Shown in pieces: positions 1 through 31,228 of a DNA stretch of 31,228 bases. This stretch comes from a virus: IMG/VR virus record IMGVR_UViG_3300030104_000199, positions 419 through 31,646 of that record; one strand, 5' to 3'. The first letter of the stretch is position 1. Each line of letters begins with the position of its first letter. The notes below the pieces were generated by a model that saw nothing but the letters and a program-made list of their open reading frames with translations, did not search any database and was not told the origin of the DNA. The translations under genes were made by a program, and so were the position numbers.

Positions 1-600
1 GCTACGGAAGATGAGCAATTTATGATTGGCTCTAAAGTATTTGCTGTTGGAGATGATGGTGAAGCGTCTGCATTAGAAGCAGGTAGCTACACTATGGAAA
101 ATGGCAACAAAATGACAATCGGAGATAAATCTGAAATCCTTGACTTAGGAGAAGAAAAAGAAGCTGAAGATGTTGAAGCATCTGAGGAAGAACTTTCTGA
201 AGAAGTAAAAGAAGAAACAAAAGAAGAGTTTGATGAGCCAGGTGAAACTCCTGCTGAAAAAGCTGATTGGGCAGAAACTTACGAAAAGTTAAAAGATAGA
301 GTTGCTGAATTAGAAGATAAAGTTTTTGGCAAAAAAGCAGAAGAAGAAACAGAAGAACTTTCTGCTGAAGAAAATACAGAAGAAGTAAAAGAAGAAGATA
401 AAACAGAAATGAGTTCAGAAGTTATAGGGGAACTTATGACACAAATAGAAGAACTTAAAGGTAAAATAGTAGAATTGAGTGGCGAACCTGCTACGGAAGG
501 TATTTCATACAATCCTGAAGGAACAAACACTACTTCTACTATGGATTTGGCTAAACTTTCAGCAGATGAAAGGGCAGCGTATTATATTAACACTAAATAA
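1..600 (+). CDS. Scaffold-like acidic protein, copy 1 (5' truncated by window edge)
   Basis: Probable capsid scaffold or assembly protein. The frame is open from base 1, and the visible part begins ATEDEQFMIG, which in the full-length second copy (28831-29529) lies about 36 residues inside the protein, so the true start is outside the window. The protein is extremely rich in Glu and Lys, with a coiled-coil-like stretch (about 85-165) and a conserved C-terminal end (ERAAYYINTK). Acidic, helical, low-complexity composition directly before the major capsid gene and downstream of a prohead protease is typical of phage scaffolds. The first third and last third match copy 2 closely, while the middle has diverged. 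The role is inferred from position and composition; no catalytic motif is visible. Confidence 0.7.
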   Translation, partial: ATEDEQFMIGSKVFAVGDDGEASALEAGSYTMENGNKMTIGDKSEILDLGEEKEAEDVEASEEELSEEVKEETKEEFDEPGETPAEKADWAETYEKLKDRVAELEDKVFGKKAEEETEELSAEENTEEVKEEDKTEMSSEVIGELMTQIEELKGKIVELSGEPATEGISYNPEGTNTTSTMDLAKLSADERAAYYINTK

Positions 601-608
601 TTTTAAAA

Positions 609-1607
609 ATGGCAAATAAAAAATCTGCTCTATTGAGCAAAAGACGTGATTTTGATATCACAGTAAATCCTGCTACTACTTATGCAGGAGAACAAGCGTT
701 GCCTTATGTTACTGCTGCGGTCAAATCTAACGACACGATTGCAAAAGGATATGTAAGACAAATGGATGGTTTAACAAGTAAAGCGGTAATTAGTAGTTTA
801 GTTACTACTGACCCTATTGTAGCTGCTGCGTGTGCATTTAATGATGCAGGTACTACTACATTAGGAGAAAGAGTGCTTACTGTAACTGATTTAAAAGTAA
901 ATCGTGAGGTATGCCGAAAAACTCTATATCCTACTTGGGTTGGAAAAAATATGACTCAAAATGGTGGACTTCCACAATCATTTGAAGATTTCTTGTTACA
1001 AGTTGTAGCAGGTCAAGCAGCTGCACAAATAGAAAACGGTATTTGGGTTGCAGATGCAAATAATATTTTTGGTGCAGGATTCTTGTCTGATGACGGTGTA
1101 TTCGACCAAAATGGTCTTAATGCTTCAGCTTGTGCAGACTTTACACAAGTAACAATGAATACTGGAGCAGCTACTACAGCAGCTAATATAGATGATGCTT
1201 TAGCAACAGTATATGCTAGTGTAACAGGTACTCATCCAGGATTAGAATTTAAACAAGGGTTTGGTTTCTATATGAACAACAAAATGTTTAGTTTCTATGC
1301 ACAATTCTTAGCAGGTACAGCTAATGGACAAGGTATTAACAATTTAGGTTTAACACTATCTCCTGATGGTTTATCTTATTTAGGACACCCTATTTACAGA
1401 TGTCCTGGTATGCCAGATGATGCTATTGTTGCAACTTATAAAGACAACTTAGTAGTAGGTTCTAATTTAGGAACTGATATGTTAGAAGCTTCTATCATAC
1501 CTACTTACCTTTATGATGGCTCAGACAACATTAGAGTTGTAATGAACTTTGGAATTGGTGTTCAATCAGGAATTGGAACTGACGGAGTAGTTGGTTGCAT
1601 ATTCTAA
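609..1607 (+). CDS. Major capsid protein, copy 1
   Basis: Probable HK97-type major capsid protein, 332 aa, which would form the icosahedral shell. It follows the scaffold gene by 8 bases. It lacks signal peptides or membrane segments and has the Ala/Gly/Asn-rich, mixed alpha-beta composition of shell proteins. Its C-terminal half carries segments shared with the second copy (QGINNLGL, RCPGMPDDAIVATYK, YDGSDNIRVVMNFG). The call rests on gene order (XkdF-like protease, scaffold, this gene, terminator), size and two-copy conservation; I recognise no short diagnostic motif. The copies differ most in the N-terminal 30 residues and around residues 160-200, and copy 1 is 5 residues longer. A strong terminator follows directly. 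Confidence 0.8.
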   Translation: MANKKSALLSKRRDFDITVNPATTYAGEQALPYVTAAVKSNDTIAKGYVRQMDGLTSKAVISSLVTTDPIVAAACAFNDAGTTTLGERVLTVTDLKVNREVCRKTLYPTWVGKNMTQNGGLPQSFEDFLLQVVAGQAAAQIENGIWVADANNIFGAGFLSDDGVFDQNGLNASACADFTQVTMNTGAATTAANIDDALATVYASVTGTHPGLEFKQGFGFYMNNKMFSFYAQFLAGTANGQGINNLGLTLSPDGLSYLGHPIYRCPGMPDDAIVATYKDNLVVGSNLGTDMLEASIIPTYLYDGSDNIRVVMNFGIGVQSGIGTDGVVGCIF

Positions 1608-1620
1608 AATGACCTTAAAT

Positions 1621-1646
1621 AGGGGGTTGAAATATACCCCCTTTTT
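1621..1646 (+). terminator. Intrinsic terminator after capsid gene, copy 1
   Basis: A 7-bp stem (1621-1627 with 1636-1642, AGGGGGT/ACCCCCT), an 8-base loop and a T-run through 1646. The equivalent hairpin in copy 2 (30536-30561) keeps the same geometry with two compensatory pair changes, so the structure is under selection. Because the tail-tube gene follows without an obvious new promoter, it may attenuate rather than fully stop transcription, giving more capsid than tail-tube mRNA. Confidence 0.85.
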
Positions 1647-1671
1647 ATTAACCTTTTAATAATATAATAAT

Positions 1672-2268
1672 ATGGCTTGTGATATAACAAGAGGACGATT
1701 GATAGATTGCAAAGATAGTATAGGTGGTTTAAAAGCTATTTACATTGCTAAAGGATATGCTAACAACATTGAGGCGGTTGCTACTATTGCTAATACTGAA
1801 ATGACAGCAGGGGGTTTTGCCACTTGGAGTTCTTCAGCAGGTAGTGCTACTACTGTATTTAAATATGATTTAGTACAGAATTTGTCTAGTATGACTGTAA
1901 ATATAAATTCTGATAATGCTAATGGTACTACTTTCTTTGAGCAAACACTATCTGTAACATTACAAAAGATAGATCATGATATGACTAATGAGTTAAGACT
2001 TATGGCTTATTCAAGAAGTCAAATTTTTGTTCAAGATTCTAATGACAATGTTTATTTATTAGGAACAGTAGGTGGTTGCTATGTAACAGGAGGAACTGTT
2101 ATTACAGGAACTGCTAAAGGAGATTTAACAGGATATACAATAGAATGGGGAGCAGAAGAAGCTAACGCTGTTATTCAGATAAAACCAGGAACTGATAAAA
2201 CAGATGCAAAATATCCGTTTGATGAATTAACTGATGTTGCTGCATTAACTATTACTGTAGGGACTTAA
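1672..2268 (+). CDS. Major tail-tube-like structural protein, copy 1
   Basis: 198-aa protein of a type commonly found after the capsid gene in Bacteroidota phages. It begins MACDITRGRLIDCKDSIGG; the part around residues 60-160 is predicted beta-rich and conserved with copy 2 (NGTTFFEQTLSV, LRLMAYSRSQIFVQD, GGCYVTGGT), followed by a TGYTIEWGAEE strand. Small beta-rich proteins of this kind fit a tail-tube subunit; a decoration protein is the main alternative. It lies between two terminators with its own 64-base upstream spacer, in both copies. The first 70 coding bases are almost identical between copies, the remainder less so. Confidence 0.6.
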   Translation: MACDITRGRLIDCKDSIGGLKAIYIAKGYANNIEAVATIANTEMTAGGFATWSSSAGSATTVFKYDLVQNLSSMTVNINSDNANGTTFFEQTLSVTLQKIDHDMTNELRLMAYSRSQIFVQDSNDNVYLLGTVGGCYVTGGTVITGTAKGDLTGYTIEWGAEEANAVIQIKPGTDKTDAKYPFDELTDVAALTITVGT

Positions 2269-2290
2269 TCGTTACTCTAAATAGATAAAG

Positions 2291-2315
2291 AAAGGGGTTT
2301 TATGCCCCTTTTTTT
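2291..2315 (+). terminator. Intrinsic terminator after tail-tube gene, copy 1
   Basis: AAAGGGG (2291-2297) pairs with CCCCTTT (2305-2311) across a 7-base loop, followed by T residues to 2315. The same element is at 31203-31227, identical in stem and loop. It closes the capsid/tail-tube unit just before the putative late promoter of the next unit. Confidence 0.85.
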
Positions 2316-2327
2316 GTACATTAAAAA

Positions 2328-2352
2328 ACAATATGCTAACTTTTATATTTAT
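2328..2352 (+). promoter_or_regulatory. Putative phage late promoter, site 1 (ACAA-N10-TTTATATTTAT)
   Basis: ACAA at 2328-2331, exactly 10 bases, then TTTATATTTAT at 2342-2352, 11 bases before the ATG at 2364. The same two blocks with the same spacing occur at 19247, 27760 and 28799, each just upstream of a late gene start. It lies directly after a terminator, where a new transcription unit should begin. The spacing does not fit the host TTG/TAnnTTTG promoter. Confidence 0.65.
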
Positions 2353-2363
2353 AATAAAATACT

Positions 2364-2534
2364 ATGGCTTGGAAATTAAAAAAAGAACACGAAAATACCA
2401 CTATTAGTAGTATTAATAAACCTTTAAAAGATTTAAACCAAAATCAAATTAATAAATTAAAAGAAGATATTAAAAATTCTTATTTTATAGAAGAAAAACC
2501 TAAAAAGAAGAAAAATAGTGGCTTGGGAACTTAA
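2364..2534 (+). CDS. Small Lys-rich protein (56 aa), first gene of portal unit
   Basis: Translates from ATG at 2364 to TAA at 2532: MAWKLKKEHENTTISS, then an Asn/Lys-rich helix and a basic tail (KPKKKKNSG). Function unknown. Its N-terminus resembles that of the next small ORF (MAWELKEEYK), suggesting the two are related or share a binding mode. It follows the putative late promoter, and its 3' end overlaps the next gene by 17 bases in another frame. The overlap is A-rich, so frameshift expression is conceivable, but the next ORF has its own start. Confidence 0.55.
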   Translation: MAWKLKKEHENTTISSINKPLKDLNQNQINKLKEDIKNSYFIEEKPKKKKNSGLGT

Positions 2535-2652
2535 AGAAGAATATAAGCAAATTGCATATAGATTTGGAGAAAATTCTTTCCAAGAACTTCCCCAAAAGTA
2601 TCAGGATTTTCTTTTAGAATTTTACCCTAAAGATTTATTTGAAGAAATATGA
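2518..2652 (+). CDS. Small protein (44 aa), GTG start
   Basis: Reads from GTG at 2518 to TGA at 2650: MAWELKEEYKQIAYRFG followed by a helical segment ending DLFEEI. The GTG start is chosen because it restores an MAW-(K/E)-L-K-(K/E)-E N-terminus matching the preceding ORF; the frame is open upstream only to 2491. The stop overlaps the next ATG (ATGA), indicating translational coupling. Function unknown; small helical proteins at this position could be assembly factors. Confidence 0.5.
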   Translation: MAWELKEEYKQIAYRFGENSFQELPQKYQDFLLEFYPKDLFEEI

Positions 2653-2780
2653 AATATACAATAAAACCAGAATACGCAGATAAATTTATAGGAGATATAA
2701 ATAATTTTGATAGTGATGCTTTAAAAGTATTTGTAGAAGAGAACCCTGAATTTATTAATAAATACTTTATAGAACAATGA
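2649..2780 (+). CDS. Small acidic protein (43 aa)
   Basis: ATG at 2649 to TGA at 2778, linked by ATGA overlaps to both the preceding and following genes. It begins MKYTIKPEYADKFIG and is acidic (DINNFDSDALK, EENPEF). The tight coupling on both sides is the main reason to accept it as a gene. No known domain is recognised. Confidence 0.5.
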   Translation: MKYTIKPEYADKFIGDINNFDSDALKVFVEENPEFINKYFIEQ

Positions 2781-3220
2781 TTCAAACATTCGCCTCCAGT
2801 AGCAATGTGGCTTTTGCAGCTTATGTTAATATATATGATATAATAAGCACATATACCTATACCCCATTATGGGTTTTAACAAGCCAGTTAACAGGAAAAG
2901 AAAAAGCATTTATTCCTACTATTTTTAGTCAAACAACTAAACCACGAACAGCTCTATTTCTGTATCAGCTTAGAAATGATGTAGCAGATGAAAATTTAAC
3001 AAATGGTTTAATTTTTTTAGGAGATACTGATTATCCTTTAGGATTTTATGATTTAGAAATATATAATAATTCTTCTGCTTCTAATCTTGATAAGTCAGGA
3101 CTAACAAAATTATTCACAGGATTATTTAATGTAAGAGGCGGAACAAATAGAGAGTCAGTAACATACTCAGAATACACAACTAATGACGCAGACACAGAAA
3201 GCGTTTATGTAACAATATAA
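2777..3220 (+). CDS. Putative virion structural protein (147 aa)
   Basis: 147-aa beta-rich protein without a signal peptide. It contains YPLGFYDLEIYNNSSASNLD, a pattern (GFYD.xIY...S..NLD) I associate with small structural proteins of flavobacterial phages, although I cannot name its exact position in the particle. It is coupled by an ATGA overlap to the small ORF before it and lies 2 bases ahead of the portal gene, so it is likely co-translated with portal. A head-tail joining or tail component is the most likely role; this is inference from context. Confidence 0.5.
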   Translation: MIQTFASSSNVAFAAYVNIYDIISTYTYTPLWVLTSQLTGKEKAFIPTIFSQTTKPRTALFLYQLRNDVADENLTNGLIFLGDTDYPLGFYDLEIYNNSSASNLDKSGLTKLFTGLFNVRGGTNRESVTYSEYTTNDADTESVYVTI

Positions 3221-3222
3221 TT

Positions 3223-5034
3223 ATGAATTTAGATTTAGTAAAATTAAGCCACTATAATATCCCTCATTTAGTAGAAGATACTAAAAATGACTGGGTAAAT
3301 TTCGGACAAGATAACCTCTACCCTAACTATCTACTAGACCTATTCTTAGGAAGTGCTATTAATGGTGCTTTAGTTAAGTCTATAGGTGCTATGATATATG
3401 GCGAAGGATTAGCTGCTACTAATGCAGATGATAACACAGACACTAAAGAGTCTTATTTACGACTTACAGAGCTTTTACATAATTCTGATGATGATGTATT
3501 AAAAGATCTAGCAATGGATTTAAAACTATTTGGAGGTTGTTATGTTAATGTCATCTGGTCTAGAGATAGAAGTAAAATAGCTAAACTGTTACACATTCCT
3601 GCTCAATATATCCGTAGTGGTAAAATGATAGATGGAGAAATAAGACATTACTACTACTCTGCTGATTGGTCTAAAACAAGAAAAGCTGAATATAAGCCAA
3701 GAGCTTATGCATCATTTAACACAGATGATAGAACACAAGCTAGTCAGATTCTAATGATTAGAGATAAAAATCCTGCTTTATTCTATGGCTTTGCTCCTGA
3801 TTATGTAGCTGCTACTGACTGGATTCAAATGGAGTTAGAAATAGCTCAGTTTCATTTATCTAATATAACGTCAGGAATGACTCCTAGTATGCACGTTGGG
3901 TTCTCTAACGGTATACCTACTGAAGAAGAAAGAAGAACTATAGAAAGACAATTAAACGCTAAATTTGCAGGTAGTGGTAATGCAGGTAAAATACTTATCA
4001 CTTTTAATGACGGTAAAGAAACTGCACCTGTTATAGAACCTATCCAAATGAATGATGCACAATCAGCTTGGGAAGGTATGAGTAAACAAGCTGTAAATCA
4101 AATCTTAGCAGGACATAGAGTTACATCACCGATATTATTTGGTATTCGTTCAGAAGGCGGTGGTTTAGGCAATAATGCTGATGAATTGCGTGATGCTTAC
4201 AGTTTATTTAACAATACTGTAGTAATTCCCTTCCAAAACACGCTTTTAAAGGGTTTAGAGAAGATATTTAGAGTTAATGACATAAACCTTGATTTATTCT
4301 TTAAATCGCTTAAACCTGCTGATTTCATTGATTTAGAAGTTACTAAGACACAATCAGAAGAAGATCAAGAAAAAGAAGGTGTAACAAAAGAGGATATAAA
4401 TACTGAGGATTTAGTAGAAATGTCAGACGATGATTTAAACTTAGTATTTGAAGAATTAGAAGGAGAACAAATAGATGAGAATATATGGGAAATAGTTGAC
4501 GAGCAAGACGAAGGTGTAATAGATGATTATGAAGGATGGGCAGATGACCTTATTAAAAAAACAGATAAAAAGGAATTTGCAGACGAAATAATTAGTAAAG
4601 AAGATAGACCTAGTCAATTAGATAAATCATATTATAGAGTACGTTTTAAGTATATTAAAAAGAGTAGAAAACCTAGTAAATCTACTAGAGATTTTTGTAA
4701 GAATATGATGCGATTAGCTAAGGCAGGATTTGTATATAGAATAGAAGATATTGATAAAGCAAGTAGAGAAGGTGTTAATAGACAACTAGGACACAAAGGG
4801 CGTCCATACGATTTATTTCGTTTTAAAGGGGGGGTGTATTGCCGTCATGCTTGGAAGGTAATTTTATATAGATTAAAAGAAGGAACAGAATTAAAAGATG
4901 CTGATAGCATGGATGACTACAAAAAAACAGATAGCATACCTAAATCATACACACCAAGACCAAGAGGAATTAAAGACGCAGTAACAGCACCTGAGAATAT
5001 GCCTAATAGGGGACATTATCCAGGAGTAAAATAA
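3223..5034 (+). CDS. Portal protein with C-terminal extension
   Basis: 603-aa portal protein, forming the dodecameric ring at the capsid vertex through which DNA is packaged. Residues about 15-370 have portal-family features: NFGQDNLYPNYL near the start, a conserved SAINGALVKSIGAMIYGEG helix, and a core with MSKQAVNQILAGHRVTSPILFG followed by GGGLGNNADELRDAY, typical of HK97/PBSX-type portals. An acidic linker (about 375-450) leads to a C-terminal domain (about 460-560) with Cys/His residues (DFCKNMM, GGVYCRHAWK) that recalls the Mu gpF-like head-morphogenesis domain fused to portals in some phages. Its place after capsid and tail tube, instead of beside the terminase, is unusual. Confidence 0.9.
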   Translation: MNLDLVKLSHYNIPHLVEDTKNDWVNFGQDNLYPNYLLDLFLGSAINGALVKSIGAMIYGEGLAATNADDNTDTKESYLRLTELLHNSDDDVLKDLAMDLKLFGGCYVNVIWSRDRSKIAKLLHIPAQYIRSGKMIDGEIRHYYYSADWSKTRKAEYKPRAYASFNTDDRTQASQILMIRDKNPALFYGFAPDYVAATDWIQMELEIAQFHLSNITSGMTPSMHVGFSNGIPTEEERRTIERQLNAKFAGSGNAGKILITFNDGKETAPVIEPIQMNDAQSAWEGMSKQAVNQILAGHRVTSPILFGIRSEGGGLGNNADELRDAYSLFNNTVVIPFQNTLLKGLEKIFRVNDINLDLFFKSLKPADFIDLEVTKTQSEEDQEKEGVTKEDINTEDLVEMSDDDLNLVFEELEGEQIDENIWEIVDEQDEGVIDDYEGWADDLIKKTDKKEFADEIISKEDRPSQLDKSYYRVRFKYIKKSRKPSKSTRDFCKNMMRLAKAGFVYRIEDIDKASREGVNRQLGHKGRPYDLFRFKGGVYCRHAWKVILYRLKEGTELKDADSMDDYKKTDSIPKSYTPRPRGIKDAVTAPENMPNRGHYPGVK

Positions 5035-5043
5035 ATTAAAATT

Positions 5044-5361
5044 ATGGCATTAGAAATAGCATATACAAGTTCACACGGTGTAGAATCTCGAGAGGCATAC
5101 CACCGTATATACAAAATAGTTTATAACGTAAGAAAAACAACCTCTGCTACTGCTTATGCAGAAGTTTACTATAATAATAAAGCTAGAATTTCAGGATTTG
5201 ACCCTATTGATACAGTAGAGTTTGATTTTGCTATGGATGTATCAAAATCAGCACCTGAGCCAGTAACACAAGCATATACTTCTTTAAAAACTAAAGCAGT
5301 AGTTAAAGATAATAGAGGTAAAACTAAATCACTAGATTATTCAAAAGCTAAAGACGTTTAA
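5044..5361 (+). CDS. Hypothetical structural protein (105 aa)
   Basis: Predicted beta-rich protein with no membrane segment. It sits 9 bases after portal and 2 bases before the connector-like gene, so it belongs to the head-tail joining block. The sequence alternates polar and aromatic residues (YKIVYNVRK, AYAEVYYNNK), consistent with a small beta-barrel or sandwich subunit. I do not recognise the family. Confidence 0.5.
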   Translation: MALEIAYTSSHGVESREAYHRIYKIVYNVRKTTSATAYAEVYYNNKARISGFDPIDTVEFDFAMDVSKSAPEPVTQAYTSLKTKAVVKDNRGKTKSLDYSKAKDV

Positions 5362-5363
5362 AT

Positions 5364-5948
5364 ATGGCAATACAACATACATTATTCATATCAGCAACAA
5401 GATTAAAAAAAGATACGGCTTTAGGTGGCTCAGTAGATGATAACCTTATAATGCCTTATATTTTACTAGCACAGGATATGAACATATTACCTGTTCTTGG
5501 AACTGATTTATATGAAGCTCTTAAAACTAAAATAAATGGAGGTACTCTTACAGGCGATTATAAGACCTTAATGGAAACATATATACAACCTGCATTAGTG
5601 CAATTTTCATTTTCTCAACTAGCACCTTATTTAAGGTTACGTTTTGTTAATAATGCAGTTGTAGTAATGGGTGCAACAGAACAATCTTCTAGTGCTACTT
5701 ATGATGATATAAAGCCATTAATGGATACGGCTACAGATGCTGCACAGTTTTATAGACAAAGACTAATAGATTATTTAACAGACAAAGGCAGTAGTGCATT
5801 TCCTGAATATGCTAGTAATAATGATGCAGGAGAAATGTCACCTACTACAAGAAACTACTACGCAGGAATGAATCTTGATGTAGCACCAATAAGTAATAGA
5901 ATGAAGAACTTTTTACAAGGAGCAAACATTACTATTTATGACTGTTAA
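5364..5948 (+). CDS. Head-tail connector-like protein (DUF6712-like)
   Basis: 194-aa helical protein. The N-terminal region has the pattern VDDNLIMPYILLAQDMNI followed by LPVLGTDLYEAL, which I associate with the DUF6712 family of Bacteroidota phages, thought to be equivalent to gp6-type head-tail connectors that bind below the portal. A second helical part contains the QFYRQRLIDYL segment and the protein ends in a Cys. Its location just after portal supports a connector role. The family assignment is from memory of the motif and not from a search. Confidence 0.6.
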   Translation: MAIQHTLFISATRLKKDTALGGSVDDNLIMPYILLAQDMNILPVLGTDLYEALKTKINGGTLTGDYKTLMETYIQPALVQFSFSQLAPYLRLRFVNNAVVVMGATEQSSSATYDDIKPLMDTATDAAQFYRQRLIDYLTDKGSSAFPEYASNNDAGEMSPTTRNYYAGMNLDVAPISNRMKNFLQGANITIYDC

Positions 5949-6075
5949 AAGAAGAACATACCCAAGTAGCTTGGAGAATTTTAAAAAGTTAAAAAATTAT
6001 ATTAAAAAATTAAATAATGGCAAGTCAAAGATTAACCGACAAATCAGCATTAGCACAACAACCTGCAAAGGATGA
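5938..6075 (+). CDS. Possible small basic ORF (45 aa)
   Basis: An ATG at 5938 opens a 45-codon frame that overlaps the end of the connector gene by 11 bases and the start of the next gene by 59. The product is basic (MTVKRRTYPSSLENFKKLKN). The first half fills the 68-base gap between the two neighbours, but the second half lies in the next gene's coding sequence in another frame, so it may be spurious. Confidence 0.25.
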   Translation: MTVKRRTYPSSLENFKKLKNYIKKLNNGKSKINRQISISTTTCKG

Positions 6076-6538
6076 TTTATTAATGGTAGTTGATGCCTCT
6101 GATACTACAGGGTCAGCATCAGGAACAAGCAAAAAAATAGAAGCTAGAAATGTTATAGCTATAGAGTCAGTTTCTCTATCTTCTGCACAAATTCAAGCCT
6201 TACATACTACTCCTATAGAGTTAATAGCTGCTCCAGGTAGTGGTTTTGCCATTCAAGTTCATAGTGTATTAGTTAATAACACTTATGTTTCATCTACAGA
6301 AACAAATAGAAGGACAGGAATAATAGCTTATGGAACTCCAGCAAATTTTTCTAATGAGATACTTAGAATTGAGAGTTGGATGAGAAACGTAGCTGCTAGT
6401 AATTCACAATATCCAGCTAATGGTTTTACGTTTAATACAGTATCTGACAATCAACCTCTCAAGATAGTAACTGACGCAGCAATAACAGGAGATTTTACCT
6501 CAGTTATAAATATAGGATATACAATAATAAAATTATGA
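6017..6538 (+). CDS. Putative fibre or head-decoration protein (173 aa)
   Basis: 173-aa beta-rich protein. The first 45 residues (LTDKSALAQQPAKDDLLMVV, then D.SDTTGSASGTSKKI) match the pattern seen at the N-terminus of phage fibre or tail-spike proteins that attach to the particle. The rest consists of predicted beta strands without catalytic motifs. It ends with an ATGA overlap with the outer-membrane-protein gene. It could be a short fibre, a head fibre or a decoration protein; receptor binding is possible but unproven. Confidence 0.45.
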   Translation: MASQRLTDKSALAQQPAKDDLLMVVDASDTTGSASGTSKKIEARNVIAIESVSLSSAQIQALHTTPIELIAAPGSGFAIQVHSVLVNNTYVSSTETNRRTGIIAYGTPANFSNEILRIESWMRNVAASNSQYPANGFTFNTVSDNQPLKIVTDAAITGDFTSVINIGYTIIKL

Positions 6539-7551
6539 TAAAATATATATTCTTATTATTACCTTTTTTAACCTTTAGTCAAGGTGGTTTTTTTAAGTAT
6601 TCTACATTTTATACTTCTATGAGTATGAATACTTCTATGATAGAATCAGAAGATTATCAAGCAATCGCTAAAGGGTATCAAGATATAACACAAGTAAATC
6701 CTTATGATTATAACCTAACTATAGGTATTCGTAAGATTGCTAGATTTGATTATGAGTATAAAGTAAAGACTTGGTATTATGGAACTGAAAAAGCTGTTGC
6801 AGATAATGTTACTATTGGTAATTCTAATGGTTGGGAGTATCTGCTTAATTATTCATTTATACGTAATCGTTCCGATAAGTTTACTGAGCAGAACTTTTGG
6901 CTTAGATATCTTGGAAACAGATGCGTAACTAAAATACAATATACTGACAACCAACGAGTAGATTTAAGGTACAATTCAATAGATTCTAGGTATAGAATAA
7001 AAAAGGGTAATTTTGACTTTACTATTGGTGCTAATTTTAGGATGCACGATCCTTATGGCATAAATCCTATAGAAGATTTCTGGATTCCTGGACAAACTTC
7101 TTTTCAACAATTAGCTTCTGATTTTGGATACTCTAGCCAATTTGTTAATGGCAGATGGCATTGGTATAAAGAGGGCGAAGTGATAGCAACGTCAAATGAT
7201 GAGTTCTACAAGCATTATTTCGGTCAAGCTATAGCGGAGTTCAACGAAAGAGAGTTAGACGCTCTAGGGTCACAAAATGAGCTTTCTGCGGTGTTTGGGG
7301 TGGCTTACTATAGCTATAATCCTAAATTTTGGCTACATATATGGGCAAATGTAATGCCTTTTCACTATGGATTAGATGATTATTTCTTTGAGTATGGCGA
7401 TGGCTTAGATAAGCTAGATTGGGATTCAGGAATGATATTAGGTTATAGAATCACAAAACATTTAGGAGTGTTTATAGAAGGGACTCATCAAAGATATTGG
7501 AATAAGCCATTATACGAGTCCAAATTTGGCTTTAATTATTTAGTATTTTAA
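6535..7551 (+). CDS. Exported outer-membrane beta-barrel-like protein
   Basis: 338-aa protein with a clear Sec signal peptide (MIKYIFLLLPFLTFSQ, cut after FSQ as in many flavobacterial exported proteins). The mature part is rich in alternating aromatic/polar strands (LTIGIRKIARFDYEYKVKTW, FDFTIGANFRM, LSAVFGVAYYSYNPKFWLHI) and ends in a terminal Phe (FGFNYLVF), the signature recognised by the BAM machinery. An outer-membrane barrel encoded by a phage suggests alteration of the infected cell surface, such as blocking a receptor to prevent superinfection. It is co-translated with the upstream fibre-like gene and lies 2 bases from the secreted protein downstream. The exact function is unknown. 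Confidence 0.65.
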   Translation: MIKYIFLLLPFLTFSQGGFFKYSTFYTSMSMNTSMIESEDYQAIAKGYQDITQVNPYDYNLTIGIRKIARFDYEYKVKTWYYGTEKAVADNVTIGNSNGWEYLLNYSFIRNRSDKFTEQNFWLRYLGNRCVTKIQYTDNQRVDLRYNSIDSRYRIKKGNFDFTIGANFRMHDPYGINPIEDFWIPGQTSFQQLASDFGYSSQFVNGRWHWYKEGEVIATSNDEFYKHYFGQAIAEFNERELDALGSQNELSAVFGVAYYSYNPKFWLHIWANVMPFHYGLDDYFFEYGDGLDKLDWDSGMILGYRITKHLGVFIEGTHQRYWNKPLYESKFGFNYLVF

Positions 7552-7553
7552 GT

Positions 7554-8234
7554 ATGAAAAAATTAGTATTATTATTTTTATTATTATCAAATTATGCGTT
7601 TAGTCAATCAAACTGTGAATTATGTGCCGAGCAAGGTGGTTTCTATTGTGGAGATGATGAAAGCAACTGGACTTCTTATAGTCCACTTGGTTGCGTCCCT
7701 AATGGTCTTAATGGTGTATTTTACCTTAATGACGGTTGGAGTGATTGTGTTGATGGTTCAGATGAAAATGGCTCAGATGCTACAACGCTAGGAGATTGTA
7801 ATGCCTATGGAGAAACTTGTGATACTGTATTTATAGAGATTCCTATAATACAATATGAAATAATTTTTGATACAATAATACAGACAGAATATCTAACTCA
7901 GATTGTAATAGATACGTTAGAGATAGAAACACTTGTGCCTGAATATATATATATAACTGATACGGTATATGCAGAAGTGCTAGACACAATGTTTATAGAC
8001 GTAATAGAATATGTTGATACTATTGTATATGATACAGTAGTTGAAATAGAATACGTTGAGTTTATAATAACTGAGTATTTGGACTGCCTTACAGGGTTGC
8101 CATGCAATACAGCTATTTTAGAACTTGACAAGAGTAAATTAAATAATAACCTATATAATCTTATGGGTGATGAAATTAGAAAACCCAATGGAATTTATAT
8201 AGAAAATGGTGAAATCAAATTTAAAATAAATTAA
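7554..8234 (+). CDS. Secreted LDLa-like protein with T9SS-like C-terminal signal
   Basis: 226 aa. Signal peptide at residues 1-18 (ends YAFSQ). Residues about 20-75 form a Cys-rich module with GGFYCGD, GCVP and GWSDCVDGSDE, matching the calcium-binding core of LDL-receptor class A repeats. Residues about 85-175 are a stalk with seven DT(V/I/L/M) units spaced irregularly in predicted beta strands (DTVF, DTII, DTLE, DTVY, DTMF, DTIV, DTVV). The last 28 residues (LYNLMGDEIRKPNGIYIENG and a basic end) resemble the end of type A T9SS sorting domains. Inference: it is exported by Sec, moved to the surface by the host T9SS and displayed as a stalked adhesion or shielding protein. The sorting domain is shorter than usual. 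Confidence 0.6.
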   Translation: MKKLVLLFLLLSNYAFSQSNCELCAEQGGFYCGDDESNWTSYSPLGCVPNGLNGVFYLNDGWSDCVDGSDENGSDATTLGDCNAYGETCDTVFIEIPIIQYEIIFDTIIQTEYLTQIVIDTLEIETLVPEYIYITDTVYAEVLDTMFIDVIEYVDTIVYDTVVEIEYVEFIITEYLDCLTGLPCNTAILELDKSKLNNNLYNLMGDEIRKPNGIYIENGEIKFKIN

Positions 8235-8236
8235 AT

Positions 8237-8419
8237 ATGGAAATTATAAAAAAAATCACAGCAAGTAAGAAATTTTGGTATGCTTTTGGAACATTAGCTT
8301 TATTGCTTTTTTCTGATAGCATAGGAATAAACGACCAAGAAGTTAATAACATAATTATATTAGCTTTAGGTCTTATAGTAGCTCAAGGATTAGCAGACCG
8401 TAAAGATTGTAAGAGATGA
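8237..8419 (+). CDS. Small holin-like membrane protein (60 aa)
   Basis: 60 aa with two predicted hydrophobic segments (FWYAFGTLALLLF, residues about 13-25, and VNNIIILALGLIVAQGL, about 36-52), a basic N-terminus and a charged C-terminus (DRKDCKR). Size and topology fit a class II holin or a holin partner. It opens the lysis cassette and overlaps the next start by 4 bases. A second holin candidate at 9529 suggests one of the two acts as antiholin or accessory protein. Confidence 0.5.
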   Translation: MEIIKKITASKKFWYAFGTLALLLFSDSIGINDQEVNNIIILALGLIVAQGLADRKDCKR

Positions 8420-8694
8420 AATTAAGCGAAAAGTCGGAATTAACTTTAGATTTAAAAACCATTGGTATAGTAATTGCTATGGCAGTATCTGTGTCAGGTA
8501 GCTATTTTACTCTTAAAGCAGACATTGAAGAAAACAAAAAAGCTCTTGAAAAGGGCAACTGGGTAAATGCTAAAGAATACGAACTGAAAGACGAATTGGT
8601 ACGAACTACTATAATGGGCAATAGTAAAAAGTTAGACGCTATAGAAGATAAATTAAACACTATAGACAGCCGACTTTACAACTTAAAAAAGTAA
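8416..8694 (+). CDS. Membrane-anchored coiled-coil protein (92 aa)
   Basis: N-terminal transmembrane segment (TIGIVIAMAVSVSGSYFTL, residues about 15-33) followed by a charged helical region that should form a coiled coil (to residue 92, ending RLYNLKK). This layout is shared by XhlA-like accessory lysis proteins and inner-membrane spanins. It is linked to the upstream holin-like gene by an ATGA overlap and lies 2 bases before the thioredoxin-like gene. I favour a lysis accessory role, without a firm family. Confidence 0.45.
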   Translation: MKLSEKSELTLDLKTIGIVIAMAVSVSGSYFTLKADIEENKKALEKGNWVNAKEYELKDELVRTTIMGNSKKLDAIEDKLNTIDSRLYNLKK

Positions 8695-8696
8695 TT

Positions 8697-9038
8697 ATGA
8701 ATTTAGGTTATATATTACAAATTTTAATGGCATTATTCTTTTTTGCTGTAGGTTTGTGTATGTCCCAAGTGTCTGTGATTCATTTTAATAGTGAATGGAA
8801 CTCAGATAATAGCTTTAATATAGATGAGCTAAATGACTGTGAAAAATCAGACGTGGTTATATGCGACAGTCCTGAACTAAAAGACAAACACAAAATCCTT
8901 TCTGTTCCTACTATTATTATATTTGACAACGGCAACGAAATTGCCAGATTTGAAGCTAATATAATGATGCAATTAGAGGCAACAAGAAAGGAAATACAAA
9001 AAGAGATAGAGAAGATTCACTTAGCTAAATTTGAATGA
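8697..9038 (+). CDS. Exported thioredoxin-fold protein lacking CxxC
   Basis: 113 aa. Residues 1-24 form a hydrophobic signal peptide or membrane anchor ending CMSQ. The rest follows the thioredoxin fold: SVIHFNSEWNSDNSF occupies the place of the usual FWAxWCxxC strand and active site, and HKILSVPTIIIFDNGNEIAR is the classic cis-proline strand pair. Both active-site cysteines are replaced (WNSDN), so disulfide exchange is excluded by what I see; a binding or chaperone role is more likely. It ends with a charged helix. It sits inside the lysis cassette with an ATGA overlap to the endolysin, hinting at a periplasmic function during lysis. Confidence 0.65.
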   Translation: MNLGYILQILMALFFFAVGLCMSQVSVIHFNSEWNSDNSFNIDELNDCEKSDVVICDSPELKDKHKILSVPTIIIFDNGNEIARFEANIMMQLEATRKEIQKEIEKIHLAKFE

Positions 9039-9532
9039 AATTATCAAAAAACTTTACACTACAAGAGCTAACACGATCTAACACAGCATTAAGATTGGGA
9101 ATAGATAACACACCCTCTAAAGAGGGAATAATGAAATTGACTATATTAGCCACTTCAGTCCTCCAGTTACTGCGTGACCGCATTGGAGCTTTGAGGATTA
9201 CAAGTGGCTATAGGTCACCAGAATTAAATACTGCTATTGGTGGTAGCAATAAATCACAGCATACTAAATGCGAAGCAGTAGACATTCAATACGTCAAACG
9301 TGGACGTATGGATAACCTTTTAATATACCAAGCACTAATAGATTTAGATATTGACTTTGACCAATGTATATTGGAATTTGGGGATAGCACAGCAACAAGC
9401 GACCCTACAAGTCCTGCTTGGATTCATTTAAGCTATAAAATAACTGATAATAGAAGGCAGGTATTAGTAGCTTATAAAGACGATAATAACAAAACAAAAT
9501 ACAGACCTTTAATTAAATACAATTCTATATGA
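9035..9532 (+). CDS. Endolysin, M15-type peptidase
   Basis: 165-aa member of the peptidase M15 (VanY/D-Ala-D-Ala-like) family, cutting peptide cross-links in peptidoglycan for lysis. Visible motifs are: LRITSGYRSPELN, SQHTKCEAVDIQ (zinc-binding His and Asp) and SPAWIHLSY (third zinc ligand His). Length is typical of single-domain phage M15A endolysins. There is no signal peptide, so release depends on the holin. It overlaps both the thioredoxin-like gene upstream and the holin downstream by 4 bases, a compact lysis operon. Confidence 0.9.
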   Translation: MKLSKNFTLQELTRSNTALRLGIDNTPSKEGIMKLTILATSVLQLLRDRIGALRITSGYRSPELNTAIGGSNKSQHTKCEAVDIQYVKRGRMDNLLIYQALIDLDIDFDQCILEFGDSTATSDPTSPAWIHLSYKITDNRRQVLVAYKDDNNKTKYRPLIKYNSI

Positions 9533-9906
9533 AATTCTTAAGTAAACTATTTGGCAATATGTCTTTAGATGTTAATAAACTTGTTGATAATGTTGTAACT
9601 ACTGACGAAGAACGTAAAGAATTAAAAATTAAATTTGAACAAATCTTCCTTGAAGCTAGAGCAAATGCAGAAGAACAAATAACTAGAAGATGGGAAGCAG
9701 ATTCAAAAGCAGGGTGGCTACCTGCTAACATCAGACCTTTAACACTAGCTTTTTTAGTAGTATCTACTGTACTGCTAATTTTTATTGAAGGTGGAGTTAT
9801 AGATTTTCAAGTTAAAGATACTTGGATAGACCTACTTCAATTAACATTAATAACGGTGATAGGAGCATACTTCGGTGGAAGAAGTATAGAGAAGGTTAAA
9901 AAATAA
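9529..9906 (+). CDS. Holin, 3TM GTA-type-like
   Basis: 125 aa. N-terminal half is charged and helical (EERKELKIKFEQIFLEA). ITRRWEADSKAGWLPANIRP then precedes the hydrophobic segments LAFLVVSTVLLIFIEGGV and LLQLTLITVIGAYFGG. The RRWEAD...W...NIRP motif before the membrane part is characteristic of the Holin_3TMs (GTA holin) family. It would form membrane lesions that let the M15 endolysin reach the wall. It starts 4 bases inside the endolysin gene and ends just before the metallophosphoesterase frame. Confidence 0.8.
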   Translation: MKFLSKLFGNMSLDVNKLVDNVVTTDEERKELKIKFEQIFLEARANAEEQITRRWEADSKAGWLPANIRPLTLAFLVVSTVLLIFIEGGVIDFQVKDTWIDLLQLTLITVIGAYFGGRSIEKVKK

Positions 9907-9910
9907 TACT

Positions 9911-10648
9911 ATAAAAGAATTAAAAGAATATCGGCTTAGGTTAACAAAGTCAGAGCATGACTTAATAAAACATATACGCCAATCCGAAGGCAACGGATTA
10001 AATAACGTTCTAGTTATTGGCGATTTACACGAGCCATTTTGCCTAGATAAATACCTTGATTTTTGTGTCTTTAAATATGAGCAATTCGATTGTAGCGAAG
10101 TTGTTTTCATTGGAGATATAATAGACAATCATTATTCATCATATCACGAAACTAATGCAGACGGAATGGGGGGTGCTGATGAGTTAGAGCTGTCTATTAG
10201 AAGAATAGCTCGTTGGTATAAAGCATTTCCTAAAGCCACTGTAATCATCGGAAATCACGATAGAATGATATTTAGAAAAGGACAAACTTCTGCTATTCCT
10301 AGTAAATGGATTAAAAGCTATAAAGAAGTATTAGAAGTTCCTGGTTGGAATTTTGTAGAAAGATACGAAAAGAATGGTGTTCAGTATTTGCATGGAGAAG
10401 GTGGAACTGCTAGAACTAAATGTAGAGCAGATATGATGAATACAGTTCAAGGTCATTTACATACACAAGCATACTGCGAACATTATGTTGGACAAAATTT
10501 TAGAGTATTTGGCTTACAGGTTGGCTGTGGTATAGATCACGAGAGCTATGCTATGGCTTATGCTAAATATGGTAAAAAACCTGCAATAGGTTGTGCCGTT
10601 GTTTTGAATAATGGAAAATTACCTATAAATTTGTTAATGGAGTTATAA
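9911..10648 (+). CDS. Calcineurin-like metallophosphoesterase with non-canonical start
   Basis: About 245 aa if read from the ATA at 9911. Metal-binding motifs appear in order: GDLHEP (near 10020), GDIIDNH (near 10115), GNHD (near 10252) and GHLH (near 10451), the full set for a two-metal phosphodiesterase or phosphatase. The first ATG in frame (10166) lies after GDLH and GDIID, so starting there would remove the catalytic core. The frame is open back to 9890 but has no ATG, GTG, TTG or CTG before the motifs. Either ATA or ATT is used, or the ribosome shifts frame from the holin, or a base has changed. The substrate is unknown; nucleic acid or cyclic nucleotide processing are options. Confidence 0.75.
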   Translation: MKELKEYRLRLTKSEHDLIKHIRQSEGNGLNNVLVIGDLHEPFCLDKYLDFCVFKYEQFDCSEVVFIGDIIDNHYSSYHETNADGMGGADELELSIRRIARWYKAFPKATVIIGNHDRMIFRKGQTSAIPSKWIKSYKEVLEVPGWNFVERYEKNGVQYLHGEGGTARTKCRADMMNTVQGHLHTQAYCEHYVGQNFRVFGLQVGCGIDHESYAMAYAKYGKKPAIGCAVVLNNGKLPINLLMEL

Positions 10649-10661
10649 TTAAATTGTATAT

Positions 10662-10793
10662 ATGGCAAAACATATTTACCAAGAAAAAATTGAACTCGGT
10701 GCTTATTATACTTACAATGATAAACAAAAGAAAGTTTATGATATTAAAAGTATGAGAGAACAGTTCAAAGAGTTGATAAAGAAATTAAAATAG
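10662..10793 (+). CDS. Small basic protein (43 aa)
   Basis: ATG at 10662 to TAG at 10791, 13 bases after the phosphoesterase. Product starts MAKHIYQEKIELGAYYTYND and ends in a Lys-rich helix (REQFKELIKKLK). It is the last gene of the rightward late unit, directly before a terminator. No family recognised. Confidence 0.5.
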   Translation: MAKHIYQEKIELGAYYTYNDKQKKVYDIKSMREQFKELIKKLK

Positions 10794-10799
10794 TAGAGA

Positions 10800-10866
10800 G
10801 GGACATAGGAGGGGTTTTAATATATGGTCATCACCTTCCCTCATTTAGTTCTCTATGTCCCTTTTT
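10800..10866 (+). terminator. Long-loop terminator between convergent units
   Basis: GGGACATAG (10800-10808) pairs with CTATGTCCC (10853-10861), a perfect 9-bp stem with a 44-base loop, followed by TTTTT (10862-10866). It lies between the end of the rightward lysis unit and the end of the leftward genes. The U-run is only on the rightward RNA. The loop itself has a G-rich and a C-rich segment that may pair further. Confidence 0.7.
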
Positions 10867-10867
10867 A

Positions 10868-11344
10868 TTATCTAGTTCTTTCTATCTTTTCTCTTAAAGT
10901 GGATACCGTTCCTGCGTCAATACCACTACCAGACCACGTTCCACTATGGGTTTCTTGATGCCTATTTTTCATATCTTCTATTCCTGCTTCTGGCATTGGT
11001 GTCTTTAAAAACTCTTGCCAATCCTTTTGTTCTTCATCCGTCTTTAAATTATATGTGTCAACATTACATCCCACTTTACTAAGAGCATATTCCTTTATAT
11101 GAGCATACTTAGTGCTACCGTCCTTTTTAGAGTACCTTGTAGGGACTTTCTTGTCTGTGGTTTCTATATATACTCCTGCCTTCTTTAAATCCCTTATAAC
11201 TCCCTGTAAGTCCCCTATTCCAAGATCTATCATAGCATCTCTAGTTGTAATTGTGTTTCCTGCATTTAGGTAGTCATAAAGAATCTGTTTATGAGTACCC
11301 CATTTAAAATTAAAATTATTCATAATATTATTCTGTTTTTTCAT
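10868..11344 (-). CDS. HTH_39-like DNA-binding protein, leftward
   Basis: 158 aa on the minus strand. Residues about 15-90 contain KQILYDYLNAGNTITTRDAM, IDLGIGDLQGVIRDLKKAGV and a YAHIKEYAL wing, matching the HTH_39 winged-helix pattern (nxI..yL..G.IT...A...LGI..L...I.dLkk.G). The C-terminal third is hydrophilic and Gly/Ser-rich. It is last of three leftward genes, which are probably expressed early from the divergent control region, so a regulator of phage transcription or host takeover is plausible. An internal Met at residue 8 is an alternative start. Confidence 0.65.
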   Translation of the reverse strand: MKKQNNIMNNFNFKWGTHKQILYDYLNAGNTITTRDAMIDLGIGDLQGVIRDLKKAGVYIETTDKKVPTRYSKKDGSTKYAHIKEYALSKVGCNVDTYNLKTDEEQKDWQEFLKTPMPEAGIEDMKNRHQETHSGTWSGSGIDAGTVSTLREKIERTR

Positions 11345-11474
11345 ATATCCAAGTTAATGCCAAGCTGTCTGTAATCCTTTTCCATCCTGGATTGTTGGCT
11401 TCAAATTCTACAGCTTTTTGTAAGCCTTTTTCGGTTTCAGTATTTATATACTTAAAGTAAAGATTTTTATTCAT
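11328..11474 (-). CDS. Small leftward protein (48 aa)
   Basis: Minus-strand ATG at 11474 to TAA at 11328-11330, overlapping the start of the HTH gene by 17 bases and the end of the upstream leftward gene by 8. The product (MNKNLYFKYINTETEKGLQK, then a helix with WKRITDSLALTWIYEKTE) has a normal amino-acid mix and fills an otherwise empty 120-base gap, so it is probably real. Function unknown. Confidence 0.55.
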   Translation of the reverse strand: MNKNLYFKYINTETEKGLQKAVEFEANNPGWKRITDSLALTWIYEKTE

Positions 11475-11655
11475 TGCTATATAATTTAATTACGTTAGGT
11501 GTTTCTATTTCATCTAATTCTTTTTGATGTTCTATAACTTCTTCCAATAATTTAGAAGTTAAATCATCATAGCCTTTATTTCTATCATCTATCCTTTGTT
11601 TCATTAAAGAAACTTTTAGAGATTGTAAAGCTAACTGTATAATATCTTTATTCAT
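11467..11655 (-). CDS. Small helical leftward protein (62 aa)
   Basis: 62 aa, entirely helical and charged (IQLALQSLKVSLMKQRIDDR, LLEEVIEHQKELDEIE), likely a short coiled coil. First gene of the leftward unit, starting about 28 bases from a good host-type -7 element (11683-11690). Small early coiled-coil proteins of phages often bind host proteins, but nothing here identifies a target. Confidence 0.55.
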   Translation of the reverse strand: MNKDIIQLALQSLKVSLMKQRIDDRNKGYDDLTSKLLEEVIEHQKELDEIETPNVIKLYSNE

Positions 11656-11682
11656 TTTTATATGTTTTTTAAATTAATACAA

Positions 11683-11690
11683 CAAATATA
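11683..11690 (-). promoter_or_regulatory. Host-type -7 promoter element for leftward genes
   Basis: On the minus strand this reads TATATTTG, a perfect match to the Bacteroidota TAnnTTTG element. Transcription would start about 7 bases downstream, leaving a leader of about 20 bases before the ATG at 11655. No clear TTG is found at the -33 position, so recognition may need an activator. Confidence 0.5.
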
Positions 11691-11730
11691 TGTAAAATAA
11701 TCTTTATATTAAATTAACTATTCTTTTTAT

Positions 11731-11755
11731 TTATTAACAATACGAATGTTAATAA
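11731..11755. promoter_or_regulatory. 25-bp palindrome, probable operator
   Basis: Perfect 8-bp inverted repeat TTATTAAC (11731-11738) and GTTAATAA (11748-11755) around the 9-base spacer AATACGAAT. A further ATTAAC half-site is at 11713-11718. It lies in the 170-base gap between the leftward genes and the rightward Cro-like HTH gene, where a phage repressor site is expected. The rest of 11656-11826 holds AT-rich promoter DNA; for the rightward unit I see only a weak TTTATTTG element near 11770. Confidence 0.55.
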
Positions 11756-11826
11756 CTATTGTAATAAATTTTATTTGATATTAAAAAGATTTATTATTAT
11801 TGTGCTATAATTTTAAATGTATAATT

Positions 11827-12012
11827 ATGAATAAAAAACGTAAAGAAGCTATAGAGTTTGCTATGTTTAGCCACAAGGTAAATAAGATAGAACTCGCTGA
11901 AGCTATGGGTATGAGTTACCCTACAATGTTGTCAAAACTTAAAAATGTCGGATCATTTAGATTAGATGAATACGATAGATTAAGTGATATATTAAATTTA
12001 AATGATGAATAG
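11827..12012 (+). CDS. Small Cro/XRE-like HTH regulator (61 aa)
   Basis: 61 aa from the ATG at 11827. The core KVNKIELAEAMGMSYPTMLS followed by KLKNVGSFRLDEYDRLSDIL has the XRE helix-turn-helix layout (LAEAMGMS..TM..KL). An upstream in-frame TTG at 11800 would add MCYNFKCII, which looks like untranslated leader, so the ATG is preferred. First rightward gene next to the 25-bp palindrome, so it probably binds that operator and controls the early switch. The stop overlaps the next start. Confidence 0.7.
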   Translation: MNKKRKEAIEFAMFSHKVNKIELAEAMGMSYPTMLSKLKNVGSFRLDEYDRLSDILNLNDE

Positions 12013-12403
12013 TATGAAGGAAACTAAACAAGAAATACTAAATAGATTATTTATAGAAAATAATTTAACTGATGAAGATTATTTTAAACACAAATTTTAT
12101 ACTATAATTACAAGGAGTGGTATAGATAAAATACAGGCATCTAATGATATACAAATTAAATATAATTTGATTTATAATTCTTTAGATACTAAATGTGTAA
12201 TAATAAAAGCTACTGCCAAAATGGGCGATAAAGTTATTGAAACTTTTGGCGAAGCAGCACCTATGAATAATCAAAATTCGTACCCTATAGCTATGGCAGA
12301 AAAGAGAGCTATGAGTAGAGCGTGTTTAAAGTTAGCAGGATTTTATGAGAATAATGTATTTGGAGAAATGGAGGCAGATGACTTTAAACGTAATAATAAT
12401 TAA
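12002..12403 (+). CDS. Possible single-strand annealing or ssDNA-binding protein
   Basis: 133 aa (or 129 aa from the ATG at 12014). The conserved-looking part is residues 65-125: KATAKMGDKVIETFGEAAPM, then YPIAMAEKRAMSRACLKLAG and MEADDF. The AEKRAxSRAxLKLxGF helix is reminiscent of ERF/Rad52-type annealing proteins, which also carry an A..KRA....LG helix. It sits immediately upstream of the SSB-like gene, the usual neighbourhood for a phage recombinase. The family assignment is tentative. Confidence 0.4.
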   Translation: MMNSMKETKQEILNRLFIENNLTDEDYFKHKFYTIITRSGIDKIQASNDIQIKYNLIYNSLDTKCVIIKATAKMGDKVIETFGEAAPMNNQNSYPIAMAEKRAMSRACLKLAGFYENNVFGEMEADDFKRNNN

Positions 12404-12416
12404 TAAATAAATAGAT

Positions 12417-12731
12417 ATGTATAAAATAAGAGGTAAAATTTTAAAGAAAGAAACTGAAGAAATAAAAACTAAAAATGGAGAAACATTTGAGAAAATGCTT
12501 ATAACTATAGAAGAACTAGATAGTGGTTTTAACCACAAACATCAGTTTGAGATTTTTGGAGAAACAAAAATAAATTTGCATAAAGATAAAGTTAAGGTAG
12601 ATAGATTTGTTACAATAGAATTTTATATCAAATCAAATGAGTGGAAAAATAAATTTTTTAATACTTTAAATGTAAAGGACATTATAGTTGAGCAAGAAAT
12701 TGCTAATTTAGTAGATAATCCTCCATTTTAA
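12417..12731 (+). CDS. ssb: Single-stranded DNA-binding protein (DUF3127-like) with SSB tip
   Basis: 104 aa, predicted OB fold. It begins MYKIRGKILKKETEEI and has HKHQFEIFGETKINLHKD and VTIEFYIKSNEWKNKFFNTL, the strand pattern of DUF3127-type SSBs of Bacteroidota. The C-terminus, VDNPPF, resembles the acidic PF-ending tip by which SSBs recruit replication and repair partners. Gene order (annealing-like protein, SSB, replication protein) supports the role. It is followed by a strong long-loop hairpin. Confidence 0.7.
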   Translation: MYKIRGKILKKETEEIKTKNGETFEKMLITIEELDSGFNHKHQFEIFGETKINLHKDKVKVDRFVTIEFYIKSNEWKNKFFNTLNVKDIIVEQEIANLVDNPPF

Positions 12732-12739
12732 TTAATTCC

Positions 12740-12807
12740 GATAGGGCTTGTGTTTTTCTTTCTTGTTTTATATGTTTATATTCCTTTTGCACAAGTCCTA
12801 TCTTTTT
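12740..12807 (+). terminator. Long-loop terminator after ssb
   Basis: GATAGGGCTTGTG (12740-12752) pairs with CACAAGTCCTATC (12790-12802), 13 bp including one G-U pair, with a 37-base pyrimidine-rich loop and TTTTT at 12803-12807. It separates the regulator/ssb genes from the replication and methyltransferase block, although I find no clear promoter between it and the ATG at 12820, so partial read-through is likely. Confidence 0.75.
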
Positions 12808-12819
12808 AAAACTTAACTT

Positions 12820-13590
12820 ATGAAAAAAACTTATTTCAATCACGATTCAATAGCTAGAAACGATTACAGAATAATTAAGATGAGATCTAAACTAGGATAT
12901 GAAGGTTACGGTATATTCTGGGCAGTATTAGAGCTTTTATTTGTAGAGGAGAATAAACTATGTGTAAATGACTACGAGCCGTTAGCTTATGGCTTACAAT
13001 GTGATGAGCATATATTAAAACAAGTCATAGAAGATTTTGATTTATTTGTATTAGAAGATGGTTGCTTTTATTCAAGAAGATTAAACGACCATATACAAGA
13101 GATAAATAGTAAGTCAAATAAAGCTAAAGAAAATGCTTCTAAAAGGTGGAGTAATGCAGTCGCAATGCAGTCGCATAGCAACGGCAATGCTAGTAAAGTA
13201 AATAAGAGTATAAGTAATAGTAAAAGTAAAGTAAATAAAACAATAGAATATAGATTAGCGGAATTTAAAAATTCCGTACAATTAATAGAGGATGTTAGTA
13301 ATGAAGATAAAAAAGCATTTATAGATTATTGGACTGAACCTAATAAGTCAGGAACTAAGATGAGGTTTGAGTTAGAAAGAACTTGGCATCTATCCAGACG
13401 TTTATCAAGATGGGCTAATTCATCATTTAATAAAACGTCTAAGAGTAAGTTTCCTGATTTCTATGATGCTTATATATACAAAAAGCTAGATACAGAAAAA
13501 CAAAAGGAATATGAAAATCATTTAAAAAGCTTAGGGTGGACATCTAAATACACACCTACAGCAGGAATAGTTTGGAATAAAAAGAAATGA
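12820..13590 (+). CDS. Replication initiation-like protein (Lin1244/DUF4373 domain)
   Basis: 256 aa. The N-terminus YFNHDSIARNDYRIIKMRSK, then LGYEGYGIFWAVLELL, is the signature of the Lin1244/Lin1753-like (DUF4373) domain found in phage replication initiators and DnaD-like proteins. A Ser/Asn/Lys linker (about 105-145) connects to a C-terminal part with IDYWTEPNKSGTKMRFELER and W-rich segments. No polymerase or helicase is encoded here, so this protein probably recruits host replication machinery to the phage origin. The origin may lie near or within this gene. The stop overlaps the next start by 4 bases. Confidence 0.65.
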   Translation: MKKTYFNHDSIARNDYRIIKMRSKLGYEGYGIFWAVLELLFVEENKLCVNDYEPLAYGLQCDEHILKQVIEDFDLFVLEDGCFYSRRLNDHIQEINSKSNKAKENASKRWSNAVAMQSHSNGNASKVNKSISNSKSKVNKTIEYRLAEFKNSVQLIEDVSNEDKKAFIDYWTEPNKSGTKMRFELERTWHLSRRLSRWANSSFNKTSKSKFPDFYDAYIYKKLDTEKQKEYENHLKSLGWTSKYTPTAGIVWNKKK

Positions 13591-14000
13591 AAAATAGAAA
13601 TTTAGAACATAAGGACGATTGGAAAACACCAATAGATTTTTATAATAAATTAAATGAAGAATTTAATTTTGATTTTGATCCTTGTCCTTATCAACACGAT
13701 ATGTTGTGGGATGGATTACAGGTAGAATGGGGATATAGAAACTTTGTAAACCCACCATATAGCAGAAAATTAAAAGAAGCATTTATTATGAAAGCTATTG
13801 AAGAATCTAAAAAAGGTAAATTATGTGTAATGCTACTTCCTGTATCTACAAGCACCAAGATATTTCACGATCATATTTTACCTAATAAAAAAGAAATTAG
13901 ATTTATTAGACGTAGATTAAAATTTAGTGGATATAATACTAAAGGAGAATATGTGGATAACAAATGTGGTATGCACGATTCTATGATTATAATTTTTTAA
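13587..14000 (+). CDS. Phage-type DNA N6-adenine methyltransferase
   Basis: 137 aa. DDWKTPIDFYNKLNEEFNFD and DFDPCPY near the start, with RNFVNPPYSR (catalytic DPPY-type motif, here NPPY) and the CVMLLPVSTSTKIFHDHI strand, are typical of the phage Dam-like (DNA_N6_MTase) family. It would methylate adenines in phage DNA to evade host restriction or mark replication. It is somewhat shorter than the usual 160-180 aa, but all core motifs are present. It is in an operon with a VRR-NUC nuclease and a cytosine methyltransferase. Confidence 0.85.
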   Translation: MKNRNLEHKDDWKTPIDFYNKLNEEFNFDFDPCPYQHDMLWDGLQVEWGYRNFVNPPYSRKLKEAFIMKAIEESKKGKLCVMLLPVSTSTKIFHDHILPNKKEIRFIRRRLKFSGYNTKGEYVDNKCGMHDSMIIIF

Positions 14001-14001
14001 T

Positions 14002-14340
14002 ATGAAAGAATATCAATTACAAAAAGCAGTATGTAAATACTTAGATTTACAGAACGTGTTATACTGTGGCTCTATGGGTGGACAGTATCAAGTCCATATG
14101 TCACAAAGAATAAAAGCTAAAAAGAGTGGATATAAAAAAGGATTCCCAGATTTATTTATCTATGAACCTAGAGGAGAATATCACGGATTAGCAATAGAAT
14201 TAAAGGTAGGATATAATAAACCCACAGTAGAGCAATTAACCTGGTTAAATAAATTAACAGAAAGAGGTTATTTAGCTATGACAAGCAATGGACTAGACCA
14301 AACAATAGAAATAATAGAAACTTATTTAAAATTAAAATAA
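14002..14340 (+). CDS. VRR-NUC domain nuclease
   Basis: 112 aa, the typical length of stand-alone phage VRR-NUC proteins. KEYQLQKAVCKYLDL at the start, then KGFPDLFIYEPRGEYHGLAI and ELKVG give the PD-(D/E)xK catalytic core (Asp in PDLFI, Glu and Lys in ELK), and PTVEQLTWLNKLTERGY completes the fold. Members cut branched DNA structures and may act as Holliday-junction resolvases, clearing replication intermediates before packaging. It lies between the two methyltransferase genes, with 1-base gaps. Confidence 0.85.
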   Translation: MKEYQLQKAVCKYLDLQNVLYCGSMGGQYQVHMSQRIKAKKSGYKKGFPDLFIYEPRGEYHGLAIELKVGYNKPTVEQLTWLNKLTERGYLAMTSNGLDQTIEIIETYLKLK

Positions 14341-14341
14341 A

Positions 14342-14947
14342 ATGAAGATATTAAACTTATACGCAGGAATAGGGGGTAATAGAAAATTGTGGGGAAATGA
14401 ACACGAAATTACAGCTATAGAATTAGATGAAAATATATGTAAAATGTATTCTGATATTTTTAAAAAGGATATTGTAATTTGTGGAGATGCACACCAATAC
14501 TTATTAGAAAATTTTAAAAAATTTGATTTTATATGGAGTAGTCCACCTTGTCCTACACATAGTAGAATGAATTTTTTATTACAAAATAAAAATAAATATA
14601 AATATAAGTATCCTGATATGAAATTATATGAGGAAATAATACTTTTACAAACTTTTTTTAAAGGAAAATATGTTGTTGAAAATGTTAGAAGTTATTATAA
14701 TCCACTAATAAAACCACAAGTATCAGGTAGTCATTATTTTTGGGCAAATTTTAATGTACCAATAATTAATAATAGAAAAAAAGTTAGAAATGATAAAGGA
14801 TTTAACTTATTAAAAAAAATGAACGAAAAAAATATATTTATAAAAGATTTTTATAATTATAAAGGAGATAAGAGAACTATTTTAAATAATGCAATAGAGG
14901 GCGAATTAGGTTTAGCAATTTTAGAAGCTGCACAAAATGAAAGTTAA
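14342..14947 (+). CDS. DNA cytosine-5 methyltransferase, compact phage type
   Basis: 201 aa. LNLYAGIGGNRKLWG is motif I (S-adenosylmethionine binding), SSPPCPTHSRMN carries the catalytic Cys of motif IV, and VVENVRSYY is motif VI (ENV). The end, NNAIEGELGLAIL, corresponds to motif X (N.v.p.l). Target recognition must be carried by a very short region (about 125-180), much smaller than in bacterial Dcm enzymes. It is probably used with the upstream adenine methyltransferase to protect phage DNA. The region is very AT- and Lys/Asn-rich. It overlaps the next gene by 11 bases. Confidence 0.8.
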   Translation: MKILNLYAGIGGNRKLWGNEHEITAIELDENICKMYSDIFKKDIVICGDAHQYLLENFKKFDFIWSSPPCPTHSRMNFLLQNKNKYKYKYPDMKLYEEIILLQTFFKGKYVVENVRSYYNPLIKPQVSGSHYFWANFNVPIINNRKKVRNDKGFNLLKKMNEKNIFIKDFYNYKGDKRTILNNAIEGELGLAILEAAQNES

Positions 14948-15218
14948 ACCTACATTTTTTAATACAAGGCACGAAAGATTACACTGGGATTATACAGATA
15001 CTAACAACTGGGTGTTTATAATTTTATTTAATAGTGGTGCTGAACTTAGTTTTATTTTAAGAGATTTGAAAAAAGACAAAAATATATTAAAATATATTTA
15101 TAATAAACTACAGCAAAGATTTGCAAATATAGCAGAGATAGAAATATCTAAATTAAATGTTACAGAGTATAACTTAATGAAGCAGATGAATATACCCTCA
15201 GTCATCAAAGTATGTTAG
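14937..15218 (+). CDS. Hypothetical protein (93 aa)
   Basis: 93 aa with mixed alpha-beta composition: MKVKPTFFNTRHERLHWDYT, a hydrophobic strand WVFIILFN, and helices toward the end. It overlaps the methyltransferase upstream and the sigma-like gene downstream, so it is translated in the same operon. I recognise no family. Confidence 0.5.
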   Translation: MKVKPTFFNTRHERLHWDYTDTNNWVFIILFNSGAELSFILRDLKKDKNILKYIYNKLQQRFANIAEIEISKLNVTEYNLMKQMNIPSVIKVC

Positions 15219-15721
15219 ACAAGTATCTTATTGAGAATTACCATAAGTTAAAAGATATGGCTTATAATATCACAAGTGGTAAAGGCAATGATGACTTGTT
15301 TAGTTTTGTAGTAGAAGAGCTTTATAAATGCGACCAAGAACGAATTGACGAAATAATAAAAAAAAATCAAATGACGTTCTATGTAGTTAGAGTTATGATT
15401 AATCAATACCACTCTAAGACAAGCAGATATTATTATAAGTATAAAAAATACTACGAATACCATACGACTACAACTATAGAATGTTTATCTGCTGACAATA
15501 CACAATACACTATAAAAGACAAAGAGCTAGTAGAAGAACGGCTAGAATGGATAGAAGAAAAGCTAAAAGACCTATATTGGTTTGATGCAGAAGTATTTAA
15601 AATATATTATAGAGAAGGTTTTAGTTTAAACCAGATGCAGAAAGAAACTAAGATCAATAGAAACACTTTACATAAAGCAATCACTAACGTAAAAAAGTAT
15701 TTATTAAATGAAAAAAACTAG
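15212..15721 (+). CDS. Sigma-70-like transcription factor
   Basis: 169 aa. The N-terminal helices (YHKLKDMAYNITSGKGNDDL, FSFVVEELYK) resemble region 2 of sigma factors, and the C-terminal part WFDAEVFKIYYREGFSLNQM followed by QKETKINRNTLHKAI is a region 4-type helix-turn-helix. Small diverged sigma-like proteins of this size are common in Bacteroidota phages. It may direct host RNA polymerase to the phage late genes; the repeated ACAA-N10-TTTATATTTAT element upstream of four late units is a candidate target. That link is inference. The gene overlaps both neighbours. Confidence 0.6.
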   Translation: MLDKYLIENYHKLKDMAYNITSGKGNDDLFSFVVEELYKCDQERIDEIIKKNQMTFYVVRVMINQYHSKTSRYYYKYKKYYEYHTTTTIECLSADNTQYTIKDKELVEERLEWIEEKLKDLYWFDAEVFKIYYREGFSLNQMQKETKINRNTLHKAITNVKKYLLNEKN

Positions 15722-15947
15722 GATATTAAGAGCATTAAAAAATTGTAAAACTGAACAATTTAAAGCAGATAGTGTATTATCTTTTAGGGATGAAAAAGGC
15801 AAAGAGTATTTTTTAGCAGAGCAACCACACTATATGAACATTATTACTAACTCTATAAATGTTATATTAAAAAAGACATTTAATATAATTGATGATGTTA
15901 AATTAAGAGATAAAATTTTAAAAGGATTAAATGATGACAAAAAGTAA
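15708..15947 (+). CDS. Hypothetical protein (79 aa)
   Basis: 79 aa, basic, with a beta-like middle (DSVLSFRDEKGKEYFLAEQP) and a helical C-terminus. It starts 14 bases inside the sigma-like gene and ends inside the next small ORF, in the tightly packed operon. No known family. Confidence 0.5.
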   Translation: MKKTRILRALKNCKTEQFKADSVLSFRDEKGKEYFLAEQPHYMNIITNSINVILKKTFNIIDDVKLRDKILKGLNDDKK

Positions 15948-16089
15948 AAAAATGGAAGATAAAAAGTGGGAATTAATAAATATCTTGTCAGCGTGGAAGT
16001 CAGGAGAAACAGATTTGATATTATCAGATATTATAAAATATATAGAAAACGATTATATTAAAAATAAATTAAATGAAAAAACAAAGTAA
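15934..16089 (+). CDS. Small helical protein (51 aa)
   Basis: ATG at 15934 (or 15952, giving 45 aa) to TAA at 16087. It reads MEDKKWELINILSAWKSGET and then a helical tail ending NKLNEKTK. It overlaps the genes on both sides by 14-17 bases, like all others in this operon, and fills the otherwise empty gap 15948-16072. Function unknown. Confidence 0.5.
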   Translation: MTKSKKMEDKKWELINILSAWKSGETDLILSDIIKYIENDYIKNKLNEKTK

Positions 16090-16450
16090 AGGACTCGGAG
16101 ATTCTATAGAAAAAGCATTAAAGGTTACTGGAATAGACAAAGTAGCTAAGAAGATACTAGGAGATGATTGTGGCTGTGAAGAACGTAAGAAGAAACTAAA
16201 TCAAATGTTTCCTTATGCCAGACCATTTACAGAAGATGAATTGTCTATATATGAATCAGTATTGCCTAGAATAAAGGGTGGCAGAATAAATGGACAAGAC
16301 CAGGATATTATGGTAAAGCTATATAACAAGGTATTTAATGCTAATAAAAAAGCTAGTAGTTGTGGTAGTTGTGTAAAGCAAACATTAGCTAAATTAGAAA
16401 AGGTATATAAAAACAGTTGTAAAATAAATGACAATGGAACAGATATTTAG
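16073..16450 (+). CDS. Conserved Cys-motif phage protein (125 aa)
   Basis: 125 aa. Begins with GLGDSIEKALKVTGIDKVAK, then DDCGCEERKKKLNQMFPYAR, and has CGSCVKQTLAKLEKVY near the end. The CGC and CGSC pairs could bind a metal together. I recall this GLGDxIEK...GDDCGCxERKxxLN arrangement as recurrent in Bacteroidota phages, but without a known function. It could be a regulator or a replication accessory protein. Confidence 0.55.
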   Translation: MKKQSKGLGDSIEKALKVTGIDKVAKKILGDDCGCEERKKKLNQMFPYARPFTEDELSIYESVLPRIKGGRINGQDQDIMVKLYNKVFNANKKASSCGSCVKQTLAKLEKVYKNSCKINDNGTDI

Positions 16451-16589
16451 ATTCTGCCTTAGATGTGTTAGGGTATGTCCTATTGAAAAAGGTAAGTGCC
16501 ACTATTGTAATGGTAACTTTATAATATCATCATTAAAAGATGATTTACATATGATTAATAAAAAAGAAAAAGTTGAAGAAGCATACTAA
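16434..16589 (+). CDS. Zinc-ribbon-like small protein (51 aa)
   Basis: ATG at 16434 to TAA at 16587. MEQIFRFCLRCVRVCPIEKG, then KCHYCNGNF: two CxxC pairs (CLRC and CHYC) with an extra Cys, the layout of a zinc ribbon. A hydrophilic tail follows. It overlaps the Cys-motif gene by 17 bases and the HNH gene by 17. It may bind nucleic acid or a partner protein. Confidence 0.5.
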   Translation: MEQIFRFCLRCVRVCPIEKGKCHYCNGNFIISSLKDDLHMINKKEKVEEAY

Positions 16590-16884
16590 AGTATATATGA
16601 ACTTTTTTGATTATGGAGAACAGGACTTCGTAATGTGTGAAATGTGTCAGCAAGATAGAGCTGTTGACATACATCATTTAGAAAGCAGAGGAATGGGTGG
16701 ATCAAAGAATAAAGATTACATAGAGAATCTAATGGGACTGTGTAGAGATTGCCACAACAAAGCAGAATCAGATAGTATGTTTAATATGTTCTGCAAAATA
16801 AAACATTTAGAATTAGTATGTCATCAAATATATGCTATGATAGAATACAATAAAACAATGAAACGATATGAAAATAGAAAGTAA
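16573..16884 (+). CDS. HNH endonuclease
   Basis: 103 aa from a TTG start at 16573, or 95 aa from the ATG at 16597. CEMCQQDRAVDIHHLESRGM followed by GGSKNKDYIENLMGLCRDCH gives the zinc-binding CxxC...CxxC frame and the HH...N...H catalytic core. Stand-alone HNH proteins next to terminase genes are needed for cos-type DNA cleavage in several phages, which suggests that this one assists the terminase rather than being a selfish homing enzyme. It overlaps the ParB-like gene by 17 bases. Confidence 0.85.
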   Translation: MKKHTKVYMNFFDYGEQDFVMCEMCQQDRAVDIHHLESRGMGGSKNKDYIENLMGLCRDCHNKAESDSMFNMFCKIKHLELVCHQIYAMIEYNKTMKRYENRK

Positions 16885-17359
16885 ATTAGTTAAAAATCTA
16901 AACCCTGCATCATACAATCCTAGACAGATTAGCAGTAAACAATATAAGGACTTAAAAGAATCCATTAAAAAGTTTGGTCTTGTTGATCCTATAATAGTAA
17001 ACAAAGATAATACTGTAATTGGTGGACATCAAAGATTAAAGATATGTAAAGACCTTAAATATGTAGATGTTGATTGTGTAATGCTAGACCTATCAAAAGA
17101 AGAAGAAAGAGAATTAAACATTAGATTGAATAAAAACACAGGGGACTTTGATATGGATATATTGGCTAATGAGTTTGACATAGAAGAACTTACGGATTGG
17201 GGATTTAAACATATTGACTTAGATGTTAATATAGACAAGATAGAAGAAGATAAGGATGACAATTATGTTATAACTATCACAGAAGAAGATATAGTCACAG
17301 CTAAGGCATTATATAAAGAATTAGAGGGCAGAGGTTTAAAAGTAAAAGCAAAGCTCTAA
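16868..17359 (+). CDS. ParB/Srx-like nuclease-fold protein
   Basis: 163 aa. NPASYNPRQISSKQYKDLKE followed by SIKKFGLVDPIIVN and TVIGGHQRLKICKDL is the ParB N-terminal (CTPase/nuclease-like) domain, with the GGHQR motif at the nucleotide-binding site. The C-terminal half is acidic and helical and lacks the ParB helix-turn-helix. Phage members often sit beside terminase genes, sometimes fused to a methylase; a role in packaging or DNA processing is likely, but there is no partner ParA here. Confidence 0.75.
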   Translation: MKIESKLVKNLNPASYNPRQISSKQYKDLKESIKKFGLVDPIIVNKDNTVIGGHQRLKICKDLKYVDVDCVMLDLSKEEERELNIRLNKNTGDFDMDILANEFDIEELTDWGFKHIDLDVNIDKIEEDKDDNYVITITEEDIVTAKALYKELEGRGLKVKAKL

Positions 17360-17380
17360 AACGGTTTAAAAACGGAATCA

Positions 17381-17707
17381 ATGAATAAATTTCCAAATAA
17401 AGCAACACAGTTCAGTTCTACTAACCAACCAAAGAAGAATGGTAGACCAAAAGGTAGAAGAAACGTAGCAACAGTATTAAAAGAATTATTATCAACACAA
17501 GATACTAATATGGGTGGAGAGGGCGACTTTGGAAGTCCTATAGCCAAGATGTTAATACAAATAGCTTTCCATAAGGATAGTAACAATAACGAAAAGCTAA
17601 AAGCAATTAAAGAAATCTTAGATAGAATAGAGGGATTGCCTGACCAAAATGTTAATGTAAGTGCAGCACCCCCATCTTGGATTAATGATGATGACGAAAC
17701 AAGCTAA
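17381..17707 (+). CDS. Small terminase-like protein (DUF5681-like)
   Basis: 108 aa. The N-terminal FSSTNQPKKNGRPKGRRNVA is a basic DNA-binding arm of the FKPGQSGNPKGRPKG type, and a helical core (ALK-like segments, KAIKEILDRIEGLPDQN) follows. It ends with an acidic tail DDDETS, overlapping the large terminase start. This position and composition fit the small terminase or a DNA-packaging adaptor that recognises the pac or cos site. Two AAAACGG repeats (near 17358 and 17369) just upstream could be part of that site. Confidence 0.65.
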   Translation: MNKFPNKATQFSSTNQPKKNGRPKGRRNVATVLKELLSTQDTNMGGEGDFGSPIAKMLIQIAFHKDSNNNEKLKAIKEILDRIEGLPDQNVNVSAAPPSWINDDDETS

Positions 17708-18860
17708 ACCATATTATGATTTAAAACAATCTACTAAGAGAATCTGTGTTTTACAAGGAGGTACAAGAAGTGGTAAGACGTATTCTATTCTATTGGGATT
17801 GATTGAATTTGCTTATAAGAATAAAGGCAAAGGATTATATATTACAATAGCACGTAAAACTTTTCCTGCATTGCGCGGCACTTCTATGCGAGATTTTTTT
17901 GAAATCCTTAAGAAAGAAAACTTGTATGATGAAAGGTTACATAATAAATCTAACTCATTATATCATCTATACGGTAATAATGTAGAGTTTATCTCAGTAG
18001 ACCAACCACAAAGAGTAAGAGGTAGAAAGAGGGATGTGTTATTCCTTAATGAGTGTAATGAATTTGGATTTGAAGAATACACACAATTAGCATTAAGAAC
18101 AACATACAAGATTATAATTGACTTTAATCCATCAGAACAGTATCATTGGTTATACACACAAATTATAGATGCAGATAGAGATGATGTGGATTTTCATATA
18201 TCAACATATAAAGACAATCCCTTTTTAGAAGAATCAACAATAGCAGAAATAGAAAGATTAAAAGAAGTAGATGAAAATTTATACAGGGTCTTTGGTGAGG
18301 GACAACGTGGGGTAGCTTCCGAAACCATTTTCCCTGTATTTAATATAGTAGATGATATTCCTGAAAATGCTAAAGAGATTGCATTAGGATTAGATTTCGG
18401 ATTCTCAGCAGACCCTACATCATTAGTAAAAGTATATAAGCACGATTTAGATTTATATATTGATGAACTAATCTATAAGAAAGGATTAACCAATCAAGAC
18501 ATAGCACATAAGATTAAGCAATTAGGAATAGATAGAAGTATTGAAATATATGCAGATAGTGCAGAACCTAAATCAATAGAAGAAATATACAGGATGGGTG
18601 GCATTAATATAAAACCTGCTAAGAAAGGTGCAGACAGTATACGTATTGGAATAGACGTTCTAAAAAGACACAAGCTAAATATAACTAAACGTAGTGTTAA
18701 TGCTATCAAAGAATTTAGGAATTATAAGTGGATAAAGAACAAGAATAGTGAAATAACAAACAAGCCAATAGATGCTTTTAACCATGCTGTAGATGCAGTT
18801 AGATACGTTGCATTAAATAAGTTAATGGTGTCCTATTCTGGAAAATACTATATTTCTTAA
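17685..18860 (+). CDS. terL: Large terminase subunit (ATPase and nuclease)
   Basis: 391 aa from ATG 17685; ATGs at 17688 and 17691 are alternatives, and a GTG at 17661 is less likely. The ATPase half has GGTRSGKTYS (Walker A, near residue 28), RDVLFLNECNEF (Walker B) and IIDFNPSEQ (coupling motif). The nuclease half has ALGLDFGFSADPTS, IYADSAEP and DAFNHAVDAVRY, the three acidic RNase H-like positions. It powers DNA packaging into the prohead and cuts the genome. Its start overlaps the small terminase. Instead of portal, a non-coding region with its own promoter follows. Confidence 0.95.
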   Translation: MMMTKQAKPYYDLKQSTKRICVLQGGTRSGKTYSILLGLIEFAYKNKGKGLYITIARKTFPALRGTSMRDFFEILKKENLYDERLHNKSNSLYHLYGNNVEFISVDQPQRVRGRKRDVLFLNECNEFGFEEYTQLALRTTYKIIIDFNPSEQYHWLYTQIIDADRDDVDFHISTYKDNPFLEESTIAEIERLKEVDENLYRVFGEGQRGVASETIFPVFNIVDDIPENAKEIALGLDFGFSADPTSLVKVYKHDLDLYIDELIYKKGLTNQDIAHKIKQLGIDRSIEIYADSAEPKSIEEIYRMGGINIKPAKKGADSIRIGIDVLKRHKLNITKRSVNAIKEFRNYKWIKNKNSEITNKPIDAFNHAVDAVRYVALNKLMVSYSGKYYIS

Positions 18861-18916
18861 AAAAATTTAACAGAGGTAAAATAAAAAAAAGTAAAAAAAG
18901 TTTAATATATATTTGG

Positions 18917-18944
18917 TTGGTATTAAATTTATTTTATATATTTG
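18917..18944 (+). promoter_or_regulatory. Host-type promoter for the non-coding RNA
   Basis: TTGG at 18917-18920 and TATATTTG at 18937-18944, separated by 17 bases when counted from the first TTG triplet plus one base, an excellent match to the Bacteroidota TTG-N17-23-TAnnTTTG promoter. A second TTG at 18913-18915 offers a longer spacing. Transcription should start near 18951, in the gap after the large terminase. Confidence 0.75.
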
Positions 18945-18950
18945 TGTAAA

Positions 18951-19227
18951 ACACGCTAAAACAATTTTAGTAGTAGTTGGAACTTAACGTGGTATAAAGA
19001 TAGAAATAAAGCAGAATTGTTTTTCCTTAAGTTTCAAGTTTGTAGGCAGACGTGCCAAAGCGTATTAAACGAGTTTCTTTTGAATAGTAGTTTAAACGTA
19101 TGCAAATGTTCCTTTAAGGGCTTCCACTACAAAAAAATTGAATGTACTAACAAAGGGGGTTAGAATAATGTGGGGAAAATACCCTAAGATATAAAAGAGA
19201 GTAGTTTAATAGCTACTCTTTTTTTTT
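18951..19227 (+). ncRNA. Putative structured phage RNA of about 277 nt
   Basis: The 416-base gap between the terminase and tail genes contains no ORF above a few codons, but holds a strong promoter (18917-18944) and a strong terminator (19198-19227). Between them are ordered pairings: GTAGT-GGAA-CTTAA (18973-18987, T18978 bulged) with TTAAG/TTCCACTAC (19114-19130), a 14-bp closing stem; GGCA/TGCC hairpin (19045-19056); GCGTATTAAAC (19060-19070) with GTTTAA and TATGC (19090-19103), 11 bp with a 3-base bulge; CTAAC/GTTAG (19147-19163). GGAACTTAA can instead pair with 19028-19036, so two exclusive folds are possible. No known RNA class is recognised. Confidence 0.6.
19198..19227 (+). terminator. 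Terminator of the non-coding RNA
   Basis: AGAGTAGTT (19198-19206) pairs with AGCTACTCT (19211-19219), 9 bp including one G-T pair and a TAAT loop, followed by a T-run through 19227. It ends the putative RNA and insulates it from the late tail operon, which has its own promoter-like element 20 bases further on. Confidence 0.9.
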
Positions 19228-19246
19228 ATCTATATTTGAATAAAAA

Positions 19247-19271
19247 ACAAATAATAACATTTTATATTTAT
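19247..19271 (+). promoter_or_regulatory. Putative phage late promoter, site 2 (tail operon)
   Basis: ACAA at 19247-19250, 10 bases, then TTTATATTTAT at 19261-19271. The ATG of the tail chaperone follows 5 bases later (19277), so if this is a promoter the mRNA would be leaderless or nearly so. A host-like TATATTTG at 19231-19238 lies just upstream but has no TTG at the right distance. Confidence 0.7.
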
Positions 19272-19276
19272 TAGTA

Positions 19277-19858
19277 ATGAAAGAGGTTAAATTAACAATA
19301 CCTGATAATTGGTCTGACATAACAATAGACACTTATCAAAAGTATGTAAAAATACAAGAGGGTAAAGGAACTGAAAAAAACAAAGTTATTAAGAGCTTGG
19401 CTCTATTATGTAACACCACACCCTTTGTAGTTAAGAAAATGGCTTACAGCGACTTATTAGAGATAATGGGGATAATTAAGAAGATGATAGATACTGAGCC
19501 AAAGACAGAAGATTTTAAAAAGGTATTTAAATTTAACAAAATAGAATATGGCTTTGTGCCTAACCTTAGTAAGTTAAGCACAGGAGAATATATTGATTTA
19601 GAAGCATACTGTAAAAACCCAATAGATAATCTTCATATTATTATGAGCATATTATATAGGGTAGTTACTTTTAAACGTGGAGAACGCTATGCTATAGAAA
19701 GTTATGATCCTGACCAATTCAAGGAAGAATTATTTAAAGAATGTCCTATGAATATAGCATTAAGTTCGCTAGGTTTTTTTTTGACTTTAGGAAGCGTATT
19801 AGCGAGGACTTCGCAGCGTTATTTGAAAGCACAGGAAAAGAGAGTGCAAAAGGCGTAA
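19277..19858 (+). CDS. Tail assembly chaperone, zero-frame product (gpG-like)
   Basis: 193 aa, mainly helical (MKEVKLTIPDNWSDITIDTY at the start, a pattern common in Bacteroidota phage tail chaperones). It lies in the tail block upstream of the terminator-like, baseplate and tape-measure genes, where lambda-like phages keep G and G-T. Near its end, at 19774-19780, the zero-frame codons GGT TTT TTT TTG contain a perfect slippery heptamer, and a second ORF continues in the -1 frame to 20022. The zero-frame product ends LKAQEKRVQKA. As in lambda, it probably coats the tape measure during tail assembly. Confidence 0.7.
   Translation: MKEVKLTIPDNWSDITIDTYQKYVKIQEGKGTEKNKVIKSLALLCNTTPFVVKKMAYSDLLEIMGIIKKMIDTEPKTEDFKKVFKFNKIEYGFVPNLSKLSTGEYIDLEAYCKNPIDNLHIIMSILYRVVTFKRGERYAIESYDPDQFKEELFKECPMNIALSSLGFFLTLGSVLARTSQRYLKAQEKRVQKA
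19774..19780 (+). promoter_or_regulatory. -1 programmed frameshift site
   Basis: T TTT TTT heptamer within a run of nine T, phased exactly as X XXY YYZ in the upstream reading frame. A small GCGA/TCGC hairpin follows about 20 bases downstream. Slippage joins the chaperone to the -1 ORF. Confidence 0.75.
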
Positions 19859-20022
19859 GTATGCAGAGCAAATGGGGATGGTATAATGTCCTCTACAGCT
19901 TATCTAATTCAATACTAGACATAGAGAAGATTACACAGCTACCTATTTTAGAGGTGCTAACTTATTTGGCTTTTAGTCAAGATTATAATAATAAACAAAG
20001 AAGTAACTATGATAACTTTTAG
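19780..20022 (+). CDS. Frameshift extension of the tail chaperone (GT-like)
   Basis: About 80 residues reached by -1 slippage at 19774-19780: FDFRKRISEDFAALFEST, then KSVSM-like linker sequence with SKWGWYNVLYSLSN and a helical end (ITQLPILEVLTYLAFSQDYN). With the upstream part the fusion would have about 248 residues. An in-frame ATG at 19741 exists but encodes sequence that overlaps the chaperone before the slip site, so independent start is less likely. By analogy with lambda G-T, the extension would recruit the tail-tube protein to the tape-measure/chaperone complex. The end overlaps the next gene by 14 bases. Confidence 0.65.
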   Translation, partial: FDFRKRISEDFAALFESTGKESAKGVSMQSKWGWYNVLYSLSNSILDIEKITQLPILEVLTYLAFSQDYNNKQRSNYDNF

Positions 20023-20524
20023 AAACGTAGTAGGATATTTAGAAACAATAGCAACTAAGCATTATATGTTAAATAGCTTTCATTCAGGTATGCTTGATGA
20101 AGTAGATATAAATAAATTAGGTGCAGTAGATTATGCTATATTATATGCAGAGCCAGGACAGGCAGTTATAGAACAAGGTGTATTGACATATAATTTTACT
20201 ATATATGTTATGGATATGATTAATGATGAGATAGATGAAAATGCAGGTTCTACACCAACTAACATAAATTCTAAAGAAAGAGTAGGTAGATTAGATACTT
20301 ATTCTGAAACCTTACAAATACTACAAGACGTTTTAAACGAATTTAAACATAGCTTAGTTACTGCATCTTGGGTTGATGGCGAAGTAGTATTAAATCTTCC
20401 TGTTACAGCAGACCCTTTTACAGCACGTTTCAATAACCTTTTAACAGGATGGTCTGCTAATTTAAGTGTTCAAGTAAATAATACTAACAATCTGTGTATT
20501 GCACCGATATCAGCTAATACTTAA
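20009..20524 (+). CDS. Putative tail terminator or completion protein
   Basis: 171 aa with mixed alpha-beta structure. GAVDYAILYAEPGQAVIEQG and LTYNFTIYVMDMINDE, followed by RVGRLDTYSETLQILQDVLN, are features I associate with a small tail-completion protein widespread in Bacteroidota phages (FTIYVMD...R.D..SETLQILQD). The fold order resembles lambda gpU-like terminators. It lies between the chaperone and a neck-like protein, as expected for head-tail joining. The specific role is inferred. Confidence 0.5.
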   Translation: MITFRNVVGYLETIATKHYMLNSFHSGMLDEVDINKLGAVDYAILYAEPGQAVIEQGVLTYNFTIYVMDMINDEIDENAGSTPTNINSKERVGRLDTYSETLQILQDVLNEFKHSLVTASWVDGEVVLNLPVTADPFTARFNNLLTGWSANLSVQVNNTNNLCIAPISANT

Positions 20525-21066
20525 TGGAATTTAAAAATACCATACAATCATTACAAAAACTTGGTGGCAATGTCGTTAAGGAAGGACGTGGTATTCTTAA
20601 ACGTAAGAAAAAAACTACAAGTCCTAATACTTTATATAATGATTTTGATTATTTAGTAACTGCATCTAAGGATTCGGTTACATTAGAATTTGAATTTGGA
20701 CGTGCTGATGATTATTGGCAATTTGTAGATGAAGGTGTAAGAGGTGCAGGAGGATTTAAAGGTTCAGGTAGAGCAAGAGGACAAGGCAGTCCATTTAAGT
20801 ATTCTACTAAAATGCCACCTAGAAGGTTTATAGATAAATGGATTGTAAGTAAACCACTAAAAGCAGCAAGAGATAAGTCGGGTAGATTTATAGCTAGAAA
20901 AAGTTTAGCGTTCTTAATACAGCGTTCTATATTTCAAAGAGGACTTGAAAGAACACAGTTTTTTACTAAACCATTTACACAACAATTAAAACAACAAACA
21001 GACAACATAGTAAAATCTTTTGCTGACGATATAGATTTAGCATTAGAGCAAACATTAAAAGATTAG
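20524..21066 (+). CDS. Neck/HK97 gp10-like protein
   Basis: 180 aa, basic. The motif DDYWQFVDEGVRGAGGFKGS is the central feature of HK97 gp10-like neck proteins, where YxxFVExGTR-type loops line the head-tail interface. Long basic helices follow (LIQRSIFQRGLERTQFF). The start overlaps the stop of the upstream gene by one base (TAATG), showing coupling. It probably joins the tail to the connector. Confidence 0.6.
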   Translation: MEFKNTIQSLQKLGGNVVKEGRGILKRKKKTTSPNTLYNDFDYLVTASKDSVTLEFEFGRADDYWQFVDEGVRGAGGFKGSGRARGQGSPFKYSTKMPPRRFIDKWIVSKPLKAARDKSGRFIARKSLAFLIQRSIFQRGLERTQFFTKPFTQQLKQQTDNIVKSFADDIDLALEQTLKD

Positions 21067-21069
21067 AAT

Positions 21070-22530
21070 ATGAGTTTATCATTCGAACAAGAACCTGTAA
21101 ATGCAACTTCTAAAGTTCCTGTTATTACTAATTGGACACCTGCTATTGGCTATATGCTTTTTTATGATGCAAGTATAGCTGCATTTTTTTATTTTAAATT
21201 AATACTAGAGGTTAGATTAACAGATGCTACAGGAACACTATTAGGAAAGATTAAGCAAAGAAGAAACGGATATAGTGATGATGTATTTAATAATAAAGCT
21301 AGAGCTTTTTTTGATTTAAGAGAAATAGCTAATACTCAATTAATAGATACAGTAATAGACCAAAATGATACAGGCGTTCCATTTAGAACAATTCATAAAG
21401 TAGGAGCAAATACAACTACTAAAATCTATAGTCAAAATGGAGATAGTTCAACAGGCAAAACACAGATAATTGCTTTGTATGTTAAAGGATATTATGAAAA
21501 AAGTGATGCAGCTAATGCTTCTCCTACAGAAGTTACAGGTGGAGCAATAAATGACACTTTATATTATTTACAAGCATCACTACCTTTAATGACACCTAGA
21601 AGTACAGTAACATCTCCTGCACCAGGATATATACAAGGAACTGATTTTGATGTGTTTAATGGCAATAGTGCAACTGATAGATTTTTAAGTGATTTAGAAA
21701 CAAGCTCAGGAGATTACAATATAACAGGTTATATTAATTATGTACAAGAAACTGACTATCACACAGTTGCTTTTTTAAATGACAATTCTAATTTTGCTAG
21801 TAATATATCAAAGGTTAGTATATCTTATTATAATAGTGCAGGAACATTAATAGGAGGAACATCTTACGCTTTTATTAATAATAATGCAGCAGGTGGCTCT
21901 GATCCTACAACTGAAACTAATACAGATGCAGAAAGGTTATTGTATTTTGGTGCAGGTCCTGGAAACTTAGAAACTCAAACAGCGTTTGCAGGTGCTAAAC
22001 CTTCTAATAGTGCAGGGTGGGCATATTATGTAGTTAAAGGAACTGACGCATTTACTTTAGCAAGAACAGCAAATTATTATTTTATAAAACAAGATGGAAG
22101 CTGTAAGGGTTTTAAAGTAAGAAGATTAGCTTGGCGTAATTCGGTTGGTGGCTATGATTATTTTAATTTTAAAAAGAAATCTACACAAACTGTAGAAGTT
22201 CAAAGAAATAACTATAGCACAATGCTAGGGACTTTTAATAAAAGCCAATGGAGATATAACAATACGCAAAGAGGTAAAACAACTAGACAGACAACAGCAG
22301 TTTTAAAAGAAACTCTTAATACTGATTGGATTAGTGAACAAGATGGTAATTTATTAGAAAAGCTATTAATGTCTACAAGTGTTTATATAATAGAAAATAC
22401 AGATACAGATTATACAGAAGCTGTAATGATTACCGATTCTAGCCACGTTAGAAAAACAATAGCTAATGATAGAATGATTAGATACACTATAAATATAGAA
22501 TACGCAAATCCACTAAATACAAATAGCTAA
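21070..22530 (+). CDS. Putative distal tail/baseplate protein (486 aa)
   Basis: 486 aa, beta-rich with many Asn/Thr/Ser. The N-terminal part begins MSLSFEQEPVNATSKVPVIT and has a long beta region. The C-terminal part GFKVRRLAWRNSVGGYDYFN and KLLMSTSVYIIEN, then VMITDSSHVRKTIANDRMIR, is a pattern I recognise from tail proteins of Bacteroidota phages. It could be the distal tail protein or a baseplate ring subunit. Coupled to the next gene by a one-base overlap. Confidence 0.5.
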   Translation: MSLSFEQEPVNATSKVPVITNWTPAIGYMLFYDASIAAFFYFKLILEVRLTDATGTLLGKIKQRRNGYSDDVFNNKARAFFDLREIANTQLIDTVIDQNDTGVPFRTIHKVGANTTTKIYSQNGDSSTGKTQIIALYVKGYYEKSDAANASPTEVTGGAINDTLYYLQASLPLMTPRSTVTSPAPGYIQGTDFDVFNGNSATDRFLSDLETSSGDYNITGYINYVQETDYHTVAFLNDNSNFASNISKVSISYYNSAGTLIGGTSYAFINNNAAGGSDPTTETNTDAERLLYFGAGPGNLETQTAFAGAKPSNSAGWAYYVVKGTDAFTLARTANYYFIKQDGSCKGFKVRRLAWRNSVGGYDYFNFKKKSTQTVEVQRNNYSTMLGTFNKSQWRYNNTQRGKTTRQTTAVLKETLNTDWISEQDGNLLEKLLMSTSVYIIENTDTDYTEAVMITDSSHVRKTIANDRMIRYTINIEYANPLNTNS

Positions 22531-25500
22531 TGAATGTAAGATTAGTAGCATATAGACAAGCAACTACAAGTGCAACGTCTGATAGTACCTATCAATTAGA
22601 CCTACAAGAAGCACCTAGTATATCGCTTAATTATCAATTTAGTGATATTAAAGAACCTGAAACCAGAAAAGCTAGTTTTAGTCAAACATTTAAACTACCA
22701 TTTACAGATAGTAATAATGAGTTCTTTCAGAATTGGTTTAATGTTAATCTAACATCTTTAGTATTTAGTGCTAGTAAAAAATTTAATGCTGTTTTATATG
22801 TAGGTACTGTTCCACAGTTTGAAGGATTTATACAATTAAAAGCAGTATTTTTAAAAGCTCAAGTGTATGAGATTGTGCTAATGTCTAACACAGCAGATCT
22901 ATTTAGTGCTATAGGAAGCCAAAAACTAAGAGATGTATTTAAAAATGAAGATGGCACTTATAGTAACGAGCTAAATCATACATATAATAATACTAATATA
23001 AGTGCATCTTGGGATGGCTCAAGTTCATCGTTCCAAAATACCTCAGGCGTATCATTAAGAGATACTGATGCTGATGTTCAAAAAGTAATGTATCCTTTAT
23101 CATTTACTGTGCCTAAAGCGTATTATAATGGCAGTAATACTTATCTAGGAATGAGTGATGTAAGTGGAGATGATGCAGGTAATTATATTGTTCCTATTAC
23201 ACAATTTAGACCTGCTGTTCAATTAAGAACATTATTCAAGCTAATAATGGCTAGAGCAGGATTTACTTATACTTCTACATTTATAGATACTGACTATTTT
23301 GGTAGATTATTTATGACTACTTGTGGACATATTGGATTGCCTAATGGTGTAGAGGTTCAGACGGCTGCTTCTGTAGATGGTTATATGAGTGTTGGAAATG
23401 ATGCAGAATGGGGAACGTATAATCTTACTTTAAATCAAGGAAGAACTATAGCAGAGTGTGGTAATAATACTACTGTATGGACTACTGTACCTGCTAATAC
23501 TGATACACCTGCTGCTAATTATACTACGCCTTATGATGGTGCTGATTGTTGGGATACAACTACTAATAAGTTTACAAAGTTAGCAGCTAATATGAATAGT
23601 ATTAAAGTAAGATTTGTAGTTGAAACAACTAATGTAGTACCACAAACAGGCGATTATGCAGGAATTGGTTGCTTAGATAATGGGCAGGGTATATTGTGGG
23701 AAATTCAATTATTAAAAAACCTAACTTCAGACGCTTTTAATTATACTACTATTCAAAATGATTATAATGGTGGAGCATCTATTGGCTTTGTAAGATATTT
23801 CTTAATAGAATTTGAATTAGATTTAAATGGATTAAATGTTGGGGAATCTTGTTTTATTCAAGTACGTCCTAGATATTACGCTACTATGTCAGGGCAAACA
23901 GGAACAATAAAAGTAGGAGCTGCTAAATGTTTACCTGAAAATAATGTAGCAGGTGCAGCATCTACTTGTGCAGCAGCAAACTATCTTTTCAGTAATATGT
24001 ATAATGAAATTACTGTAAGTTGGGTAGGATATGCTAGTAATATATATGGACAAACTGTAGATGTTCCTGGAGGTATAGATGATTCAATAACACAAAAAGC
24101 ATTTTTGAAAGAACTTATACAGAGATTTAACCTTGTTATTATGGCAGACCCTGATGATGCTTCTAACATCATTATAGAGCCGTACAACGACTATTTATCA
24201 GGTGGGCAACTAAAAGATTTTACAGACAAATTAGATTTAGATAAAGAAATAGTAGTAAAAGACACTACCTCATTACAAAAACAAAAGGTACTATTCACAG
24301 ATTTAGAAGATAAAGATTTATTAAATAAATCTATTGCTGAAGAAATGCCTGATTATAATGTCTATGGTAAAGTAGATATTAGGGAAACTCTTAACCAATT
24401 TGCTAGTGGCGAAATGAAAAACGATCCTTTATTTTCTCCTTATATTAATGAGAAAGTATTTGTTAATAATAACGAAAATGCTCCTACTCTAATAGCAAAT
24501 ATGGCTGTGCAGTATGAATATACATACAAGCAAACTAATACAGGATATGAAGATGTATTAGAAGCCACTAAACCAAAGCTATTCTATTATTGTGGTGTGC
24601 CTACAACTTTAGACGGTGTTCTTTCTAATTATTATATGCACAGCGTAAACTCAGGAACAGGAGCTATTACAGCCCATGCTTTTGACAAATACCCTTTATG
24701 TTCTCCCTTTGAATTAACGCCAAATGCAGCAGGAATATCTACTATAACCAATACTACTAAGTCATTATATTGGAATCAAAACCCTCCTGTTTGTGGACAA
24801 CTTACTGTATTTAACTATACACCTCAATCTACTATAACAACTAATAGTTTATACTATCTATATTGGTCGCAGTATCTAAATGGAATATATAATACAGATG
24901 CTCGGATAATGGAATGCCATTTAAATCTTAATGAAGTAGATATATTTAACTTTAGATTTAATGATGAGATATTTATAAAAGATTCTTATTGGCGTATTCT
25001 AAGTATATCTAATTATCAAGTAGGTGGTAAAGCATCTACAAAAGTTAAACTATTAAAAGTAGATGAAACTTATGATGGTACGTGTAATGATTGCGACCAA
25101 GTTTTAGCTACTTATAACGGAAGCAATACAATAGGACCATTCTATCTTTGGTGTGATTCAAACTCACCAGGATGTACGCCCAATTTTCTTACATTAAACA
25201 ATTTATTTGTAAGTCAAGAATGTTGCGAGTGTTTTGGTGGAACACCTATGATAGGTAATTCTTATCTTGCTGCTAGTGGTTTATATCCTTGTTTGGCTAA
25301 TACAGGAAGTTTACCTATACAATTAGCTAATATATTTAACAATCGCTCTTTATTTAGTGGCACACAAACTAAAAAGCTTTATTCAGGAAAAATAAACGGA
25401 TTGAATAAACCAATTATAACAGGTCAATATAACACTAAATACAGCACACCTATATTAGCACCTATAGGAAATGATATTATAGTTAAATACAATAGTAACA

Positions 25501-26036
25501 AAACATCTTTGCCTCAATTAGATGGAGAAAGCCACAGAGTAGTTCTAACAGGACACACAATAGGAACTACAAGAGGTTATGCTTATATTCAAGGAGATGA
25601 TAATGAGCCAAAACTAACTGTACCTATTAATACTAATATGATGGTTAGAGTGAATGGTATATCTACAGTAGTAGGGGGTTCAAGTGTAACACATCCTATT
25701 GGCAATACTGAGGCGTTTAGTTATTATACAGCATTTAAAAATGTAGGTGGTATTATAACGCAAATAGGGTTAGCAGGTGGTAACGAAGAATTTACACTAA
25801 AAGAATCAGGTGCATCAACCTGTTCTCTTTATATTATTAATACAAATAATTTATTGTCTTTTGGATTAGATGATAGTCAATCTAATACTATAAGAATTTG
25901 GCAATTAACTACTGAGGTTAATGTTAATAGAGTTTATAATATGGAAACTGCTTATGTTACAGCAGGAGATTATGCTTTATTCCAAAATGGAGATAATATA
26001 TTATTTCAAAATGGAGATGATATGTTATGGAATTAA
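22530..26036 (+). CDS. Large tail-tip/baseplate hub-like protein (1168 aa)
   Basis: Largest protein of the phage, 1168 aa. The start MNVRLVAYRQATTS leads to ISLNYQFSDIKEPETRKASF and SQTFKLPFTDSNNEFFQNWF, and AVLYVGTVPQFEGFIQLKAV, consistent with a hub or tail-tip protein that contacts the cell first; this combination recurs in Bacteroidota phages. The middle is rich in beta strands and Cys-containing loops. The C-terminal 300 residues, with Asn/Gly-rich low-complexity pieces and a repeated FQNGDNILFQNGDDMLW end, may be receptor-binding. Repeats in the last 12 residues suggest a short duplicated motif. Confidence 0.5.
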   Translation: MNVRLVAYRQATTSATSDSTYQLDLQEAPSISLNYQFSDIKEPETRKASFSQTFKLPFTDSNNEFFQNWFNVNLTSLVFSASKKFNAVLYVGTVPQFEGFIQLKAVFLKAQVYEIVLMSNTADLFSAIGSQKLRDVFKNEDGTYSNELNHTYNNTNISASWDGSSSSFQNTSGVSLRDTDADVQKVMYPLSFTVPKAYYNGSNTYLGMSDVSGDDAGNYIVPITQFRPAVQLRTLFKLIMARAGFTYTSTFIDTDYFGRLFMTTCGHIGLPNGVEVQTAASVDGYMSVGNDAEWGTYNLTLNQGRTIAECGNNTTVWTTVPANTDTPAANYTTPYDGADCWDTTTNKFTKLAANMNSIKVRFVVETTNVVPQTGDYAGIGCLDNGQGILWEIQLLKNLTSDAFNYTTIQNDYNGGASIGFVRYFLIEFELDLNGLNVGESCFIQVRPRYYATMSGQTGTIKVGAAKCLPENNVAGAASTCAAANYLFSNMYNEITVSWVGYASNIYGQTVDVPGGIDDSITQKAFLKELIQRFNLVIMADPDDASNIIIEPYNDYLSGGQLKDFTDKLDLDKEIVVKDTTSLQKQKVLFTDLEDKDLLNKSIAEEMPDYNVYGKVDIRETLNQFASGEMKNDPLFSPYINEKVFVNNNENAPTLIANMAVQYEYTYKQTNTGYEDVLEATKPKLFYYCGVPTTLDGVLSNYYMHSVNSGTGAITAHAFDKYPLCSPFELTPNAAGISTITNTTKSLYWNQNPPVCGQLTVFNYTPQSTITTNSLYYLYWSQYLNGIYNTDARIMECHLNLNEVDIFNFRFNDEIFIKDSYWRILSISNYQVGGKASTKVKLLKVDETYDGTCNDCDQVLATYNGSNTIGPFYLWCDSNSPGCTPNFLTLNNLFVSQECCECFGGTPMIGNSYLAASGLYPCLANTGSLPIQLANIFNNRSLFSGTQTKKLYSGKINGLNKPIITGQYNTKYSTPILAPIGNDIIVKYNSNKTSLPQLDGESHRVVLTGHTIGTTRGYAYIQGDDNEPKLTVPINTNMMVRVNGISTVVGGSSVTHPIGNTEAFSYYTAFKNVGGIITQIGLAGGNEEFTLKESGASTCSLYIINTNNLLSFGLDDSQSNTIRIWQLTTEVNVNRVYNMETAYVTAGDYALFQNGDNILFQNGDDMLWN

Positions 26037-26200
26037 AAAAGTATATAGAATCAATGGCAAAATTAGTAATACCTACTATAGATCATATTCAGCTAGTAGA
26101 ATATACTGACAAAGAATTAGATTTTGCTTATGGTATAGAAGAATACCACACAAGTTTTAGAAGAATGTTTAAACAATTAATAAGATTACTATGGCGGTAG
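26027..26200 (+). CDS. Small protein between hub and tape measure (57 aa)
   Basis: ATG at 26027 to TAG at 26198, overlapping the hub gene by 10 bases and the tape measure start by 10. It reads MELKKYIESMAKLVIPTIDH, then a helical part with EYHTSFRRMFKQLIRLLWR. It fills the 154-base gap exactly with overlaps on both sides, which argues that it is a real coupled gene. Function unknown. Confidence 0.55.
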   Translation: MELKKYIESMAKLVIPTIDHIQLVEYTDKELDFAYGIEEYHTSFRRMFKQLIRLLWR

Positions 26201-27759
26201 AAAAAACAGTAAAATTACAAGTAGATGTATCAGATGCGGTAACAGGTTTAAAAAAAGTACGTTCAGAAACAGATATAACGTATGCAGAACTGCGAAGAAC
26301 TACTCCTATAGAAATAGATGGAAGTAAAGCTCAAACTGTATTAAAAAATTTAAAATCTGAAACTAAAGCAGTTGCAGGTAGTGCAAAAGAAATAGGGTCT
26401 AATGCTGAAAATTCATCAAAAGGATTTAACATATTAGACACAGCTGTTAAAGGGGTTGGTTTATCGTTTAAAGCTATGGGAATAGGTTTAGTAGTGTCAG
26501 CTTTTGTAGCATTACAACAAGCACTATCTAAAAACCAAAAAGTAATGGATAGTGTAAATGTTGTACTAGAAACTATTAGCATAACTGCTCAAGAAATAAT
26601 TAATACAATAGTAGATAAAGGTCAGAAAGTTGTTGATTTTTTTACCAAAGTAGGAAGTGGCATAACTAAATTTTTCAAAAAAGATTTAGATGGATTAACA
26701 AGTTCATACGAAGAAAATAATGAGCAAACAGAAACAGCTATACAAAGAAATAGGCGATTAGCAAAAGAAATAGTAGAACTTAGGAACGAGGTAAAATTAG
26801 CAGAAGCACAACAAAGAAAATTACAATTAACATACCAAAAAGACGCAGAAATACAAAGGCAGTTAAGGGATGATACTAGCTTAACATTTGCAGAACGTAT
26901 AGCAGCAAATGAAAAACTAGGGCGTATTTTAAATAAACAATTTGCAGAAGAAAAGAAGTTAGCTGATAAAAAAGTTGAGTTAGCAGAAAAAGAATTAGCA
27001 AAAAATAAAGACAATATAGATTTACAAGTTGCTTTAATTAATGCTCAAACAGAAGTAGCAGATTTAGAAGAAAGAATTACAGGACAGCGTTCTGAACAAT
27101 TAATAAATGAAACTGCACTTAGAGCTGAAAATATAGCAGCTATTAAAGACGAGCCAATCGTTCTGAAAAAAACCGCAGTAACCAAACTAGAAATAACTGA
27201 CAACACAAACAAGGAGATGTTGGCAGGTGCTAAAAAAACACAAGATGAATTAACAAAGACAGAAAGCACAGGAGCAGAAAATAGAATAAAAATAGAAAGA
27301 CATTTAAACAATACTCGTAGGGATATTGTTTCTAGTGCTATGGGAGATATCGGATCTTTACTAGGAGAAGAATCTAAAGCAGCCAAAGGATTGGCGGTAG
27401 GTCAAGCATTAATTAATACCTATAGTGCAGCTACAGCAGCATTAGCACCACCCCCTGTTGGAGCAGGACCTATATTCGGACCAATAGCAGCAGTAGGTGC
27501 AGTAGCAGCAGGTATGGCTAATGTAAAACAAATACTAGCTACTAAACTGCCTGGAGCAGATGGTGGTGGTGGTGGTGGAGCACCAGAGCCAAGTATTCCT
27601 AATGCTTCACAGGGAATAGGACCTTTAACGCCTAATATGGAAGCTATACAACAACCTACATTAGGTGGAACACAACCTGCCCAAGCGTATGTAATAGAAA
27701 GTGATATTTCTAATGCACAAGCATTACAAGAAGAACTAGAAATACAGGCAACATTATAA
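26191..27759 (+). CDS. Tape measure protein (short, 522 aa)
   Basis: Long helical protein: an N-terminal helical region, a hydrophobic segment (AMGIGLVVSAFVALQQAL, about residue 85-105), a coiled coil from about 165 to 365 full of Glu/Lys/Gln, then a Gly/Ala-rich hydrophobic part (AVGQALINTYSAATAALAPP and GPIAAVGAVAAGMANVKQIL) and a poly-Gly linker before the end YVIESDISNAQALQEELEIQ. The ALINTYSAATAAL...VKQILAT tail end is typical of tape measures in Bacteroidota phages. It determines tail length; 522 residues would suit a tail of roughly 80 nm by the usual 0.15 nm per residue rule. Confidence 0.75.
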   Translation: MAVEKTVKLQVDVSDAVTGLKKVRSETDITYAELRRTTPIEIDGSKAQTVLKNLKSETKAVAGSAKEIGSNAENSSKGFNILDTAVKGVGLSFKAMGIGLVVSAFVALQQALSKNQKVMDSVNVVLETISITAQEIINTIVDKGQKVVDFFTKVGSGITKFFKKDLDGLTSSYEENNEQTETAIQRNRRLAKEIVELRNEVKLAEAQQRKLQLTYQKDAEIQRQLRDDTSLTFAERIAANEKLGRILNKQFAEEKKLADKKVELAEKELAKNKDNIDLQVALINAQTEVADLEERITGQRSEQLINETALRAENIAAIKDEPIVLKKTAVTKLEITDNTNKEMLAGAKKTQDELTKTESTGAENRIKIERHLNNTRRDIVSSAMGDIGSLLGEESKAAKGLAVGQALINTYSAATAALAPPPVGAGPIFGPIAAVGAVAAGMANVKQILATKLPGADGGGGGGAPEPSIPNASQGIGPLTPNMEAIQQPTLGGTQPAQAYVIESDISNAQALQEELEIQATL

Positions 27760-27784
27760 ACAAAAAAGAACAATTTATATTTAT
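27760..27784 (+). promoter_or_regulatory. Putative phage late promoter, site 3 (protease)
   Basis: ACAA at 27760-27763, 10 bases, TTTATATTTAT at 27774-27784. The protease ATG follows at 27792. The element overlaps the end of the tape-measure gene by no more than its last stop bases, so it lies in the 32-base intergenic gap. Confidence 0.65.
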
Positions 27785-27791
27785 TAGTATT

Positions 27792-28790
27792 ATGGCAAAG
27801 AAAAAGAAAAAACTTATAGAACTCATTATAGACGAAGCAGCAGATATGTTTGGCGTAGATGCTATTTCAGTTGTTAAATTTCCTGCAATAGAAGAAAACT
27901 TTGTATTCTTCAATAATGACTTTTTATCACTTGCTAAAGTAGATGAAGAGAAAAAGCAATTAGTAGGAGCAATTTTAATACCTGACAAAAAGATTCCTAG
28001 ATTAGACAAAGATACTAATGAAGAATATGACGTATTCTTTACTAAGGAAACTATTAAACAAGCACAGAAGCTATTTATGTCTAGTTTAAACAACAATAAT
28101 CACACGCTTGAACACAAAGAACCTGTGCAAGGTTTAACTGTCGTAGAATCGTGGATTAAAGAAGATAAGAAATATGACAAATCTAATATGTATGGTTTTT
28201 CTAGTTTACCTGTTGGTACTTGGTTTGTTCAAGTAAGTGCTGAAAACAATCCTGAAATATGGGAAGCTATTAAGAATAAAGAAGTTAGAGGATTTAGTAT
28301 AGAGGGGTATTTTACAGACAAACTAATAGAAGCATCTAAAGAGATAGATATACTAGACGAGGTTTGTGAAGATTGTCCTGATGAAGTTATGTTAGGTAAA
28401 ATAAAAGACATTATTCTACAGAATGAATTAAGACCTGTAGGTGCTTTAGATGGCGAACCATTATTTAGAACAAAAGAAGAAGCAGAACTATATGCTGAAA
28501 TGTTTAAGAGCTGTTCAGGTAGCCATGCTCACATTGTTGATGGTATTAAATTATGGATGCCTTGTGATACTCACGCTAACGCTACAATGAGAGAAGAACA
28601 TTCTGAAACAGGAAAAAAGAAACGCAAAAGAAAATACAAGATGCTAGAATATGTTGCTTATGCTAAGAAAAAAGCTATGCTAAAGTATTCTTGGGATGAT
28701 TGTATGAGAGATCAAATTAAACAATACGGCAATAAAGAAACTGCTGCTAAGGTCTGTGCAGCTATCAAAAATAGGACAGTAAAACGCTAA
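27792..28790 (+). CDS. Prohead serine protease, XkdF-like (S78-type)
   Basis: 332 aa. Residues about 30-175 match the putative XkdF phage protease: FPAIEENFVFFNNDF, LVGAILIPDKKIPRLD, NNNHTLEHKEPVQGLTVVES (His104/His108), LPVGTWFVQVSAENNPEIWE and VRGFSIEGYF, whose Ser169 is the likely nucleophile. It would mature capsid and scaffold. The C-terminal 90 residues are unusual: SGSHAHIVDGIKLWMPC (His/Cys), a basic patch KKKRKRKYK, then SWDDCMRDQIKQYGNKETAA ending in VCAAIKNRTVKR, a small domain seen in other phage head proteins, possibly for DNA or capsid contact. The scaffold gene follows 40 bases later. Confidence 0.8.
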   Translation: MAKKKKKLIELIIDEAADMFGVDAISVVKFPAIEENFVFFNNDFLSLAKVDEEKKQLVGAILIPDKKIPRLDKDTNEEYDVFFTKETIKQAQKLFMSSLNNNNHTLEHKEPVQGLTVVESWIKEDKKYDKSNMYGFSSLPVGTWFVQVSAENNPEIWEAIKNKEVRGFSIEGYFTDKLIEASKEIDILDEVCEDCPDEVMLGKIKDIILQNELRPVGALDGEPLFRTKEEAELYAEMFKSCSGSHAHIVDGIKLWMPCDTHANATMREEHSETGKKKRKRKYKMLEYVAYAKKKAMLKYSWDDCMRDQIKQYGNKETAAKVCAAIKNRTVKR

Positions 28791-28798
28791 AGAAATAA

Positions 28799-28823
28799 AC
28801 AATTTAAACACCTTTATATTTAT
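28799..28823 (+). promoter_or_regulatory. Putative phage late promoter, site 4 (scaffold/capsid)
   Basis: ACAA at 28799-28802, 10 bases, TTTATATTTAT at 28813-28823, then the scaffold ATG at 28831. It occupies the only gap between protease and scaffold and would give the capsid gene its own strong late transcription. Confidence 0.7.
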
Positions 28824-28830
28824 TAATGTT

Positions 28831-29529
28831 ATGGGAACAATAGAAAAAATCTTAAATATCTTAAAAATGAAAAATGAACCAAAATCTTATAGCGTAAAAA
28901 TGTACGCTGAAATGAAATTAGACGATGGTCGTATTATTGCTACAGAAGATGAGCAATTTATGATTGGCTCTAAAGTATTTGCTGTTGGAGATGATGGCGA
29001 AGCATCTGCGTTAGAAGCAGGTAGCTACACTATGGAAAATGGCAACAAAATGACAATCGGAGATAAATCTGAAATCCTTGACTTGGGAGAAGAAAAAGAA
29101 GCTGAAGATGTTGAAGCATCTGAGGAAGAACTTTCTGAAGAAGTAGCTGAGGAATCTAAAGAAGAAGAATTAGCTGAAGAAGCTGATGTCGCTGACTGGA
29201 AAGGAATGGAAATTAGAATTAAAAATTTAGAGGATGCTGTAGCTGATTTGAAAGCTGATAAAGAAGAAGCATCTGCTGAATTATCTAAAGAAGAATCTGA
29301 AGAAAAAACATCTGAAGAATCTGAAGATAAAACAGAAATGAGTTCAGAAGTTATGGGGGAACTTATGACACAAATAGAAGAACTTAAAGGTAAGATAGTA
29401 GAATTAAGTGGCGAACCTGCTACGGAAGGTATTTCATACAATCCTGAAGGAACACATTTTAACTCTACTATTGATTTAAAGAAACTGTCTACTAAAGAGA
29501 GGGCAGCATATTACATTAACAATAAATAA
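28831..29529 (+). CDS. Scaffold-like acidic protein, copy 2 (complete)
   Basis: 232 aa. The N-terminal 36 residues absent from copy 1 read MGTIEKILNILKMKNEPKSY, then a beta part YAEMKLDDGRIIATEDEQF. After a conserved segment (GSKVFAVGDDGEASALEAGS), the protein becomes a Glu/Lys/Ser-rich coiled coil with ADWKGMEIRIKNLEDAV. The C-terminus (LMTQIEELKGKIVELSGEPA, then STKERAAYYINNK) is shared with copy 1. The middle (about 100-160) is where copies differ in length and sequence. The likely role is an internal scaffold cleaved by the upstream protease. Confidence 0.75.
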   Translation: MGTIEKILNILKMKNEPKSYSVKMYAEMKLDDGRIIATEDEQFMIGSKVFAVGDDGEASALEAGSYTMENGNKMTIGDKSEILDLGEEKEAEDVEASEEELSEEVAEESKEEELAEEADVADWKGMEIRIKNLEDAVADLKADKEEASAELSKEESEEKTSEESEDKTEMSSEVMGELMTQIEELKGKIVELSGEPATEGISYNPEGTHFNSTIDLKKLSTKERAAYYINNK

Positions 29530-29537
29530 TTTTAAAA

Positions 29538-30521
29538 ATGGCAAATAATAAATATAATTTAAGTAAAGATTATCAGTTTGATATTACCGTAACTGATAAC
29601 ACCTATGCAGGTAAATTAGCTTTGCCTTATGTGACTGCTGCAGTCAAATCTCCTGACACGATTGCAAAAGGATATGTAAGACAAATAGACGGTTTAAATA
29701 GTAAAGCAGTAATATCTAACTTAGGAGTTTCTGATCCTGTAGTAGCTGCTGCTTGTGCTTTTTCATCAGGTAATGATACATCATTAACTGAACAAGTTTT
29801 AACGCTTACTGATATGAAAGTAAATGAAGAAATTTGTAGAGGAACAATTTTTCCTACTTGGATTGGCGAAAATATGGATAGAAATGGAAACTTACCAGGA
29901 ACATTCGAAGACTTTTTATTATCAGCAGTTGCAGGAAAAGCAGGTGCGCATATAGAAAATATGATTTGGAAAGGTTCTTCTCCATTTGGAACAGGTTTCT
30001 TGTCTAATGATGGAACACAAGATGAGGCAGGTGCAGATGCAAGTCAACTAAAAGATTTTACAGAAGTGGATTTTGCAAATGCTCTAGCTGCTTCTGACAT
30101 CTTAACTGATATGGCTTCAGTATATGATGCAGCAGTTGGTATTGCAGGTTTGACTTCTAAGCCAGGTTTTGGTTTCTATATGAATGCTAAAACTTATGCT
30201 TTCTTAATCCAAGCACTAGCTAACGCAGGTTCTAATCAAGGTATTAACAGTTTAGGTGTAGCACAATCATTTGAAGGCATTACATACTTTGGATTCCCAA
30301 TTTACGTATGTCCTGGAATGTTTAATGACGTTATTGTTGCAACTTACAAAGAGAACTTAGTATTTGGAACTAACCTAGCTACTGATTGGACAGAGGCAAG
30401 AGTTATACCAACTTACCAATTTGATGGTTCTGATAATGTAAGAATTGTAATGAACTTTGCATTAGGAGTGCAAGTTGCTGTAGCAGCAGATGGTGTTTAC
30501 GGTTCAACTGTTTGGACTTAA
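29538..30521 (+). CDS. Major capsid protein, copy 2
   Basis: 327 aa, homologous over its full length to the protein at 609-1607: shared YAGxxALPYVTAAVKS, SNQGINSLGV-like and VCPGMFNDVIVATYKENLV segments, and a C-terminal YQFDGSDNVRIVMNFALGVQ. Substitutions are spread throughout, including in the N-terminal 15 residues and the region 150-200. Position after protease and scaffold, with a late-promoter-like element before the scaffold gene, makes it the expected capsid gene of the complete operon. Whether both versions coexist in one phage is unresolved. Confidence 0.8.
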   Translation: MANNKYNLSKDYQFDITVTDNTYAGKLALPYVTAAVKSPDTIAKGYVRQIDGLNSKAVISNLGVSDPVVAAACAFSSGNDTSLTEQVLTLTDMKVNEEICRGTIFPTWIGENMDRNGNLPGTFEDFLLSAVAGKAGAHIENMIWKGSSPFGTGFLSNDGTQDEAGADASQLKDFTEVDFANALAASDILTDMASVYDAAVGIAGLTSKPGFGFYMNAKTYAFLIQALANAGSNQGINSLGVAQSFEGITYFGFPIYVCPGMFNDVIVATYKENLVFGTNLATDWTEARVIPTYQFDGSDNVRIVMNFALGVQVAVAADGVYGSTVWT

Positions 30522-30535
30522 TAGATATTTTAAAT

Positions 30536-30561
30536 GGGGAGTTGTAATAGACTCCCCTTTT
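30536..30561 (+). terminator. Intrinsic terminator after capsid gene, copy 2
   Basis: GGGGAGT (30536-30542) pairs with ACTCCCC (30551-30557), an 8-base loop, and TTTT to 30561. Relative to 1621-1642, the outermost pair changed from A-T to G-C and the fifth pair from G-C to A-T, both compensatory. Confidence 0.85.
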
Positions 30562-30586
30562 ATTAACCTTTTAATAATATAATAAT

Positions 30587-31180
30587 ATGGCTTGTGATAT
30601 AACAAGAGGACGATTGATAGATTGCAAAGATAGTATAGGTGGTTTAAAAGCTATTTATATTGCTAAATCATACAGCAACAATGTTTCTGCTGTGGCTACA
30701 ATCAATACTACTGAAATGACAACAGCAGGTTTTGCTACTTGGTCTTGTTGCGGTGGTACGGTTGAAGTCTTTAAATATGATTTAGTACAGAATCTTTCTA
30801 GTCTTACGGTTAATATAAATTCTGATAATGCTAATGGTACTACTTTCTTTGAGCAAACACTTTCTGTAGTTTTACAAAAAATAGACCACGATATGACTAA
30901 TGAATTAAGACTTATGGCTTATTCAAGAAGTCAAATCTTTGTTCAAGATGCTAACGACAATGTTTATTTATTAGGAATAGACGGTGGTTGTTATGTAACT
31001 GGTGGCACAGTAGTAACAGGAACTGCTAAAGGAGATATGAGTGGATACACAATAGAATGGGGTGCAGAAGAAAAGAACGCTTTAATACAGCTTCCTGCTA
31101 GTGCAGGTGCTGCTACAGCTAAATATCCATTCGATGGATTAACTGATGAAGCTAACTTAACTATTACTGTAGGAACTTAA
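30587..31180 (+). CDS. Major tail-tube-like structural protein, copy 2
   Basis: 197 aa, closely related to 1672-2268: identical start MACDITRGRLIDCKDSIGG and shared ATWS, VFKYDLVQNLSSLTV, NGTTFFEQTLSV, LRLMAYSRSQIFVQD and GGCYVTGGT segments. Copy 2 has a WSCCGG loop with two cysteines where copy 1 has WSSSAGSA, and the C-terminal 45 residues have diverged. A tail-tube subunit is the likeliest role. The gene is followed by the last terminator of the window. Confidence 0.6.
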   Translation: MACDITRGRLIDCKDSIGGLKAIYIAKSYSNNVSAVATINTTEMTTAGFATWSCCGGTVEVFKYDLVQNLSSLTVNINSDNANGTTFFEQTLSVVLQKIDHDMTNELRLMAYSRSQIFVQDANDNVYLLGIDGGCYVTGGTVVTGTAKGDMSGYTIEWGAEEKNALIQLPASAGAATAKYPFDGLTDEANLTITVGT

Positions 31181-31202
31181 TCGTTACTCTAAATAGATAA
31201 AG

Positions 31203-31227
31203 AAAGGGGTTTTATGCCCCTTTTTTT
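31203..31227 (+). terminator. Intrinsic terminator after tail-tube gene, copy 2
   Basis: AAAGGGG (31203-31209) and CCCCTTT (31217-31223) with a TTTTATG loop and T-run to 31227, identical to 2291-2315. The window ends one base later, at the equivalent of base 2316. Confidence 0.85.
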
Positions 31228-31228
31228 G

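Follow-up and report, generated by a model that had tools for sequence, protein, structure and literature searches.

Phages of marine Flavobacteriales are mostly uncultured. It is already known that a phage can encode cargo for the type IX secretion system (T9SS): in the accessible text of the Cryophage report, phage-encoded proteins with T9SS sorting domains are called a "unique occurrence," are proposed to hijack the host's system, and are tied to possible superinfection exclusion (PMC7468147). In Cryophage, the type A sorting domains are carried by variable enzymes and by a PA14 protein, and that text makes no mention of the features described below: a cassette with a beta-barrel, a coiled-coil protein, and a pseudo-thioredoxin; a tip that resembles the LDL receptor class A (LDLa) domain; or a stalk of glycosylation sequons. 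ORFs with T9SS sorting domains also lie near the head genes of crAss-BACON cluster 2 phages; these are gut phages with BACON domains, and the accessible text on them does not mention such a cassette (PMC6949934). As far as the open-access literature could be consulted, we found no published account of the conserved cassette or of the LDLa variant.

In bacteria, genes for cargo with type B C-terminal signals (CTDs) often occur together with genes for PorP/SprF shuttles, and the two products bind each other (PMC9143113, PMC12618676). As in the SprB-SprF and PG1035-PorP pairs of those papers, the putative T9SS cargo of the phage is genetically linked to a specialised barrel in the outer membrane, and the barrels are of similar size. 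By sequence, however, the phage barrel falls outside PorP/SprF; it models with 12 rather than 14 strands and comes with cargo that has type A or short CTDs. Short CTDs are known from Prevotella intermedia (Ye et al. 2025, PMC11969387). They are 43-55 aa long and have Tyr and Gly in motif B, GxYI in motif D, and a basic motif E, with 1-6 aa between motifs B and D; three strands are predicted, and the cleavage site has a small residue and Ile.

The window analysed here is a stretch of 31,228 nucleotides from a virus (IMG/VR record IMGVR_UViG_3300030104_000199, positions 419 to 31,646), and the genes described from 6535 to 9906 are all on its plus strand. The ORF at 7554-8234 encodes a protein of 226 aa. 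The sequence-only reading had divided this protein into a signal peptide, an LDLa-like module, a DT-rich stalk, and a C-terminal tail, and this architecture holds up in its viral relatives and their alignment. Relatives are present on at least 126 IMG/VR contigs, of which we retrieved 80 for locus counts (the LDLa-stalk set), and the aligned relatives are 55-84% identical to the protein. Because it has at least 126 viral relatives and an invariant core, the ORF is not a chance reading frame. (A search of INPHARED returned no relatives.) In an alignment of 46 sequences, the invariant positions on the N-terminal side are C21, C24, C32, GDD, NW, T, GCV, D60, W62, D64, C65, D70, E71, and C82; toward the C-terminus they are the DC..G.PC that precedes the tail and, inside the tail, G205, I216, and G219. 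The family has nine cysteines, most of them within the invariant core. The putative signal peptide (residues 1-18, 7554-7607; MKKLVLLFLLLSNYAFSQ) was read from the sequence. It ends in AFSQ, Q18 is invariant across the 46 sequences, and an AlphaFold model places a helix at residues 2-26. AlphaFold, which had been put forward as a check, modelled the tail (pLDDT 71-77) but was poor elsewhere (mean pLDDT 48.5 for the whole protein), so the whole-protein model was unfit for a fold search.

The cysteine module runs from C21 to C82 (7614-7799). FYCGDD, GCVP, and NDGWSDCVDGSDE are all present, and the module includes a calcium-box-like segment, YLNDGWSDCVDGSDE (7722-7766). The protein by itself does not pass as an LDLa domain: it scored 13.3 bits against PF00057, whose Pfam gathering score is 24.1 bits. 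Among the 46 relatives, 33 matched PF00057 at E ≤ 1 (best E = 0.00043). A profile of the module matched LDL-receptor family chains in the PDB, including LRP2 (E = 9e-13 summed over many repeats, with 16.5 bits for the best single repeat) and VLDLR (E = 1e-5), and NDGWEDCVDASDE aligned to the CDG..DC.D.SDE of these chains. The four acidic positions D60, D64, D70, and E71, which we take to be calcium ligands as in LDLa structures, are invariant across the 46 sequences and align with their counterparts in LDLa chains. The module thus shares with LDLa a small, cysteine-rich form and the calcium-box pattern D.G..DC.D..DE, but the cysteine of CDG is replaced by Asn (NDG) in nearly all of the phage relatives. 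With one canonical cysteine absent, the six-cysteine pattern of LDLa (C1-C3, C2-C5, and C4-C6 pairing) is incomplete, and the phage module has additional N-terminal CxxC and GDDxxNW segments. By sequence, we would therefore assign it partial membership in the LDLa family.

The label "eukaryote-like" fits this module less well than "bacterial LDLa-like." A Marinimicrobia protein has a near-identical module that retains the CDG cysteine and is followed by more LDLa repeats; the protein passes Pfam LDLa at 47.6 bits. The module is also found in marine Flavobacteriales genomes, in one case (L192) directly after a signal peptide. These close versions in marine Flavobacteriales and Marinimicrobia argue against a recent eukaryotic import into the phage. 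In a secreted Marinimicrobia protein (L082:5218-7344), LDLa repeats occur together with a lamin tail domain.

The stalk (7821-8084) contains the seven DT(V/I/L/M) units that had been noticed in the sequence, and such units are enriched over chance. They match the general O-glycosylation sequon of Bacteroidota, D(S/T)(A/I/L/V/M/T) (PMC8550257, PMC12871550, PMC11969387). Stalks in the family average 6.3 occurrences of D[ST][AILVMT], as compared to 0.68 in shuffled sequences (9-fold enrichment), and 479 of the 487 D[ST]x triplets conform to the sequon. The protein has 3.1 sequons per 100 aa, while every other ORF in the window that we tested has at most 1.03. Relatives have 3 to 12 DT units per stalk, while the segment from DC..G.PC to the end of the protein stays at 50-52 aa. 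We infer that the stalk is an O-glycosylated stem; a structural repeat is the alternative.

The C-terminal tail is 42 aa long (8106-8231; YNLMGDEIRKPNGIYIENGEIKFKIN). The sequence-only reading likened it to the type A sorting signals of the T9SS, and in its strict form this does not hold. TIGR04183, for which we required at least 23 bits and a location at the C-terminus, had no match in the protein or in its 45 aligned relatives, and none of the curated T9SS profiles matched any of these sequences. A profile-profile comparison with canonical CTDs gave a modest score (60%) with mostly motif B aligned, and the N-terminal half of a canonical CTD, with its PNP, has no counterpart in the tail. What the tail does resemble is the short CTDs of P. 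intermedia, in motif B (YNLMG), motif D (GIYI), motif E (K.K), the short spacing between motifs B and D, the predicted strands, and the position at the C-terminus. Across the alignment, the Tyr and Gly of motif B and the Ile of motif D are invariant, and the Gly and Tyr of GxY are each at least 90% conserved. AlphaFold places short strands at residues 213-217 and 220-224. The P. intermedia signals differ in being cellular, from Bacteroidales, and 43-55 aa long, while the phage tail is marine flavobacterial and spans about 40-42 aa after GxPC. When we searched 3,846 phage ORFs with a regular expression for the tail motifs, all of the 109 matches were stalk proteins with a signal peptide. The top PDB match to the tail profile was the extreme C-terminus of an arabinanase (4kca, residues 653-679 of 692, E = 0.03); a weaker match, amid others at chance level, was to the C-terminus of a beta-helix protein (7jvi, residues 815-840 of 847, E = 1.0). 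In HBP35, the last 22 residues, which include motifs D and E, are needed for the T9SS-dependent surface export of GFP (PMC3120885). The phage tail fits a short-type T9SS CTD, and we predict that it is an export signal.

The same tail is present in 4 of 298 Flavobacteriales genomes (E = 1e-16 to 1e-20). Its carriers are a leucine-rich repeat (LRR) protein, GCTDP-repeat proteins, and one other, all of which have DT stalks, and their neighbours are of host type, such as genes for an M28-like peptidase and a gamma-glutamyltranspeptidase (named by eye from their sequences). Each of the four genomes encodes SprA and 25-40 canonical CTDs. Each genome has only one protein with this type of tail, so it may not be a general sorting signal in the hosts. 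From the shared modules, we suspect that marine Flavobacteriales are the hosts of these phages.

The sequence-only reading considered the protein without its genomic context and without a glycosylation reading of the DT units; we add both. In the LDLa-stalk set, the gene for an outer-membrane beta-barrel is closely upstream in 79 of the 80 loci. Starting from the barrel instead, the tail protein is closely downstream in all 71 of the barrel loci that are not cut off. In the window, the barrel (6535-7551) is 338 aa long and has a signal peptide. AlphaFold models it with about 12 strands (pLDDT 74), and in the PDB it matches the porin NanC by fold (E = 2e-5). By sequence it is not a member of PorP_SprF, as there was no Pfam hit and hhalign to PF11751 gave 8.8%, in the signal peptide region only. 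We also rejected the idea that it is a host gene: it occurs in 1 of 298 genomes of the host order, and the contig concerned is also listed in IMG/VR as a virus. Among viral models, foldseek found one homologue of the barrel at 31% identity and otherwise generic barrels, and three barrel variants had no match in INPHARED.

Downstream of the LDLa-stalk gene are a small holin-like membrane protein (8237-8419; weakly similar to the holin family phrog_9987, E = 0.0067), related families of which adjoin the gene in many loci; TMCC (8416-8694), a protein of 92 aa with one transmembrane segment and a coiled coil, which is present in 70 of the 80 loci; and a secreted or membrane-tethered pseudo-thioredoxin (8697-9038), which is present in 73 of the 80. 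The pseudo-thioredoxin family matches thioredoxin-domain chains in the PDB (E = 6e-10), which indicates a thioredoxin fold, but it lacks the redox-active CxxC: the active-site motif is NxxN in 151 of 161 sequences and CxxC in none. In 30 aligned members, W-N-x-x-N replaces W-C-x-x-C with both Asn invariant, and the proline-threonine is retained. (In INPHARED, the pseudo-thioredoxin had only weak, generic thioredoxin-like matches.) Two lysis genes come next, encoding an M15 peptidase endolysin (9035-9532; PF08291, E = 2.5e-17; phrog_894, E = 8e-31) and a holin (9529-9906; phrog_3427, E = 2.5e-21). The cassette is found in phages with differing structural genes, and the median identity of the barrel across those lineages is 59.9%.

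A relative of the barrel on a contig from a Flavobacteriales metagenome-assembled genome (also an IMG/VR record) adjoins a secreted protein of 994 aa, and this protein has a canonical CTD (TIGR04183, E = 1.7e-14, residues 928-994 of 994). The barrel of that contig matched at least 541 viral contigs. We retrieved 80 of these (the barrel set) and called CTDs with an HMM built from host CTDs. The 80 loci contained 71 ORFs with a CTD, which was at the C-terminus in 70 of them. In 70 of the 71 cases the ORF lay within five ORFs of the barrel, with 48 of these immediately upstream (Fisher p = 1e-20, with related loci counted as independent). About 70 of the 80 barrel loci thus encode canonical T9SS cargo beside the barrel. 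All ten of the cargo proteins that we tested with TIGR04183 (the 994-aa protein and nine others) passed, with E values from 1e-6 to 2e-14 and matches that end within one residue of the C-terminus. The LDLa-stalk protein thus occupies the slot of a T9SS cargo.

Several of the large phages have a stalk protein of 166-201 aa that carries the short tail without an LDLa module (L309:6798-7298 and its relatives in L305, L306, L317, L331, and L327), and these proteins adjoin the cassette with canonical cargo. As the short tail is found on proteins that lack the LDLa module, it is modular. One phage contig of 245,646 bases (IMGVR_UViG_3300030098_004828; L356 and L358) has two barrels with CTD cargo near each. 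In another locus (L338:3419-3922), a second secreted protein, of 167 aa, is encoded upstream of the barrel; it ends in VYIDIYGRRYHTQPDGLSIMNRRIYFKIK, which is apparently another short-CTD variant.

We consider it probable (roughly 0.7) that the phage-encoded protein is displayed on the cell surface via the T9SS. Both of the profiles named in the sequence-only reading, for LDLa and for the type A CTD, fail on the single protein, but its proposal of export by the host's T9SS is supported in three other ways: the tail matches short CTDs as well as the tails that surface proteins bear in T9SS-positive host genomes; larger phages have canonical TIGR04183 cargo in this slot; and the stalk consists of Bacteroidota O-glycosylation sequons. 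The protein would be exported by Sec via its signal peptide, and its DT stalk would probably be O-glycosylated in the periplasm at D(S/T)(hydrophobic) sequons. The host T9SS would recognise the short CTD at the C-terminus and carry the protein across the outer membrane. At the surface of the infected cell, there would then be an LDLa-like tip, probably stabilised by calcium, on a glycosylated stem.

The surface protein belongs to a four-gene envelope cassette, together with a coiled-coil protein placed in the inner membrane, a putatively periplasmic, redox-dead protein with a thioredoxin fold, and the barrel. The barrel would be devoted to the surface protein, anchoring or shuttling it in the way that SprF serves SprB. 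Our tentative proposal is that marine flavophages have a widespread system for remodelling the host envelope, in which the barrel is a phage-specific shuttle or anchor for cargo that is exported by the host T9SS, working with the redox-dead thioredoxin and the coiled-coil protein; this would be a viral counterpart of SprB-SprF that is built on an unrelated barrel.

For the purpose of surface display, the sequence-only reading had offered blocked receptors, altered adhesion, or protection from grazers as possibilities. The leading candidate, which we hold loosely, is late shielding of the infected cell's surface, either against superinfection or against the loss of progeny on debris. That the barrel changes so little across phage lineages weakens this idea, because such constancy points to a host target that is itself conserved and less to a receptor used by one phage. 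The main rival to shielding is a role in lysis, because the lysis genes adjoin the cassette. TMCC, the pseudo-thioredoxin, and the barrel might take the role of spanins and bridge the two membranes; the surface protein might then loosen or mark the outer membrane, with T9SS routing doing nothing more than positioning one component. Besides the M15 endolysin and holin in the window, there is an M15 peptidase nearby in 37 of the 80 loci of the LDLa-stalk set and a holin in 41. TMCC resembles an inner-membrane spanin, no spanin was recognised when the ten proteins surrounding the gene were compared with PHROG, and a crude lipobox scan turned up no plausible lipoprotein that could be the outer-membrane spanin. 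However, the cassette of large phages can lie away from endolysin genes, spanins offer no parallel to a cargo of about 1,000 aa, and neither a thioredoxin fold nor T9SS cargo is a feature of spanins. We consider a lysis module unlikely.

It is more doubtful that the tail is a docking peptide for the phage barrel on its periplasmic side, which would leave the protein in the periplasm or lining the outer membrane from within. Two points favour it: the barrel and the tail protein are constantly adjacent (79/80 and 71/71 loci), and the tail corresponds to no more than the C-terminal half of a canonical CTD. But host proteins bear the same tail, even though the single barrel in host-order genomes is on a virus contig, and related barrels adjoin canonical T9SS cargo. 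Similarly improbable is a calcium-dependent adhesin that aggregates kin cells or attaches them to particles, which would raise the density of hosts at burst. LDLa-like and GCTDP-repeat modules are known from secreted proteins of these hosts, and the stalk varies from 3 to 12 units in length, but the LDLa-like tip has stayed highly conserved instead of diversifying. Finally, the gene's position between structural and lysis genes could suggest a tail fibre or other virion component with incidental likenesses to a signal peptide and a CTD, but we set this aside as very unlikely, given that a segment resembling a signal peptide opens the barrel, the 7554-8234 protein, and the thioredoxin-like protein alike, that host surface proteins share the C-terminal tail, and that canonical T9SS cargo takes this slot in other phages.

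The cassette spans phages of about 30 to 245 kb and at least 541 contigs, and it would use a secretion machine that is specific to one phylum. If our preferred reading of T9SS-routed display is correct, then viruses would take over type IX secretion regularly, and the Cryophage case would no longer be a "unique occurrence." The tail would also show that short T9SS signals are not confined to Prevotella and exist in a virus, and the cassette would represent a rarely noticed route by which phages remodel the exterior of their hosts.

The two ends of the window (1-2316 and 28939-31228) are diverged copies of one three-gene module, with 75.8% DNA identity. The module encodes an acidic protein, a capsid-like protein (609-1607 and 29538-30521; phrog_11320/phrog_1623), and a protein of 198 or 197 aa. 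The copies reflect either a diverged tandem duplication of capsid genes or a chimera in which sequence from two strains with a circular genome has been joined.
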